Source of the DNA: Mariprofundaceae bacterium
Lineage (GTDB): Bacteria; Pseudomonadota; Zetaproteobacteria; Mariprofundales; Mariprofundaceae
DNA length: 64,000 nucleotides
Direction: 5' to 3'
NCBI GenBank assembly: GCA_021772895.1
Contig: JAJFLC010000012.1
Coordinates: 248,001-312,000, forward strand
In this document: positions 1 to 64,000 of the stretch, piece by piece
Position numbering within the stretch: position 1 is the stretch's first letter
How the letters are laid out: each line of letters opens with the position of its first letter
Translations under genes and position numbers: made by a program
Notes under the pieces: model-generated
Seen by the model: the letters and a program-made list of their open reading frames with translations, nothing else
What the model was told of the DNA's origin: nothing
Database searches by the model: none

Positions 1-171
1 GTAGGTGGAACGGAAGAGCGCCCTGTAGTGAAACATGGTGAACTGGCGATTGCCAAGGTGATGACGTTGACGCTCTCCTGTGATCATCGTGTCGTCGATG
101 GTGCTGTAGCAGCTGAATATGCGGCGGCTTTGAAGAAACATTTTGAAACACCAGCAAGCATGTTGATTTAA
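1..171 (+). CDS. aceF: Dihydrolipoamide acetyltransferase (PDH E2), C-terminal fragment
   Basis: The window opens inside this gene; 56 residues up to the stop are visible. They contain the DHRVVDG motif, which carries the catalytic histidine of the 2-oxoacid dehydrogenase E2 catalytic domain, followed by the usual short C-terminal helix. The E2 core transfers the acetyl group from lipoamide to CoA. The lipoyl-E3 gene follows after 44 bases in the same direction, which fits a pyruvate dehydrogenase operon. E2 of the 2-oxoglutarate or branched-chain complex cannot be excluded from this fragment alone. Confidence 0.85.
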   Translation, partial: VGGTEERPVVKHGELAIAKVMTLTLSCDHRVVDGAVAAEYAAALKKHFETPASMLI

Positions 172-215
172 TCGCGATACTGCCTTTACTGTGAAATAAA
201 ACTGAGGTTTACCGA

Positions 216-2042
216 ATGCCGATTGACTTATTTATGACCCAGCTATCTCCAACCATGACTGAGGGCAAAATTGCTCGCTGGTTAAAAAAAGAAGGGGATG
301 AACTTGTTTCTGGCGAAGTGCTTGCTGAAATAGAAACGGATAAAGCGACCATGGAAATGGAAGTGATCGACGAAGGCGTGTTGCACAAAATTCTTTCGCC
401 GGAAGGTTCCATTGTACCTGTTGGTATGCCGATTGCTGTGATTGCTGAAGAGGATGAACAGGTGCCTGCTGATTATGAGCCGGAAGGTTTAGTCATGACT
501 GCGGCGGAAGTGGCAAATGATGCATCGGCTGAAGAAGCTGTTGCATTGGCAGCAGAATCTGCGCCATCCGCACAGCCTGCTCCGATGATCACACATGCAG
601 ATGATGATGAACATGCACTGAACCTGAAACCAGCAGGAATCTTTAATGCAGACGGTGAATATGATGTGGTTGTCATTGGTGCAGGTCCGGGTGGTTATGT
701 CGCCGCGATTCGTGCCGCACAACTGGGTTTCAAGGTCGCATGCATTGAATCCACGCATTTGGGCGGTATTTGTCTGAACTGGGGCTGCATTCCAACCAAG
801 GCACTGTTAAGAACTGCCGAACTGGTCAACGTGATTAAACATCATGGTAAAGAGCTGGGCTTGGGTGTGGAAGAGGCTAATCCTGATTTGGTTCAGGCTG
901 TGACGCGTTCACGTGGTATTTCCGAGAAATTGAATAAAGGCATCGGTTTCCTGTTTAAGAAAAACAAGATTGAGCATATTGAAGGTTACGCAAAATTTGA
1001 GGCGGGTAACAAGCTGATTGTTGAGGGCAAAGACGGGTCCCGTGAAGTCACCGCCAAACATGTCATTGTCGCTACGGGTGCCAAGGCGCGCGCTTTTCCG
1101 GGCATGGAAGTGGATGAAAAAGTCGTGATTACTTACAAACAGGCACTTGTGCCAACCAAGCTGCCTGAAAACCTTGTGGTGATTGGTAGTGGCGCGATTG
1201 GTATGGAGTTTGCCTATTTTTATAATGCCATGGGTTCAAAAGTCACCGTGATTGAGGCTGCAGATCAGATTTTACCATTGGAAGATCATGAAATTTCTAA
1301 GGTGGTTGAGCGTAGCTTCAAAAAACAGGGCATTAAGGTCATCACCGGCGCTATGGTTTCTTCCGCTAAAAATGTGGATGGCAAAGCTATTGTGGAATAT
1401 GAAGCCAAAGGCAAGGCACAAAGTATCGAAGGAGATATTTGCCTTGTTGCTGTGGGGGTGCTTGGCAATACTGATCATATTGGTGCCGAGAATACTTCGA
1501 TGAAAGTAGAGCGTAATCAGATTGAGGTGGATGATTATTATCGCACCGATCATGCCGGTGTTTATGCGCTTGGTGATGTTGTCGGTGCACCGGCATTGGC
1601 GCATGTGGCAAGTCATGAGGGTATTGTTTGTGTTGAAGCGATTGCTGGCATGAACCCACATGCTGTGGATTATGGAAATGTACCGGGTTGCACCTATTGC
1701 CAACCGCAAGTGGGCTCATGTGGTTTGACAGAAAAGGCTGCGAAAGAAGCAGGTCATAATATCAAGGTCGGCCGCATGTCTTATGCGCCAAATGGCAAGG
1801 CTATGGGACTGGCTGAGACGGAAGGTATGGTGAAAACCATTTTTGATGTTGAGACCGGGGAACTTCTAGGTGCACATATCGTCGGTGCTGAAGCGACCGA
1901 GTTGATTGTGTCACTGGGTTTGGCTCGTACCCTGGAGACCACAGAAGAGGATCTGGCACATCATATGTTTCCACATCCAACACTTTCCGAGATGATTCAC
2001 GAATCAGTGCTTGATGCGGATGGAAAGGCGATTCATATCTGA
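216..2042 (+). CDS. lpdA: Dihydrolipoamide dehydrogenase with N-terminal lipoyl domain (E3)
   Basis: 608 residues. Residues 1-80 form a biotinyl/lipoyl domain with the lipoylated lysine K43 in ETDKATME. An Ala/Pro/Glu-rich linker (about 85-140) leads to a flavin disulfide oxidoreductase: FAD-binding GAGPGGY near residue 155, redox disulfide C186-LNWG-C191, an NAD-binding GSGAIGMEF segment, and the C-terminal HPHPTLSE containing the catalytic histidine of the E3 dimer. It reoxidises dihydrolipoamide using NAD+. A lipoyl domain fused to E3 is a known variant (for example in some proteobacteria and Gram-positives). It follows the E2 gene closely, so it probably serves the pyruvate dehydrogenase complex. 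Confidence 0.95.
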
Positions 2043-2162
2043 TGAATGAGATAGTCATTTTTGTTTGATGATGTGAACCTTTGTATTGCGAGGTTTGCAC
2101 TATCGGATCAAGGTAAGTTTAATTGGCTTTGATTATCCGCATGGCTTCAAACAGGTGGGAAA

Positions 2163-2339
2163 TTAATATTCGGAAAAATCCTCATCGAAGCCCAACGAAT
2201 CCAGTGGGTCATACGCATACGGGTCTTTTTCAGATGTTTGCACGCCCACCATGAATGCAAGATCTTCTAATGACATATGATGATTTCTCTGACTTAACCA
2301 TTGCAGCATTTCTGCCTGACTTTCCATTCTATTTAACAT
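2163..2339 (-). CDS. Small hypothetical protein
   Basis: A 58-residue acidic protein ending in DEDFSEY with no family I recognise. An upstream in-frame ATG exists at 2360, but GGAGG (complement of 2349-2353) lies nine bases before the ATG at 2339 and inside the longer version, so the shorter start fits better. An inverted repeat lies just upstream. It stands alone, convergent to lpdA. No signal peptide or membrane segment. Existence as a gene is supported mainly by the good ribosome site and the position in otherwise empty DNA. Confidence 0.5.
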   Translation of the reverse strand: MLNRMESQAEMLQWLSQRNHHMSLEDLAFMVGVQTSEKDPYAYDPLDSLGFDEDFSEY

Positions 2340-2361
2340 AACCATGAACCTCCAGTTCATT

Positions 2362-2377
2362 CGGACTTGTAAGTCCG
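2362..2377. promoter_or_regulatory. Inverted repeat upstream of small minus-strand gene
   Basis: CGGACTT-GT-AAGTCCG: perfect 7-base arms around two bases, just before the ribosome site of the small minus-strand gene. It could be an operator or an RNA hairpin in the leader; there is no T-run to suggest a terminator. Confidence 0.35.
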
Positions 2378-2563
2378 TTGTGGAATGAGCGGGATCGTAA
2401 ATGCTGTTTATGGCATAGAGGTGACAGTAACAAGACAGTTTTATGTCAGCAAAACAGATGCGAATTGATTAGAGATTAAAAACCTCACGGCCTGTGAGCC
2501 GAGTCACTGTGAGTAGTATGCTGTTTGGGCAATATTTAAAGTTAAGAAGGCTGGAGGTGTGAT

Positions 2564-2779
2564 ATGAATACCATTCGAGCACAAAAAATTGCTGACGCAT
2601 TTTCTCCCATCAATGCATTTGGTGTTGAGAGCACAGAGCATGGCGTTCGGGTTAACTATCTCGGAAACCACGCTTATTTTGTTCGTGAGGCCTGTTTTTG
2701 GCCCTTTGTTTTTAAACTGGGGCAGGTGAATCATGAAGAGGGGCAAATTGCTGAAATTGAGATGGGATTGTTTGCCTAA
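2564..2779 (+). CDS. Small conserved-looking hypothetical protein
   Basis: 71 residues, soluble, mixed composition, no recognised domain. A strong ribosome site (GGAGGTGTGAT before ATG) supports translation. It is a single-gene unit: 224 bases separate it from the divergent small gene upstream, and a hairpin follows the stop. Function unknown; the length and aromatic/aliphatic pattern suggest a small folded domain. Confidence 0.6.
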   Translation: MNTIRAQKIADAFSPINAFGVESTEHGVRVNYLGNHAYFVREACFWPFVFKLGQVNHEEGQIAEIEMGLFA

Positions 2780-2810
2780 GCGTTTAGCGTATATACATTG
2801 AACGGAAATG

Positions 2811-2839
2811 AGGGAGTTGCCAAAATCTGGCAGCTCCCT
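2811..2839 (+). terminator. Hairpin downstream of small gene
   Basis: AGGGAGTTGCCA and TGGCAGCTCCCT pair over 12 positions (one G-U) around a five-base loop. The following T-run is poor (TATTGATTTAG), so it may be a weak terminator or an mRNA-stabilising hairpin. Confidence 0.45.
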
Positions 2840-2997
2840 TATTGATTTAGTATCTTTTAAACACTGTGGTACTTGCCGTAATCTCTCTTGTTTAAACATT
2901 CGAAGTGAGGATGAATGCCTGTAAACACCTTCAAGAAACGATTGAATCTTTCCCTCCATTATTAATCTACTATAGTAACGACCGTACGGAGGCTGAC

Positions 2998-3891
2998 ATG
3001 TTTCATGGCACGATGACCGCACTGGTCACCCCTTTTCGAAATGGGAAAATCGATGAAGATGCATTTTGTGCGCATCTGGATCGTCAAATTGATGCAGGCA
3101 TTGATGCTGTTATTCCGGCGGGAACAACAGGCGAAGCGGCTACGCTCTCTTTTGAAGAACATAAACATCTGATCGGCATTACAGTCGAGCACGTGCGGGG
3201 TCGGATTCCAGTCATTGCGGGTACGGGTAGTAATAACACTGCTGAATCCATTGAATTGACCCGGTCTGCCAAAACCCTGGGAGCCGATGCTGCGCTATTG
3301 ATTTCGCCTTATTATAATAAGCCGACGCAGGAAGGTATTTATCAGCATTACAAAGCGGTTGCTGAAGCCGTGCATCTGCCACAAATTATTTATAATGTAC
3401 CGGGCCGGACGAATTCCAATATTCAACCGGAGACAGTTGCACGCTTGGCTGATATTCCAAACATCATCGGAATTAAAGATGCTACGGCTGACTTAGCCCA
3501 ACTTACCCGAACCTTTATGGCCTGTGGCGATAAATTGAATTTCTTTTCAGGTGATGATGCATCCGTGCTTCCATTCATGGCACTGGGCGGTGTGGGTGTG
3601 ATTTCTGTTGTTTCGAACATCGCACCAAAAACCATGCACCAGCTGACGGAAGCGATGCGTAGTGGTAATGATGATATTGCGCGCCGTGCACACTTTGCTT
3701 TGCAGGATTTAACGGATGCTATGTTTGTGCAGTCCAGTCCAATCCCTGTGAAAGCTGCATGCAGCCTGATGGGTTGGATGACTTATGAACTGCGCTTGCC
3801 ACTGACGCCGTTGTCAGATGGAGAGCTGGATGATCTGAGGACTGTAATGCAGGGTTTTAACTCTGATGTTGAAACGCTGGAGTTGGCCTAA
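2998..3891 (+). CDS. dapA: 4-hydroxy-tetrahydrodipicolinate synthase
   Basis: 297 residues, the usual family length. It condenses pyruvate with aspartate semialdehyde in the first committed step of diaminopimelate/lysine synthesis. The TIM-barrel aldolase motifs are present: GTTGEAATLSFEEH near the N-terminus, PYYNKPTQEG, YNVPGRT and the Schiff-base lysine at about residue 160 in IGIKDAT. ATG at 2998 is chosen over an in-frame upstream codon because CGGAGG precedes it by six bases and homologues begin with this segment. The other lysine genes dapC, lysA and dapD lie 13 kb away. The following kinase gene appears to overlap its stop codon. Confidence 0.95.
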   Translation: MFHGTMTALVTPFRNGKIDEDAFCAHLDRQIDAGIDAVIPAGTTGEAATLSFEEHKHLIGITVEHVRGRIPVIAGTGSNNTAESIELTRSAKTLGADAALLISPYYNKPTQEGIYQHYKAVAEAVHLPQIIYNVPGRTNSNIQPETVARLADIPNIIGIKDATADLAQLTRTFMACGDKLNFFSGDDASVLPFMALGGVGVISVVSNIAPKTMHQLTEAMRSGNDDIARRAHFALQDLTDAMFVQSSPIPVKAACSLMGWMTYELRLPLTPLSDGELDDLRTVMQGFNSDVETLELA

Positions 3892-5240
3892 TTCGGATCA
3901 ATCATCCGCTTAGTTTACGTCGCCGCCTGAAATTTCATCTCAGGCGGCTGCTTCATTCAGCCGTTTATTTTGTAGCTTCGCTTTCAGCACTTGCGCTCTT
4001 TTTTATTGCCCTGATTATCTCTGAGGCATTGGTTTATACGATCACTGGCACTGCTGTCTCGCTTTGGTCCATGGTTTTGGCTGCACTTGCTGCGGTTCTT
4101 TTCTTCTCTCCAGTAGTGCACAAGCTTCAACGTATGGTTGATCATCTCTTTTTCAAACGGCATCTCGATACGTTGGCTGCCATCCGGGCTTTGGGGGCGG
4201 GTGATCTGGCTGATTTGCCAGTTGAAAATATTGAAACAGCTTTGTTAGAACGGATCTGTGAAATTTGCCACCGTACATATGCCGCACTCGATGAACGGAT
4301 AGAAGATACGGGCAAACTTTTTACACATCCTGTTGATAGTCCTGTGCCTATGGTGGGGGGAGAAGTATCGGCAGGTTATGAGCTGGCACTTCCGATTGAG
4401 CGACGGGATGGTATTTCGTGGTTACACCTCGGACCAAGAAGTGATGGTTGGGAAACCGATGAGGAAGAGATCAAAAGCCTGACAAGTCTTTCACGTTTTG
4501 CTGCCATGAGCCTTGAACATGCTCGCCTCTCTCATACACAAATTCAGGATGCACGGCTTGATTCGCTCTCCCGCATGGCGGGACAATTGCATTCACATGA
4601 TCTTAAAAATCGTTTGCATGACCTCTCTTTTCTTGCACATCATATTGGTTCCGGGAAATTGGATGCGGAAGACACATCGCGTATGATTGCAGCCATTCGC
4701 AAGGTTGTTGGTCGAATGCAAACGTTGATGCAACGCATGGCTGATCCACAAGCTCCTATTTATCCAACGCTGATACCATGCGATGTATCTGGATTGTTAA
4801 AAAAAAGTATTGCAGACCGCCTTTGGCCAGAAGGCATTCATGTGCATGAAAATTTGCCTGATTTACCTGCGGCGGCGGCGGACAGCGCCATGCTACAGGG
4901 CGTATTTGAAAACCTGTTTGATAATGCCGTTCAGGCTATGCAGAAACAGGGTGACATATTTGTTGAGGCTTTACAGGCCGACGGGATGATCCAGATAAGG
5001 ATACGGGACAATGGACATGGCATTCCCAAGGCATTTTTAAAACAACGTCTCTTTCGTCTGTTTGCGACCAGTAAAGAGAGTGGTCTTGGTATCGGACTTT
5101 ATCTAAGTAAACGTATCATTGAAGCACATCGGGGAACAATTACCGCTGAAAGTGAAGGAGAGGGGAAAGGTTCCACCTTCATTACCGGGCTACCATTATG
5201 GCAGCATCAGGATAACAAGCTTAAGGAAGATGTATTATGA
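3891..5240 (+). CDS. PrsK-like membrane sensor histidine kinase
   Basis: About 449 residues if translation begins at the ATT overlapping the dapA stop; the first conventional codon is a TTG at 4029. The frame between 3891 and 4029 has no stop and encodes an Arg-rich stretch and a transmembrane helix, forming a two-helix N-terminal anchor with the helix after 4029. GGAG lies eight bases before the ATT. Next come a membrane-proximal FFKRH segment, a GAF-like region, and the phosphoacceptor segment HSHDLKNRLHDLSFL. This HDLKN form is characteristic of PrsK, the kinase associated with exosortase/PEP-CTERM systems. A C-terminal HATPase carries DNAVQA, DNGHG and GLGIGLYLS. It overlaps the regulator gene by four bases. 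Confidence 0.8.
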   Translation: MRINHPLSLRRRLKFHLRRLLHSAVYFVASLSALALFFIALIISEALVYTITGTAVSLWSMVLAALAAVLFFSPVVHKLQRMVDHLFFKRHLDTLAAIRALGAGDLADLPVENIETALLERICEICHRTYAALDERIEDTGKLFTHPVDSPVPMVGGEVSAGYELALPIERRDGISWLHLGPRSDGWETDEEEIKSLTSLSRFAAMSLEHARLSHTQIQDARLDSLSRMAGQLHSHDLKNRLHDLSFLAHHIGSGKLDAEDTSRMIAAIRKVVGRMQTLMQRMADPQAPIYPTLIPCDVSGLLKKSIADRLWPEGIHVHENLPDLPAAAADSAMLQGVFENLFDNAVQAMQKQGDIFVEALQADGMIQIRIRDNGHGIPKAFLKQRLFRLFATSKESGLGIGLYLSKRIIEAHRGTITAESEGEGKGSTFITGLPLWQHQDNKLKEDVL

Positions 5241-6655
5241 AAATTCAGCGCACCATATTAGTTGTAGATGATAATGAAATTAACCGCCTTAATTTGAAAC
5301 TTTTATTAAAAGATCAGTATCAGGTGTTTGAGGCGGGTGACCTTGAAAAAGCTGATGAAGTTCTTTCTGCCAACCGTGTGGATCTTGTGGTGCTTGATCT
5401 TGCGCTGCCGCCGGAACCGGACAACCCTGAAATCGGCATGGCCTATCTGATCAAATTGAAAAAAGAGAGCCCTGATACACCCGTGGTTGTGATTACAGGA
5501 CATGATGAGCATGCGCTGGCTGTACGAGCCCGAAAAGATGGTGCGCTCGATTTTTTTGGCAAACCCTTTGATCCGGATGAAGTGCAAGACACCATCAACC
5601 GAGCCATGGAGGTGCGCTGGCAACAGCTTCGCGAACAGGAACTTCAGCGCGCGCTGGACGTACGTATGGGTTCCGAACTTCTTGGTGAATCGGAGCCCAT
5701 ACAGGCGCTAAAAACACTGATAACACAAGTTGCACCCACACGTTCCACTGTTCTTATTCGGGGTGAGACGGGAACCGGAAAAGAATTGATAGCCCGACGT
5801 TTGCATGCAGAAAGCCCACGTGCAGACGAACCTTTTATTGCGATAAATTGTGCGGCGATGAGTGCTGAACATCTTGAATCGGAATTGTTTGGTCATGAAA
5901 AAGGTGCCTTTGCAGGAGCCAGTAAACGGAAACTCGGCTGGTTTGAACGTGCCAGTGGTGGCACATTGTTTTTGGATGAAATTGCAGGCATGCCGCTCTC
6001 TGTGCAGGCAAAATTGTTGCGTGTATTGGAGAGTGGTGAATTTTCCCGATTGGGTGGTGATTCGGTCATTTGCTCGGATGTGCGCCTGCTCTGTTCCACT
6101 CAAGTGGATTTGGAACAACTGGTTTCCAAAAGAGAGTTTCGCGATGATCTCTACTATCGTATTCATGTGGTTGAAATTGAGGCGATACCGCTACGGGCGC
6201 ACATGGAAGATCTGGAGCTTTTGGCTGGCCAAATTCTGATTCAGAAAGGCCTGGCATGTGGCAAACAGGTTGAAGGTTTTGAAGGGCTGGTCATTGAGCA
6301 AATGCAGCGCTATAGCTGGCCGGGCAACGTAAGAGAGCTGGAGAATGTTATTGAACGTTCGGTGGTGCTTTCTCAGGGTACAATGATTGAAAGTTTACCT
6401 TCGTTGGCAGGGCCACATACAATTAACGAATCTGAAGACTTGCTTGAAAGGTGGTTTTCTCAACTTCCTGAAACCGGGATCAAAGGGGAGCAAGCCGTCG
6501 CAAATTTTGAAAAAACGATGTTACTTACGGCGCTGGAGAGGAATGGAAACATCAAGGCCAGAGCAGGTCGCTGGCTTGGTTTTGGTGATCGCGCAAAAGA
6601 TAAAATGAGATATTTATGTGACAAATATGACGTTGATACACAGGAAGAAGCATGA
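5237..6655 (+). CDS. PrsR-like sigma-54-type response regulator
   Basis: 472 residues. Receiver domain (1-125) with D11/D12, phosphoacceptor D54 in VLDLALPPEPD (the LPP-rich loop seen in PrsR) and K109. AAA+ domain (about 147-385) with Walker A GETGTGKE at 176-183, Walker B GGTLFLDEI and arginine fingers in FRDDLYYR. A C-terminal Fis-like helix-turn-helix lies at about 430-460. The sigma-54 contact loop reads GAFAGA (223-228) instead of GAFTGA, losing the threonine that contacts sigma-54, so it may not activate sigma-54 promoters in the standard way. It is co-transcribed with the kinase upstream and a small secreted protein downstream (ATGA overlaps on both sides). Confidence 0.88.
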   Translation: MKIQRTILVVDDNEINRLNLKLLLKDQYQVFEAGDLEKADEVLSANRVDLVVLDLALPPEPDNPEIGMAYLIKLKKESPDTPVVVITGHDEHALAVRARKDGALDFFGKPFDPDEVQDTINRAMEVRWQQLREQELQRALDVRMGSELLGESEPIQALKTLITQVAPTRSTVLIRGETGTGKELIARRLHAESPRADEPFIAINCAAMSAEHLESELFGHEKGAFAGASKRKLGWFERASGGTLFLDEIAGMPLSVQAKLLRVLESGEFSRLGGDSVICSDVRLLCSTQVDLEQLVSKREFRDDLYYRIHVVEIEAIPLRAHMEDLELLAGQILIQKGLACGKQVEGFEGLVIEQMQRYSWPGNVRELENVIERSVVLSQGTMIESLPSLAGPHTINESEDLLERWFSQLPETGIKGEQAVANFEKTMLLTALERNGNIKARAGRWLGFGDRAKDKMRYLCDKYDVDTQEEA

Positions 6656-7035
6656 TCAGGACACTGGCATGTCTGTTTTTGCTAACGATAGGCTCTCCTG
6701 TGCAGGCAGAGGATAATGAATATCTCTATTATCGGGATGTCACCATTCCGGCATTTCAGAATATGCGTGAGTTTTTTAATCTGCCAAATCACCCCGGTCA
6801 TTATCAGGTTACGCTTGTATCCGATTCAGTTGGGCCACTGACTTTTCGTATTATTCGGGCTGAAGAAGATATTGAAATCGAGATTAAACGTCATCGTAGT
6901 TATCACGTTGGTGATCATGAGTTTCATTTTTCATTTGCCAATACGGAAGGAAAATTTGATCTGATTGTGGAGATGGCTAATTCCAATCCTGCGGGCTCTG
7001 CCAAGGTTTCGGTTATTGTCGTGGAGTTACCTTAG
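6652..7035 (+). CDS. Small secreted protein in the PrsKR-like operon
   Basis: 127 residues with a signal peptide (MIRTLACLFLLTIGSPVQA, cleavage after about residue 19). The mature part is rich in beta-forming residues and ends SVIVVELP; no known domain is recognised. It might form a small immunoglobulin- or cupredoxin-like sandwich, but no metal-ligand set is evident. The start overlaps the regulator stop by four bases, so it is translated with the two-component pair and may be a periplasmic accessory of the kinase. Confidence 0.7.
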   Translation: MIRTLACLFLLTIGSPVQAEDNEYLYYRDVTIPAFQNMREFFNLPNHPGHYQVTLVSDSVGPLTFRIIRAEEDIEIEIKRHRSYHVGDHEFHFSFANTEGKFDLIVEMANSNPAGSAKVSVIVVELP

Positions 7036-7048
7036 TCGAAGTATTTAC

Positions 7049-7078
7049 CTTGAAAGCGAATCATTTTGCCCCCATATA
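7049..7078 (+). promoter_or_regulatory. Heat-shock (sigma-32) promoter of clpB
   Basis: CTTGAAA (7049-7055), a 14-base spacer and CCCCATATA (7070-7078) match the sigma-32 consensus (CTTGAAA / CCCCATnTA) at every defined position. It lies 33 bases before the clpB start and just after the stop of the preceding gene. Confidence 0.88.
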
Positions 7079-7110
7079 TAGAACTGAAATCAGTGAATAC
7101 GAGGCACAGT

Positions 7111-9738
7111 ATGGATTTGAACAAGACAACGCAAAAGGTACGTGAAGCTTTACAGTCAGCGCAGGCACTTGCTGCACGCCTTGCTCATCAGGAAGTTGAT
7201 GGCGAACACCTTTTAGCTGAATTGCTTGCTCAGGATGGAGGCCTTGCTTCGCGTTTGCTTGGGCGTGCTGGAGCATCTGTTGATGCCTTCTCTGCTGATA
7301 TTCAACGGGCTTTATCAAAATTACCTACGATCACCGGCGCTTCCAGTGAAGCGGGCAAAGTTTATATCACTCAGCGTCTTAGTCAGCTGATGGTAAAAGC
7401 AGGTGATGAAGCTATATCGATGAAAGATGAATATATTTCAGTTGAACATTTGATGTTGGCCCTGATTGATGAAGGAGATACCACAGCCAGTGGCAAAGCT
7501 TTTAAAAAAGCTGGCATATCGCGTAAAAAGTTCCTGGAAACGCTTGAATCTGTACGTGGACACCAGCGTGTCACCAACGATTCACCGGAAAGTGCTTACG
7601 AAGCACTGGAGAAGTATGGCACCGACCTTGTTGAAATGGCCCGAACAGGGAAGCTTGATCCAGTCATTGGTCGCGATACTGAAATCCGCAGTGTTATTCG
7701 AATTCTCTCCAGAAAAACAAAAAATAACCCTGTATTGATTGGTGAGCCGGGTGTTGGTAAAACGGCCATTGCAGAAGGACTGGCTCAACGCATTCTTAAT
7801 GGTGATGTGCCGGAGGGATTAAAAGAACGCAGTCTGTTTTCCCTTGATATGACAGCACTGATGGCCGGGGCGAAATATCGAGGTGAGTTTGAAGAGCGTC
7901 TGAAAGCAGTGCTTAAAGAGATCAAAGAGTCAGATGGCCGTATTATTCTCTTTATTGATGAGCTGCACACCATTGTCGGTGCAGGTAAAACTGAGGGTTC
8001 ATCGGATGCTGGTAACATGCTTAAACCCATGTTGGCACGTGGTGAATTGCACTGTATTGGGGCGACGACATTGGATGAATATCGTCAGCATATTGAGAAA
8101 GATGCAGCACTGGAACGTCGCTTTCAGCCCATTGTAGTGGATGCCCCTGATGTTGAGGATACCATTTCTATTCTCCGTGGTTTGAAAGAACGATTTGAGG
8201 TACATCATGGCGTCCATATTCAGGATGCTGCCATTGTTGCCGCTGCCACACTCTCTGACCGTTATATATCAGATCGTTTTTTGCCGGATAAAGCCATTGA
8301 CCTGGTGGATGAAGCATGTGCATCGATCCGTACTGAAATTGATTCGATGCCAGCTGAACTGGATGAAATCACACGCAAAACCATGCGATTGGAAATTGAA
8401 GCAACAGCGTTAAAAAAAGAGAAAGACGCCGCCAGTCGCGAACGTTTTGATAGCTTGCAAGAAGAGTTGGCAGATTTAAAGAGTCAACGTGATGCGATGC
8501 GTGCGCAGTGGGACCAGGAGAAGGTTGAAATTGGCAAAGTGCAATCTCTGCGTGAACAGATCGAGCATACACGTCTTGACATCGAAGCGGCCGAACGCGC
8601 TTATGACCTTAACAGGGTTGCTGAGTTGAGGCATGGAACGTTGCCTTCGCTGGAGAAGACATTGGCTGAGCTGGAAGCAAATGCATCAGAGAAAGATGAA
8701 TCCTCCTTATTGCAGGAGGAGGTGACTGAAGAAGAGATTGCTCAAGTCGTTGCACGTTGGACCGGTATTCCGGTGACCCGCCTGATGGAAGGCGAACGTG
8801 AAAAATTACTCCGGCTTGCGGATGTGTTGCATGAACGTGTGATTGGGCAGAATCAAGCTGTGGATAGCGTTGCTGATGCTGTGCTGCGTGCCCGGGCGGG
8901 AATTAAAGATCCAAAACGTCCGATTGGCTCATTTATCTTTCTCGGCCCAACGGGTGTAGGTAAAACCGAACTTGCTAAAACATTGGCCGCAAGTCTGTTT
9001 GATTCTGAAGAGAACCTGGTGCGTATTGATATGTCCGAATATATGGAAAAACATGCTGTTTCACGCCTGTTAGGTGCGCCTCCGGGTTACATTGGTTTTG
9101 AAGAGGGTGGGCAGCTCACTGAAGCGGTTCGCCGTAAGCCTTATTGTGTGCTGCTTTTTGATGAAATAGAAAAAGCGCATTCGGATGTGTTTAATGTGCT
9201 CTTGCAGTTGCTTGATGATGGACGTTTAACGGATAGTCATGGGCGTACCATCAATTTTCAGAATACGGTTGTTATCATGACCAGCAACATAGGCAGTCCA
9301 CACCTGCTGGATGGTGTTAATAAACAGGGTGAAATTACTGAAGAAGTAAAAGCGGTGATTATAGAAGAGTTGCATGCCGAATTTAGACCGGAATTTTTAA
9401 ATCGTGTGGATGATACGGTGCTATTTACCCCCTTATCACTGAATGAGATTGGGAACATTGCAGAATTGCTTTTGGAAACCCTTAAAGAGCGTCTGGCTGG
9501 ACAACAGGTTGCGTTGAACATCACAGATCAAGCCAAACTGTTTCTGGCTCGGGGAGGGTATGATCCTGTTTTTGGTGCACGGCCATTGAAACGTTTTATT
9601 CAGCGGCAGATAGAAACACCTGTTGCTAAGTTGTTGATTGCTGGAGAAGCACGTGCAGGAAGTCAGATCAAAGTGGACGCTGATGAGAAATCATTGCAGG
9701 TGTTTACTGATGAAGGGGAGGAATCGCCCCCAGGGTAG
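7111..9738 (+). CDS. clpB: ATP-dependent disaggregase ClpB
   Basis: 875 residues, typical of the family. ClpB works with DnaK to pull apart protein aggregates in the cytoplasm. Visible parts: paired Clp N repeats (about 1-145); first AAA+ module with GEPGVGKT at 211-218; the long coiled-coil middle domain (about 400-540, rich in Lys/Glu/Arg) that distinguishes ClpB from ClpA/ClpC; second AAA+ module with GPTGVGKT at 612-619; and a C-terminal D2-small domain. The ATG at 7111 begins MDLNK as in homologues and has GAGG seven bases before it; the frame also runs open upstream into the promoter. Expression from the sigma-32 promoter at 7049 is expected. Confidence 0.97.
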
Positions 9739-9841
9739 AGATGTTTCCACGTTGGTTAAGATTTCTTAATGGTTATGATTGCACCATAGGCGCACTTCAT
9801 GTAGCAAGTCGCTTCCAATTCACTAGTGGAGGAGTTTTTTA

Positions 9842-10219
9842 ATGAAGAAGATGTTGATGATCGCAGCAGCAGCTGCATTTATGCTCAGTGGCTTTGCTGC
9901 TACTGAAGCTATCGCTGGCCCGGAAGGTAAGTGTAAAGCATGTCATACCTTTAAAGAAGGTGGCAAAAAGAAGACCGGTCCTAACCTGTTCGGTATTGTT
10001 GGCCGTACAATGGGTGCAAAAGAGGGTTTCAAGTATGGTTCATACCTGAAAGCTCAGAGCGCTGCAGGTGCTACATGGAATCCATGTAATCTGCGTGCCT
10101 GGATTGAAAATTCCAAAGGCGTAGCGAAAGCTGCCGGTGGCAAAACCAAGATGCCTAAACAGAAAGTTAAAGGCGCTAAGGCAGATGCATTGATCGCATT
10201 CCTAGAAGGCCTTAAGTAA
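9842..10219 (+). CDS. Periplasmic class I cytochrome c (c2-like)
   Basis: 125 residues. A signal peptide (1-25, ending AIA) precedes one haem-binding motif, C31-KA-C34-H35. KTGPNLFGIVGR and KTKMPKQK, the probable axial-methionine segment, match mitochondrial/c2-type cytochromes. The mature protein is strongly basic. It should shuttle electrons in the periplasm, for example to a terminal oxidase. It is a single-gene unit with GGAGG before the ATG and a strong terminator after it, which often marks an abundant protein. A link to iron oxidation is possible but not shown by the sequence. Confidence 0.9.
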   Translation: MKKMLMIAAAAAFMLSGFAATEAIAGPEGKCKACHTFKEGGKKKTGPNLFGIVGRTMGAKEGFKYGSYLKAQSAAGATWNPCNLRAWIENSKGVAKAAGGKTKMPKQKVKGAKADALIAFLEGLK

Positions 10220-10240
10220 GTTTAATTCTTACGTTTAACA

Positions 10241-10264
10241 GGCGGCCTTCGGGTCGCCTTTTTT
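10241..10264 (+). terminator. Rho-independent terminator after cytochrome c
   Basis: GGCGGCC-TTCG-GGTCGCC with a stable UUCG tetraloop followed by six T. Confidence 0.9.
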
Positions 10265-10420
10265 ATGCCTCAATTTTCATATGATAAAAAGAAAACCCGC
10301 ATGCGTGCAATGAAAACGAATTGTAAATGTTGCGATTCTTTAATCAAACTGTGCGCTGAATCACGCGGCATATGATTATCTTTTGTATACTGGCAGACTT
10401 ATGCGTTAGGGGAGAATAGA

Positions 10421-10816
10421 ATGACGATCCGCGTATCTGATCTTAAATCACAAAAAATATTTAGTTATCTTAATGAAGAAGAGTTGCAGCATTTATGTGA
10501 TTCCGGCCTTGTACAGAATTATAATAAGGGCGAGTTTCTGATTAGAGAAGGGTCATTGAATCATTTCCTGTTTTTTATTGCCAAGGGCACAGTCCATATC
10601 AAGTCGTATGGGGTGAGAGTTGCAAAGCTTTCTTCGGGGAGCCTGATTGGAGAAGTTTCTGTAACCGGACTTGGCTCTCCCATTGCCGATGTGATTGCGA
10701 CGGGCCCTGTTTCGACATTTAAATTTTCAATTGAAAGCATTAACAAAATCGCGGCAAAAAATAAAACATTTGCGACCTATCTGCATGATAAAGCGATGGC
10801 TACAGTTCTACGATAA
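10421..10816 (+). CDS. Cyclic-nucleotide-binding-fold regulatory protein
   Basis: 131 residues forming a single Crp-type cNMP-binding beta-roll. F14-SYLNEEELQHLC resembles the start of the domain, GEFLIREGS is the first conserved turn, and SGSLIGEVSVTG sits where the phosphate-binding cassette (GE...RxA) would be. The canonical arginine of that cassette is not present, so cAMP binding is doubtful. There is no helix-turn-helix domain, so it cannot act as a stand-alone Crp-type activator. GGGGAGAATAG precedes the ATG. A stand-alone sensor or interaction domain is the best description. Confidence 0.75.
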   Translation: MTIRVSDLKSQKIFSYLNEEELQHLCDSGLVQNYNKGEFLIREGSLNHFLFFIAKGTVHIKSYGVRVAKLSSGSLIGEVSVTGLGSPIADVIATGPVSTFKFSIESINKIAAKNKTFATYLHDKAMATVLR

Positions 10817-10883
10817 AAACAAGTGGGCATGCTTCAGCATGTTTAGTGTTAACAGACCTTAACTTGACCGATAGCCTTCGCAC

Positions 10884-11324
10884 ATGGCTATTGTGAATCG
10901 TCGGGCACGGCATGAGTATCATATTCTTGAAACCTATGAAGCAGGCATGATTTTGGCTGGGCCTGAGGTTAAATCGATTCGAGCAGGGCAGGCTAACCTT
11001 GCCGAGGCTCATTGTATTATCCGAAATGAAAAATTATTGCTAATTGGCTGTCATATAAGTCCATACAAACCTGCTGCCATGAATAACCCGAGTGAACCTG
11101 CGCGCTCACGCCAATTATTATTGCATAAAAAAGAGATTCAACGTCTGATCGGTAAGCTTAAAGAGAAAGGACTAACACTTGTCCCGTTAAAACTTTATTT
11201 TAATGAACGTGGTTTTGCCAAGCTCGAAATCGGCCTGGGTCAGGGTAAAAAGATGCATGACAAACGACAGGATAAAAAAGAGAAGGACATCAAACGCGAC
11301 CTTCAGCGTCAGTATAAGATGTAA
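10884..11324 (+). CDS. smpB: SsrA-binding protein SmpB
   Basis: 146 residues. SmpB binds tmRNA and carries it to stalled ribosomes for trans-translation. The oligonucleotide-binding core shows NRRARHEYHILETYEAG, GPEVKSIRAG and the RSRQLLLHKKEI segment. The basic C-terminal tail KKMHDKRQDKKEKDIKRD enters the mRNA channel in known SmpB. The tmRNA gene itself was not seen nearby. The stop codon shares a base with the start of the next gene. Confidence 0.95.
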   Translation: MAIVNRRARHEYHILETYEAGMILAGPEVKSIRAGQANLAEAHCIIRNEKLLLIGCHISPYKPAAMNNPSEPARSRQLLLHKKEIQRLIGKLKEKGLTLVPLKLYFNERGFAKLEIGLGQGKKMHDKRQDKKEKDIKRDLQRQYKM

Positions 11325-11794
11325 TGGCGGACGAGTGGCAGGCAGGCATTCAAAGCCTGTTAAATCAATCACGCGTCTGCTTTTTAGCTACGCAGGGTGA
11401 GCATGGGCCTGAAGCGTCCATGGCTCCATTCGCCATCCATCAGGGAAACGTTCTTTTACACCTCTCCAAACTGGCAAAACATACTGCTAACATTGGAACA
11501 AACCCAACCATTGGTCTGATGATCTGTACACCGGAAACCACAGCAGACTCGCCGCTGGCGCTACCACGCCTAAGCCTTCAGGGAGAAGTCATGCCCGTTT
11601 TAAATGAAAAATTAAACGCTGCAAAACAAACCTATCTAAAAAACATTCCCGATGCCGAACCGCTTTTCTCTTTTGCTGATTTTCAGCTCTTTGAGATGGC
11701 AGCATCAAACATTCGCTGGGTGGGTGGTTTTGGCAAAGCCCGATCTATTACAACCGAAACATGGTATAAACTCATGGAGTCCTCGCATGCCTGA
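11324..11794 (+). CDS. Pyridoxamine 5'-phosphate oxidase-fold protein (HugZ-like)
   Basis: 156 residues of the split-barrel flavin/haem-binding family. The N-terminal QSRVCFLATQ..GPEASMAPFA strand pair and the C-terminal RWVGGFGKAR segment match HugZ-type haem-utilisation proteins and related FMN-binding oxidases. The extra C-terminal haem-degradation domain of full-length HugZ is missing, so the substrate is uncertain. The start is in TAATG with the smpB stop, and the next gene overlaps its end by eight bases, suggesting a translationally linked trio. Confidence 0.8.
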   Translation: MADEWQAGIQSLLNQSRVCFLATQGEHGPEASMAPFAIHQGNVLLHLSKLAKHTANIGTNPTIGLMICTPETTADSPLALPRLSLQGEVMPVLNEKLNAAKQTYLKNIPDAEPLFSFADFQLFEMAASNIRWVGGFGKARSITTETWYKLMESSHA

Positions 11795-12122
11795 CATTTC
11801 AGCTTATCATGCACACATCTATTTTGATGCTTCCACGGCCGGTAAGGCTGCGAAGTTATGTGATACAGCTGGTGAAAATTTTGCCGTTACGGTGGGACAC
11901 AAACATCAACAGCCTGTCGGCCCGCACCCATGCTGGAGCTGTCAGATTACATTTAAACCTGAGCTGTTTGGCGTGTTCATTCCCTGGCTGGCGCTGAATC
12001 GAAAAGGTCTGACGGTTTTTCTTCACCCGGTAACAGGTGATGATTTGATGGATCATACCGAATATGCAATCTGGATGGGGAAGATAGAGCCGCTTAAACT
12101 GGACATATTCAAAAGAAAATAG
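11787..12122 (+). CDS. DOPA 4,5-dioxygenase family protein
   Basis: 111 residues matching the small DOPA 4,5-dioxygenase family. AYHAHIYFD at the N-terminus, VGPHPCWSCQ, PWLALNRKGL and LHPVTGDDLMDH place the conserved histidines of the putative metal site (H8, H10, H48, H79 region). In fungi and plants relatives open the catechol ring of DOPA; in bacteria the physiological substrate is generally unknown. ATG at 11787 is chosen because the family begins here. Confidence 0.82.
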   Translation: MPDISAYHAHIYFDASTAGKAAKLCDTAGENFAVTVGHKHQQPVGPHPCWSCQITFKPELFGVFIPWLALNRKGLTVFLHPVTGDDLMDHTEYAIWMGKIEPLKLDIFKRK

Positions 12123-12370
12123 ATGAAAAATGTTCATGAACAGCTGGGCTGGGCGTAACAGTTTCATTGCCGTTCAATGCTTAAAGAGAGCAAGATTCGG
12201 TTCGAAATGATTATCCAACATCTTATCATAGCAATGAATTATCTTGTTTTGAGGATACATCAGATGCCTATATCGTTAAATCACATTAAAATTCCCACAC
12301 CAGTTAATTCAGGCAGGAGGCATGCAATCATCGCCCCTTTTCAGGCAAGCTCTTTGGGTAGAATGAGTCT

Positions 12371-13204
12371 GTGAAAACCGATTATGATCGAATTGCCAAA
12401 GCGATTCACTACATCCGCAATCACGTTGGCAAACAACCGAGTCTGGATGATATAGCCGCCCATGTGCATTTGAGTCCGCATCACTTCCAGAGGCTTTTTA
12501 GCCGCTGGGCAGGCGTATCACCCAAACGGTTTTTACAGGTTTTAACGCTTGAAAAAGCAAAACGGTTACTTACTGAACATGATATGTCCGTGTTTGATGC
12601 CTCCGATGCTGTCGGCTTAAGCAGCGGTTCGCGTCTGTATGATCACTTTGTTCATATTGAAGCTGTGACGCCATCTGAATACAGGCAGGCAGGTTTGGGC
12701 CTGACGATATATTATGGCATACACAGCACACCTTTTGGCGATGCCTTCATTGCAGTGACTGCAAGAGGTATTTGCAAACTTCTTTTCATGGATGAGCAGA
12801 CAAAAAGTGAATTGTTGAATCATGTAAAGCAGGCGTGGCCTCACGCCGATTTTCTTGAGGATCAACAAAAGACAGCGATGATCATTGAGAGCATATTCCA
12901 TCAAGAGCCGTCAGCGACACGTCCCTTATCACTGCTGGTGCGTGGCACCAACTTTCAGATCAACGTGTGGCAAGCCTTGCTGAATATTCAACCCGGACAG
13001 TTGACCTCCTATAGCCACATAGCAAAAGCAATCGGTAAACCCGGTGCAGCGCGGGCGGTTGGCTCAGCCGTAGGGGCCAACCCTGTGGCATTCGTAATTC
13101 CTTGCCATAGAGTACTTCGACAAAGCGGTAATCTGGGCGGATACCGTTGGGGGTTAACACGCAAGCAGGCGATACTTGCCTGGGAAGCTGCAAAAAACGA
13201 TTGA
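12371..13204 (+). CDS. Ada-like AraC-type regulator / O6-methylguanine-DNA methyltransferase
   Basis: 277 residues, GTG start. Residues 1-105 are an AraC-type double helix-turn-helix domain (SLDDIAAHVHLSPHHFQRLF). Residues 110-277 are an O6-alkylguanine-DNA alkyltransferase with the acceptor cysteine in VIPCHRVLRQSG and the preceding YSHIAKAIGKPGAARAVG helix. It would repair alkylated guanine by irreversible self-alkylation. The N-terminal zinc/phosphotriester domain that activates E. coli Ada is absent, so this corresponds to the shortened Ada seen in many bacteria. Whether it still activates transcription is unknown. Confidence 0.9.
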   Translation: MKTDYDRIAKAIHYIRNHVGKQPSLDDIAAHVHLSPHHFQRLFSRWAGVSPKRFLQVLTLEKAKRLLTEHDMSVFDASDAVGLSSGSRLYDHFVHIEAVTPSEYRQAGLGLTIYYGIHSTPFGDAFIAVTARGICKLLFMDEQTKSELLNHVKQAWPHADFLEDQQKTAMIIESIFHQEPSATRPLSLLVRGTNFQINVWQALLNIQPGQLTSYSHIAKAIGKPGAARAVGSAVGANPVAFVIPCHRVLRQSGNLGGYRWGLTRKQAILAWEAAKND

Positions 13205-13317
13205 AGAAAGGCCGCTCAAAATAGCAAAGCAGCCCTGCTTGAAAACAAACAACGTAAAATTCCTCTGGAAAAGTGGCAGGATATTTCCCATATTGATCTC
13301 CTGTAAAGGAGTGTCCC

Positions 13318-13515
13318 ATGCAAAAGCTAATTTTTATTTTCGCTGTACTTTTTCTGATCGCTGGCTGCGACGATGCCAAAAAAGCAGGTGACGAAACCGC
13401 CCGTGAAATAACTGGCAGCAACATGATCAAACAGGGTAAACAGGTTCAACAACAGCTTGAAAGCATTAACCAACAACAGCAGGAACGTTATGAGCAATTG
13501 GTGGATCAGCAATGA
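13318..13515 (+). CDS. Small lipoprotein
   Basis: 65 residues. Signal peptide with lipobox LIAGC (Cys near residue 17), followed by a hydrophilic, Gln-rich, probably helical/coiled-coil tail (KQVQQQLESINQQQQERYEQLVDQQ). AAAGGAG lies before the ATG. No family recognised; the form resembles small outer-membrane lipoproteins that span part of the periplasm. Confidence 0.7.
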   Translation: MQKLIFIFAVLFLIAGCDDAKKAGDETAREITGSNMIKQGKQVQQQLESINQQQQERYEQLVDQQ

Positions 13516-13712
13516 GCCAGGTTTCCGTTTTTAACATACAACAGCATGGGATAGAAATTAAGAAAAGCTTGCTGCCAAGAGCTGCTAGAAGAAGTGCGTA
13601 AAATATTAGTAAAACTACTGTACTCGGATATCGTAGAGTAATACACGTCGAATTTAGTTGTTACGAGTTACCAGCTGAAATTAGTTGGGCATAATATCCC
13701 GAGGTAAACAAA

Positions 13713-13745
13713 AAAAGAGGCTCCTAAACAGGAGCCTTCTTTTTG
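13713..13745 (-). terminator. Terminator after ilvC
   Basis: AGGCTCCT (13718-13725), a four-base loop and AGGAGCCT (13730-13737). On the minus strand it is followed by a run of seven T interrupted only by the first C; on the plus strand TCTTTTT follows, so it may work in both directions. Confidence 0.85.
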
Positions 13746-13760
13746 TTCGGAGTGGAGCGA

Positions 13761-14789
<1,029 letters not shown>

Positions 14790-14970
14790 TCAAATAAACT
14801 GGCGCATTTCAGGGCTCGAAAACCACTCACCATGCGCAAAGGCTGCGCAGAATATAGGATTTTTGTATAAAGTTCATCCCCTATCATTGTGTGCTCATTT
14901 TCGAAGCCTCCCATTATCATTATATTGTCGTTATAGTTGCCACTTCTTTTGATATGGCAGGAGTCCTGAA

Positions 14971-16350
14971 ATGTCCGATAAACCTTGGGGAGGGCGCTTT
15001 GATGCCCCGACCGATAGCTTTGTAGAAGCCTTCAATGCATCAACATCTGTGGATGCACGCATGTATGCTGAAGATATCGCTGGCTCTTGTGCTCATGCCA
15101 CCATGCTTAATACACAGGGCATCCTGACAAATGATGAGCTGGCAGCCATTATCAAGGGTTTGAACGAAATTCAAACTGAGATTGAGAGCGGTGAGTTTGA
15201 ATTTTTGATTGAGCTTGAAGATGTACATATGAACATCGAAAAGCATTTGACTGATCGTATTGGTGATGCAGGCAAAAAGCTTCACACTGCTCGCTCAAGA
15301 AATGATCAGGTCGCAACCGATACACGCCTCTATCTACGCAAGAGAACAGATGCTGTGGTGGCACGCATTCATCATCTACAAGCAGTATTGGTAACATTGG
15401 CCGAGCAGCATGCAGATACCATTATGCCGGGTTTTACGCATCTGCAAACCGCACAACCTGTTACGTTTGGGCACCATCTTTTGGCTTACGTGGAGATGTT
15501 TGAACGGGATATGGATCGTTTTTTTGATGCCAGGGAGCGCATGAATCAATGCCCATTGGGTTCTGCCGCTTTAGCTGGAACCACCTTCCTGATTAACAGA
15601 AACCAAACGGCTGAAGCACTTGGTTTCAACGGCCCCTGTACCAACTCCCTTGATGCGGTATCGGATCGAGACTTTATTATGGAGTTGCTTGCTGCGGCTT
15701 CTATTTGCGCGGTGCACCTGTCCCGTTTCTCCGAAGAGCTGATTCTTTGGATGAGCGCTCAGTTTAGTTTTGTTGAACTTCCTGATGCTTTTTGCACAGG
15801 TTCTTCGATCATGCCGCAGAAAAAAAACCCGGATATGCCCGAACTTGTGCGTGGCAAAACCGGGGGCATTATTGGCGGACTGGTTGCTATGTTAACCACC
15901 GTTAAAGGTTTGCCTCTGGCTTATAATAAGGACATGCAGGAAGATAAAGGTGCTATTTTTGATGCGATGGACAATCTGGAAGGAAGCTTGCGGGTGTTTG
16001 GTGATATGCTTCCCGGATTGAAGGTAAACAGAGCTGTTATGCTGAAAGCGGCAGCATCCGGTTTTTCAACAGCGACCGACCTTGCCGATGCACTGGTGCG
16101 CGCAGATGTGCCATTTCGTGATGCACATGAAATTGTTGGAAAATCTGTTGCTTATTGCATTGCAGAGGGCTGCGAATTACACGAAATGGACGAAGCGGGT
16201 TGCAAAACTATTGATTCACGTCTGAAAGCTGACATGGTTCAGCAGCTTTCTGTTGAGGCATGTGTTGCAGCTCGAAATCATATTGGTGGCACCGCCCCGG
16301 ATCAGGTTCGGCAGCAATGCGATGCCTGGAAAGCACTTTTGGAGTCATAA
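14971..16350 (+). CDS. argH: Argininosuccinate lyase
   Basis: 459 residues. It splits argininosuccinate into arginine and fumarate. The fumarase/aspartase superfamily signature GSSIMPQKKNPD holds the catalytic serine; HTARSRNDQVATD and the TAQPVTFGHHL segment match the family. CAGGAG precedes the ATG. It leads a tightly packed run argH - lipoprotein - dapC - lysA - dapD with gaps of only a few bases, so arginine and lysine genes are probably one transcript. Confidence 0.97.
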   Translation: MSDKPWGGRFDAPTDSFVEAFNASTSVDARMYAEDIAGSCAHATMLNTQGILTNDELAAIIKGLNEIQTEIESGEFEFLIELEDVHMNIEKHLTDRIGDAGKKLHTARSRNDQVATDTRLYLRKRTDAVVARIHHLQAVLVTLAEQHADTIMPGFTHLQTAQPVTFGHHLLAYVEMFERDMDRFFDARERMNQCPLGSAALAGTTFLINRNQTAEALGFNGPCTNSLDAVSDRDFIMELLAAASICAVHLSRFSEELILWMSAQFSFVELPDAFCTGSSIMPQKKNPDMPELVRGKTGGIIGGLVAMLTTVKGLPLAYNKDMQEDKGAIFDAMDNLEGSLRVFGDMLPGLKVNRAVMLKAAASGFSTATDLADALVRADVPFRDAHEIVGKSVAYCIAEGCELHEMDEAGCKTIDSRLKADMVQQLSVEACVAARNHIGGTAPDQVRQQCDAWKALLES

Positions 16351-16352
16351 TC

Positions 16353-16772
16353 ATGCGTAAAATCCTTCTATTATTAATGATTGCAGGCATTGTTTTGACT
16401 GCATGTGGTCGCAAAGAACCACCACAGCCGGTCGCTGAAAATGCTCCACCTGCGATTGTCTCCATTGAGTCTGTTATTTCTGGGAACTCGTTAAAACTAG
16501 ACATTACATTGAGTGGTGGAAAAGGTGGCATTGGCTATCAGATTGACAGGGCCGAAATAGACCCTTATTGCAAGTGTCCAAGCTTCTGGCGTCGCTATTA
16601 TGAAGAGGTACCTAATTCAAAAAACTTTGAACGAGCATCCATGCCTCAACTGATTAATCTCAGAGGTGGTGATTTTGAGTATGCATTCCGAGTGCGAGCT
16701 GTTGATATATTGGGCCGATTTAGTGAATGGAGCAAACCTATTCGTGCTAGAGCGGAAGCCTTTTACGAATAA
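16353..16772 (+). CDS. Small lipoprotein between argH and the lysine genes
   Basis: 139 residues with a signal peptide and lipobox LTAC (Cys near residue 17). The mature region holds a fibronectin-III-like segment ending in FRVRAVDILGRFSEWSKPI, a typical last-strand pattern. The position beside argH/lysA recalls the LptM (YifL) lipoprotein gene near lysA in proteobacteria, but LptM is about half as long; the extra C-terminal domain makes identity doubtful. ATG at 16353 is two bases after the argH stop; the frame runs open upstream inside argH. Confidence 0.75.
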   Translation: MRKILLLLMIAGIVLTACGRKEPPQPVAENAPPAIVSIESVISGNSLKLDITLSGGKGGIGYQIDRAEIDPYCKCPSFWRRYYEEVPNSKNFERASMPQLINLRGGDFEYAFRVRAVDILGRFSEWSKPIRARAEAFYE

Positions 16773-16775
16773 GCG

Positions 16776-17981
16776 ATGCCTTCTGAAAAAAAATCACAAC
16801 CTCGCTTGAATCAGTTAGGTGCATACCCGTTTGAACGGTTAAAAAAATTGTTTGAGGGGCACACACCTAACCCTTTGTTTCCTCATATCGATGCAGGTGC
16901 AGGTGAGCCACGTTTGCCATTACCAGATTTTGCCATCAAGACTCTGAATCAAAATCTGGACGGGTTTTCTAAATACCCAAGTACCCGTGGTAGTGATGTG
17001 CTGCGTGAGGCTATTGCAGCATGGTTAATGCGGCGATTTAACCTCAAGCACGTTGATGCACACACACAGGTATTAAGTGCCAATGGCACGAGAGAAGCAT
17101 TGTTTACTGTAGCGCATGCACTGGTGAATCCCGAGGCGAATTGTGACAATGGAAAAAAACCTTATGTATTGATGCCAAACCCGATGTATCAGATTTATCT
17201 GGGAGCAGCGGTTACAGCAGGCGCAACGCCGTACCTGATGCCATGCACAAAAGAGAATGCTTTTGCGCCTGAACTTGATGCGATTCCTGATGAGGTATGG
17301 GAAAACACGAGCATTATTTATGTTTGCTCCCCCTCCAACCCCACTGGCTGGATTGCAGATGTGGATTATTATGCACGTTTGTTGGAGTTGGCGGATAGGC
17401 ATGACTTTTATGTATTAGCGGATGAATGTTATTCGGAGATTTATTTAGAAAAACCTCCGCCAGGGCTGCTTGAAGTTGCCGAATCTCTTGGCCGAAAGGG
17501 TTTTTCCCGTTGTCTCGTTTTTAACTCATTATCCAAGCGCTCAGCATTGCCGGGTCTGCGTTCAGGGCTTATTGCCGGTGATGCTGAATTGATTCAACGC
17601 TTCTCCAAACTTCGAAGCTATAGCGGGCCAGCTACGCCAATTCCATTGCAAATGGTTGCGGCGGCTGCATGGTCAGATGAAAAACATGTACAACAACATT
17701 TGGAAGTTTATCGGCAAAGTCTTGTCGCATTTTTTGATGCATATGATCAAAGCAGACCACCTGCCGGATCATTTTTTGTCTGGCTTCCGGTTGATGATGA
17801 AGAGGCCTTTGCCATTGCGGCATATGAGCAGCAGGCGGTCACTGTTTTACCGGGTTCTTATTTGGGAATTGTAGATCAAAAAGGCCATAATGCCGGTTCC
17901 GGTTATATCCGTGGCGCACTGGTCGATGGGCCTGAAAAAGCAGCGGAGCTTGCCCTTAGGCTAAAGGCGGTCAGAGTTTAG
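16776..17981 (+). CDS. dapC: Succinyldiaminopimelate transaminase
   Basis: 401 residues, fold-type I PLP aminotransferase. It aminates N-succinyl-2-amino-6-ketopimelate using glutamate. Key parts: the N-terminal PFERLKKLFEG typical of DapC, the SNPTG motif, DECYSEIY, and the PLP-lysine in FNSLSKRSALPGLRSG. Gene order dapC-lysA-dapD in one operon supports the assignment over other class I/II aminotransferases. Confidence 0.9.
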   Translation: MPSEKKSQPRLNQLGAYPFERLKKLFEGHTPNPLFPHIDAGAGEPRLPLPDFAIKTLNQNLDGFSKYPSTRGSDVLREAIAAWLMRRFNLKHVDAHTQVLSANGTREALFTVAHALVNPEANCDNGKKPYVLMPNPMYQIYLGAAVTAGATPYLMPCTKENAFAPELDAIPDEVWENTSIIYVCSPSNPTGWIADVDYYARLLELADRHDFYVLADECYSEIYLEKPPPGLLEVAESLGRKGFSRCLVFNSLSKRSALPGLRSGLIAGDAELIQRFSKLRSYSGPATPIPLQMVAAAAWSDEKHVQQHLEVYRQSLVAFFDAYDQSRPPAGSFFVWLPVDDEEAFAIAAYEQQAVTVLPGSYLGIVDQKGHNAGSGYIRGALVDGPEKAAELALRLKAVRV

Positions 17982-17984
17982 GAC

Positions 17985-19223
17985 ATGTCCTTTTTTTCCA
18001 GCCATTCTATTCCTTCTCATATTGAGTCAGAAATTCAGCATCGGGCTGCTGCCAGTGGCACGTTAAATTGTTATATTTATGATACAGCACCCATGCGAGA
18101 AAAAATTGCGCATCTTGTTCAGATCATGCCAAAGGGTCTTGAGGTGTTTTATGCGATGAAAGCCAATCCACACCCAGCCTTTTTAAAGGCGGCTCTGGAT
18201 GCCAATGCTGTAGGTATTGAAATTGCCAGTCTTGGTGAAGCTACGAAGGCTGTGGAAGCTGGTTTTACTGCAAATCGCTTGATTTACACTGGCCCGGGGA
18301 AGTCTCCGGAAGAGCTGACGTGGAGTGTGGAAAACGGTGTGCGAACTGTGCATATTGAGTCGCTGGTTGAAGCGCATCGTTTGAATGAAATTTGCAGAAA
18401 AAATGGTAAAAACATGGATGTGCTGCTGCGTATCAATGCCAATTTCGATATTCATGATGCTCAGACGACCTTCTCCGGTGGCAGCAAAAAGTTTGGTATT
18501 GATGAAGAGAAGCTGGATGATGCACTGCCCCAGATTTTGGCACTTACACACCTGAACTTTCGTGGTTTACATGTTTTTGCTGCATCGGGTGTGTTGGATG
18601 TCGGCGATTTACTTAAAAATTGTGAACTGGTTTTTGATCTTACTAAAAAAATAGAAAAAACTTATTCAAACGTGAAATGTGATATTATTGATTTTGGTGG
18701 TGGTTTTGGTGTTGATTACCTTGAAACCGGTGAAGATTTCAACCCGCAGGCCTATGCCGATGGATTGGCTGCAATGATCACGGATTACGGCTTTGAAGGT
18801 CGCCATTTTGTGCTCGAGTTGGGTCGTTATCTGGCTGCCGATTCCGGCTATTTTTGTACGGAAATTCTCGATATTAAAGAGAGCCGGGGTAAAAAGCAGG
18901 TGATTTGTGCCGGTGGTATTAATCATTTCCGAAGACCGGCAGCCTTGTCGATTAACCATCCGCTGGGCATCATTCGTACTTCGGCAGATAAGATTTTTGA
19001 TGGGCAAATTGCCGTTAAAAATGAGAAAGTGTATTTCGGGGGCCCGCTTTGCACCAGTGCAGATAAACTGGCAAACGATGTTTTTATTGAGAAGGCAGAC
19101 ATTGGTGATATCGCTGTGTTTGGATTGGCAGGGGCATATGGGTTGACCATGTCCAATCAGGAATTTTTAAGCCACGCGCGACCGGAAGAGGTCGTTTTGG
19201 ATTCTAAGGAGTTTGATTCATGA
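17985..19223 (+). CDS. lysA: Diaminopimelate decarboxylase
   Basis: 412 residues of the alanine-racemase-fold decarboxylase family. The PLP-lysine is in [41 protein letters not shown] and [10 protein letters not shown] are the glycine-rich phosphate and active-site cysteine segments. It would decarboxylate meso-diaminopimelate to lysine. Position between dapC and dapD is strong support. Similarity to the exosortase-associated PLP decarboxylase subfamily is noticeable, so confirmation by tree would help; the lysine context favours LysA. The dapD start overlaps its stop by four bases. Confidence 0.85.
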
Positions 19224-20041
19224 ATCATTTACAGGAAGTTATTGAGAAGGCGTGGGATACCCGAAACGATTGGGACACACATAATGTGGATGCAGAAAAG
19301 CGCGAAGCGATTGAGCGTGCTGTTCAGCTGTTGGATGATGGCGGCGTTCGGGTTGCCGAGAAAGATAGTAAAGGAAAATGGATCACCCATGAGTGGTTGA
19401 AAAAATCCGTGCTGCTTTATTTCAAATTGCATGACAATCAGGTGATTAGTGGTGGCGGTACTAACTATTTCGATAAAGTTCCGCAGAAATTTGCCGGTTG
19501 GGGTGAAGATATGTTCCGCAAGGGCGGTATGCGTGTGGTTCCACCTGCAAGTGTGCGCAAGGGTGCTTATATTGCGTCTAAAGTTGTGCTTATGCCAAGT
19601 TACGTGAATATCGGGGCGTATGTTGATGAAGGTACGATGGTGGATACTTGGGCAACCGTCGGTTCATGCGCCCAGATCGGTAAAAACGTGCACCTCTCCG
19701 GCGGTGTTGGCATTGGTGGTGTACTTGAGCCACTACAGGCGACCCCAACCATTATCGAAGACAACTGTTTTATCGGTGCACGTTCCGAAGTGGTGGAAGG
19801 CGTTATCATCCGTGAAGGCTCCGTGCTTTCGATGGGTGTTTATATCGGGCAGTCGACCCGTATCTTTGATCGTGAAACCGGTGAAACTTTCTATGGTGAA
19901 GTGCCTCCCTACTCAGTTGTTGTTTCCGGTTCTATGCCGGGTAAAACTGGTGGTCCGAATCTCTACTGCGCGGTGATTGTGAAAAAGGTAGATGAAAAGA
20001 CCCGCTCCAAAACTGGAATTACTGAGCTATTGCGCGAGTAA
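19220..20041 (+). CDS. dapD: Tetrahydrodipicolinate N-succinyltransferase
   Basis: 273 residues. It succinylates tetrahydrodipicolinate, committing this organism to the succinylase branch. An N-terminal helical domain is followed by a left-handed beta-helix of hexapeptide repeats ([20 protein letters not shown] onwards) with the conserved [11 protein letters not shown] and [14 protein letters not shown] lies nine bases before the ATG, inside lysA. It is the last gene of the argH-dapD run and is closed by a terminator. Confidence 0.97.
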
Positions 20042-20060
20042 TTATTTTCTCCTGTTTGAT

Positions 20061-20090
20061 AAAAGGGCTGCCACTCGGCGGCCCTTTTAT
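20061..20090 (+). terminator. Terminator after dapD
   Basis: AAAAGGGCTGCC-ACTC-GGCGGCCCTTTT: a 12-pair stem with one G-U and U-rich 3' arm; the symmetrical A-run may also stop transcription arriving from sppA's side, though sppA is transcribed away from it. Confidence 0.85.
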
Positions 20091-20133
20091 TGAAGGTTAT
20101 AAATAGGCGAGTGAATGCTTGCTTAAAGTTGCT

Positions 20134-21951
20134 TTAATAAGGCAGTGCACTATAAGCATAGACCTGCTTTGGGTCGTTGAAACGGGCGAATAGTTCGAGT
20201 CCTTTGATGCCATCAAGCCAAGTTTTTGCGCCCGGTAAGGCAGCAATTATCTTCACTGTATCATGGCCAAGCCATGTGTTGAGTTCACCCAATAGGTTTT
20301 CTGCAAGAAAACCTGCGAACCCCATCTTGGGTTCGATGGAAACTTTGCGATAATCATCTCCCAAGCCCGCATGTTTGGCGGCTGAAGCGACGGCAGCTTT
20401 TAAGTCTCCCAGTTCATCGACGAGACCAAGTTGCTTGGCATCCAGTCCACTCCAGACCCGGCCTTGTGCCAATTGATCGGCACGTTCCGGTTTCATCTTG
20501 CGGCCTTTGGAAACATGTCCGATAAATTCACGGTATACATCGTCTACGCCCATCTGGAAGACTTTGGTGAGTTCAGCATTGAGTGGTCGATCAGAGCGCA
20601 AACCTCCTGCAATTGTGGTTGTGCCCAGACCATCGGTATGGATACCCAGTTTATTCAGGCCCCGGTGCATGTTGGCCATCATCCCAAACACACCGATGGA
20701 GCCTGTGATTGTGGTTGGCTGTGCCCAAATTTCATCGGCAGGCGCTGAAATCCAGTAGCCACCGGATGCTGCAACACTTCCCATGGAGACAATGATTGGT
20801 TTACCTGATGCCTTGACTCGTTCAACTTCTTTACGAATGACTTCGGATGCCAGTGCGCTTCCGCCCGGAGAATCAACTCGCAATACCACTGCCTTGATAC
20901 GCACATCCTGTCTTGCATCACGAAGCAGGCCCGCAATTGTGTCGCCACCAATTGTGCCGGTGGGTTGTTCACCGTTTACAATCGGGCCACTGGCTGTGAC
21001 GACACCAATCAGATTCGGGCTGTCGTTCTGTGGCAGGTTCATGGTGGTTGCACGAAGATAGGTTTTATAATCAATCGTGGTGATATCCGTTGAAGAGTCT
21101 GCACCCATCAGTCCGGCAATGTATGATTCTGCCTCATGTTTGTCAGCCAGCTCATCGACTAACCCTTCAGCCTGCATCAACCGTCCAAAGTTGCCATTAT
21201 GCTTGGCAAGGTAGGTTGAAGGCGCATCCAGCATGGTCTGAATGCGTTCAGGTTTGATGCCACGCATGGCTGCAAGGTCTGTTTTATAGGCTTCCCACAA
21301 TGTTCCTAGCCAGGCTTTGTTCGCGATACGATCGGCATCGGACATATCATCACGAACCAGTGGCTCAGCGGCTGATTTATATTCGCCTGCGCGGAAAAGA
21401 TGGATGTCCACATTCAGTTGCTCCAATGCGGATTTGAAATAGTTCCGATAAAGCGCAAAGCCAGTCAGTTCGATCAAACCCATCGGATGCAGGTAGAGCT
21501 TATCTGCGGTAGCAGCCAGATAGTATTGAGATTGTGTAAAGGCATGACCAGCCACTACAACTGATTTACCACTTTGTTTAAATGATTCGATCGCAACTCG
21601 AAAATTTTGAAGTTTTGCCAGAGGTGCACGTTGTAGATGTTCCAGTTTCAATTGAACCATTTTGATTTTGGGATCATGTTTGGCCAGTTCCAGTGCCTGA
21701 CTTACATCGTCAAGCAATACCTGATCCTGTGAAGGCAAGGAAAATGGAAATGAATCTGAATCAGGTCGAATAATCTGTTCAACCAGTTGCCCTTTGGGTT
21801 CAATGACCAGAACCGTGTTATCCGGGACTTTAGGTTTGCTGGTAAAAAGCACGCTGAGAAAAACGATGAAAAATAACAGGAAGAGTCCATTGATGAAAAC
21901 GGTACGAATGCGGTCTATCCAGCGCATGAGTCCTGAAAAAAATGATTTCAT
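20134..21951 (-). CDS. sppA: Signal peptide peptidase SppA (67-kDa type)
   Basis: 605 residues, the long duplicated form. An N-terminal transmembrane helix (about 17-37) anchors it in the inner membrane with the protease domain in the periplasm. The general base is K192 (RAGEYKSAAEP) in the N-terminal repeat and the nucleophile is S396 (GSVAASGGYWIS) in the C-terminal repeat, matching K209/S409 of E. coli. It degrades cleaved signal peptides. AGGAG precedes the ATG; uppP and lgt diverge from it. Confidence 0.95.
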   Translation of the reverse strand: MKSFFSGLMRWIDRIRTVFINGLFLLFFIVFLSVLFTSKPKVPDNTVLVIEPKGQLVEQIIRPDSDSFPFSLPSQDQVLLDDVSQALELAKHDPKIKMVQLKLEHLQRAPLAKLQNFRVAIESFKQSGKSVVVAGHAFTQSQYYLAATADKLYLHPMGLIELTGFALYRNYFKSALEQLNVDIHLFRAGEYKSAAEPLVRDDMSDADRIANKAWLGTLWEAYKTDLAAMRGIKPERIQTMLDAPSTYLAKHNGNFGRLMQAEGLVDELADKHEAESYIAGLMGADSSTDITTIDYKTYLRATTMNLPQNDSPNLIGVVTASGPIVNGEQPTGTIGGDTIAGLLRDARQDVRIKAVVLRVDSPGGSALASEVIRKEVERVKASGKPIIVSMGSVAASGGYWISAPADEIWAQPTTITGSIGVFGMMANMHRGLNKLGIHTDGLGTTTIAGGLRSDRPLNAELTKVFQMGVDDVYREFIGHVSKGRKMKPERADQLAQGRVWSGLDAKQLGLVDELGDLKAAVASAAKHAGLGDDYRKVSIEPKMGFAGFLAENLLGELNTWLGHDTVKIIAALPGAKTWLDGIKGLELFARFNDPKQVYAYSALPY

Positions 21952-22061
21952 ATCGTTCTCCTAAACCTTGTGTTGATGAAAATACGGGATGCATTTATTC
22001 AACATATTCATTGCCATCATGATCGCTTGGCATGTTGTCAGCAAGCCGTAGGGTGCGCCTT

Positions 22062-22892
22062 ATGATGCAACATGTGCAACCTACAATTGATGCCATCCAG
22101 GCTGCAACCCTTGCCCTAATTCAGGGATTAACAGAATTCCTGCCCATTTCATCCTCCGCACACCTGGCACTGGTGCCACTCTTGTCCGAATGGCCAGATC
22201 AAGGGCTGGCTTTTGATTGCGTGGTACATTTAGGTACATTGACCGCAGTTATTATTTATTTTCGCACAGAACTTTCTCATATGATTATGGGTTTTGGAAA
22301 AACCATTTCATCTCGCTCTCTACAGGTAGACCGCGATGGACAATTGGCATGGTTCATTGGCCTTGCCACGATTCCTGTTGGAATTGCAGGGCTGGCTTTT
22401 AAAGACGTGGTTGAAAATGAATTGCGCTCAATTGAAACCATTGCGTATGCATCGATTTTCTTTGGATTATTGTTGTGGTGGGCAGATCGCACAGGTCAAC
22501 GTAGAAAAGTGGATGATGCATGGACGCTTAAAGATGCCATGGTGGTGGGTCTTGCTCAGGCGGTAGCTTTGATTCCCGGTACATCGCGATCCGGCATTAC
22601 CATGACTGCGGCCTTAATGCTTGGTTATACACGCAAGGCAGCGGCACGTTTTTCATTTTTGCTCTCGATTCCAGTCATCACGCTGGCAGGTGGCTTGAAA
22701 GTAAAAGAGTGGATCGCGGAAGCCAATCATGTTGCGGGCGTTTCTGAATTACTCATTGGCTATGTTGTCTCTGCTATTTCAGCTTATGTTTGTATTCACT
22801 ATTTCCTAAAATTTCTGGATCGTACTGGCATGGGACCATTTGTGATCTACCGCGTTTTACTTGGATTCATTCTTCTTTGGATGGTCTGGTAA
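22062..22892 (+). CDS. uppP: Undecaprenyl-diphosphatase
   Basis: 276 residues, an integral membrane phosphatase that recycles undecaprenyl pyrophosphate for cell-wall synthesis (BacA family, bacitracin resistance). The two signature segments EFLPISSSAHL and PGTSRSGIT are present within a polytopic protein of about eight helices. ATG at 22062 is preferred because AGGG lies about ten bases before it and homologues start here; an in-frame ATG at 22032 would add ten residues. lgt follows after 23 bases. Confidence 0.95.
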   Translation: MMQHVQPTIDAIQAATLALIQGLTEFLPISSSAHLALVPLLSEWPDQGLAFDCVVHLGTLTAVIIYFRTELSHMIMGFGKTISSRSLQVDRDGQLAWFIGLATIPVGIAGLAFKDVVENELRSIETIAYASIFFGLLLWWADRTGQRRKVDDAWTLKDAMVVGLAQAVALIPGTSRSGITMTAALMLGYTRKAAARFSFLLSIPVITLAGGLKVKEWIAEANHVAGVSELLIGYVVSAISAYVCIHYFLKFLDRTGMGPFVIYRVLLGFILLWMVW

Positions 22893-22915
22893 GCGTTCTC
22901 TGTTAGGCTTTTCCG

Positions 22916-23710
22916 ATGCTTGCCCCACACATTGATCCTGTTGCGCTTCAGATTGGCCCGGTAGCTATACATTGGTATGGGCTGATGTATGTGGCTGCGT
23001 TTTTTTTGGCATGGTATCTGACCAAGTATCAGCTGATAGAGCAGGGGGCATGGAACAAGAGCATTACTTCTGAACAGTATGAAGGGCTTTTTACGGCGCT
23101 GATTCTTGGCGTAATTCTTGGTGGGCGTCTTGGCTATATTTTCTTTTATAACTTCGCGTATTACAGCAGTCACCCGCTCGAAATTTTTTATGTCTGGCAG
23201 GGGGGTATGTCTTTCCACGGTGGGCTGATTGGCCCGGTGATTGCCGGTTGGTGGTATTGTAAAAAACATGGGATGCCATTCATGATGTTAATGGATAGAT
23301 TTTTTGTTGTCGCACCACTGGGCCTTGCTTTTGGGCGTATGGGCAACTTTATCAATGGTGAGCTTTGGGGGCGGGTTGTTCCTAACGCTACAGATGTTCC
23401 ATGGGCTATGATTTTTCCAGGGGCCGGGCCTGCCCCAAGACATCCAAGCCAGCTTTATGAGATGGCACTGGAAGGCATCGTATTGTTTCTGATTCTCTGG
23501 TTTACCCGAAAAAAAATATGGCCGAATGGCATGCGTGTTGCCATTTTCCTGATTGGTTATGGGGCGGCTCGAATTTTTTGTGAAAATTTCAGGGAACCTG
23601 ATGCGCATATCGGCTTTCTTTTTGGCTCAATTACGGAAGGCATGCTGCTATCCTTGCCGATGATTGTCATTGGTGCAGCCTGGGCTTACTTTCTTCTAAG
23701 AAAAAAATAA
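22916..23710 (+). CDS. lgt: Prolipoprotein diacylglyceryl transferase
   Basis: 264 residues, seven predicted helices. It transfers diacylglycerol from phosphatidylglycerol to the lipobox cysteine of prolipoproteins. The Lgt signature GRMGNFINGELWGR is present, as are VAIHWYGLMYV and GGRLGYIFFYN. Several lipoprotein substrates are encoded in this window. Probably co-transcribed with uppP. Confidence 0.96.
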   Translation: MLAPHIDPVALQIGPVAIHWYGLMYVAAFFLAWYLTKYQLIEQGAWNKSITSEQYEGLFTALILGVILGGRLGYIFFYNFAYYSSHPLEIFYVWQGGMSFHGGLIGPVIAGWWYCKKHGMPFMMLMDRFFVVAPLGLAFGRMGNFINGELWGRVVPNATDVPWAMIFPGAGPAPRHPSQLYEMALEGIVLFLILWFTRKKIWPNGMRVAIFLIGYGAARIFCENFREPDAHIGFLFGSITEGMLLSLPMIVIGAAWAYFLLRKK

Positions 23711-23788
23711 ATTGAGTGTTGCTATGGTTGATTTACGCCGAAGTTTTATTTAGTCAGTTCTATTGATAAGACAACAAGGGATCTTTTT

Positions 23789-24139
23789 TCAGCATAACGA
23801 TGCGATGATTTCTTTTAGTTTTTTTGGAGATAATGGTTTGCGTAGTACCCCGTTGATAGGGTCAATATCTACATGATCCAATTGCCCCGGACTTCCAGTT
23901 GCGATGTAGCAAGGCACATGCGGATGGCATTTTTTGATTTCATAAGCTGTGGCAAGCCCGCTTTTTCCAGGCATGTTCATGTCTGTGAAAATTACCTTAG
24001 GCAACTGATATTGATCCAAAGTCATGTAGTTCAGGTAGTGGGTTCCTGATACAAAGCCTTTTACATCAAAACCAAATTCCTGAATGAGTGTCTCAAAAAG
24101 GTCGCGATATAGTTGATCATCATCAATAATATGAATCAT
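23789..24139 (-). CDS. Single-domain response regulator
   Basis: 116 residues: a receiver domain only. Acidic pair D6/D7, phosphoacceptor D53 (FTDMNMPGKSG), T/S switch position in ATGSPG and K101 (LRKP). There is no output domain, so it may act by protein contact, as CheY or Spo0F do, or in a phosphorelay. GAGG precedes the ATG. No kinase lies beside it; kinase genes are at 3891 and 49099. Confidence 0.88.
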   Translation of the reverse strand: MIHIIDDDQLYRDLFETLIQEFGFDVKGFVSGTHYLNYMTLDQYQLPKVIFTDMNMPGKSGLATAYEIKKCHPHVPCYIATGSPGQLDHVDIDPINGVLRKPLSPKKLKEIIASLC

Positions 24140-24274
24140 TTTTTACCTCTTTATTACCTTGATAGAATGTTCAGAACAGCCTTTTAATAAGGCAAATACA
24201 ATATGGTTAGTTGTGACATTTATGTCCTCTCACCTTTGAAGATGAGTTTAACACAATGTTTTAAATACATCAAC

Positions 24275-24289
24275 ATGCTTTTAAAGCAT
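24275..24289. promoter_or_regulatory. Palindrome upstream of HTH gene
   Basis: ATGCTTT-T-AAAGCAT, perfect 7-base arms around one T, 32 bases before the probable ATG of the Xre-type regulator. A candidate auto-operator. Confidence 0.4.
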
Positions 24290-24321
24290 TGCATGTAAAT
24301 CACAACGAAATATTGTGCTGT

Positions 24322-24771
24322 ATGGAAATTCACAAGGTTGTTGGCCATAATATTCGGAGTTTACGAAAATCCATTGAGCCGCCTGTCAGTATTAACCGTT
24401 TAGCAACCGCTGCCGAGATTGATCCTGGACAGCTTAGCCGTGCTGAACGCGGGCTGGCAGGACTCTCGCTTCCTGCACTGGTTCGTGTCGCTGAAACCCT
24501 GGGGATTCCAGTCATTCGTCTGATTGATCAGCAGGCGGAAATAATTTCTGAATCTGATCAGGCATATTCATACACAAAAAAGCGTGATCGTTCTTCTTTG
24601 ATCTCCGAGCTGACAGGGTTGATTTTGAGCGGCGTACTCACTGAGCATAAAAACATCAAAACAGGGAAAAACGAAGAGAAGCTGTTACACCAACAGATTC
24701 AGGCAGCCATAGAAGAAGGCGTTATGCGTGGTCAGCTTAAAGCAGAAAATGAATTGGCTCAATTAGAATAA
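24322..24771 (+). CDS. Xre/Cro-C1-type transcriptional regulator
   Basis: 149 residues. An N-terminal helix-turn-helix (VVGHNIRSLRKS...INRLATAAEIDPGQLSRAERG) of about 65 residues is followed by a helical tail rich in Glu/Lys/Gln that may oligomerise. ATG at 24322 is chosen since the domain begins there; a TTG at 24289 is also in frame but would overlap the palindrome. No clear ribosome site is seen, so the start is uncertain and the message may be poorly translated or leaderless. Confidence 0.8.
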   Translation: MEIHKVVGHNIRSLRKSIEPPVSINRLATAAEIDPGQLSRAERGLAGLSLPALVRVAETLGIPVIRLIDQQAEIISESDQAYSYTKKRDRSSLISELTGLILSGVLTEHKNIKTGKNEEKLLHQQIQAAIEEGVMRGQLKAENELAQLE

Positions 24772-24878
24772 AACGGCAATATATAACGATACGCCTCCTT
24801 GAATCTCCTCCTGCAAAAAGATCATGATGGGCTACAATCAATAGTAGAGGCTGAAAGTATGGGTCTCTGGAGGGTGTT

Positions 24879-25427
24879 ATGTATTCCAAATTTTTAAATG
24901 TGACTATTTTTACCCTGGCCTTGGGTCTTTTCACACTCCCTGCTGCCTATGCAGCCAGCAAAGTTGAAATTGATGCGAAAGTAAAAGCTTCAGTGGTTTC
25001 TTTTTATACACAGGTGAAGTCTGGAAAAGAACTGGCGAATAAAGCTGCGGGTATGCTGGTGTTTCCTGAGGTATATAAAGCGGGAATTGGGCTTGGTGGG
25101 GAGTATGGCGAAGGTGCGTTGCTGGTTAAGGGAAAAAAATCCAGTTATTACAGCACTGTAGCAGCCTCTATCGGATTTCAGCTTGGTGCGCAGGTCAAAT
25201 CTCAGGTTATTCTGTTTATGACTAAAAAAGCACTTAAGAAATTTCAAAACAGTGATGGATGGAAAGTCGGTGTTGATGGGAGCATCGCGGTTGCCAACGT
25301 TGGAGCTGGTGGAAAAATTGATACCCATACAGCCAACAAACCTGTGATTGGTTTTATTTTTTCGAATAAAGGTTTGATGTATAATCTTACGTTTGAAGGT
25401 GCAAAAATAAGTAAAATAAGCAGATGA
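24879..25427 (+). CDS. Secreted YSC84/SYLF-domain lipid-binding-like protein
   Basis: 182 residues. Signal peptide (1-25, AAYAA) then a SYLF (YSC84) domain: KSGKELANKAAGMLVFPEVYKAGIG... and the following glycine-rich GGEYGEGALLVKG. In eukaryotes SYLF binds phosphoinositides; bacterial secreted forms are common in proteobacteria and of unknown role. GGAGGGTG precedes the ATG. Confidence 0.85.
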   Translation: MYSKFLNVTIFTLALGLFTLPAAYAASKVEIDAKVKASVVSFYTQVKSGKELANKAAGMLVFPEVYKAGIGLGGEYGEGALLVKGKKSSYYSTVAASIGFQLGAQVKSQVILFMTKKALKKFQNSDGWKVGVDGSIAVANVGAGGKIDTHTANKPVIGFIFSNKGLMYNLTFEGAKISKISR

Positions 25428-25504
25428 TTATGTTTTGACTACAATGACTTGGTATTGTCATATTTCATTCATAGTATGCATCGATTAATTTTTGGAGAAC
25501 AGCC

Positions 25505-25840
25505 ATGCTTCGTTTTACATTCATTCTTTTGCCTTTCATGTTGATGTTTTCCGGGCAGGCTTTTGCCAAAAGCCTGACTTATACCATTGATCATGGAACT
25601 GTAGGGGTTATCACCAGTAAAACGGAAAAAGCTCGCCTGGTTGTGCAGGCAGCAGGTGATTGTAAAGAGATTGTCTACTCTATTGTTGCTGATGGTGTGT
25701 TAGCGGCCTCTGGTAGCTTTAATCTTAAAAAACCGTTATCCATGCCTCTGGATTACACGATACTTACACTTTCATGTACCAATGCAGCAGTGATTGTTGC
25801 GGTTGATCAGGCAGGTGATTCTGGCCCGCTCGGCTTTTAA
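25505..25840 (+). CDS. Small secreted protein of unknown function
   Basis: 111 residues with a clear signal peptide (cleavage near GQAFAKS). The mature region is beta-rich with two cysteines (CKEI, LSCTN) that could form a disulfide. GGAG precedes the ATG. No family recognised. Its stop overlaps the end of the convergent ychJ-like gene by four bases. Confidence 0.65.
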
Positions 25841-26313
25841 TTAATTGAGCCACAACAGCGTTTAAATTTTTTACCGCTGCCGCAAGGGCAAGGCTCGTTT
25901 CTACCAATATCACTGACCTTGCATTGACCATCCAGATAGAGCCAACGGTTGTTTTTCTCTGGACTGCCTGAAAGTTCACTGCGTATAAATCGACTGGTTT
26001 CATGCAATGATTTGCCTTTGCTGCCATCGCAAAAGCTGGCAATAAATTCGACGCTTCCCTGTTGATCATTTGGTTGCCCTTTGTGTGTGCGTACAATTTT
26101 CAGGTTAATCCATCTCAATGTTGTGCCACCAAGGTTTTCGGGGCAGGAATCCGGATGCCAGGTATCCTGAAGATAATCATATTTCTTCAGTACATAAGCA
26201 GTATAGCGTGAGCGCATAAGTGCTTCAGCCGTTGGGGCGAATGCTTTCCCACTCAAAAAGATTTCGCAGCAGGACTCCAGTGATTCACCGGATCCACATG
26301 GGCAGACATTCAA
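25837..26313 (-). CDS. YchJ-family SEC-C domain protein
   Basis: 158 residues. CPCGSG zinc-binding SEC-C motifs occur at both ends (residues 4-9 and about 142-147, the latter followed by KKFKRCCG), flanking an NTF2-like core ([18 protein letters not shown], the YchJ signature). Zinc binding is expected; the molecular role of YchJ is not established. The start overlaps the stop of the DUF1499 gene, making a two-gene operon. Confidence 0.88.
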
Positions 26314-26786
26314 GGATGCCGCCTGAAATCACTTTTTATTGTTTCAATTCGTTTTCGATTGGCACCAAAATCTGAGTGCCCCATCCGTGAGGCTGATCTT
26401 AAGTGAATCTGGAAAGATTCACGATTGAGTCGAATTTCAACATCATCTACAAATCGGAAAAATGTTGAGGTAAACTCAGCGTGTAAATAAGTGTCTGTTT
26501 CCGAGATGATGATGCCGCCGTTTGTTTTGATTGAATCACGGATTTGCTTCCAGGTAGTGAGTAGCTCTTTTTCACTGGTTTTTATCGCGGTAATATCATG
26601 CTTTGCTTGTTTGCCTGTATAGGATTCACTGCAAACACAGTTGGGTTTATTTGGGCAAGGTGCAAGTTTTCCATGGGTGAGTCCGATGGTGTCCGGTTTG
26701 CTTTGTGAGAGCCAACCAAGAGCCAGAAAGAGTAGTACAATTAATCCTGATAATATCAATGCGCCTGCGGCTAGTTTAACCACCAT
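26310..26786 (-). CDS. DUF1499 family membrane-anchored protein
   Basis: 158 residues. A transmembrane helix (about 5-27) and an extracytoplasmic DUF1499 domain with the typical [15 protein letters not shown] near its start and the [10 protein letters not shown] and [19 protein letters not shown] segments at its end. Function unknown. First gene of a pair with the YchJ-like gene. Confidence 0.85.
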
Positions 26787-27070
26787 TTTATATTCCCCCG
26801 AAATTTTTCAGAGCAACAGCTTAAATGCTGGTAAAACATTCAACAAGGCAAGGTTGTTTTCGGTTTCTATGGATATTTTGAAAAATCACGCCCATGTAGT
26901 TTTGCCTTTGCTCATAAAATCAGATACTTCGCGTGCATGACTTTGGCAGACCATTCATGGCTTGCATGAATACTTTGGCTTTTTCAGAGCATCTTATGAA
27001 AATATTTAGGTTTTATTTATGGCGTGGTTTTTGGCATGCTTAGCACATCTTTATTCAGGGGTTTTTATTT

Positions 27071-27514
27071 ATGGGTCTTTCCTGTTTTATCAAATTGGTC
27101 ATAGGTGCAGCGCTGCTTTCGGTTTTGGGTTTCTTTGTTGAGCCCTATCTTGGTCTGGACAAGGCACCTGTTGGATCGATTTTGGCTGTTGGTCTTTTTC
27201 TCGGTGTTATCATTGGCGGTATGGCAACAGTTCTTTATCCATCTTCTGGGGAGCGTGGGTTTTCATCTGACGTTGGAACTGTTTACGTTGGTAACCTTCC
27301 TTTTAGTGCTACAAAGGAAGATGTTGAAGACCTGTTTGGACCGTACGGAAGTGTTCATGCTGTGAGACTTGTAACGGGTCCGAACCGTCGCTCAAAAGGT
27401 TATGGTTTTGTAGAAATGGATGCAGAAGGTGCAAAAGAAGCACTTAAACTGAATGGTGTTGATATGGATGGTCGAAAGCTTCGTATCAATGAAGCCAAAG
27501 AGAAGGGTGCATAG
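27071..27514 (+). CDS. Membrane-anchored RRM RNA-binding protein
   Basis: 147 residues. Two hydrophobic helices (about 5-23 and 35-56) are followed by a complete RNA recognition motif with RNP2 VYVGNL (71-76) and RNP1 KGYGFVEM (109-116). The C-terminal NEAKEKGA is the usual end of bacterial RRM proteins. This architecture would hold an RNA-binding domain at the inner face of the membrane. A long upstream non-coding stretch (284 bases) could be a regulated leader. A terminator follows. Confidence 0.85.
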   Translation: MGLSCFIKLVIGAALLSVLGFFVEPYLGLDKAPVGSILAVGLFLGVIIGGMATVLYPSSGERGFSSDVGTVYVGNLPFSATKEDVEDLFGPYGSVHAVRLVTGPNRRSKGYGFVEMDAEGAKEALKLNGVDMDGRKLRINEAKEKGA

Positions 27515-27541
27515 AACCGCTTTTTCTCATTCTTTATAATG

Positions 27542-27571
27542 AAAAGGGATTGCTTCGGCAGTCCTTTTTTT
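27542..27571 (+). terminator. Terminator after membrane RRM gene
   Basis: A 12-pair stem (27542-27553 with 27558-27569, two G-U pairs) closed by a TTCG tetraloop and ending in a run of seven T. Confidence 0.88.
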
Positions 27572-27593
27572 GCTTTGTTCTGCCGCTAGCCAG

Positions 27594-28151
27594 CTATCGA
27601 ACCAGTGTTACACCAGTGAAGTAGGGGTGAAGGTTAGCCAGTCCAACATAAACAATCGCACTGATCACCATAGCCATTGCATCATAGCGTAAAGATACAC
27701 GTTGGCCGGAAGGTTTGGCTCCGCGTCTATTGGCAGACAACATGTCAAACAACGCATAAACAAGGAAACAGGCAAACAAAATCATGGAGGCTTTATCACC
27801 ATTGCTAAACAGGTGGCCCGCTGACCAGAAAGTGATGCCCCAGAGCATCGGATGTGCGGTGAAATGCTTCAAGTTTGATTTTATTTCACTTGCAATGAGG
27901 CAATAGAGTGCAAGCAGCATTGAAATGTTTGTTACAACGTAACTCCAGGCCGGGGGCTCCCAAACAGGAATAAATGCAGCCTCGCCTTTACCTATCACAA
28001 CCAGTGTAAGACCACAAAATGAAATCAGTGCGTAAATACCCTTGTAAGGCTTCTCTCCCAGTTTTTCAAACAATCCGTTGCGCAGGGCTGGGAGTGTAGG
28101 CATCAGGTGCATTGCAAAAAAAATAGTCAGCCCCAAAATCATTGTTTCCAT
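27594..28151 (-). CDS. NnrU family membrane protein
   Basis: 185 residues, five or six hydrophobic helices. The spacing of HLMPTLPALRNGL, the isoprenylcysteine methyltransferase-like HFTAHPMLWGITFWSAGHLFSNGD segment region and the family length match NnrU, first linked to nitric-oxide reductase operons but also widespread without them. No denitrification genes are near. It is a single gene, convergent to the RRM gene. Confidence 0.85.
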   Translation of the reverse strand: METMILGLTIFFAMHLMPTLPALRNGLFEKLGEKPYKGIYALISFCGLTLVVIGKGEAAFIPVWEPPAWSYVVTNISMLLALYCLIASEIKSNLKHFTAHPMLWGITFWSAGHLFSNGDKASMILFACFLVYALFDMLSANRRGAKPSGQRVSLRYDAMAMVISAIVYVGLANLHPYFTGVTLVR

Positions 28152-28355
28152 CTGTGACCCTCCAATGATCTAAGTATATTAATCATAGCCTATAATTTAT
28201 GAATCGGCAGGATATGTATATGCTCTGCATATTCGATATCAGAGTTAAATTCGCGGAATGTGCAGAAATGGGATAGTTCGTATATAGTAAAAAGCGGAAA
28301 ATGATTTCCTTGTGTTCACACTATGATGTTTAAGGGCTTAACTGAGGTGTAAATT

Positions 28356-28781
28356 GTGAAAATCCGTTGCATACAAATATTAGTGATAATATTCATTGTA
28401 TCTTTAAATTCATCCGTGTCCTTTTCCGGTGAAGCTTTGGAGAAGGATAGGGTTTTACACTTCGATCAGCCTCAAGCGCCATTAAAAGAACTAAATTTCA
28501 AGCATAAACATGAATTAAAGCCAGTTCCCAATGATCTTCGTATCGTTGAAATTTCTTATTTAAGTAATGATGTCGGAGAGCGTTGGGCAATCGCAACGTT
28601 TGAAAACAAATCAGCTGGGCAAAGGTTTCTTAAAAACAAGTCAATTGTTGCAACATTTGCGGATGGTGTACAAACCAATAGTCTTAATCTTAATGAAACA
28701 CTCAAAGGAAATGAACGCTTATCAAAAGCCGTTTTTTTTGGCGTTTACCCGTTTCCCATTGTGAGTGTGCAGATAGAGTAG
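28356..28781 (+). CDS. Secreted hypothetical protein
   Basis: 141 residues, GTG start with GAGGTG nine bases before it. A hydrophobic signal segment (about 6-24) ends at SSVSFSGEA. The mature part contains no recognised domain; beta-rich C-terminal half. Low GC compared with neighbours. Its stop abuts the convergent DUF523 gene with no spacer. Confidence 0.6.
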   Translation: MKIRCIQILVIIFIVSLNSSVSFSGEALEKDRVLHFDQPQAPLKELNFKHKHELKPVPNDLRIVEISYLSNDVGERWAIATFENKSAGQRFLKNKSIVATFADGVQTNSLNLNETLKGNERLSKAVFFGVYPFPIVSVQIE

Positions 28782-29243
28782 TTATTTGGTTGTTTCAAGG
28801 CTGGCTGCTACCTGATCCAGATCATTTTCACTAAATACATGGATACCGTTTTTTTCCAGGAGTTTGGTGGTAATCCCTTGTCCGGGAATCTTTGTATGTG
28901 AAAAACTTCCATCATGAATCAGAGAGCTTCCACAAGAGGGGCTACCCTCTTTTAGAATGGCTATGCGGATATTGTGCTGTTTGCAAAGTGTTAAAGCTTT
29001 TTGTGCGCCTTGCTCAAACGCTGAAGTCACATCTTCGCCTTTGATATTGATAACACGTTTATCGGTTTGAATTTCAGCCGGTGGCCGAGGTACAGGGAGT
29101 CCACCAGTCACTTCAGGACAGATGATTATTAATCGACCTTCTTTTTTCCATTTCTCAATGAATTTTGAGTTTTTTTTGCTATTTCTACCATCAAAACGCA
29201 CATTTTCGCCCACTAAACATGCAGAAATCATAATTTTCTTCAT
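28782..29243 (-). CDS. DUF523 family protein
   Basis: 153 residues. The family signature SACLVGENVRFDGR is at the N-terminus, CPEVTGGLPVPRPPAEI in the middle, and LKEGSPSCGSS, with conserved cysteines, near residue 100. Function of DUF523 is not established; conserved cysteines suggest metal or cluster binding. Single gene. Confidence 0.87.
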   Translation of the reverse strand: MKKIMISACLVGENVRFDGRNSKKNSKFIEKWKKEGRLIIICPEVTGGLPVPRPPAEIQTDKRVINIKGEDVTSAFEQGAQKALTLCKQHNIRIAILKEGSPSCGSSLIHDGSFSHTKIPGQGITTKLLEKNGIHVFSENDLDQVAASLETTK

Positions 29244-29537
29244 TGGGCTAAAAATTTAAAGGCCTCTGTAAATGGATTATGACCTACCGATAAGGTCGAA
29301 TCAAAGGTGCTCTGGTTAATATATGATAGATCGGCCATAGCCTAAGATTAGCTATAATATCACTTTAAAGCACGCGCATTATAGGGAGCATCACAGATGG
29401 AAAGTAATAGAGGGATTCTGCGTATGCTGGTTAAATCGACTACCCATTATGAAATGAAACCAGCCTGGTTCGGTCAAAAGTGATTATTCACAAAACAATA
29501 TAAATTGACTATTCTTGCTACGGTAGGGAGTGAAGAA
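29244..29537. other. Intergenic region with promoter-like box
   Basis: 294 bases between the divergent DUF523 and Sel1 genes. A perfect TATAAT lies at 29353-29358 on the plus strand without a good -35 match. A 28-codon reading frame (29397-29483) with GGGAG before its ATG lies downstream of it; I could not support it as a gene. Nothing else recognised. Confidence 0.4.
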
Positions 29538-30395
29538 ATGAAATCTTTTATTACTATAATAACAATGCTTTTTGCTCTTGTTTTGAGCAGCTGTGGAAGT
29601 GCTAATAGGGCTATCCAATCAACGTATTGGGATGCCAATACTGCCACAGCACAATCTGAGGGTGATTACAAAACCGCATTGTGGCGAGCACGAAATCACC
29701 TTGGAGACAAAGAAATATCTGATAGTCTTTATAACCTGGGTCGATTCCTCCGAGTCAAAGATAGAAAACCCGAAGCTATCAAATATTTAAAAGAGTCAAT
29801 TGAGGTTGAAAAGAAAATTTCTAGTGATTCGAGCCTTCGTTCCGGGAGAAGGTATGCAGAACTTTCCATGGCTTATTTGATGGGTGAAAACATAAATGAA
29901 GCTCGCCCATATGTTGAAAGGTTGAAAGGAATTCCTTTTTCTGGAGATGAACAGAAGGTAGTTAATAAAATTATTAGTGAATTCGATAAGATGATGAGTT
30001 CGGGAGAAGCGGTTCCTGATGAAACACCACAAGACCCAAAAGAAATTTTTGAATTGGCGACTCAATATGAAGATGGGCGTGGCGTTAAACAAGATATTCA
30101 AGAGGCCATAAGACTATATAAACTTTCTTCGTCTAAAGGATTTTCACACGCTGATTATTACCTTGGAGTAATGTATGACAAAGCTCGGGGTGTAGAAAGA
30201 AATGATGTTGAGGCTCGGGAGTGGTATCAAAAAGCCGCAGAAAAAGGACATGCAAAAGGTCAATTCAATTACGCTGTCTTTTTACTTCAAGGCCGTGGGG
30301 GCGAGGCGGATGAAGTGCTGGCGAAAAAATATATAACGTTATCAAGCAAGCAAGGTTACGAAGCTGCCACTCGAGTTTTAAGGAAGCATTTCTAA
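29538..30395 (+). CDS. Sel1-repeat lipoprotein
   Basis: 285 residues. Lipobox LSSC at about residue 19 indicates an outer- or inner-membrane lipoprotein. The first half resembles TPR helices (YNLGRFLRVKDRKPEAIKYL); the second half carries Sel1-like repeats (ATQYEDGRGVKQDIQEAIRLY, LGVMYDKARGVERNDVEAREWY, YAVFLLQGRGG). Such proteins are interaction scaffolds. ATG at 29538 is chosen for the GGGAG site and the lipobox; an upstream in-frame codon adds eleven residues without benefit. Confidence 0.85.
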   Translation: MKSFITIITMLFALVLSSCGSANRAIQSTYWDANTATAQSEGDYKTALWRARNHLGDKEISDSLYNLGRFLRVKDRKPEAIKYLKESIEVEKKISSDSSLRSGRRYAELSMAYLMGENINEARPYVERLKGIPFSGDEQKVVNKIISEFDKMMSSGEAVPDETPQDPKEIFELATQYEDGRGVKQDIQEAIRLYKLSSSKGFSHADYYLGVMYDKARGVERNDVEAREWYQKAAEKGHAKGQFNYAVFLLQGRGGEADEVLAKKYITLSSKQGYEAATRVLRKHF

Positions 30396-30477
30396 TATCA
30401 AAAATTATAAACTTGAATGCCAAAATCGGACATTCGCAAGCCCAAAATATTCCGGTTATTGATATCAACCTTCCAAT

Positions 30478-30514
30478 AAAACCGATTGACAATCGGTTTT
30501 ATCCTCTCAATTAT
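30478..30514 (+). promoter_or_regulatory. Operator over the -35 box of the blaI-like gene
   Basis: AAAACCGA-N7-TCGGTTTT at 30478-30500, extended to a perfect 12-base-arm inverted repeat at 30476-30502. The centre contains TTGACA (30486-30491), a perfect -35; 17 bases later AATTAT (30509-30514, or the overlapping ATTATA) can serve as -10. A repressor bound here would block RNA polymerase. The same half-sites with the same spacing recur at 31990-32012. Confidence 0.7.
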
Positions 30515-30559
30515 AGGCAGCCAGAAAAAAATGCGTAGCCTAAAAGGAGAACCTGTTTA

Positions 30560-30967
30560 GTGCTTCCAGTGAAACGACAAAACCTTGGCGAATTAGAAAT
30601 GGCTGTCCTGGAACATCTTTGGGTTACTAAATTTGGAGATGCCAAGGGAGTACATAACAGTGTCGGCACTCAGCGCGGTATTTCTTTAAATACGATTCAG
30701 TCTACTTTAGAACGATTATTTAAAAAACAACTTCTTCGTCGTGAAAAGGTTAGTCATTCATATCTTTATTCTCCATCCGTTCAAAGAGAGGAGCTTATAA
30801 CTCAATTGATTGATGATGTGGTTAAATCACTTTCAGGTGGAAAGTCGGATTATATGTTATCGGCATTTGTTGATTTTGCTGCGCGTGCTGATGAATCCAG
30901 CTTGGATCGATTAGAGCAGCTGATTGCTCAACGGCGTGCTGATAACTGTCCGGATGAAAAAGGATGA
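30560..30967 (+). CDS. BlaI/MecI/CopY-family transcriptional repressor
   Basis: 135 residues, GTG start nine bases after AAGGAGA. A winged helix-turn-helix of the BlaI type: LGELEMAVLEHLW, then the recognition region ISLNTIQSTLERLFKKQLLRREK and the wing SHSYLYSPS, followed by a helical dimerisation tail. In BlaI/MecI a protease cut between the two domains relieves repression; in CopY copper does. It overlaps the M56 protease gene by four bases and precedes metal-efflux genes, so it probably represses this cluster, including itself. Confidence 0.9.
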   Translation: MLPVKRQNLGELEMAVLEHLWVTKFGDAKGVHNSVGTQRGISLNTIQSTLERLFKKQLLRREKVSHSYLYSPSVQREELITQLIDDVVKSLSGGKSDYMLSAFVDFAARADESSLDRLEQLIAQRRADNCPDEKG

Positions 30968-31950
30968 GTAGCTATTTTGGGTTGTTCCAGTTTGGTCTGC
31001 TCGCCAGCTTTGGCTTCGCAGCTCTTACGGCCCTTGTAAGTCTCGCTGTTTATCCACTTGTCCGACAGCGATTAATTGTATTAGCACCAGCACAGCGCTC
31101 CAATATCCTGCTGGTCTGGTTGCTTGCTCCTGCATTTATCGGATTGCTGTTTACCCTACTTTGCTTCATGCCTTCATTCTTTAGTTTATTGGGGGTGGTT
31201 CAAGATCATTGCAATGTACACGATGACCATTTGCATTTCTGCCTGATTCACCCGCCACTGCCCGTAGATAATATGATTTCATGGGCTCTAATCATTATAT
31301 TGGGAGGGGTAGTGGTCATTTTTGCTGGAATTTACACCCTTGATCTTGTACGTGCGTATCATTTTCATAAGAGTTTGATGATGACAAGTAGATATCATGA
31401 CGAGCATGATATTCACGTAGTCGAATGCAGTAGATTACTTGCTATTTCAGTCGGTGTTTATCGTATGCGTGTGTTTATATCTAAGCGACTGATGCAAATC
31501 CTCACATCAAAGCAGCTGGATGTTGTGCTTGCACATGAACAAGCACATTCACGTCGAAAAGATGTATTGCGACACTTGGTGGGACGCACGCTTTCATTTG
31601 CTCACATACCATGCTTACGCAGACACTTGCTGGCAGATATGGATCTTGCATGTGAACAGGCATGTGATGAGGTTGCTGCAAATAGAATAGATGATCGGTT
31701 ATATGTAGCCGATACCATTGTCTTTATTGAGCGTTTGTTTAGTAAACAGCAATTGCCATTCACAGCTTTGTCCATCACCGGTAGTAATATCAACCAGCGC
31801 GTGGAATCACTATTGCTCGAACCTGCTGCTTATGTTCCTGCATATAGGGCTTACGTTCTTATTGGCGCTATTCTGCTGATTGCTTCGTTTGCTTCTGTTG
31901 ATGGACTTCATCATCAAACTGAATCCATATTTGGACTCCTGACAAGGTAA
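30964..31950 (+). CDS. M56 (BlaR1-like) membrane metalloprotease, putative metal sensor
   Basis: 328 residues with about five transmembrane helices. The zinc-protease motif is HEQAH (191-195) in LAHEQAHSRRKDVLRHL, with the further acidic ligand likely in ACEQACDEVAA. Between the second and third helices a short loop is packed with possible metal ligands: H82, C83, H86, H89, H91, C93 and H96. The large C-terminal penicillin-sensor domain of BlaR1 is absent; only a single final helix and short tail follow. It probably cleaves the upstream-encoded repressor when the loop binds metal; this is inference from the family and context. Confidence 0.88.
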   Translation: MSSYFGLFQFGLLASFGFAALTALVSLAVYPLVRQRLIVLAPAQRSNILLVWLLAPAFIGLLFTLLCFMPSFFSLLGVVQDHCNVHDDHLHFCLIHPPLPVDNMISWALIIILGGVVVIFAGIYTLDLVRAYHFHKSLMMTSRYHDEHDIHVVECSRLLAISVGVYRMRVFISKRLMQILTSKQLDVVLAHEQAHSRRKDVLRHLVGRTLSFAHIPCLRRHLLADMDLACEQACDEVAANRIDDRLYVADTIVFIERLFSKQQLPFTALSITGSNINQRVESLLLEPAAYVPAYRAYVLIGAILLIASFASVDGLHHQTESIFGLLTR

Positions 31951-31957
31951 GATAGAC

Positions 31958-33298
31958 ATGTTTAATTCACACACCATTTACATAGAAAAAAAACCGACCT
32001 ACCATCGGTTTTTTGGTTCCATACTACTAGTAGGATTGTCTATGTTAGTGCTTCCTTCTGTTTCTTCAGCGGAGAAAGACCAAGGGTTGCTCACTCTTGA
32101 GAAGAGCATTCGGCGAATTGTAAAAATTGCACCGGAAATGAAAGCCGCTGATGCAGAAATTGGTAAACAACAGGGGAAGTGGGAACAGGTAGATGCCTGG
32201 CCAAACCCGAGTATAAGTATTCAGGTAGCTGATAATTTGAGTCGAGAAGTTGGTGGCAGGGGATATGATGTTACTGAGTTGGCAATTTCTCAACCCCTGC
32301 CGCTGGGTCGCTTAGTATATCAACGCCAACAGGCGGAGGCTGGAATCGCCAGTGCTGAGGCTCAGCGCAAACATCAACAATTAATATTGGAATATAAGGT
32401 TGCGCAGCTTTTTCATACTCTTCAGCTCAAAGAAGCCATGCTCCGACTGGCTAAAAAACGCTTTCAACAGGTAAGTCATTATCAAAATGGCAGCCGAAAA
32501 AATCACAGCGGTGATCCACTGATTCGTTATCTAACACCTTTGGAGACCATGCGACTGGATATTATATCGCAAGCAGCAAAACAATCCGTGGAAGTGGCTG
32601 AGGGGAAGTTCAGTGATACGGCAGCCAGTCTCAAGGCTTTGCTAGGGGCTCCAGTAGATGATAAGCTAAGTTTGGTGCCTCTAATACCGGTGCCAACACC
32701 GGAGGGGTTCGACATTCTGGAAAAGAGTTTGAAAAGTCATCCGGCATTGGAAGCTGATAAACTGACTGCCGCATCATCGGAGTCAGGAGTTAATGTGGCC
32801 AAGTGGCAGCGTTTTTCTGATCCGACTTTAACTTTCTTCAGAAGGAATGAATTTCTCGCCAATCGCCGACAGCAAGATACTGGTATTATATTGAGTGTAC
32901 AGGTTCCACTTTGGAATCAGAATAATGGCGGTGTTACACAGGCACGCCACGCAGTTCATCAGGCGCAAGCCGCATTGGATATCAACCGGCGTGAACTGCA
33001 AAGTAATCTGCACACGAGTTATTCTCACCTCGGTCATCTGATTGAACAAGCCGAGCATTATCGCACCAAGCTGCTTCAGCCTGCCCAGCAGGTTTTTAAA
33101 CTTACTCGCAAGGGGTTCGATGCCGGTGAGCTGGATATTCTCACTCTCATTGATGCCAATAACACTTATTATGACGCACAAGCACGTTACCTGACGTTAT
33201 TGCAGGAAGGCTGGTTGGAGTTGGCTGTGGTTCGTAGATCGGCGGGATTATCACTGTTCACCAGTAACTCTGTAACTGATTTCAGCGTGGTGAAATAA
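31958..33298 (+). CDS. TolC/CzcC-family outer-membrane efflux channel
   Basis: 446 residues. A signal peptide ends near VSSAEK (about residue 38, with an unusually long n-region) and two outer-membrane efflux protein repeats of long helices follow (LEKSIRRIVKIAPEMKAADAEI; later LNRREL-type and FDAGELDILTLIDANNTYYDA, a CzcC hallmark). It should provide the exit duct for the RND pump encoded two bases downstream. AAGG precedes the ATG. The second regulatory dyad lies inside codons 11-19. Confidence 0.88.
   Translation: MFNSHTIYIEKKPTYHRFFGSILLVGLSMLVLPSVSSAEKDQGLLTLEKSIRRIVKIAPEMKAADAEIGKQQGKWEQVDAWPNPSISIQVADNLSREVGGRGYDVTELAISQPLPLGRLVYQRQQAEAGIASAEAQRKHQQLILEYKVAQLFHTLQLKEAMLRLAKKRFQQVSHYQNGSRKNHSGDPLIRYLTPLETMRLDIISQAAKQSVEVAEGKFSDTAASLKALLGAPVDDKLSLVPLIPVPTPEGFDILEKSLKSHPALEADKLTAASSESGVNVAKWQRFSDPTLTFFRRNEFLANRRQQDTGIILSVQVPLWNQNNGGVTQARHAVHQAQAALDINRRELQSNLHTSYSHLGHLIEQAEHYRTKLLQPAQQVFKLTRKGFDAGELDILTLIDANNTYYDAQARYLTLLQEGWLELAVVRRSAGLSLFTSNSVTDFSVVK
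31990..32012. promoter_or_regulatory. Second copy of the AAAACCGA-N7-TCGGTTTT dyad
   Basis: Same half-sites and same 7-base spacer as the operator at 30478-30500, here flanked by extra A and T so that a 10-pair hairpin with a U-tract could also form (31988-32014). It lies within the beginning of the channel gene. A nearby perfect palindrome CTACTAGTAG (32024-32033) follows. Either an intragenic operator or a terminator/attenuator separating regulator and pump expression. Confidence 0.6.
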
Positions 33299-33300
33299 TT

Positions 33301-36300
33301 ATGATTGATCGATTAATTCGTTTTTCATTAATCCAGCGTTTAATGCTCCTGCTGCTTGCCACCACACTGGCTGCTGGCGGCCTGTGGGCGTTTAAGACAC
33401 TGCCTATTGATGCCTTTCCCGATATCTCCGCACCTCAGGTGCAGATCATCGTCAAGGCTCCCGGACTGTCACCCACCGAGGTGGAAAGCCGCATCACGGT
33501 TCCCCTTGAAATGGAAATGCAAGGCCTGCCTCGGCAAACTGTACTGCGATCCGTGACCAAGTACGCATTGAGCATCATCAAAATCGACTTTGAGGATGGT
33601 ACCGATATCTATTGGGCGCGCAATCAGGTGAGTGAGCGGCTCAATCAGGCGTGGAATAGCTTACCCAAAGGTGTGGCTGGCGGGTTGGCACCTATCACAA
33701 CACCACTGGGCGAGATGTACATGTATCGCGTCGAGGGCGAGGGCTATAGCAACAGCGAACTCCGCGCCATTCAGGACTGGGTGATTCGCCCACGTCTGCG
33801 CACAGTTGCAGGCGTGGCTGACGTGAACTCTCTGGGTGGTGAAGTCCGTGCATTTGAGATTGTACCGGATCCGAAAGCATTGGTGCGATTTGGCCTGGGG
33901 CTGAAAGATTTGCAAATGGCGTTGGAAAAGAACAACCGTAACGCAGGCGGAGATCGAATCGAACGCGGCGACAAAATGCTGCTTGTACGTACCCTTGGTC
34001 TGTTACGCAACGAAGACGATATTCGTGGCGTTACTGTGACCACACGTAATGGTGTGCCGATTCAGCTCGGAGAACTGGCTACAGTGCAAATAGGGTCGCT
34101 GACCCGTTACGGTGCAGTCACCGCCGACGGTGAGGGCGAAGTGGTTACTGGCTTGGCATTGTTGAGGAAAGGCGCCAACAGCCGTACCACGGTTGAGGGG
34201 GTCAAGCGCGAACTGGAAGCCCTCAAGCCAACGCTACCCAAAGGTATCAAAACCCTTCCCTTCTATGATCGTAGCGAACTGGTGACGGCTGCTGTATGGA
34301 CGGTAGAAAAGGCATTGGGCGAAGCTGTGATTCTGGTCTTGCTGGTGCTTATCATCATGCTGGGAAATATGCGTGCAGCATTAACGGTGGCGTTGATTTT
34401 ACCGCTGTCGGTCCTGTTTACTTTTATCATGATGCGTTTAACCGGTGTATCGGCCAACCTCATGTCGCTGGGAGGTCTGGCGATTGCTATCGGGATACTG
34501 GTAGATGCATCGGTCGTCGTAGTGGAAAACATCCATACCCAATTGAGTCATGCCCCCAAAGGAGTCAATCGACTACATCTGATTTACCGGGCGGTTCTGG
34601 AAGTGGCAACGCCGGTAATTAGTGGGGTTCTGATTATCATTGTGGTATTCCTGCCGCTATTTAGCCTTACCGGTCTGGAAGGGAAAATGTTCACACCATT
34701 GGCGGTGACTATTTCTTTTGCGCTCGTCAGCTCTCTTATATTATCACTCTCGGTGATTCCCGTGATGGCCAGTTTACTCATGCGTGGTGGGCATGAGAAT
34801 GATGGCTGGTTGCTGAGTCTGCTGAAAAAATGTTATCGCCCTGTTGTTAGTTGGGCATTGCGCTTTCGTTTTATTGCCGTAAACACTGCACTGCTGGCAC
34901 TTGTTGGGGCTCTCGCTCTCTTCCCCTATATAGGCAAGGAGTTTATGCCTGTGATGGATGAAGGCTCCACCGTGGTGATTGTTGAAAAGGCTTCCGGTGT
35001 ATCGCTTACTCACTCAGTCAAAATGGATGCCCCCATTCAAAAGGCCTTTATGGAAATTCCTGAGGTTGTCGGTGTAGTTTCGCGAACCGGAGCCGACGAA
35101 CTGCGCATGGATCCCATGGGTTTGTATCAGACGGATAACTTTATCATCACGAAACCACGCGATCAGTGGACTGTTGATCAGGCTACACTGTTGGAAAAAC
35201 TTCGCGAGAAACTTGACCGGTTCGAGGGGCTTGATATTGCCTTTACGCAACCCATCGACATGCGAGTCTCGGAAATGCTCACTGGCGTGCGCGCGGCCAT
35301 GGCCATTAAGCTATATGGCGATGACTTACGTACACTGGAAACCGTGTCTACACAAATTGAAAAGCTGGTCACTGATACGGCTGGAGCGGTTGATGTGTTC
35401 CGTGGTCGTCTATCGGGGCAAACCTATCTGCAAATTGATCTGCTTCCGGCTGCCATCGCACGTTACGGCATCAATGTAGAAGACATCAACCTATTGGTGG
35501 AAACTGCAGTTGCAGGACAGGTGGCCACCGAAATCATAGAGGGTAACCGCCGTACGGGGGTCTTGCTGCGTTACCCACAAAACGCACGTACCTCGGTGCA
35601 AGATATCAAAGACTTACTCGTCGAGACCCCGCGTCGTGGCGTTAAAGTGCCATTACATTTACTGGCACATGTTCATGAGGTTGATGGGCCGGTGGAAATT
35701 GCCCGCGAGTCAGCTAAGCGTCAGGTAGTGGTACAGGCCAACGTCGATGGACGTGATGTGGTGGGTTTTGTAGAAGAAGTTCGCCGCAATATTGAAACCA
35801 ACGTGATTTTGCCGTCGGGGTATTATCTCACCTTCGGTGGGCAGTTTGAGAATCAGCAACGTGCTGCAAAGCGTCTAAGTGTGGTGGTGCCTATTGCCAT
35901 CGCACTGATATTTCTGATGCTGTTTGTCACGTTCCGCTCACTGCGTCAGGCAGGGTTGATTATTTTGAATATTCCATTTGCCATGATAGGCGGTGTGGTG
36001 AGTCTGTACTTGTCCGGGCTATATCTATCGGTTCCGGCCTCGGTGGGGTTCATTACATTGTTTGGTGTGGCAGTGCTCAATGGCGTGGTGATGGTGAGTT
36101 ACTTCAACCAGTTACGCGAAGCAGGGCGAAGCGTCTTGCAGGCGGTTCACGAAGGGGCTGAACGGCGACTGCGTCCGGTGTTGATGACTGCATTGATTGC
36201 CAGCCTTGGCCTCATACCACTGTTGTTTGCAACAGGCCCAGGCTCTGAGTTGCAACGACCACTGGCCATCGTAGTCATAGGCGGCCTGTTCACGTCCACT

Positions 36301-36393
36301 TTGTTGACCTTAATATTGTTACCCACCTTGTACGCCTGGCTGGAGGGACGTTCAGAGCGTCAGGCTCAACTCATTACGGAGGAACACGCATGA
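33301..36393 (+). CDS. HME-family RND heavy-metal efflux pump (CzcA/CusA type)
   Basis: 1030 residues with the duplicated 6-helix plus periplasmic-loop layout of RND pumps (first helix 11-30, loop to about 335, then helices; repeated in the second half, ending near 1020). In TM4 the signature reads AIGILVDASVVVVEN with D402 and E409. The first acidic residue of the Zn/Co/Cd-type DFGxxVDG motif is replaced by A396, giving a pattern nearer to CusA-type pumps, so a monovalent or unusual metal is possible. No gene for a periplasmic adaptor (CzcB/CusB) lies before or after it. Base composition looks more GC-rich than the flanking genes. Confidence 0.93.
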   Translation: MIDRLIRFSLIQRLMLLLLATTLAAGGLWAFKTLPIDAFPDISAPQVQIIVKAPGLSPTEVESRITVPLEMEMQGLPRQTVLRSVTKYALSIIKIDFEDGTDIYWARNQVSERLNQAWNSLPKGVAGGLAPITTPLGEMYMYRVEGEGYSNSELRAIQDWVIRPRLRTVAGVADVNSLGGEVRAFEIVPDPKALVRFGLGLKDLQMALEKNNRNAGGDRIERGDKMLLVRTLGLLRNEDDIRGVTVTTRNGVPIQLGELATVQIGSLTRYGAVTADGEGEVVTGLALLRKGANSRTTVEGVKRELEALKPTLPKGIKTLPFYDRSELVTAAVWTVEKALGEAVILVLLVLIIMLGNMRAALTVALILPLSVLFTFIMMRLTGVSANLMSLGGLAIAIGILVDASVVVVENIHTQLSHAPKGVNRLHLIYRAVLEVATPVISGVLIIIVVFLPLFSLTGLEGKMFTPLAVTISFALVSSLILSLSVIPVMASLLMRGGHENDGWLLSLLKKCYRPVVSWALRFRFIAVNTALLALVGALALFPYIGKEFMPVMDEGSTVVIVEKASGVSLTHSVKMDAPIQKAFMEIPEVVGVVSRTGADELRMDPMGLYQTDNFIITKPRDQWTVDQATLLEKLREKLDRFEGLDIAFTQPIDMRVSEMLTGVRAAMAIKLYGDDLRTLETVSTQIEKLVTDTAGAVDVFRGRLSGQTYLQIDLLPAAIARYGINVEDINLLVETAVAGQVATEIIEGNRRTGVLLRYPQNARTSVQDIKDLLVETPRRGVKVPLHLLAHVHEVDGPVEIARESAKRQVVVQANVDGRDVVGFVEEVRRNIETNVILPSGYYLTFGGQFENQQRAAKRLSVVVPIAIALIFLMLFVTFRSLRQAGLIILNIPFAMIGGVVSLYLSGLYLSVPASVGFITLFGVAVLNGVVMVSYFNQLREAGRSVLQAVHEGAERRLRPVLMTALIASLGLIPLLFATGPGSELQRPLAIVVIGGLFTSTLLTLILLPTLYAWLEGRSERQAQLITEEHA

Positions 36394-36698
36394 AACATCT
36401 AACACTTATTATTCGTACCAGTGTCCAACAGGATTTGGCTGATCAGCTACGTAGTCTGGAGCAGGTGTCAGGCTTTACTTTTAGTCATGCAGAAGGGCAC
36501 GGCGTACAGGTAGAAAGCGACCCCTTTCTTTCGGCGCGGGACAAGGTGGTCGGTTACACGCCGCGAATTCGGGTGGATATTTTGCTTCAGGATAGTGATG
36601 TGAATTCGGTACTCGACGCACTACGCAATACAGCATATGGCGTTAAAGGTCATGGTGTCTACTGGGTCACTGCCGTAGAAGAAAGTGGCCGCTTGTAA
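36390..36698 (+). CDS. DUF3240 family protein (PII-like fold)
   Basis: 102 residues, overlapping the pump stop by four bases. MKHLTLIIRTSVQQDLADQL and the closing YWVTAVEES strand fit DUF3240, a small ferredoxin-like/PII-like cytoplasmic protein commonly encoded next to HME-RND pumps. HAEGHGV adds histidines that could bind metal. It may sense or buffer the exported metal, or regulate the pump; the function is not established. Confidence 0.75.
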   Translation: MKHLTLIIRTSVQQDLADQLRSLEQVSGFTFSHAEGHGVQVESDPFLSARDKVVGYTPRIRVDILLQDSDVNSVLDALRNTAYGVKGHGVYWVTAVEESGRL

Positions 36699-37184
36699 GT
36701 GTTGAAAACACGAAATTATAACATGATGTTCAAAGCGATTACCGTAATCAGCATCATGGTTGGCATGGCGCCTCTCACCGGATGTTCGGCGCATACGAGC
36801 TTTGTTAAAGAAGAGAGCGTTACAGTAGAGCGTGTTAACTCGGGTAGTGCAAAGATCACTCGAGCTATCCTACAAACCAGAAAAACAACATTAGTGTTAT
36901 GGGGAAAATTGAGGCGTCATTTTCCTAGTCGGCGTTCTATACCCGGTCATTTACATATTGAATTGATTGGCCATGATGGTGTTGTATTTAAAGAGATCGA
37001 AGTTAGCTATAACAGAAACAGTATTAAATCTCGTTTTGCCAGATTCCACCTGGTGATTCCTAGTACGCTGGCGGACATGAGCCGCATACGTGTCGTTCAC
37101 CATGATGCCAGATCACACATGGCTGATTCGACTAAGTCTAAATATCGAGACGTAAACCAGACTAAACAGATGATGGAGACATAA
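36699..37184 (+). CDS. Putative lipoprotein of the metal-efflux cluster
   Basis: Up to 161 residues; GTG at 36699 directly after the previous stop, or ATG at 36723/36726. A signal segment with lipobox LTGC (Cys about 29) precedes a basic, beta-rich domain (HLHIELIGHDGVVFKEIEVSYN) and a His-containing end (RVVHHDARSHMADS). No family recognised. Periplasmic location fits a role alongside the pump, possibly as an accessory in the place of the missing adaptor, but that is speculation. Confidence 0.65.
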   Translation: MLKTRNYNMMFKAITVISIMVGMAPLTGCSAHTSFVKEESVTVERVNSGSAKITRAILQTRKTTLVLWGKLRRHFPSRRSIPGHLHIELIGHDGVVFKEIEVSYNRNSIKSRFARFHLVIPSTLADMSRIRVVHHDARSHMADSTKSKYRDVNQTKQMMET

Positions 37185-37188
37185 AAAA

Positions 37189-38325
37189 ATGTTATCAAAA
37201 TCCAATATGTTTTCTCTGATAGCAGGACTATTTGTGTTCACACTGCTATCACAAGTGGCATACGCTCACGGCATGTCTGAGGCTGATAAGCAGGCAATTG
37301 TAGATGGTGGAAACTTGCTCTATCTGTGGATTGGTGCGACACATATGCTATCAGGCTATGACCATCTCGCATTTGTGTTTGGTATCATCTTCTTTCTGAG
37401 TAATTTCCGTGACATTGTTAAATATGTTTCTGCATTTACCATTGGTCATAGCGTTACCTTAATCTATGCCACGTTTAATGGTGTTCAGCTTAACTACTTT
37501 CTTATTGATGCATTGATTGGCTTGAGTGTCTGTTATGTTGCTTTTGCAAACATTGATGGCTTCCGTAAATACCTGAATATAAATCCACCCAATATGATGC
37601 TCATGATTGTTGGTCTGGGCTTGATTCACGGCTTTGGTTTATCCACCCGTTTGCAGGAACTGCCACTTAGTCCAGATAGCCTGTTACTTAATATTATCTC
37701 GTTCAACATAGGTATTGAGTTGGGGCAAATCACTGCGCTTGCATTGATGTTGTTGCTTATTGCTGCTTGGCGAAAGAGACACTCATTTAAAGCATTCAGC
37801 TTGATTGCAAACTACAGCCTCATCATGGCTGGAGGTTTGCTTTTCCTCATGCAGATGCATGATTACTCGCATGATGGTGATAGGGGGATTGCTGTTGCTG
37901 CTGAGTTAACGCAAAACAGTGAAGGTAATGGCTCCACAAAACCGGAACAGGCAACCTTAAGCGACACAATTATAGTCATTGTTCCTGCCCGAGGTGACAT
38001 AGAATATAAAGTCATGCTAACAAAAGGCGCACTGCTGCAATACTCATGGAAAACAGATGGTGCTGAGCTGTTTTTTGATTTCCATGGTGAGCCGAAAGAT
38101 GACAAGACAGGTTACTTTAAAAGCTACAAAAAAAGCACTGAGAGCATTTCAAGTGGTTCTTTGACAGCACCTTTTGAGGGAACCCATGGTTGGTATTGGA
38201 AAAACAGTACCCAGTCACCTGTTCGTGTCCTGCTGGAAATCAAAGGGTCTTATCAACTAAAGAAGAGACCAGTACCAGTTTTGCCAGAAGAGATTCTGGC
38301 TCCAGCTACCCACGATAGCCTTTGA
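37189..38325 (+). CDS. HupE/UreJ-like membrane protein fused to a periplasmic anchor-type domain
   Basis: 378 residues. Signal peptide (1-26), then a HupE/UreJ_2-type membrane region (about 40-222) with H52 and D58-H59 in THMLSGYDHLAFVFG, H87 in FTIGHSVTL and H147 in GLIHGFG, the His/Asp pattern expected for a nickel/cobalt-type transporter. After a linker, residues about 262-358 form a beta-rich domain (GDIEYKVMLTKGALLQYSW, FDFHGEP, GTHGWYWKN). I recognise that domain from small transmembrane-anchored proteins usually encoded as a separate gene next to HupE/UreJ and RND pumps. The fusion ties both to one task in metal transport. Confidence 0.82.
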   Translation: MLSKSNMFSLIAGLFVFTLLSQVAYAHGMSEADKQAIVDGGNLLYLWIGATHMLSGYDHLAFVFGIIFFLSNFRDIVKYVSAFTIGHSVTLIYATFNGVQLNYFLIDALIGLSVCYVAFANIDGFRKYLNINPPNMMLMIVGLGLIHGFGLSTRLQELPLSPDSLLLNIISFNIGIELGQITALALMLLLIAAWRKRHSFKAFSLIANYSLIMAGGLLFLMQMHDYSHDGDRGIAVAAELTQNSEGNGSTKPEQATLSDTIIVIVPARGDIEYKVMLTKGALLQYSWKTDGAELFFDFHGEPKDDKTGYFKSYKKSTESISSGSLTAPFEGTHGWYWKNSTQSPVRVLLEIKGSYQLKKRPVPVLPEEILAPATHDSL

Positions 38326-38347
38326 TTAGCGATAGGAGAGCTCGGTT

Positions 38348-38533
38348 ATGAATATAAACACACTAGTTATTATCATTATTCTTGGGCTGGTGACCTTTTT
38401 TATAGTGACAAAGGTCGGTCATGAACATGGTCCTGATAGTCATGGCCACGGTCTAGCTAGTGAGAGCCAGCAGTCACAACAGTCTGAACCAAGTTTGAAT
38501 TCCACAACTCATGATAATATCGATTCACAATAG
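38348..38533 (+). CDS. Membrane-anchored His-rich small protein
   Basis: 61 residues. One N-terminal helix (about 5-21) followed by VGHEHGPDSHGHGLA and a Ser/Gln/Asn-rich tail. Five histidines within twelve residues suggest metal binding outside the inner membrane. GATAGGAG precedes the ATG. It lies between the HupE-like fusion and the DUF6488 gene, with short gaps on either side. Confidence 0.65.
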   Translation: MNINTLVIIIILGLVTFFIVTKVGHEHGPDSHGHGLASESQQSQQSEPSLNSTTHDNIDSQ

Positions 38534-38545
38534 GAGAACTTACTT

Positions 38546-38893
38546 ATGCACAAAACATTTATATTTACCCTCGCTTTATTGCTATCACCATTACCGGCAC
38601 TAGCTGGAGGTGGTCATGACCATGGGCACTCTCATGGACCTGCTGAAATTACCCAGGACCAAGCTGTGACGATTGCATCAAAGCGCGTGATTATGCTGGT
38701 TGCCCAAAGTAAAATTCATGAAAGCTGGCAGTTGGTAATGCCTGCAAAATCAGAGAAAAAAATGTATGATGGTCATGCTGAATGGGTCGTTACTTACAAG
38801 AATAGCCAGGTGTCAGATTCAGCTAAGAATACGCTTTATATCTTCTTAAGCTCTACAGGTGATTATATTGCAGCTAATTTTACCGGTAATTAG
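38546..38893 (+). CDS. His-rich periplasmic DUF6488-like protein
   Basis: 115 residues. Signal peptide (1-20) followed by GGGHDHGHSHGPAE at the mature N-terminus, a likely metal-binding stretch, then a PepSY-like alpha/beta domain (ITQDQAVTIASKRVIMLV ... WVVTYKNSQ ... LYIFLSSTGDYIAANFTG), matching DUF6488 from memory. Probably binds the same metal as the pump. TAGGAG precedes the ATG. Confidence 0.75.
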   Translation: MHKTFIFTLALLLSPLPALAGGGHDHGHSHGPAEITQDQAVTIASKRVIMLVAQSKIHESWQLVMPAKSEKKMYDGHAEWVVTYKNSQVSDSAKNTLYIFLSSTGDYIAANFTGN

Positions 38894-38943
38894 TAGAAAG
38901 GTTTGACTGTGTCATCATTTCTAGAATACATATGAGGCGATAA

Positions 38944-39282
38944 ATGAGTTTGGCATTGGCAAAGATATTTATTACTGCCGTAGTCATTTCTTTCTGTTCA
39001 TGGCTGTCTGGTAAGCGTCCAGAGATTGCCGGATTTATAGTGGCACTACCAATTGCAACGCTGATTGTGTTGGCCTTTTCTTATGTTGAGTGGGAAAATC
39101 CTGCTACCACAATCAGGTTTGCAAAAAGCATCCTTGTTGGGATTCCTTTTTCTTTATTATTCTTCATTCCATTCTTATTGGCTGAGAAATTTAATATCAG
39201 CTTCTGGGAATGTTATGGCCTAGGTTTATTGCTTTTAATTGTGGGGTTCTTTGTGCATCGAGCTGCAATAACCTTTGTGTAA
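38944..39282 (+). CDS. Small membrane protein, DUF3147-like
   Basis: 112 residues with four predicted helices. LSGKRPEIAGFIVALPIATLI and the spacing of helices resemble DUF3147, small inner-membrane proteins of unknown role. Last gene of the metal cluster in this direction; GAGGCG precedes the ATG. Confidence 0.65.
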   Translation: MSLALAKIFITAVVISFCSWLSGKRPEIAGFIVALPIATLIVLAFSYVEWENPATTIRFAKSILVGIPFSLLFFIPFLLAEKFNISFWECYGLGLLLLIVGFFVHRAAITFV

Positions 39283-39471
39283 CCAGAGCTAATTTAAACT
39301 TTTAGTGTCTGTATTGAATGCCCGCTTTTGGCCGAATGAATGTTGCTGTTTTGAGAGATATTTGAATGATCTCAAAATGCACTCTCAAAAGAAGCATATG
39401 ATTGAAGTGTGTATTTCAGTTAAGGCTTTGTAGCTTAATAAAGAAATGAGTGGGAACATCAATGATCAATA

Positions 39472-39500
39472 AAAAAGGCCCGCCATAGGCGGACCTTTTT
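39472..39500 (-). terminator. Terminator after the cold-shock-type RRM gene
   Basis: On the minus strand AAAAAGGTCCGCC-TAT-GGCGGGCCTTTTTT pairs throughout (one U-G) and ends in T; on the plus strand the same position would be a C-A mismatch, so it serves the minus strand. Confidence 0.85.
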
Positions 39501-39525
39501 ATATTCTTTAAAGGTAAAACCTTTC

Positions 39526-39780
39526 TTAGAAACGGTTTTCACGAGGCTTAGCCTCATTAACACGTAGGTTACGTCCGCTGACTTCTGCGCCGTCCAGCGC
39601 TGAAATTGCAGCTTTTGCTTCGTCATCACTGTCCATTTCAACAAAACCGAAGCCACGGCTACGATCAGTTTCACGGTCAATGACCACTTTTGCACTGCTA
39701 ACATCACCGAATTCCGCAAATACTTCGCGTAGCTCTTCATCATCAGTACGGAAAGAAAGGTTTCCAACATAAATATTCAT
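39526..39780 (-). CDS. RRM-type RNA-binding protein
   Basis: 84 residues: one RNA recognition motif with RNP2 IYVGNL and RNP1 RGFGFVEM, ending NEAKPRENRF. Bacterial proteins of this type (Rbp) are often cold-induced RNA chaperones. ATG at 39780 is chosen because homologues start MNIYVGNL and GAGGA lies about nine bases before it. It has a long leader and its own terminator. Confidence 0.93.
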   Translation of the reverse strand: MNIYVGNLSFRTDDEELREVFAEFGDVSSAKVVIDRETDRSRGFGFVEMDSDDEAKAAISALDGAEVSGRNLRVNEAKPRENRF

Positions 39781-40144
39781 ACTTAAATCATCCTCGAAAA
39801 TATCAAAACTCAAACCCATCGGATTTGGACTTCACCAAAGGTGGCGACCATAAACCCGTAGAAAAAAATCCATGATAAAATCATCGGGAAAGAACGTGCA
39901 CAACTGACAAAATCAACCCCACTATAATGACTGAACATGATAGGGCAAGAAAAACATCATTGGCAATAGCATGGACGTTTTAGACACGTATTTTGAAATT
40001 ATGCAGTCCAGAGAATAAATCGATGTTTTTTTTATCTTTATGAATCAAAATTTACTAACGCTGATGCGAAATAGGGCGCTTATTCCTAATGCTTGAGTAT
40101 TTCTCAGAATAAACCGTTAATACAGGGGACTTTAAAGACAGGTG
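39781..40144 (-). promoter_or_regulatory. Promoter and long leader of the RRM gene
   Basis: 364 bases without a gene. On the minus strand TTGCCC (39943-39948), a 16-base spacer and TATAGT (39921-39926) form a plausible sigma-70 promoter, giving a leader of about 134 bases. It contains short hairpins such as CACC-TTT-GGTG. Long structured leaders are typical of cold-shock genes; this is inference. The part from 39949 to 40144 shows nothing recognised. Confidence 0.45.
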
Positions 40145-40351
40145 TTATTCGCTTGTAGTATCGGTGATGGTTGATTCAGGAGAGCCCTCAACAACTTGTT
40201 CAGCTGATGATTCTTCTGAAGTTTCTTCAGTGGATGTTTCATCAGTTGCATCGCCGCGCTTTTCTAATTTGCGAAGACGTTTCTCTTCTGCCTTTTTTTG
40301 TTTAGCGAGCTCTTTTTGACGTTTTTCATATTTGAAATTTGGTCTGGCCAA
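40145..40351 (-). CDS. Small charged protein (basic N-terminus, acidic C-terminus)
   Basis: 68 residues from a TTG start: GGAGGT lies five bases before it and the product then begins MARPNFKYEKRQKELAK, as in a widespread group of small basic proteobacterial proteins. A Lys/Glu-rich helix is followed by a Thr/Ser/Glu-rich disordered tail. Function unknown. Confidence 0.7.
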   Translation of the reverse strand: MARPNFKYEKRQKELAKQKKAEEKRLRKLEKRGDATDETSTEETSEESSAEQVVEGSPESTITDTTSE

Positions 40352-40579
40352 TCGGCACCTCCGGTCGTGATATGTGCCCGGCCAATGCAAGCGGGGATAA
40401 CGCTGCTGATACGATTGAAACGAACTTGGCCAATACTGCCAAGCTTTTGCGCTGGCGTCCCGAAAATAGTCGTGATGGATAAATAATGTGTTGAATAATT
40501 TAATAGAACTGAACCTTAATAAAACGCAGCAGGCTTTCTGACAGGCTACTTAGAAGCCTGAATATAGCTCAAAGCGAGG

Positions 40580-41047
40580 TTATTTCAGGTAAGGCATTAC
40601 CACAGGAGGAACAAGCTCAGAGACATCGCCACCCATGTCGGAAATTTCGCGGATAAAACGGGATGAGACAAAGGTATAATCTTCACGAGCCATGACAAAA
40701 CAGGTTTCGATCTTTTCATCCAGACGACGATTCATGGTGGCCATCTGAAATTCATATTCAAAGTCAGAAGCGGCACGCAGACCGCGAAGAATGGCATTGG
40801 CTTGCTGATCATGAGCGAGATCAACCAACAGACCTGTAAATGATACGGCTTCTACATTGGGTTTATGTGCGAAAGTTTCCCGCACCATTTTGAGCCGTGT
40901 TGCGAGATCAAACATGGGTTCCTTTTTTGGGTTTTCGGCGACGCCAATCACAATGCGATCAAACAATTTCAGCCCGCGATTGGCCACATCGACATGGCCG
41001 AGTGTGATCGGATCAAAAGTACCGGGATAGATTGCAGTTCGTTTCAT
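40580..41047 (-). CDS. coaD: Phosphopantetheine adenylyltransferase
   Basis: 155 residues. It adenylylates 4'-phosphopantetheine in coenzyme A synthesis. Nucleotidyltransferase motif YPGTFDPITLGHVDV with T/HxxH-like TLGH, the RGLRAASDFEYEFQMA segment and ISSRFIRE are all present. It follows rsmD by 15 bases, the common rsmD-coaD pair. Confidence 0.96.
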   Translation of the reverse strand: MKRTAIYPGTFDPITLGHVDVANRGLKLFDRIVIGVAENPKKEPMFDLATRLKMVRETFAHKPNVEAVSFTGLLVDLAHDQQANAILRGLRAASDFEYEFQMATMNRRLDEKIETCFVMAREDYTFVSSRFIREISDMGGDVSELVPPVVMPYLK

Positions 41048-41062
41048 CTTACTTCCTTTTGC

Positions 41063-41614
41063 CTACGGAACATGGATGGCCATTGTTGGTGATAAAAAAT
41101 GCAAAGTGGTGTCACCGTAACGCCTTGATTGGGTTAACGTCCAGTTTTCAGGCCAGACAGGCACGGTTTGGGATGATTCTTCAATGACCAGTTGATGACA
41201 TTTGATATCGTTTTCATCTAACCATTGAGGAATTTTTTCAGCAATACCCTGATTATAAGGTGGATCGGCAAAGATGAGGTTAAAGGTGCTGTTTTCACTT
41301 CGTTTTAACGCAGCAGGCAGCGAACCCTTCATAATATTCCAGCAGCCTTTAAGCGCCAGTTTCTTCTGATTTTCCTGCATGTGTTGACAGGCCTCATGCT
41401 GCTGTTCGATGGAGGTGGCAGAAATCGCTCCGCGTGAAATGGCTTCAATGGCCATAACACCCGTGCCGGAAAAGAGATCAAGCATGTTCCAGCCGCTCAT
41501 GTCACCCAGGATATTAAAGAGTGCTTCACGCACCCTGGATGGAGTAGGTCGAAGCCCGGGAAGATCTGGCACATTCAGTACACGCCCACGATAGGTTCCT
41601 GCAGTGATACGCAT
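41063..41614 (-). CDS. rsmD: 16S rRNA (guanine(966)-N2)-methyltransferase
   Basis: 183 residues, class I SAM methyltransferase. RITAGTYRGRVL at the N-terminus, RPTPSRVREALFNIL, the SAM-binding DLFSGTGVMAIEA and catalytic FADPPYNQG match RsmD. It modifies 16S rRNA during small-subunit assembly. Upstream partner of coaD. Confidence 0.95.
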   Translation of the reverse strand: MRITAGTYRGRVLNVPDLPGLRPTPSRVREALFNILGDMSGWNMLDLFSGTGVMAIEAISRGAISATSIEQQHEACQHMQENQKKLALKGCWNIMKGSLPAALKRSENSTFNLIFADPPYNQGIAEKIPQWLDENDIKCHQLVIEESSQTVPVWPENWTLTQSRRYGDTTLHFLSPTMAIHVP

Positions 41615-41643
41615 GAGATGACTTGATCAGTTGTGGTGTGCTT

Positions 41644-42489
41644 TTACCACTTGCGCTCAAAGGTCGCCAATTGCTTATCCAGTAACTCTGTTGCATCAAA
41701 ATCGCCGGGTGAGATTACATCACAGGTGTAACCAATATCGATGCCGATATTTTGTTCGGTATCAGGCCATGTAAGTGAAAGCTTCCAATTGGAGACAACT
41801 TTTTCTGCCCAGTCTTTTACACCTTCAGGGGTTGCATTTGGCATGAGTACGGCAAAGCAACCCATGCCCATGTCGGCTACAATATCAAATTCACGGGTTC
41901 GTTTACGTAGTTTTTTGCCTGATTTTCTGGCCGCCGCTTCTGCAAACCATGTGGCGTGACCACGAACCAGCGATACATAGTTTCCGATACCAAAAACAAC
42001 CAGACTCAGATCCTGATTGGTTTCTCTGCAACGTTTTTCTTCCAGTGGCAGGCGATGGCGAAAATAGTTTTGAGTTTCAAGTTCGGTGACCGGGTTGCGG
42101 AAAAAATATTTTTCCAGTCGCTCACTTCGCATCAAAGCTGTGTTCACGCGTGCGATCAATTGGGGTGGTGTCACAGGCTTGGTGATGTAGTCATCTACAC
42201 CGAGAGTCAGGCCTTTGATCTGATCATCGAGTTCATCAAGAACGCTTAGAAATACAAAGGGGGTCAGGTTGTAATGTTTATCTTTACGAACTTCGTTATA
42301 GAAGGCCCAACCATCCATGTTTGGCATCATGATATCGGTCAAAATGAGGTCAACATGACGCTGTTCCAGAATATTCAGTGCATCCTCGCCATCGGATGCT
42401 TCAAGCACACGAAATCCACCCTGTTGCAAAAAGTGACTGGTGATATCCCGGCTTGTGCTTGAATCTTCAACAACTAAAATCGTTTTCAT
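41644..42489 (-). CDS. Response regulator with degenerate GGDEF-like domain
   Basis: 281 residues. Receiver domain (1-120) with D9/D10-type acidic pair in VVEDSSTS, phosphoacceptor aspartate in LTDIMMPNMDG and lysine in ITKPVTPP. Residues 135-265 resemble a GGDEF fold (NPVTELETQNYFRHRL in place of DxLTgLxNR), but the signature position reads MGMGCF, so diguanylate cyclase activity is unlikely. ATG at 42489 begins the receiver. It starts four bases after the M16-like gene stop and so appears to belong to that operon. Confidence 0.82.
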   Translation of the reverse strand: MKTILVVEDSSTSRDITSHFLQQGGFRVLEASDGEDALNILEQRHVDLILTDIMMPNMDGWAFYNEVRKDKHYNLTPFVFLSVLDELDDQIKGLTLGVDDYITKPVTPPQLIARVNTALMRSERLEKYFFRNPVTELETQNYFRHRLPLEEKRCRETNQDLSLVVFGIGNYVSLVRGHATWFAEAAARKSGKKLRKRTREFDIVADMGMGCFAVLMPNATPEGVKDWAEKVVSNWKLSLTWPDTEQNIGIDIGYTCDVISPGDFDATELLDKQLATFERKW

Positions 42490-42493
42490 AACT

Positions 42494-43819
42494 TTATTGA
42501 GCCCCCATTGGTGGGCCGACACGTATCAGATTCCATTGTACTGGGTTCATATACGTTTTGGCGGCTGTCTTTAGATTGGCAAGCGTGACGGATTCAACCT
42601 TTTCAGTCCAGACTTGCAGGTAATCAAGGGGCATTTGATAAAACCCGATCATTGCCATGAGTCCGACACGTTCACGATTTGAGTCCAATCGCTGAGCAAA
42701 ACCACCCGTCAGGTTGGCTTTTGCTTCATCAAGGGATTTTTGGGTGATGTTTCCATCAAACATTTCCTGAAGTACATCACGAACGACTTTTTCTGCATCC
42801 TGAACCTGATCTGCCCGGGTTTGCAGTGTAATGATGAATGGGCCGGGTGAAGCAAGGGGTATGAAATAAGAATAGACCCCATATACCAGACCACGCTTTT
42901 CACGCACTTCTTCCATTAAACGAGAGCCAAAACCGCCGCCGCCGAGCATGTGATTCAGCACAAATATTGGAAAGAAGTTCTGGTCTTTTCGGGCAGGACC
43001 CAGACGTACTATTTGTGAAAGTGTTTGTGATGTAGGCATTTCAATATGTTTTGTGAGACCATGGATATCACTGGCATTGTCGATGTCAAACAGCGATTTT
43101 TCTGGTTGTCCCTTCCATGTAGCCAGTTTTGGTTTAAGCAGTTTTAACAACTCCCGCATGTTGATATCGCCACTGATTGCCAGTACAGCACCTTCCGGGA
43201 GGACTTGTGAACTGTACAGTTTTTTCAGGTCGGCCAATTGGATGTTTTGTAATGTTGCAAAGCTTCCTGATGAACGATGTCCATAAGGGTGGTTTTTAAA
43301 AAGTAGATTGCTTGCGGCTTCAGCAGCACGAACGGCAGGTTCTTCCTGTGCTTTTTGTGCGGAGGATATTGCATTGTCTTTGATGAGTTTGAAGCGGGCT
43401 TTGTTCCAGCCTGGAGTGAGCAAGGCTTCAGAGAACACATCAATGCCTGTTGCAAGTGCTTCTTTCAGGACTGTTATGGAGAGGCTCATGCCATCCCGGT
43501 CAGCGCTTGCACCCAGGCGAATTGCCTCAGCATCCAATCGTTCTGCCCAGGCTTCATGGTCATGTTGGCCTGTATGATCCGCCAACATGGCGGCCATTAG
43601 ACTTGCAGTGCCACCTTTTCCGCTCGCATCAAAACGACTGCCAGCAGGTATGATCAATTGCATGGAGACCATAGGCACTGCATGCGCTTCCATCAGTAGA
43701 ATACGCAGACCATTGTCCATTTTCGCCTCTTCAATGGGTGGTACAGCTTGAGCCGGGGTAATAAACAGAAAGCCACCGAGTAGCAGTGATGTAAGAAACT
43801 TCAGAAGACGGTTGTTCAT
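42494..43819 (-). CDS. M16 peptidase-like protein, non-catalytic partner
   Basis: 441 residues with a signal peptide (cleavage after PAQA). Two M16 homology halves. The HxxEH zinc site is missing: the corresponding helix reads ASLMAAMLADHTG. The later GGGGFGSRLMEEVREKRGLVYG segment typical of the second half of M16 partners is well kept. It overlaps the upstream catalytic gene by four bases. The pair should form a periplasmic heterodimer in the way of mitochondrial processing peptidase. Confidence 0.92.
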   Translation of the reverse strand: MNNRLLKFLTSLLLGGFLFITPAQAVPPIEEAKMDNGLRILLMEAHAVPMVSMQLIIPAGSRFDASGKGGTASLMAAMLADHTGQHDHEAWAERLDAEAIRLGASADRDGMSLSITVLKEALATGIDVFSEALLTPGWNKARFKLIKDNAISSAQKAQEEPAVRAAEAASNLLFKNHPYGHRSSGSFATLQNIQLADLKKLYSSQVLPEGAVLAISGDINMRELLKLLKPKLATWKGQPEKSLFDIDNASDIHGLTKHIEMPTSQTLSQIVRLGPARKDQNFFPIFVLNHMLGGGGFGSRLMEEVREKRGLVYGVYSYFIPLASPGPFIITLQTRADQVQDAEKVVRDVLQEMFDGNITQKSLDEAKANLTGGFAQRLDSNRERVGLMAMIGFYQMPLDYLQVWTEKVESVTLANLKTAAKTYMNPVQWNLIRVGPPMGAQ

Positions 43820-45144
43820 GATTTTTTCTCCGGCTTTAGCAGTCCCGTGGTTGAACGTTCAAACCTGATCCATTTTTTAAATGCATTTTGCACATCAGAA
43901 GCGGTGACATTTCGGATCGCATCCAGCCATTCATCCTGATGCGCAGCGCCAATACCGACTGTTTCAAGTCTGCCAATATGTTTGGCCCTTAAATACAATG
44001 AATCGCGCGCAAAAACCTCAGCTGCGATCACACGTTTTTTTGCGGCGGTTAAGTCTTTTTCAGCAGGGGCATTTTTTTGCATTTTCTGTATGAGTTTCCA
44101 AAACGCTTTTTCAAACGTTTCAGACGTGTGCTTTGGCCCAAGGTTGCCATAGGCATACCAGAGATCGAGGCCCATACCGAATGGGTCGTAACCGGCACTG
44201 GCGGATGAGGCTTTGTCTTTGTCCACGAGTTCGCGGGTCAATTTGGCTGAGCGACCACCTGCCAACAGTTCTGTGGCCATGGCAATGGCTGCGATTTCTT
44301 TATCGTTGATTCCAGGTTGCCAGACGGGCAAAGGCAGGGTGATTGCGAGCACTGGCAATTGTGCAGGCAGGTTCACTTCAATGCGTTTGGGACCAAAGGG
44401 TGCTGGCTCTTTTGGATTAAAACGTTCCGGGACAGGTTTGCGCTTCATGCGTCCAAATGTGTTTGCCACTCGTTTTTTGACACTGCGAAAGTCAACATCA
44501 CCAACAACGACAACCGTGACACTGCCGGGCACGTAATGTTTTTGATAAAACGCACGCACATCATCAATAGTCAGTTGTTGTAAATCCTGCATCCAGCCGA
44601 TGACAGGGTTGCGATACGGATGTAATCGAAGCGATGCGGCAGAAAGCTCTTCAAACATGTGGCTGTTAGGATCATCTTCGGTGCGCATACGCCGCTCTTC
44701 CATAATGACCTTAATTTCACGGTCAAACTCCTGCGGTAGAAGTTTCAGATTGGCAAAACGTTCGGCTTCCATGCCCAGCACTTCATTAACGGCAGATGCA
44801 GGCACGGTTTCAAAGTAGGCTGTATAGTCTGTGCTGGTAAAGGCGTTATCATTGCCGCCAATGGCTGCGATCCGCCTGGAATATTCCCCGGGAGCGAGTT
44901 TTTTTGAGCCTTTGAACATCATATGTTCAAAAACATGTGCCAGCCCTGTTTTGCCGGGAACTTCATCACGTCCGCCGACTTTGAGCCAGACTTGTACCAT
45001 GGCAACCGGTGCAGAGTGATCCTCTTCTACAATCAGCTTTACCCCGTTTTTAAATTGGGCCTGCTGTAGTTCAGTTGCATGCAGTGCATGGGTCTGGGCG
45101 ATAAAAAATAATAACCCGGCCATCAGAAATAAGCGTGTGCGCAT
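43816..45144 (-). CDS. M16 zinc peptidase, catalytic partner
   Basis: 442 residues, signal peptide (1-22). The inverted zinc motif HVFEH is in GLAHVFEHMMFKGSKK, with the downstream glutamate expected in the TDYTAYFETVP...EAERFANL region. First gene of a three-gene minus-strand run with the non-catalytic partner and a response regulator. Substrates are unknown; related pairs degrade peptides in the periplasm. GGAG precedes the ATG. Confidence 0.94.
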   Translation of the reverse strand: MRTRLFLMAGLLFFIAQTHALHATELQQAQFKNGVKLIVEEDHSAPVAMVQVWLKVGGRDEVPGKTGLAHVFEHMMFKGSKKLAPGEYSRRIAAIGGNDNAFTSTDYTAYFETVPASAVNEVLGMEAERFANLKLLPQEFDREIKVIMEERRMRTEDDPNSHMFEELSAASLRLHPYRNPVIGWMQDLQQLTIDDVRAFYQKHYVPGSVTVVVVGDVDFRSVKKRVANTFGRMKRKPVPERFNPKEPAPFGPKRIEVNLPAQLPVLAITLPLPVWQPGINDKEIAAIAMATELLAGGRSAKLTRELVDKDKASSASAGYDPFGMGLDLWYAYGNLGPKHTSETFEKAFWKLIQKMQKNAPAEKDLTAAKKRVIAAEVFARDSLYLRAKHIGRLETVGIGAAHQDEWLDAIRNVTASDVQNAFKKWIRFERSTTGLLKPEKKS

Positions 45145-45320
45145 GGAATCTCCTTAGGAAATGAGTTTGGGATGATGCGTGCAGAGCTTCATAGAATCAA
45201 ATGGATTTTATCAGACAAATAACCTGAAACAGAATCGGTGAAAACAGGTATCGATTTGCCTGCCGACATGTCGGTGTTTGTTATCGGCGAAGTTTGGATG
45301 AGGGAGCTTTGTTTTAGCGG

Positions 45321-46286
45321 CTATTCGATATTTTCAAGAAAATGGATGCTGAACAGCTCATTGGTGTCGGTCCATACCGTGGATGGCGTGAAACCGGCCT
45401 GCCGGGCCAGATCGTGAAACTCTTTGATGGTGTATTTGTATGAGTTTTCGGTGTGGATGCTCTCGCCCTCGGCAATGTCGAATTTTGTGCCATTGATATG
45501 GACTTGCTGGTCAGCATCACTGATGAGGTGCATCTCCACACGTCCTTCGTGTTCGTTATAGAAGGCATGATGATTAAAGTTTTCCAGATCAAAATTGGCG
45601 CCCAGATCAGTATTGATACGTGTCAGCAGGTTCAGATTGAACTGGGCGGTCACGCCTGCTGCATCATTATATGCAGCACTGAGAATGGCAGGTTCTTTTT
45701 TGAGATCGACGCCAATGAGAAGACCGCCGCCGTGCCCGACCATGGCGGCAATATTGGTGAGAAAATCGACAGCATCTTCCGGTGTGAAATTGCCGATGCT
45801 GGAGCCGGGGAAAAAGGCGATTTTACGCGCGGCTTTTGGCGTGCTGGGTAGCATAATCGGTTTGGTGTAATCGATAACAGCCGGATGCACCTTGACTTCG
45901 GGGTAGTCCGCCACAAGCTGCTTTGCCACCTCTTGCAGGTAATCACCGGAAATATCCATGGGTACATAGGTGTGGGGTTTTGCCGCTTCGATCAGCTGGC
46001 GTACCTTTTGAATGCTGCCGCAGCCGGGCTCGACCAGTACACAGTCAGGGCCGATATGTGCAACAATTTCATCGAGGTTTTCCTGCAAAATCGCCATCTC
46101 GGTGCGTGTCGGATAATACTCCTCTGTTTCACATATGGCCTCAAACAAACGGGAGCCGACCTCATCGTAAAAGAATTTTGGTGGAACACTGCGCGGCTGC
46201 TGGCTCAGGCCATGTATCACTTCGGCATAGAGATCGCCGGACACATCATATTGTTTATCAAGATCGATGGTGTTTGTCTGGCTCAT
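45321..46286 (-). CDS. egtD: Histidine N-alpha-methyltransferase EgtD
   Basis: 321 residues. It trimethylates histidine to hercynine with SAM. Motifs: PPKFFYDEVGSRLFEAI near the N-terminus, SAM-binding VLVEPGCGSIQKV, FFPGSSIGNF and the C-terminal HTENSYKYTI. Start overlaps the egtB stop by four bases. Together with EgtB it makes the ergothioneine backbone. Confidence 0.95.
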   Translation of the reverse strand: MSQTNTIDLDKQYDVSGDLYAEVIHGLSQQPRSVPPKFFYDEVGSRLFEAICETEEYYPTRTEMAILQENLDEIVAHIGPDCVLVEPGCGSIQKVRQLIEAAKPHTYVPMDISGDYLQEVAKQLVADYPEVKVHPAVIDYTKPIMLPSTPKAARKIAFFPGSSIGNFTPEDAVDFLTNIAAMVGHGGGLLIGVDLKKEPAILSAAYNDAAGVTAQFNLNLLTRINTDLGANFDLENFNHHAFYNEHEGRVEMHLISDADQQVHINGTKFDIAEGESIHTENSYKYTIKEFHDLARQAGFTPSTVWTDTNELFSIHFLENIE

Positions 46287-47602
46287 GTTAGCTCCTGTGC
46301 AAGGCGAAACCCGCTGAACTGCCAGCGTTCATGGGGATAAAAAAAGTTCCGATAAGTGGGGCGGATATGGTCGTTGGAGGTGGCGCATGAGCCGCCACGC
46401 AAAACCATCTGACTGCTCATGAATTTGCCATTGTATTCACCCAGTGGCCCGTGTGCCTGTTGATAACCGGGATAGGATGTATAAGGGCTTTGTGTCCATT
46501 CCCATACATCACCATACATTTGAAGCAGCGGCTGATCGCTCTGTTTTTTTTGTGCTGCGACGGGTTGCAGGTAGCCCTGATCAGAAAAATTACCGGTGAT
46601 GGGCAGGTTTTCACTGGCGATTTCCCACTCGGCTTCGCTGGGCAGCCGTTTGCCTGCCCAGCGGGCATAAGCTGATGCTTCAAAATGGCTGACATGGCAG
46701 ACCGGGGCCTGAAGATCGACAGGACACATGCCTGTGAGTGTCATGTGCCACCAGACATCATCAACTTTTTCCCAGTAGAGCGGTGCCTGCCAATGGTTTT
46801 GCTGAATGGTTTTCCATGCTTCTGAAAGCCACAGGTCAGGGTCACGGTAGGCATCGGCATCGATAAATTCGATGTATTCAGCATTGGTGACTGGGCGTGA
46901 GGCGAGTTGAAAATCGTCAATATAAACACGATGTCTGGGGCTTTCATTGTCATAAGAAAATTCATTACCGCCGAATTCATCGACATGAAATCCTATGTTT
47001 TTTACGCCGCCTTCAAAGGTGTGCCACTGTAACACTTGTTTGTTTGCAGTCGGTGGCGGTGGCATTTCAAGGTAAGCAGGCCGTAAGGGATTGTAGGCAA
47101 AATTGTATTTGATATCAGTGAGCATCAGCTCCTGATGCTGCTGTTCATGGTTGAGCCCGAGTGTGGTACGCCGGATAATTTCATTACGTTCATGATGATC
47201 TGCTTGATTGAGCAGCTTGCTCATCTGTGTGTCAATATGGGCGCGGTATTGATATACCTCCGCCACAGTCGGGCGTGAGAGAAGGCCACGTTCAGGGCGT
47301 GGATGGTAGGTGCCAATGGTATCATAATAGGAGTTGAACAGATGTGAAAACAGCGAATCAAATATCTCGTAACCTTCGAGAAAGGGTTTGAGTAACATGG
47401 TCTCAAAAAACCAGGATGTGTGTGCCAGGTGCCATTTAGGGGGGCTGGTTTCAGGTACGGTCTGGATACCATAATCTTCGATTTCAAGCGGTTGACAGAT
47501 ATTTTCTGATTGCTGTCTGATACGGACATACTTTTTCTTTAGCGCTGTATGATCAGCAGAAAATAGTGCGGTGTTTTCAAGTATAACGTTGTTTGCTGTC
47601 AT
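46283..47602 (-). CDS. egtB: Ergothioneine synthase iron enzyme EgtB
   Basis: 439 residues. N-terminal DinB-like domain with the iron ligands in WHLAHTSWF and NHEQQHQELM (HxxxHxE), followed by a formylglycine-generating-enzyme-like domain (about 200-435: RPVTNAEYIEFI, RWAGKRLPSEAEWE, WEWTQSPY, MVLRGGSC). It joins hercynine and a thiol with O2. No egtA or egtC is nearby, which suggests direct use of cysteine or another supplier of gamma-glutamylcysteine. Middle gene of DUF427-egtB-egtD. Confidence 0.95.
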   Translation of the reverse strand: MTANNVILENTALFSADHTALKKKYVRIRQQSENICQPLEIEDYGIQTVPETSPPKWHLAHTSWFFETMLLKPFLEGYEIFDSLFSHLFNSYYDTIGTYHPRPERGLLSRPTVAEVYQYRAHIDTQMSKLLNQADHHERNEIIRRTTLGLNHEQQHQELMLTDIKYNFAYNPLRPAYLEMPPPPTANKQVLQWHTFEGGVKNIGFHVDEFGGNEFSYDNESPRHRVYIDDFQLASRPVTNAEYIEFIDADAYRDPDLWLSEAWKTIQQNHWQAPLYWEKVDDVWWHMTLTGMCPVDLQAPVCHVSHFEASAYARWAGKRLPSEAEWEIASENLPITGNFSDQGYLQPVAAQKKQSDQPLLQMYGDVWEWTQSPYTSYPGYQQAHGPLGEYNGKFMSSQMVLRGGSCATSNDHIRPTYRNFFYPHERWQFSGFRLAQELT

Positions 47603-48087
47603 GAACTTCCCTCCTTTATCACCCTGTCAGAATTTAGTATAGCGGCTTGTTTTTCTGTTGTCTGGCTTAAATTTATGTCCTGTTGGGAGAAGGCATCCAA
47701 TTGATCCATAAAAAATGCCAAATGACCTTGAATGGATGCGACTTCGGATAGTGGTGATTCGTAACTCCAGACGGCATTTTCAGCCAGCTTACTACCTGAG
47801 TTGAGCGTGTAATAGCTTGCATCACCTTTGTAGGGGCAACATGTGTGATGTGATGAGGCTTGTAACAGATTTTCCTGCACATCAGCGCGTGGGATGTAGA
47901 GCACAGGCTTGTGTCCAGTTTCGTAGAGTGTCAGTGCATGTCGTGTGTTGGCAACGATTTGGCCGTCAAACATCATTTTTATATGTTGATGCTCTGCTTG
48001 AATCGTAATGGTGTGAGCAGGATTGCTTGTTTTTGTGCGATGTTTTTTGTTATCCGTGTTATTGGGCCTGATTGTTTGTATCGCCAT
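47599..48087 (-). CDS. DUF427 domain protein in the ergothioneine operon
   Basis: 162 residues. The central part (about 45-130) is a DUF427 beta-tent domain: MFDGQIVANTRHALTLYET, LYIPRADV and TCCPYKGDASYYTL. ATG at 48087 has AGGAGC before it; the frame stays open upstream. It overlaps egtB by four bases, so it is co-transcribed with it. Function is unknown; the association hints at a role near thiol/sulfur or redox metabolism. Confidence 0.85.
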   Translation of the reverse strand: MAIQTIRPNNTDNKKHRTKTSNPAHTITIQAEHQHIKMMFDGQIVANTRHALTLYETGHKPVLYIPRADVQENLLQASSHHTCCPYKGDASYYTLNSGSKLAENAVWSYESPLSEVASIQGHLAFFMDQLDAFSQQDINLSQTTEKQAAILNSDRVIKEGSS

Positions 48088-48208
48088 ATACAGCTCCTGT
48101 TTACGAATGAATTTTCCTTGTATGGATTCTTTGCGGAGAACCATAGTTGCTTCACTTATGCAGCATAACCCTTGAATAGTGCGTTCTATTAATGCAAAAA
48201 TGCACCGC

Positions 48209-49102
48209 ATGGATTGGGATGATCTCCGTTTTTTTCTGGCTGTTGCCCAAAAGGGCTCAATTCGGGCCGCTGCACAACACTTGAAGGTGAACCATTCAAC
48301 GGTGCTACGACGCATTACGGCCTTTGAAAAAAAGCTTGCGGTGCGCCTGTTTGATCGATTGCCAACGGGTTATGCATTAACCCCGGCGGGCGAGGATATG
48401 GTGGCCGCCACAGAGCGTATTGAGGAGGAGGTCACTACACTTGATCGGCAAGTTTTCGGACGTGATGCACAGCTCAGTGGTGAGTTGCGGATCACCATGC
48501 CCGATGCACTTGCATCACATCTTCTGATGCCCGTGATCGCAGGTTTTACGCAAAAATATTCGGGTATTGAGATTGAACTGGCTGTTTCGGGAAAAACCTT
48601 TGACCTGACAAAACGTGAAGCCGATGTTGCGATTCGGATTACGAACAAACCACCAGCCAATTTAATTGGACGTCGAGTTATCCGTTATGCCAAAGCCGTT
48701 TATGCTTCAATAGATTATCTTGCACAACATGATCCAGTGGAAAAACCGGAGGCAATGAATTGGCTGGGTTGGGAACGTACGCCTCAGCCACCATGGTGGG
48801 TCAAAGAGAGTGATTATAGTAACGTGCCGATACGTCATCAGATTAACCGTGAGATACTTCAGCTTGAGGCGGCCAAAGCAGATATGGGCCTGACCATGTT
48901 GCCTTGCTTTATCGGTGACCGTGAGCCACAGCTTCGCCGGTTGCCGCCGGGAAACACGTTGCCCAGCCATGAAATATGGATTCTTGCACATGAAGATCTT
49001 CGTTATACGGCCAGAGTGCGAGCGTTTATTGGTTTTGTGTCTGAAGCGTTGGAGAGTTATCGGAACTTGCTGGAAGGAAAACTGCCTCAACCGGAAATTT
49101 AA
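48209..49102 (+). CDS. LysR-family transcriptional regulator
   Basis: 297 residues from the ATG at 48209 (MDWDDLRFFLAV, the standard start; GTG at 48179 and ATG at 48200 are alternatives). An N-terminal helix-turn-helix (SIRAAAQHLKVNHSTVLRRITAFEKKL) and a C-terminal periplasmic-binding-like effector domain are present. It diverges from the DUF427-egtB-egtD operon with a gap of about 120 bases and probably regulates it; the effector is unknown. Ends four bases into the convergent kinase gene. Confidence 0.9.
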   Translation: MDWDDLRFFLAVAQKGSIRAAAQHLKVNHSTVLRRITAFEKKLAVRLFDRLPTGYALTPAGEDMVAATERIEEEVTTLDRQVFGRDAQLSGELRITMPDALASHLLMPVIAGFTQKYSGIEIELAVSGKTFDLTKREADVAIRITNKPPANLIGRRVIRYAKAVYASIDYLAQHDPVEKPEAMNWLGWERTPQPPWWVKESDYSNVPIRHQINREILQLEAAKADMGLTMLPCFIGDREPQLRRLPPGNTLPSHEIWILAHEDLRYTARVRAFIGFVSEALESYRNLLEGKLPQPEI

Positions 49103-50739
49103 CTATTGTGTTGCACTGGGTGATCTTCAGCAGGGAAGGTGATGTCAAACACAACACCTTCGCCAGGTTTACTGTCGCAGTGAATGGTGCCGCCAAGGTT
49201 TTTTATAACGATATTATAAACAACGTGCATGCCCAATCCACTACCACCTTCTGCACGCTTGGTGGTAAAGAAGGGATCAAAAATTTGTTTAAGGTTTTCC
49301 GGTGTCATGCCTTTTCCATTATCAGTATAACGTAGTTGAACTTTGCCGTCGGTGTAGGATGCAGTGATCTGAATGGTACCGGGATTGCCTTTTTCAAACG
49401 CGTGCAGGGAGGAGTTGATAACCAGATTGCTGATGACCTGAGAGAGTAGACCGGGGTAACTCTGAATATACAGCTTATCCGGGCAATCAATAACGACCTG
49501 GTGGTGATCGTGTTTGAGTTTTGGTCGCAGGCTCTGCACGACTTCTTCGAGATATTGACGAAGTGAAAAATAACGCTGTTCGCCGCTGGATTGGTCCACT
49601 GCCACCTGTTTGAAACTATGAATTAAATCAGCGGCACGCTTGAGATTGCTGAGCAACAGCTGGGTAGATTCAAGTGTTGTATTCAGAAAGGCTTCGAAAT
49701 CGCTACGGGTCAGTACCCCCTGTTCATAGCGTTCATGATATTCGTCAACATGCTTTTTCAGGTGTGATGCGGCCAGCATACCAACGCCAACGGGTGTGTT
49801 GATCTCATGTGCAACCCCGGCAACCAGACCACCCAACGCCGCCATTTTTTCTGACTGCACGAGATAATCCTGTGTCTGTTTTAATTTTTCCAGTGAATCG
49901 GTAAGATCGGTGTTGATGGTACGAAGCTCGGCTGTGCGCAGCTCTACTTTCTGCTCAAGCTCTTCGTTCAGACGGTTTAATTCTGTATCGCGATACTGAA
50001 TCTTTGAGAGCATCTCATTGAAGGCATCCACCAGTGTGCCCAGTTCATCTTCGGATTCCTTAACAGCGCGGACAGAGTAATCCTGTTTTTTCGAAAACTG
50101 TTGTGCTGTTTCAACCAGGTGAAACAGAGGCGCGGAGATCATATATTGCAGACGGGCGGAGAGAAACCATGCGATCCCAACAATAAAAACAATGAGAAAA
50201 ACAGCATAGACCAGGTATTGCATAATGAACTGTTCAACCCGTTTCAGGTCGGATTCAAGATAGATCATGCCAATATGGGTTTCACCGCGGGATATATGCT
50301 GTAATACCGATATATTATGCCCTGACAGATGATCTGAGTGATTTGATTGATCGGCGTGTCCTGCATGATCTAAATGATCCGGATGGGCAGGGCATGTTTC
50401 TGTCTGTTTGTGATCTGCATGCAGATAAGTCGCAAAGATTTCACCATTGGCATCATAGATGCAGGCAACGCGCAGGGAGTTGTTCTGCTTTAGCGAGGCC
50501 AGGGTGCCGCTTGCAGACTCCTGATCAAAAAACTCAAGGGCTGCGATGCTCTGGTCACCGAGTACGTTTGCGGTAATCGTTAACTCGTTGGCGAGCGCAT
50601 TTTTGCTATAATAAATACCATAAACAAGCTGCAACAGACTGGCGAAAAGCAGTATGCTTGTGCTGATGGTGATGATGAGAAGGATCAGTTTTTTTCTGAT
50701 CGATGCGTCACGGATGGTGGTTATCACTGACGCGAACAT
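49099..50739 (-). CDS. Sensor histidine kinase with His-rich periplasmic insertion
   Basis: 546 residues. TM1 (about 16-40), periplasmic CHASE8-like sensor (41-165), TM2 (about 172-192), HAMP (195-248), coiled coil, HisKA with H in VAGVAHEINTPVG, and HATPase with NLVINS, DNGKGM and GSGLGMHVV. The sensor carries nine histidines and a cysteine between residues 107 and 141 (HADHKQTETCPAHPDHLD and on), suggesting metal sensing. It follows the YfiR-like gene with a one-base overlap (TAATG). No cognate receiver gene is adjacent; the single-domain regulators elsewhere in the window are candidates only. Confidence 0.92.
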   Translation of the reverse strand: MFASVITTIRDASIRKKLILLIITISTSILLFASLLQLVYGIYYSKNALANELTITANVLGDQSIAALEFFDQESASGTLASLKQNNSLRVACIYDANGEIFATYLHADHKQTETCPAHPDHLDHAGHADQSNHSDHLSGHNISVLQHISRGETHIGMIYLESDLKRVEQFIMQYLVYAVFLIVFIVGIAWFLSARLQYMISAPLFHLVETAQQFSKKQDYSVRAVKESEDELGTLVDAFNEMLSKIQYRDTELNRLNEELEQKVELRTAELRTINTDLTDSLEKLKQTQDYLVQSEKMAALGGLVAGVAHEINTPVGVGMLAASHLKKHVDEYHERYEQGVLTRSDFEAFLNTTLESTQLLLSNLKRAADLIHSFKQVAVDQSSGEQRYFSLRQYLEEVVQSLRPKLKHDHHQVVIDCPDKLYIQSYPGLLSQVISNLVINSSLHAFEKGNPGTIQITASYTDGKVQLRYTDNGKGMTPENLKQIFDPFFTTKRAEGGSGLGMHVVYNIVIKNLGGTIHCDSKPGEGVVFDITFPAEDHPVQHNS

Positions 50740-51296
50740 TACTCTGCTTCCGGCTTGATCACAGTGGCTATTTTCATGAGTTGGGAGCTGGCTTTAAAAC
50801 CGGCTTGCTGTAATCGTTTTGCATTGATGGTCAATTTAATTCGATCATGATCTTTGGTGAACTCTATGATGCCTTTGCTGCCAGCAAAGCCCTGAATATC
50901 ACTGACGGTGAGCATGCCGGGCCTGTTGATCTCTCCGTTCAGCTTTGTGAGGCGATCGCTTTCAGACTGGCTGACAAAAAGAATGTGGCACGGGGTATCT
51001 TTGTTGAGTGCTTTATTGCCAAGCCTTTTGATGTGCAGTGCGCGCTGTGGCCTGCTCTTTTTTTCTACATAACTGAGTGCTTCACCAAAGGGATCATCCC
51101 CATAAATACAGAGTGTTGTTGCAGACTGATCCTGCTGCATGCTGTCGGCTGGCCAGGTGATGTAATTGAAAAAATTGTAGAGAAAAATTGCCTTGATCGT
51201 GTATTCCCGATCCGCAGCCCTAGCAGGCACCGTTGAATAGGCCGTGCCGATCAGACCAAACAATAGCAGAAGCACCGATAGGCATATTTTATTCAT
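50739..51296 (-). CDS. YfiR-family (DUF4154) periplasmic protein
   Basis: 185 residues. Signal peptide (1-28), then a YfiR/HmsC-like domain: EYTIKAIFLYNFFNYITWPA, LCIYGDDPFGEAL, CHILFVSQSE and GMLTVSDIQGFAGSKGIIEF. YfiR binds and restrains the sensor of a membrane diguanylate cyclase in Pseudomonas; here it is encoded between a TonB-dependent receptor and a kinase, so it probably controls the kinase instead. Confidence 0.9.
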   Translation of the reverse strand: MNKICLSVLLLLFGLIGTAYSTVPARAADREYTIKAIFLYNFFNYITWPADSMQQDQSATTLCIYGDDPFGEALSYVEKKSRPQRALHIKRLGNKALNKDTPCHILFVSQSESDRLTKLNGEINRPGMLTVSDIQGFAGSKGIIEFTKDHDRIKLTINAKRLQQAGFKASSQLMKIATVIKPEAE

Positions 51297-51320
51297 GAGA
51301 CTGTATCCATCCTGTTGATA

Positions 51321-53270
51321 TCAAAATGTTAATCGCAGCGTGCCGTACACGGCCCTGCCGGAGTAGATGGGAATGGAATTGATATTTTTCCGGTTAATTT
51401 CCGGGTAGTAGATCGCTTTATCGAGCAGGTTATCCACCGAGATGGAGAAGGTTCCATCAAGCGCATCTGAAGCCTCCAGCAGGTGGCTGAGGCTGAATGT
51501 CACTTTGGCTGATACCAGGTGATATGCACCCGGTTCAGGATTCACATCTGCGGTGGTTGGGTCCACATCCCGGGTGGGGGTTGGTTTGCCAAAGTAGGTA
51601 TCGAAGAGGCTGAGGCTGTGCCCATGCAAAAATTCATAATTCAGGCCCAGCTTGGCCATCAGGTTGGGGGTGAATGTGCTGTCTTTCAGGCCAGCATCAT
51701 CTTTGTTTTGCTGATATGTGGCTGAACCGAGCAGGCTCAGTGCATCGGTCAGCATGGCTTTGCCTTCCAGCTCAACGCCTTCAAATGTAATTGCGCCGGC
51801 ATTGACAAATGTAAACAGCGGGCCTGCCAGACGTTGCCGCAGGATGATGCTTTTGACCTTGCTGTGGTAGTAGGTCAGGGCGGCGTAGTGGTTTGTGCTG
51901 TGGTAAAAGAGCTGGGCCTCTGTGGTGGTGATGGTTTCAGGTTTCAGTCCGGGGTTGCCCTGTAGGTTGGCAGTGTTGAGAAAACGTTCACTGGCGTAGG
52001 CGGAGCGGTAGGCCTCGCCATAGAGCAGTTTACTTCCCCAATGGTCGTTGAAGCTATAGGTGGCACCAAAGCGAGGTGAGATGTTAGATGTCTGGTTGTC
52101 TGCCTTATTCCACTGGACTCCGGCGGTCAGTTTGAGGTGCTCAACGGGTGTATAGGCGATTTCGGCATAGGCGCGGCCCTTGTGTGAGGTGTAGCTGATG
52201 CCTGCGGTGGGTGAGCCATGCTGATTTTCATATACACCACCAAAGAGCAGGTCGAGGTTATCCAGTACCGATCCCTTAACTGTGACTTCAACCTCTGCAT
52301 CGTCGGAGAAGCGGTGTCGGGTTGAATCAACGTCAAATTTAAGACTATTGTAGGTGACGTGGTAGTCGGCCTCCCACGATTTGCCGATACCGTGGTAGAA
52401 ACCGCCATCGAGCATCAGGTGGCGTATAATTTCATGGCCCGCAGGCCATTTTACGCCTGTGCCCAAATTGTATTGCTTGTAGCTGGTGTAGAGGCTGGTC
52501 AGTTCAAAGTTTTTATAAGACAGCGTGCCGAAGGAGCCAAAATCGGTTTCTTTCATTTTTGTCTGGTCATTGACGTTATTTTCATCGATAGCTCTGAAAT
52601 CCCATCCATCGGTTTTAAAGGCTTTAAGACCAAGCGTGATGCCCAGATCATCACCCTTCCATCCGCCTGCTGCATCCTCTGAAAGGCTATTGAAGGAGCC
52701 ATACGTTGTTGTCAGCGTAGTTTTATCCATCTTTTCGGCTGACTTGGTGATGATGTTGATCACACCGGAGAAAGCGCTGGTGCCGTACAGTACCGAGCCG
52801 GGGCCACGGATCACCTCAATGCGTTCAATGGTTTCGATCGGAAAGGCCTGTAACAGTGAGCCATGCAGACCACCATTGAAACTGGTGCGGTGGGGTCGGC
52901 CATTGATCAAAAAGAGAATGTCGCGGTTGGTGTGCGTGCGCATCTGTCCGCGTATGGTGATGATGTTGCTGTAAAAGTGCGAACCGATACTTTGTATGCT
53001 GGGCACGCGGTTGAGCACCTCTTTCAAATTCTTGGCACCAAACTGCTGAATCTCGCGTGCCGTGACAACACTGACGATGCCCGGTGCTTCGGAGACGTTC
53101 TCCGCTTTTTTTGATGCAACGGTAACCCGCATATTCATCAGATCGGTGAGGTCTGTGCTGAACATTTGGTCAAATTCTTTTTCTTCGGACGATGTGCCAC
53201 CATGGGCCTGGGCTTCAAGGACAAAGCCGCATAAAAAAAATGTAGTCATGAGCAGATGGATCAATTTCAT
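51321..53270 (-). CDS. TonB-dependent outer-membrane receptor
   Basis: 649 residues. Signal peptide (1-22) and a mature N-terminus starting HGG. The plug domain (about 55-165) includes RVTVASKKAENVSEAPGIV, GAKNLKEVLNRVPSIQ, IRGQMRTHTNRDILFLING and VEVIRGPGSVLYGTSAFSG-type sequence; the beta-barrel ends in YGTLRLTF with a terminal phenylalanine. Substrate unknown. First gene of a three-gene run with YfiR-like and kinase genes, so it may both transport and signal ligand status. Confidence 0.92.
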   Translation of the reverse strand: MKLIHLLMTTFFLCGFVLEAQAHGGTSSEEKEFDQMFSTDLTDLMNMRVTVASKKAENVSEAPGIVSVVTAREIQQFGAKNLKEVLNRVPSIQSIGSHFYSNIITIRGQMRTHTNRDILFLINGRPHRTSFNGGLHGSLLQAFPIETIERIEVIRGPGSVLYGTSAFSGVINIITKSAEKMDKTTLTTTYGSFNSLSEDAAGGWKGDDLGITLGLKAFKTDGWDFRAIDENNVNDQTKMKETDFGSFGTLSYKNFELTSLYTSYKQYNLGTGVKWPAGHEIIRHLMLDGGFYHGIGKSWEADYHVTYNSLKFDVDSTRHRFSDDAEVEVTVKGSVLDNLDLLFGGVYENQHGSPTAGISYTSHKGRAYAEIAYTPVEHLKLTAGVQWNKADNQTSNISPRFGATYSFNDHWGSKLLYGEAYRSAYASERFLNTANLQGNPGLKPETITTTEAQLFYHSTNHYAALTYYHSKVKSIILRQRLAGPLFTFVNAGAITFEGVELEGKAMLTDALSLLGSATYQQNKDDAGLKDSTFTPNLMAKLGLNYEFLHGHSLSLFDTYFGKPTPTRDVDPTTADVNPEPGAYHLVSAKVTFSLSHLLEASDALDGTFSISVDNLLDKAIYYPEINRKNINSIPIYSGRAVYGTLRLTF

Positions 53271-53539
53271 GGTTAAACCTCTGTTGATATAAGGTTGCGT
53301 TATAAGAGGTGGTTGCTCATTCCATGCGTATCGTCCGGTGGCATCGTTGCCAGGCCACTCTCACTGCGCCTCATACATGTATCGCGGTTTTGGCAAGAAA
53401 CTTGATTTATCATGGTGGTTTATAAATCCAATATGTTTTTTGGCCATTGCATGCCCGTTAAGTTTTTATTGGGTTCTTGCGCCGTGGTGAGTGATGCGTA
53501 GCTTGCCGTCTCTTCCAATTATTCGTTCCGGAGACACAT

Positions 53540-55099
53540 ATGCCATCGATTACCCGAGCATTGATCAGTGTATCAGATAAAACAGGTGTAGAAGATTTTG
53601 CACGATCGCTGGCCGATCGCGGTGTGGAGCTGCTCTCTACTGGCGGAACTGCGCGTTTGTTAAGAGAGGCAGGGATTCCTGTGCGTGATGTGTCTGATTA
53701 TACCCATTTCCCTGAAATGATGGATGGGCGTATCAAAACGCTGAATCCAAAAGTGCATGGTGGCATTTTGGCGCGTCGTGATCATGAAGGTGACCTTGCT
53801 TCTATGAAAGAGCATGGCATTGATCGCATTGATCTGGTTTGTGTGAATCTTTACCCATTTCGTGAAACGGTGGCTAAAGATGATTGCACGGTTGATGATG
53901 CGATTGAAAACATTGATATCGGTGGCCCATGTATGATTCGTGCATCAGCCAAAAACCATAAGTTTGTGACGGTGCTGGTTGACCCTGCCGATTATGCACT
54001 GGTTCTGAAAGAGGTTGAATCTTCGAATGGTTCAGTGGGAGAAGATGTGCGCCGCATGCTGGCTGTGAAGGCATTTGCACATACGGCTTCTTATGATGGC
54101 GCGATTGCGAATCACTTCTCTTCATTGAACGTAGATGAGAGCAAACGAAAGTTTCCGGACATCTTTACGCGCCAGTTTATCAAAACTGCGGATGAATTGA
54201 GATATGGCGAAAATCCACATCAGGATGGTGCGTTTTATGCAGATCCTGAAGATACTGGCCTCTCTCTGGCTGATTGTGAAGTGCTTCAGGGAAAGGCACT
54301 TTCTTACAATAACATTGCGGATGCCGATGCAGCTTTTGCCTGTGTGCGTGATTTTAATGAAAATGCTGCGGTGATTGTAAAACATGCCAATCCATGCGGT
54401 GTCGCCGTGGGTGGCGTGCAGTCTGAAATCTATGAACGTGCCCGTGCGGCTGATTCTACCTCTGCATTTGGTGGTATCGCAGCCTTTAATCAGCCTCTGG
54501 AAGGCGATACAGCCAGGTTGATCTCAGAAACTTTCATGGAAGTGGTGATTGCACCGGGTTTTACTGATGAAGCGCGGGAAGCATTGAAAGAGAAAAAGAA
54601 TCTTCGCTTGTTGCTTGCTCCATCTGCTGAGCCTGTAACAGGCGGTTTGGAGTTCAAACGTGTGAATGGCGGGCTTCTGGTTCAGGAACGTGATGCGCAT
54701 ATTCTGGATCGTGAGGCATGTAAAGTTGTTACAAAACGCGCGCCGACCGAAGAAGAGTGGCAGGACATGCTTTTTGCATGGTCGGTGGCCAAACATGTGA
54801 AATCCAATGCGATTGTATTTGCCAAAGGTGGTGTGACACTGGGTGTGGGTGCCGGTCAGATGAACCGCGTGAACTCGACCCGTATTGCAGCGCATCATGG
54901 TGGCGAAGAAATTAAAGATTCATCTGTTGCATCGGATGCCTTTTTTCCGTTCCGTGATGGTGTTGAGGCTTTGGCAGAAGCCGGTGCAAAAGCGGTGATT
55001 CAGCCGGGTGGTTCGGTGCGTGATGAGGAAGTGATTGCAGCAGCTGATGAATATGGGCTGGCTATGATCTTCACCGGCATCAGGCATTTCAGGCACTAA
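53540..55099 (+). CDS. purH: Bifunctional AICAR transformylase / IMP cyclohydrolase
   Basis: 519 residues. N-terminal MGS-like cyclohydrolase domain ([45 protein letters not shown]) and C-terminal transformylase with [11 protein letters not shown] and [12 protein letters not shown]. It carries out the last two steps to IMP. First gene of a purine-led run; 268 bases separate it from the divergent TonB receptor gene. Confidence 0.97.
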
Positions 55100-55104
55100 G
55101 TTTT

Positions 55105-55494
55105 ATGGCGCAGATTAAAATTTATGCGCTTCGCTCTTCGTATGAGGGACGTCAAAAATCTTTGTCAGATATCGTACATGGTTGTGTGGTTGATGCGTTT
55201 GCTTTGCCAAAGGATAAACGATTTCATCGTTTTATTTTGCTGGAAAAGACCGATTTTTTCTTTCCTGAAGATAGAAGTGATCGATATATCATTATTGAAA
55301 TCAGCTGTTTTGAAGGCCGTTCAGTGCAAACGAAAAAGAAGCTGGTTCGGTTGCTGTTTGAGCGTTTAGATAAAGACATGGGCATATCGGCGCAGGATAT
55401 TGAAATCACAATTTCTGAAACGCCTAAAGAAAACTGGGGAATCAGAGGATTGCCTGCGGATGAATTACAACTCAATTATAAAGTTGAAAAATAG
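55105..55494 (+). CDS. Tautomerase family protein
   Basis: 129 residues resembling the Tautomerase_2 group (4-oxalocrotonate tautomerase-like): SLSDIVHGCVVDAF, DRYIIIEISCFEGRSVQTKKKLVRLLFERL and the end ETPKENWGIRGLPADE, which is typical. The catalytic N-terminal proline of classical tautomerases is not at position 2 (MAQIK), so activity is uncertain. It lies between purH and purD with short gaps. Confidence 0.82.
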   Translation: MAQIKIYALRSSYEGRQKSLSDIVHGCVVDAFALPKDKRFHRFILLEKTDFFFPEDRSDRYIIIEISCFEGRSVQTKKKLVRLLFERLDKDMGISAQDIEITISETPKENWGIRGLPADELQLNYKVEK

Positions 55495-55508
55495 CTAGAG
55501 GAATAACA

Positions 55509-56783
55509 ATGAAAGTACTGGTAGTCGGTGGCGGCGGTCGTGAACATGCGCTTTGCTGGAAGTTGAAACGTTCTGAATCCGTATCGGAAGTAGTTTGTGC
55601 GCCGGGGAATCCTGGCATTGCTCGTGATGCGCGTTGTGTGGCTGTGGGTGCTGAGGATATAGATGCTTTGATGGTGCTGGCTCGCGCTGAGAAGCCGGGG
55701 CTTGTTGTGATTGGGCCGGAAGTTCCGTTGGTTTTAGGTCTTGCTGATCAATTAAGGGCTGAAGGTTTTGCTGTTTATGGCCCTGGTCAGGCAGCGGCCG
55801 AACTCGAGGGAAGTAAAACATTTTCCAAGCGATTGATGCATCAAGCAGGCGTGCCAACTGCAAAATTTGAAGTGCATACCGATGCGGATACGGCTGAAAA
55901 GGCGATTCGTGCATGGGGCGTTCCGATTGTGGTGAAAGCTTCCGGTCTTGCGGCGGGTAAAGGCGTGATTGTGGCATATGATGTTGAGGAAGCAGTGCAT
56001 GCTGCCCGTGATATGCTGGCGGGAAACAGCTTTGGTGATGCGGGTTCTCAGGTCGTGATTGAGGAGTGTTTGATTGGTGAAGAGGCATCGTGCCTGTTTA
56101 TTGTTTCGGGCGACACCATTCTTCCATTGGCATCAAGTCAGGATCACAAGGCATTGCTTGATGGCGATAAAGGCCCCAACACAGGTGGTATGGGTGCTTA
56201 TTCTCCGGCCCCCTGTGTTACGGATGAAGTCGCCGACGAAGTGCTGGAAAAAATCGCACGGCCGGTTATTGCCGCACTGAAAGATCAAGGCGCTGAGTTT
56301 ATCGGTACACTTTATGCCGGTGTGATGCTGACTAAAGACGGGCCAAAAACTCTTGAATTTAATGTTCGTTTTGGTGATCCGGAATGCCAGCCGTTGATGC
56401 GTCGTCTGAAGTCTGATTTAGGAGAATTGCTATTGGCTGCGGCTGAAAAGCGCTTGGATGGTGTGACACTTGAGTGGGATGATCGTATGGCACTATGTGT
56501 GGTGGTCAGCTCCGATGGGTATCCTGCGGCATTTAAAAAAGGACAAACCATTGCCGGTCTGGATGATGTCGAAGCAGCGGGGACAACAGTATTTCATGCC
56601 GGAACGTCTGTGAACGATGGCGTAATTGTGAATAGTGGTGGCCGTGTGTTGGGTGTTACAGGGCTGGGTGTTACTGTTTCTGAAGCGCAGGCTGTGGTAT
56701 ATAAAGCACTGGAAAACCTTGATTGGCCGGGCGGCTTTTATCGGAAGGATATTGGTTACAGAGCTGTTGCAAGAGAGGTTTAG
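55509..56783 (+). CDS. purD: Phosphoribosylamine-glycine ligase
   Basis: 424 residues, ATP-grasp. MKVLVVGGGGREHALCWKL, GPEVPLVLGLAD, KASGLAAGKGV, QDHKALLDGDKGPNTGGMGAYSP and EFNVRFGDPECQ are the GARS signatures. It makes GAR in purine synthesis. A cytochrome c gene begins inside its last codons. Confidence 0.97.
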   Translation: MKVLVVGGGGREHALCWKLKRSESVSEVVCAPGNPGIARDARCVAVGAEDIDALMVLARAEKPGLVVIGPEVPLVLGLADQLRAEGFAVYGPGQAAAELEGSKTFSKRLMHQAGVPTAKFEVHTDADTAEKAIRAWGVPIVVKASGLAAGKGVIVAYDVEEAVHAARDMLAGNSFGDAGSQVVIEECLIGEEASCLFIVSGDTILPLASSQDHKALLDGDKGPNTGGMGAYSPAPCVTDEVADEVLEKIARPVIAALKDQGAEFIGTLYAGVMLTKDGPKTLEFNVRFGDPECQPLMRRLKSDLGELLLAAAEKRLDGVTLEWDDRMALCVVVSSDGYPAAFKKGQTIAGLDDVEAAGTTVFHAGTSVNDGVIVNSGGRVLGVTGLGVTVSEAQAVVYKALENLDWPGGFYRKDIGYRAVAREV

Positions 56784-57159
56784 GTTTTTTGCCCTTTTGC
56801 TGGGCATAGTGCTTCCTTCTCAGGTGTTTGGGTTTGAGTTTATCGAGCTTGATCGAGGGCGAGGTTTGCAATTGTATAGCAATTACTGCATTGCCTGCCA
56901 TGGTGATGACGGGCATGGAAGTCACCTTGCGCGTGAAGATATTAATCCGAACACGCCTGTTTTTTTGTCTGATGAAAATGCAACACCCAGAGGCTATTTT
57001 AAACAGATTTATCATGGTGGCGGCGGTATGCCACAGATGCATGATGAGCTTTCGGAACGGGATATCTGGAATGTCGTTTATGCCATTCCCTTGATTCGTC
57101 AGCAACAACATGAAGAGTGGAAGCCCGAAAAGTTCGATTATTGGCAAAAGGTAAATTGA
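56767..57159 (+). CDS. Secreted monohaem cytochrome c overlapping purD
   Basis: About 130 residues if started at TTG 56767, inside the end of purD. The hydrophobic stretch FFALLLGIVLPSQVFG makes a signal peptide, and one haem motif C41-IA-C44-H45 follows in YSNYCIACHGDDGHG. GGGMPQMHDE likely carries the axial methionine. A class I cytochrome with an electron-transfer role in the periplasm is expected. No ATG or GTG is available in a sensible place, so the start is uncertain. A hairpin follows the stop. Confidence 0.8.
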   Translation: MQERFRFFALLLGIVLPSQVFGFEFIELDRGRGLQLYSNYCIACHGDDGHGSHLAREDINPNTPVFLSDENATPRGYFKQIYHGGGGMPQMHDELSERDIWNVVYAIPLIRQQQHEEWKPEKFDYWQKVN

Positions 57160-57163
57160 TGCG

Positions 57164-57185
57164 CAAAACAGAGGCCTCTGTTTTG
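57164..57185 (+). terminator. Palindromic hairpin after cytochrome c gene
   Basis: CAAAACAGAGG directly followed by its reverse complement (57175-57185), a perfect 22-base palindrome that can fold with a GGCC loop and ends TTTTG-TTT. Separates the purD-cytochrome part from purE. Confidence 0.6.
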
Positions 57186-57211
57186 TTTAGGCTGCAAGCA
57201 TAAAAATGCGA

Positions 57212-57241
57212 TTGTTACCTTGCTTATTAAGGTTGTATATT
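57212..57241 (+). promoter_or_regulatory. Possible promoter of purE
   Basis: TTGTTA, an 18-base spacer and TATATT (57236-57241) lie 22 bases before the purE ATG and after the hairpin. Matches are four of six and five of six to the sigma-70 consensus. Confidence 0.4.
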
Positions 57242-57263
57242 TGTGTGTGAAATGAGGTGGATA

Positions 57264-57728
57264 ATGGAAAATATTAAAGTATTGATCCTGATGGGAAGTA
57301 AATCTGATCTTCCGATTATGGAAAAAACAGCAGCGTTGCTGGATTCTTACGGCGTGACAAATAAAACACTGATTCGCTCTGCTCATCGCACACCGGAAGC
57401 GACCGTGAAGGCTGTCAAAGATGCTGAGGATGCGGGTTGTCAGGTCTTTATTTGTGCAGCAGGCATGGCGGCGCATTTGGCGGGTGTCGTGGCCTCTAAA
57501 ACCATTAAACCCGTGATTGGTGTGCCGATTGGTGCCGGGCCATTGCAGGGTCAGGATGCACTGCTCTCCACCGTGATGATGCCACCTGATATTCCGGTGG
57601 CGACGGTTGCCATTAATGGTGCAAAAAACGCTGGCATTCTGGCTGTGCAAATGTTGGCTCAGAATGATGAAACGCTTGCTCAAAAGTTGAAAGATACCCG
57701 TGCAGCTCAGGCAATTCCACAGGACTAG
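57264..57728 (+). CDS. purE: N5-carboxyaminoimidazole ribonucleotide mutase
   Basis: 154 residues, class I PurE. LMGSKSDLPIMEKTAALL, SAHRTPEAT, ICAAGMAAHLAGVVA and PVIGVPIGAGPLQGQDALLS are signatures. ATG at 57264 has GAGGTGG before it. PurK is not seen nearby. The next gene starts inside its last codons. Confidence 0.96.
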   Translation: MENIKVLILMGSKSDLPIMEKTAALLDSYGVTNKTLIRSAHRTPEATVKAVKDAEDAGCQVFICAAGMAAHLAGVVASKTIKPVIGVPIGAGPLQGQDALLSTVMMPPDIPVATVAINGAKNAGILAVQMLAQNDETLAQKLKDTRAAQAIPQD

Positions 57729-58272
57729 TCAAAAACTCAATCTACTTCGATCAATCTCACTTTTAAAACAGGGAGGTGTGATCGGGCATTACACATCTAC
57801 ACTTCCAGGTGTGGCTTGCTTGCCTGAAAGTAGTCGTGCAGTTCAAACTATGCAGCGCTTTAAAAAGCGTGGCGGGCCTTTTTTGCTTTTGGCAGATTCA
57901 AAACAGACAGCAAGAACATTGATACGCTGGTATCCATCCGGTTTGCGGAAGTTGATGAAAACAACGTGGCCGGGCCGTACAACGCTGATTTTTCCCGGCA
58001 GGCCCGGATTACCATCGGCTTGTTATAAGAGAGGTATGTTGGCAGTTCGTGTGGATGCGGACTCTGCATGTAGGAATCTGGCAAAAAGGTGTGGTGGTTT
58101 GTTGCTTTCAAGTAGTTTGAACAGAAAAGGGGGCATGGTTCGTAAGCCGTGCTATGCTGTACAGATGCGATGGCATCGGTTTATCTCCGGTAGAGCAAAC
58201 ATGGGTTCAAGTAGCTACGAGGCATCGAGCATTTTTCGGTTGAATCAACGGGGGTTGCAGAAAGTCCGCTAA
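57700..58272 (+). CDS. Divergent YrdC/Sua5-like protein
   Basis: 190 residues, GTG start overlapping purE by 29 bases. GGVIGHYTSTLPGVACLP takes the place of the usual GG-xx-PTET-YGLG motif, RFKKRGGPFLLL the KxRP..Pl motif, and TTWPGRTTLIFPGR the WPGPLTLIL motif; VRVDADSACRNL follows. Canonical YrdC/TsaC makes threonylcarbamoyl-AMP for tRNA t6A. The altered first motif suggests either a fast-evolving TsaC or a relative with another role. tsaB lies 5 kb downstream. Confidence 0.75.
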   Translation: MQLRQFHRTSQKLNLLRSISLLKQGGVIGHYTSTLPGVACLPESSRAVQTMQRFKKRGGPFLLLADSKQTARTLIRWYPSGLRKLMKTTWPGRTTLIFPGRPGLPSACYKRGMLAVRVDADSACRNLAKRCGGLLLSSSLNRKGGMVRKPCYAVQMRWHRFISGRANMGSSSYEASSIFRLNQRGLQKVR

Positions 58273-58356
58273 CAGATGCAAAAACCACGTCTTAATCTTT
58301 TATGCTTATTATGGCATGATGCGCATCATTACTGGCTACGGCTAGGAGGAAAAAGA

Positions 58357-58689
58357 ATGCGTATTACACTTTTGGCACTTTTAGTTTGTTGTTTTACATT
58401 GCCGTTTAGTGCTTTGGCTACAGATGCACAGCTCGGAGAAAAGATTTTCAATAAACGTTGTAAAGTTTGTCATAACTCATTGACCCATCAGCGCAAGATT
58501 GGCCCGGGTCTTCAAGGTGTTTATGAGCGCGAGGCCGAGAGTGGCATTGGAATACTGACCGAAGCAAGGTTGCATGAGTGGCTACAGAATCCAAAATCTA
58601 TCAAACCAAATACACGGATGCCCAAGTATGGGCCTATGCAGGATGTTGAGAAACGTCAGGCAGTGATTGATTTCCTTAAGACCTTGTAA
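58357..58689 (+). CDS. Periplasmic monohaem cytochrome c
   Basis: 110 residues, signal peptide (1-22, FSALA), haem motif C35-KV-C38-H39 and probable axial methionine in NTRMPKYGPM. AGGAGG lies nine bases before the ATG at 58357; the frame is open further upstream. Class I cytochrome similar in shape to the one at 9842. It sits immediately before the resB-ccsA maturation genes, so it may be expressed with the machinery that attaches its haem. Confidence 0.9.
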   Translation: MRITLLALLVCCFTLPFSALATDAQLGEKIFNKRCKVCHNSLTHQRKIGPGLQGVYEREAESGIGILTEARLHEWLQNPKSIKPNTRMPKYGPMQDVEKRQAVIDFLKTL

Positions 58690-58754
58690 TTTTCGTGGTT
58701 GATCATCGTAACGGGTGACTTGTAAACTCTCTTTCTAATTTATAGGAATTTTTA

Positions 58755-60422
58755 ATGTCTTATTATCATAAGAGTGTAAAACCTCTTTTACTACGCTTCG
58801 CATCCATGACTCTGGCGATTGTTTTGCTGACGGTTTTAGCCCTCGCATCGATGATCGGAACCGTGCTTCTCCAAAATCAGGAGCAGGCAGACTATCTGAC
58901 TCAGTTTGGTCCGGTCTGGTATTGGGTCTTCAGAGGGTTGGGTATGTTTGATATGTACCATGCCTGGTGGTTTATCAGTTTGCTTGGCTTTTTAATGCTC
59001 TCCCTCTCTTTTTGTCTTTGGCACAATGTTCCCCGTATGCTCAAGGAGATGCGTTCTCGTAAAGTGATGCTTGCAGATCGTGCATGGAAGCGGATGCCGC
59101 ATACGCACGAATGGGTGTTTGTGAATGAGACTGTAGAGCATGTGCAGGAAAAAGTTCAAGGCATTACCAGTTGGCAATGGCGGATACAGAAAGAAGAAGG
59201 GAAAACACATCTGCGTGGTGATAAAGGCAGTTATCATAAGTTGGGTTACATTCTGGTTCACAGTGCGATGCTCGTGATTCTGATTGGTGGCTGGATGAGT
59301 GTGCAGTTTGGCTTCCGTGGTAATATGGCAGTTCCAGAAGGACAGGCCGAAAGTAAAATTTCATATTTGAAGGGCACAGGCGTTGAAGGGTTGGAAATGC
59401 CGTTTGATGTGCGTTGCAATGAATTTATTATTAATTTTTACCCGAATGGCATGCCAAAAGAATTTCGCAGTAACCTGACCATTATTGATGATGGTAAAGA
59501 GATGTTAACTTCTGACATTATCGTAAATGAACCTCTTTATTATAAAGGTGTGCGGATTTATCAAGCTTCTTTTGGCGATGGTGGCTCTGATATTTCATTG
59601 AAACTGCTTCGGCTTGATGGCTCCAAACGTATCGATACGGTGAAAGCCGAAATTTATAAAACCTATACGGATGCTGAAACCGGTATCTCGATGGAATTTA
59701 CTGATTTTAAACCATATAACGTTGAAAATATGGCTGCACCGGGTGAACCGAAGCAGTTTCAGGACATTGGCCCTGCTGTAGATTTCATTTTGCGTGGGCC
59801 TGATCTGAAAGCCGTAAAAGTTCGTAGTTTTCTGAATCCATTTGAAGTGAATGGGCAGAATCAGGGAACGTTGATCATGGTATCATTGACAGGCGATGTG
59901 CGGGATTTTGAGTCTTTCTTTCTTGGGCCTGACTTGAGCAATCCGAAAGAGTGGGAGCTGTTTCACATCTTTGGAAACAAAGTGGCGGGTGCTGGTGAAG
60001 ATGCCGGAAAAACTGCCGGGATTGAAGCGTTTAAAGCTGCTGTGAATGAAGTTTATGGTGAGAAAAAACCGAAGGATTTTCAAGACCTTGGTTTGCGCGC
60101 ACTTCAAGGTATGAGTGTGCTACCCAGTATGCCATGGCCATTTATTCCGATGTTGGATGATTATGAACAGCACTATTATACGGGACTGCAACTTGCCCAT
60201 GATCCGGGCATGGATGTAGTCTGGATTGGCAGTGCTTTTTTGGTGTTTGGGCTTTGCATCATGCTTTATGTGGCTCACAGAAAAGTGTGGCTGCTGTTTG
60301 AAGAAACGGATAAAGGTGTGAAGGTGCGGATAGCAGGCATGTCCAATCGTAATGCCATGGCTTTTGAAAATGAATTTAATGAACTTTTAAGGGAGCTGGA
60401 GAAGAGTCTCAGCATTGCTTAA
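58755..60422 (+). CDS. resB: Cytochrome c biogenesis protein ResB/Ccs1
   Basis: 555 residues, the System II partner of CcsA. Three N-terminal helices with GTVLLQNQEQADYLTQFGPVWYW and MYHAWWFISLLGFLMLSLS, a large periplasmic domain, a fourth helix (DVVWIGSAFLVFGLCIMLY) and a cytoplasmic tail. HKLGYILVHSAMLVILIGGWM carries the conserved histidine region. Works with CcsA to deliver and attach haem to apocytochromes. Confidence 0.94.
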   Translation: MSYYHKSVKPLLLRFASMTLAIVLLTVLALASMIGTVLLQNQEQADYLTQFGPVWYWVFRGLGMFDMYHAWWFISLLGFLMLSLSFCLWHNVPRMLKEMRSRKVMLADRAWKRMPHTHEWVFVNETVEHVQEKVQGITSWQWRIQKEEGKTHLRGDKGSYHKLGYILVHSAMLVILIGGWMSVQFGFRGNMAVPEGQAESKISYLKGTGVEGLEMPFDVRCNEFIINFYPNGMPKEFRSNLTIIDDGKEMLTSDIIVNEPLYYKGVRIYQASFGDGGSDISLKLLRLDGSKRIDTVKAEIYKTYTDAETGISMEFTDFKPYNVENMAAPGEPKQFQDIGPAVDFILRGPDLKAVKVRSFLNPFEVNGQNQGTLIMVSLTGDVRDFESFFLGPDLSNPKEWELFHIFGNKVAGAGEDAGKTAGIEAFKAAVNEVYGEKKPKDFQDLGLRALQGMSVLPSMPWPFIPMLDDYEQHYYTGLQLAHDPGMDVVWIGSAFLVFGLCIMLYVAHRKVWLLFEETDKGVKVRIAGMSNRNAMAFENEFNELLRELEKSLSIA

Positions 60423-60435
60423 ATAAGGAGTTAGT

Positions 60436-61932
60436 ATGACAGTAGCAGTTGCATCGCCGTTAAATAGAATTTATCAGGGACGAATCGTTCACTCTCGTTT
60501 CTGGGTATACATAGGCCTGATGGTTGGAGCAACGTTGCTCGCCATTTTTGGAGGCAACGGTTATGACGAAGATTCTTATCTTTTTCGTCTGCTTAGCCTA
60601 CAGGGTGTTCTCTGGTGTGGGGCTGGTGCGGTAGCCGGTGTTGTAGCATCCCTGTTTCTAGGCGGCAGAGCCGCATCGGGATTGAATTCACCCAGCATTA
60701 TGAATACAACGCCGTGGCTTGATGGTTTGACACTGATGCTTGTTCTAATGGCCATATTTACGCTTCTTGAGCCGCATAGTTCTCTGATTTCTTATGAAGA
60801 TCAGTCGAACATGGTTTCAGGCAAAATTGTCATGACCATGAATATGTTGTTTCTGTTTTCGGCAGTTTGTTATATCACATACCTTTTTGCACCTGAATCA
60901 TTTATTGGCAAAATGGCCACTTTCACTGCATGGGCAGGCGTGTATGCAGGTGGTTCATCGCTGTTGTTAAGATGGTATGAGTCTTATCTGTTTCTGGATG
61001 GTGATATTGGTCATGCGCCGGTATCGAATCTTTATGAAGTATTTATTCTTATGTTTTGTATTACATGCAGCATCTATTTATCATTTGAACGCCGTTATCA
61101 AGCAAAAGCCATGGGTGCATTTGTGATGGTGATTATTGCTGCTGGTGTGTTTTTTGGCATTTGGCTTGATTCCATTGGTCAGGCAGATATCAAACCGCTG
61201 GTTCCGGCCTTACAGTCTTATTGGATGAAGATTCACGTACCGTTGAATTTTATTGGTTATGGTTCTTTTGCTGTTGCTTGTGCAGCAGGGATGTTGTTTT
61301 TAGGGCGTGAAACTTACGAAAACAAAAATAATTCTAAAGGTTTTGCTTTTTCAATTGTTGTTATTCCTAGCATATTAATCGCAATAAGTTTTAAAGCACT
61401 AATTACATATCAAGCTTGTTTGAATGTCGTTACAAATCAAAGTGTAGCTGCTATGTCCGTCCGCGAAGTTCTCAAACTAGCATCTTCTGTATTGCCGTCT
61501 TGGTGGATATCGCCGTGGACTACTGTTGTTATGACAGTAGTGATTCTGGTAGCCCTCGTATTATTGACTAGTGGTTTTATCGAACGGAAAGGAAATAGCT
61601 TCTTAAATACATTTCCTACATTAGAAGTGTTAGATAATTTTGCTTATAAAGCCGTAGCTGTTGGGTTTCCTGCATTTACACTGGCAACCATTCTTGGTGC
61701 TGCGTGGGCTGCAGAAGCCTGGGGTGGTTATTGGTCATGGGATCCTAAAGAGACTTGGGCTTTGATTGTATGGCTTTTTTATGGTGCTTATCTGCATGTT
61801 CGTATTTCACATGGCTGGAGTGGTAAAACACTGGCATGGTGGGCGGTTGCAGGTTTTGTGGTCACCCTGTTCTGTTTTGTGGGTGTAAATATGTATCTTT
61901 CAGGCTTGCATTCTTATGGTCGGCTCGCTTGA
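60436..61932 (+). CDS. ccsA: Cytochrome c maturation protein CcsA/ResC
   Basis: 498 residues, polytopic. The haem-handling WWD signature WGGYWSWDPKETWALIVW is near residue 430; conserved histidines lie in HAPVSNLYE, KIHVPLNFIGY and SHGWSGKT. It moves haem across the membrane and, with ResB, ligates it. The N-terminal extension of about four helices makes it longer than minimal CcsA. Starts 13 bases after resB with AAGGAG. Confidence 0.95.
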   Translation: MTVAVASPLNRIYQGRIVHSRFWVYIGLMVGATLLAIFGGNGYDEDSYLFRLLSLQGVLWCGAGAVAGVVASLFLGGRAASGLNSPSIMNTTPWLDGLTLMLVLMAIFTLLEPHSSLISYEDQSNMVSGKIVMTMNMLFLFSAVCYITYLFAPESFIGKMATFTAWAGVYAGGSSLLLRWYESYLFLDGDIGHAPVSNLYEVFILMFCITCSIYLSFERRYQAKAMGAFVMVIIAAGVFFGIWLDSIGQADIKPLVPALQSYWMKIHVPLNFIGYGSFAVACAAGMLFLGRETYENKNNSKGFAFSIVVIPSILIAISFKALITYQACLNVVTNQSVAAMSVREVLKLASSVLPSWWISPWTTVVMTVVILVALVLLTSGFIERKGNSFLNTFPTLEVLDNFAYKAVAVGFPAFTLATILGAAWAAEAWGGYWSWDPKETWALIVWLFYGAYLHVRISHGWSGKTLAWWAVAGFVVTLFCFVGVNMYLSGLHSYGRLA

Positions 61933-61991
61933 TACTGATTCAGTTGATTTTAGATTAAATATGATCAAATAATTAATGGGGGGAGAGGGTA

Positions 61992-62855
61992 ATGACTCAC
62001 ACTTTGCGTAAAATTGTTTTTCCTGCGGCAGGTTTGGGGACACGGTTCCTTCCTGCAACCAAGGCGACGCCAAAAGAGATGATGCCAATCGTTGATAAAC
62101 CGCTGATTCAATATGGTGTGGAAGAAGCGCTGGCAGCAGGTATGGATGAAGTGATCATGGTGACGGGTCGCGGTAAACGTGCGATTGAGGATCATTTCGA
62201 TATCTCCGCTGAGCTTGAAGCCAATCTTCACGAGGCTGGAAAAGATGCGCTTCATGAAAAAGTTTCAACGGTTGCACGCATGGTTGATATGTCTTATATC
62301 CGTCAAAAACATGCGATGGGCCTTGGCCATGCTGTTCTGTGTGCTGCGCCCTGGGTAGGTGATGAGTGTTTTGGTGTTTCTTTAGCAGATGAACTGGTTG
62401 TGAGTGATGTGCCTGCCATGAAACAATTGCGTCAGGTGCATGAGAAGACAGGTGCTTCAGTGATAGGGCTTGCACGTGTCCCGGCAGAAGAAGTGAATCG
62501 TTATGGTATGGTCAAGGCAGAGGATGAAAATGGACTGCTGCGGCTCAGTGAGATGGTTGAAAAACCGCCTGTTGGCGAGGCTCCTTCTGATATGGCTATG
62601 ATTGGACGATATATTTTCACACCCCGGCTGTTTGAATTACTTAAAAATACTGAGAAAGGGGCAGGTGGGGAAATTCAGCTTACGGATGCGATTGCCCGTT
62701 TGGCAAAAGAAGAGCCTGTTTATGGTGTGTTGATTGAAGGTGAGCGCTTTGATGCCGGGAACCCGTTGGGGTTTTTGATCGCCAACACAATATTGGGGCT
62801 CCGGCATCCAGAATTTGGCGATTCGCTTCGAGCTGTGATTAAAAATAACCTTTGA
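61992..62855 (+). CDS. galU: UTP-glucose-1-phosphate uridylyltransferase
   Basis: 287 residues. Nucleotidyltransferase signature AGLGTRFLPATKATPKEM, KPLIQYGVEEA, LGHAVLCA and SLADELVV are typical of GalU. It supplies UDP-glucose for envelope polysaccharides. GGGAGAGGG precedes the ATG. tsaB overlaps its stop by four bases. Confidence 0.96.
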   Translation: MTHTLRKIVFPAAGLGTRFLPATKATPKEMMPIVDKPLIQYGVEEALAAGMDEVIMVTGRGKRAIEDHFDISAELEANLHEAGKDALHEKVSTVARMVDMSYIRQKHAMGLGHAVLCAAPWVGDECFGVSLADELVVSDVPAMKQLRQVHEKTGASVIGLARVPAEEVNRYGMVKAEDENGLLRLSEMVEKPPVGEAPSDMAMIGRYIFTPRLFELLKNTEKGAGGEIQLTDAIARLAKEEPVYGVLIEGERFDAGNPLGFLIANTILGLRHPEFGDSLRAVIKNNL

Positions 62856-63505
62856 CGTACCCTGTGTTGGCACTTGATGCTGCCGTTGGTAAAAGCTTTG
62901 CCTGTCTGCTTCTATCGGATCGCGAAGCGTTGTATGCTAAAAGTGAAGGAAGTCGCGCTCATTCACAGAGTCTCATGCCTATGCTGGAAGGACTGCTTAA
63001 AAAAGCAGATATCACCTGGAAGGATCTAAATATACTGGCGCTTGGCGTTGGCCCGGGCTCGTTTACAGGCCTTCGTATTGCGGCTGCAGCACTGGCTGGA
63101 ATTAACGCTTCGCTTCAACTACCGGTGCTTTCCATCTCATCTTTGGCTATCACAGCTGTTCAGGCGAATGGTGAAGGGCCTTTATATGTTCTGGAGGATG
63201 CCAGAGCAGGTGAAGTGTTTGTGGGCTATTACCATGGAACGGTTGCAATGCAGGATGATCTTTGTATCAGTTGGGATGCATTGAATGAGGTCAAGCAAGG
63301 TAATTATACATCTGTTGCCATGCCTCCTGAACCTCTTTCAGGTTGGAAAAGACTTGAGCCTGCCATTGATAGGGCAGAGGCCATTGCAACGGTGGTGAGA
63401 GCCGCAATGGAACAGCAAGTGTTATCAAACCTGCCAAAATATGTGCAGCCGGCTTATCTTCAGATGTCTCAAGCAGAGCGTAGCCTTCAGGCTAGGGAAA
63501 AATAA
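62852..63505 (+). CDS. tsaB: tRNA threonylcarbamoyladenosine biosynthesis protein TsaB
   Basis: 217 residues from a TTG overlapping the galU stop. The ASKHA-fold N-terminus VLALDAAVGKSFACLLL, HSQSLMPMLEGLL and VGPGSFTGLRIAAAALAG are TsaB signatures. It scaffolds TsaD/TsaE in tRNA t6A formation. A divergent YrdC-family gene lies upstream at 57700. Confidence 0.93.
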   Translation: MTYPVLALDAAVGKSFACLLLSDREALYAKSEGSRAHSQSLMPMLEGLLKKADITWKDLNILALGVGPGSFTGLRIAAAALAGINASLQLPVLSISSLAITAVQANGEGPLYVLEDARAGEVFVGYYHGTVAMQDDLCISWDALNEVKQGNYTSVAMPPEPLSGWKRLEPAIDRAEAIATVVRAAMEQQVLSNLPKYVQPAYLQMSQAERSLQAREK

Positions 63506-63509
63506 TCAG

Positions 63510-63989
63510 ATGAGTGCTGTTCAGGTCCTTTTTGTTTGCCTTGGAAACATCTGTCGCTCTCCTTTGGCAGAAGTGGTTGTGCGGGATCGGGCAGTCAGGC
63601 GCGGTCAGGCCAGCAGATTTAATTTTGCATCTGCGGGTACAGGAGACTGGCATATTGGCAAGGGCGCAGATCAACGTTCAGCAGAGACAGCAAAAAAATA
63701 TGGGCTTGATCTTAGTCGCCATGCAGCTCAACAGATCACCGCTAGGAAAGTTGATCGCTGGCAGTGGTTTGTAGCGATGGATAAAAATAATCGTAGTGAG
63801 CTGATAAGGATGGGTGTGCCGGAAAATCGAGTGTTATTGATGCGCCAGTTTGAACTGGGCTGTGAGATGATTCCAGATGTTCCAGATCCATATTATGGTG
63901 GCCCGGATGGTTTTGAAGATGCTTATGCGATGCTGTGTGAAAACGCCGATAGACTATTAGATTATTTGGAAAGGTCCTCTGAAGAATAA
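63510..63989 (+). CDS. Low-molecular-weight protein-tyrosine phosphatase
   Basis: 159 residues. P-loop VCLGNICRSPLAE carries the nucleophilic cysteine and arginine; DPYYGG contains the general-acid aspartate. In bacteria such enzymes often dephosphorylate tyrosine kinases of polysaccharide export; the nearby galU would suit that. Start at ATG 63510, four bases after the tsaB stop; the frame is open further upstream inside tsaB. Confidence 0.93.
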   Translation: MSAVQVLFVCLGNICRSPLAEVVVRDRAVRRGQASRFNFASAGTGDWHIGKGADQRSAETAKKYGLDLSRHAAQQITARKVDRWQWFVAMDKNNRSELIRMGVPENRVLLMRQFELGCEMIPDVPDPYYGGPDGFEDAYAMLCENADRLLDYLERSSEE

Positions 63990-64000
63990 TTAGGAAGTAA

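Follow-up and report, generated by a model that had tools for sequence, protein, structure and literature searches.

A BlaI/BlaR1-type gene pair with a conserved His/Cys loop, predicted to sense metal and to control a heavy-metal RND pump in a member of the Mariprofundaceae

The locus and its genes

In the window, i.e., the whole 64,000-nucleotide stretch of Mariprofundaceae DNA that was analysed, genes for a BlaI-type repressor and an M56 membrane protease precede those for a heavy-metal efflux pump. They all lie on the plus strand, in the order blaI, M56, tolC, RND permease, DUF3240, lipoprotein, hupE/ureJ and DUF6488, and the first two overlap by 4 bp:

30560..30967, plus strand: BlaI-type repressor, 135 aa, GTG start, PF03965 (Penicillinase_R)
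30964..31950, plus strand: M56 (BlaR1-type) membrane metalloprotease, 328 aa, Pfam Peptidase_M56
31958..33298, plus strand: TolC-type outer membrane factor, 446 aa, PF02321 (103.9 bits)
33301..36393, plus strand: heavy-metal efflux RND permease (CusA/CzcA family), 1030 aa, TM4 motif AIGILVDASVVVVEN
36390..36698, plus strand: DUF3240 (PII-like) protein, 102 aa, PF11582 (64.5 bits)
36699..37184, plus strand: predicted lipoprotein with no assigned function, 161 aa
37189..38325, plus strand: HupE/UreJ_2 membrane protein, 378 aa, PF13795 (171.3 bits)
38546..38893, plus strand: DUF6488 small exported protein with the sequence GGHDHGHSHG, PF20098 (72 bits)

The initial annotation had placed a BlaI-type repressor in front of the protease and a metal pump behind it, and profile searches bear out both assignments. 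The repressor contains the Penicillinase_R winged helix of PF03965 (73 bits, cut-off 22.6), and the permease matches TIGR00914 (CusA/CzcA) at 1079.6 bits against a cut-off of 701.45. The span 30560-31950, which had been given for the M56 gene, is right at its end; the M56 open reading frame starts at 30964, and 30560 is the start of blaI. A Pfam search assigned no family to the 161-aa lipoprotein (36699..37184), and it is uncertain whether the DUF6488 gene, which is preceded by a 220-bp gap, is part of the operon. A gene for a membrane-fusion adaptor is absent from the pump operon of the window, where the RND start at 33301 directly follows the tolC stop at 33298. Three adaptors of the CusB/HlyD type are encoded in the genome, all on other contigs and adjoining other RND genes. 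An adaptor gene is present in the pump operons of most relatives.

The nearest relatives that carry the operon are Mariprofundus and Ghiorsea MAGs (Zetaproteobacteria). The DUF3240 gene, whose PII-like product may serve in metal or nucleotide sensing, is also present in Mariprofundus and in Stenotrophomonas-type relatives, the HupE gene lies 3' of the pump in many relatives, and the DUF6488 gene stays nearby. In two Mariprofundus-type genomes (G043 and G051; loci L012 and L013), the BlaI-M56 pair immediately precedes DUF3240-HupE-DUF6488, and an RND operon lies a few kb further along.

The repressor and the M56 protease

The repressor matches the BlaI/MecI structures 1sd4, 1sd6 and 1okr. BlaI of S. 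aureus is cut between N101 and F102, with Phe102 in the P1' position (PMC9834060). A Phe in the corresponding place, F103, is kept in 40 of 42 relatives of the repressor, with Ala or Gly rather than Asn at P1, which makes the following site the predicted target of the protease:

codons 30863-30868, plus strand: predicted cleavage A102|F103 of BlaI, homologous to the BlaI cut site

The M56 protein scores 33 bits with Pfam Peptidase_M56 (cut-off 31) and only 19.5 bits with the NCBIfam BlaR1 model, the cut-off of which is 400. It keeps both parts of the catalytic signature; the second corresponds to the gluzincin motif E242xxxD of BlaR1 (PMC9834060):

31534..31548, plus strand: HEQAH zinc-protease motif, residues 191-195 (H191, E192, H195)
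31654..31668, plus strand: E231xxxD235, second gluzincin motif

H191, E192 and H195 as well as the ExxxD motif are invariant in all 28 aligned relatives. A Pfam search revealed no penicillin-binding sensor domain in the 328 aa, and the protein ends approximately 18 residues past TM4. Thus, the HEQAH motif and the absence of a C-terminal penicillin sensor, both noted in the initial annotation, are confirmed, and beta-lactam sensing by this protein was rejected for want of such a domain. Many M56 relatives have A-F where BlaR1 has its self-cleavage site, S283-F284; the protein of the window has S-I there. A second M56-like match in the genome (G000:C4:124640) was discarded; it is weak, has no adjoining BlaI gene and no loop of the kind described below, and is probably HtpX-like.

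An AF2 model of the M56 protein has a mean pLDDT of 80 and a pTM of 0.78. Its best fold matches in the PDB are all S. aureus BlaR1 (8exs, 8exq, 8ext, 8exp, and 8exr), with probabilities of 0.99-1.00 and low TM-scores. In the model, helices formed by residues 42-75 and 104-140 flank a loop rich in His and Cys, which is itself poorly determined (pLDDT <50 for residues 79-99). The corresponding loop of BlaR1, called EL1 (residues 56-96, between helices 2 and 3), initiates the signal when it is displaced (PMC9834060).

A conserved His/Cys loop and C-terminal tail

Two segments of the M56 protein are candidate metal-binding elements:

31207..31251, plus strand: His/Cys loop H82-H96 between TM2 and TM3, with C83, H86, H91, C93, and H96 conserved in the alignment
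31909..31923, plus strand: periplasmic C-terminal tail H316...E320, candidate extra ligands from the alignment

The loop contains H82, C83, H86, H89, H91, C93, and H96 within 15 residues, exactly as described initially. This density on its own is modest evidence, since 0.26% of composition shuffles also reach seven His/Cys within 15 residues. The strong evidence comes from conservation of the loop. Approximately 50 M56 relatives were gathered, most of them without the loop as bait, since one set was chosen by a single protease pattern, [VI]V[LIM][AE]HE[QL][AK]H, and the other sets by whole-protein profiles. Class- and order-wide searches of the window's own lineage reached just the same small clade. 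Identity to the M56 protein of the window is 54-64% among the orthologues in Zetaproteobacteria and ~30-37% in Gamma- and Betaproteobacteria, methanotrophs, Nitrosomonas and a desulfuromonad.

In the alignment of 28 sequences, C83 is present in 26/28, H86 in 25/25, H91 in 23/28, and C93 in 25/28. H96 is found in 22 of the 28 and is replaced by Asp in the other six, including the methanotrophs, and the adjacent P97 is present in 26/26. The conservation of C83, H86, H91, C93 and H96 (or Asp) comes close to that of the catalytic residues. H82 is only partially conserved (12/28), H89 is lineage-specific and confined to a few Zetaproteobacteria, and the remaining loop positions vary freely. Every aligned sequence has H316 in the C-terminal tail (28/28), and E320 is found in 21 of the 22 proteins where the tail is present. 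By analogy with the BlaR1 topology, tail and loop would face the same side of the membrane, which makes H316 a candidate extra ligand. The initial list of seven ligands is thus to be amended: five stand, H82 and H89 lose weight, and H316 and E320 are to be added as candidates. The initial annotation had made its proposal depend on conservation of the loop ligands among orthologues. The proposal survives this comparison in the reduced form, since five of the seven recur in Zeta-, Gamma-, and Betaproteobacteria, and most of the five in a desulfuromonad, beside several types of RND pumps.

Three types of loops can be distinguished. Type A, CxxH...HxCxxHP, is that of the window. Type B, EHCHxxxCxxHxP, is found without a pump beside it, and type C, HWHH, which contains no cysteines, occurs in Glaciecola-like bacteria with a pump and with the same operon and operator as in the window. 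In the tree, types B and C are each compatible with a single origin (support 79/93 for B and 100/100 for C). Type B was seen at loci L050, L054, L074, L128, L129, L131, L147, and L148, with variant spacing in L128 and L147. At L054, the pair is followed by genes for small membrane and small exported proteins that, by eye, are ferric-reductase-like and PepSY-like. The 410-aa M56 protein of L062 has a greatly enlarged loop with a run of GAHxH repeats over dozens of residues, an extreme version of a metal-binding segment.

Two operator-like palindromes

Two palindromes with the same core and a promoter-like sequence were found around the regulatory genes:

30476..30502: O1, 27-bp palindrome ATAAAACCGATTGACAATCGGTTTTAT, predicted BlaI operator, with a perfect core AAACCGA-N7-TCGGTTT at 30479-30499
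30486..30514, plus strand: predicted blaI promoter, TTGACA (30486-30491, inside O1), a 17-nt spacer and AATTAT, 10/12 matches, the best of the region
31988..32014: O2, second palindrome AAAAAACCGACCTACCATCGGTTTTTT, predicted second BlaI site, in the first codons of tolC, with a perfect core at 31991-32011

O1 and O2 are read as predicted binding sites of the window's BlaI. TTGACA-17-AATTAT presumably represents the blaI promoter, with O1 covering its -35 box; TTGAC and a -10-like box at fixed spacing recur in type A relatives. In the genome of 2.45 Mb, O1 and O2 are the only perfect copies of AAACCGA-N7-TCGGTTT, and the other matches to the core have two mismatches and are at the level of a reversed-pattern control.

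The pattern ACCGATTGNCNNTCGGT proved too stringent for O2 and returned background once two mismatches were allowed, and was replaced by the dyad ACCGA-N7-TCGGT. With this dyad, O1 was found in front of the blaI gene of almost every short relative that bears the loop, including those of types B and C. Most pump-linked loci have a second copy, O2, 35-60 bp past the stop codon of the M56 gene; in the window, the distance is 43 bp. Altogether, 52 matches were found in the O1 zone (about 50 loci) and 39 in the O2 zone (about 38 loci) vs. 54 elsewhere in 1.43 Mb; a few of the zone matches are due to chance (two in long M56 loci and one in L149), and the totals are raised by near-identical mobile copies. 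The A/T tracts that flank the half-sites, outside the searched core, are also kept. O2 is absent where no pump lies directly downstream, i.e., in the Mariprofundus loci L012 and L013 and in the type B loci, which retain the BlaI pair and an O1-like dyad. A regulon search in genomes with an EHCH-type M56 protein gave no convincing targets except blaI itself. Since O2 lies inside coding sequence, the first gene past M56, which encodes either TolC or an adaptor, starts with an imposed KKPxxxRF-like peptide.

Other dyads lie in or close to the O1 region in L053 and L056, which are deep relatives. In L053 (Myxococcota), a TACTACGTCATGTAGTA dyad before blaI resembles classical BlaI boxes; this locus also has an RND pump and a loop similar to CHCxxxPxxHLCxxHP.

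Association of the loop with RND pumps

Since many loci are near-copies on mobile elements, raw locus counts overstate independence. The association with pumps was determined after de-replication, for BlaI-linked M56 proteins with 5 kb or more of sequence downstream, and a loop was scored when at least four of 18 loop residues were His or Cys. The loop was found in 25 of 25 RND-linked pairs vs. 11 of 32 pairs without an RND gene (Fisher p = 1e-7, with shared ancestry remaining among the proteins). Some loop-bearing relatives thus have no adjoining pump. Protein length is another correlate: 42 of 44 short M56 proteins contain the loop vs. 4 of 34 long ones, and nearly all long proteins with other C-terminal domains are without it.

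The pumps behind the same sensor pair have different TM4 signatures, i.e., DFGLIVDGAVIIVEN, DFGLLVDGAIIIVEN, ALGMLVDGAVVVVEN, and ALGALVDDAIIVVEN besides that of the window, and therefore the sensor pair appears to have been exchanged between pumps. A full BlaI-M56-TolC-adaptor-RND operon with both operators is located on a conjugative 530-kb plasmid of Pseudomonas aeruginosa (L008; CP109756.1, 400204-407362), and near-identical copies were found in Dyella, Comamonadaceae, Pigmentiphaga, and Dechloromonas, which suggests recent spread of this plasmid-type operon. Its presence on a conjugative plasmid in P. aeruginosa makes it relevant to the spread of metal tolerance.

Proposed mechanism and alternative explanations

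Quite probably, the BlaI/BlaR1-type pair has taken on a new task, that of sensing a transition metal outside the inner membrane and controlling a heavy-metal RND pump. As long as cells are at rest, O1, over the -35 box, and O2, where the pump genes begin, would be occupied by a BlaI dimer, and the operon would be nearly silent. When periplasmic metal rises, it would be bound by C83, H86, H91, C93 and H96 of the TM2-TM3 loop, probably joined by H316 (and E320) of the C-terminal tail. Closure of this clasp would turn on the HEQAH protease in the cytoplasm, as EL1 relays the signal in BlaR1, and the activated protease would cut BlaI before Phe103. The cut repressor would then leave O1 and O2, and BlaI, the protease, TolC, the RND pump, HupE, and the DUF3240 protein would be made. 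Once the metal is gone, cutting would end, and newly made BlaI, autoregulated via O1, would restore repression. Computationally, this model is well supported, with metal binding, protease activation, induction, BlaI cleavage and repression as its predicted steps. An operator shared by two sites and the conserved Phe at the predicted P1' position of BlaI give the circuit stronger support than it had initially. Several observations count against the model: the low confidence of the predicted loop, the lack of an adaptor gene in the operon of the window, the cysteine-free HWHH loop of the Glaciecola-type lineage despite the same operon and operator, and the loop-bearing relatives that have no adjoining pump. 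As to the metal, the mix of ligands suits Zn, Cd, Co and Ni or Cu(I). The His-rich partners, i.e., the GGHDHGHSHG segment of the DUF6488 protein, His-rich adaptors in L012 and L031, and HupE, lean slightly to divalent ions, and a divalent ion (Zn, Co, Ni, or Cd) is slightly favoured over Cu or Ag.

Several other explanations were weighed against this model. It is very improbable that the repressor itself senses the metal like CopY, the M56 protein merely disposing of it or being vestigial. The repressor does score better with the CopY_TcrY model than with the BlaI/MecI models, but its 43.1 bits are far below the CopY cut-off of 121.95. Moreover, it has no C-terminal CxC, on which ground direct sensing of the CopY type was rejected, and no Cys column is conserved in its 42 relatives, in which only H32 and H66 recur; direct sensing is unlikely for lack of these cysteines, and the catalytic residues of the M56 protein are invariant. 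The two conserved loop cysteines, 10 residues apart, could alternatively form a periplasmic disulfide, as cysteines in this compartment are often paired, and C83-C93 might thus be a redox or thiol switch of the protease that is tuned by the histidines. However, at least three of the histidines match the cysteines in degree of conservation, in addition to H316, and the same operon type is kept in the HWHH lineage, which has no Cys, and in L031, which has one of the two. Together with the linkage to heavy-metal pumps, this makes a redox sensor decidedly improbable.

Similarly low is the probability that the protease answers membrane or envelope stress and that the loop binds a structural zinc. 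Such a non-metal signal would be consistent with the EHCHxxxCxxHxP-type M56 proteins that have no adjoining pump, but not readily with the strong association with heavy-metal pumps of several subfamilies, and a structural site is not expected to be confined to short proteins without another sensor domain. A further possibility is that the loop senses metal, but that O1 and O2 are not BlaI sites, O2 especially being an RNA hairpin, i.e., an attenuator or terminator, in the pump message. O2 indeed folds with its A and U tracts (-9.5 kcal/mol) and was called terminator-like on the minus strand. Against this explanation, which we consider unlikely, O1 has identical half-sites at the -35 region and would therefore not be transcribed from the predicted blaI promoter; the half-sites are conserved as sequence, as are the flanking A/T tracts beyond the searched core, and the genome has only the two perfect copies of the core.

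A broader version of the metal-sensor model may be considered. It is possible, if somewhat short of probable, that a class of minimal BlaR1 receptors is widespread in proteobacteria, in which EL1 and the C-terminal tail make up a metal sensor without a separate domain, and in which a two-operator (O1/O2) circuit holds HME-RND pumps shut and is passed between pump types and species. If so, these proteins would represent the smallest form of the BlaR1 signalling machine.

Comparison with known systems

In the cyanobacterial PetRP system, a BlaI/BlaR1-type pair, the protease is activated by copper (PMC7896320, PMC13421787, PMC10141476). Metal sensing by this chassis is therefore not new in principle, and to that extent copper-responsive PetRP (PMC7896320, PMC13421787) pre-empts the initial suggestion of a metal version as a different signal. 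BlaR homologues in Pseudomonadota without an assigned role have also been listed (PMC10141476). Like PetR and PetP, the repressor and protease of the window are encoded together, by genes that overlap by 4 bp, and by analogy the BlaI-type factor would be degraded by the BlaR1-type membrane protease upon exposure to metal. In contrast, PetRP governs plastocyanin and cytochrome c6, not efflux. Linkage to petE or petJ was not found at the locus of the window, where the neighbouring genes are those for TolC, RND, DUF3240 and HupE. No description of an efflux-linked BlaI-M56 pair, of its ligand motif or of its operator was found in the literature searched, which left most subscription papers outside its scope; these features appear to be undescribed in the searchable literature.

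CopY and TcrY of Firmicutes belong to the same superfamily of winged-helix repressors and also have metal efflux as their target. However, CopY binds Cu or Zn itself via CxC, whereas the repressor of the window lacks this motif and remains under the CopY cut-off, and the cop box of CopY, TACANNTGTA, differs from the operator of the window. HME-RND-class metal pumps are usually thought to be under the control of two-component systems, MerR/ArsR-type sensors or ECF factors. The regulation of Czc, Cus and Cnr, by two-component systems or ECF factors, resembles the present system in the class of pump and in periplasmic metal sensing; the difference is that the signal in the window is proposed to be transmitted by repressor proteolysis, not by phosphorylation or a sigma factor. 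A proteolytic switch of the BlaR1 type would thus be another route from periplasmic metal to a promoter, with the residues and DNA sites now named.

The beta-lactam-sensing pairs BlaR1/BlaI and MecR1/MecI of S. aureus share with the pair of the window the repressor and protease families, the HExxH...ExxxD signature and the TM2-TM3 loop, which carries the signal in BlaR1 (EL1), and they include the best fold match. The P1' Phe of the BlaI cut has a counterpart at the predicted site in the repressor of the window. The operator in the bla and mec systems is a TACA/TGTA dyad, whereas that in the window is ACCGA-N7-TCGGT, and the pair of the window is predicted to control a metal pump. Unlike BlaR1 and MecR1, its M56 protein has no penicillin-binding sensor domain, and a Cys/His loop and a short tail are in its place. 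The arrangement would thereby separate the BlaR1 signalling core from the drug-binding domain. Should a loop of ~15 residues suffice to trigger the protease, a smaller protein would be at hand in which to test how BlaR1 is activated by loop movement, a long-standing question.
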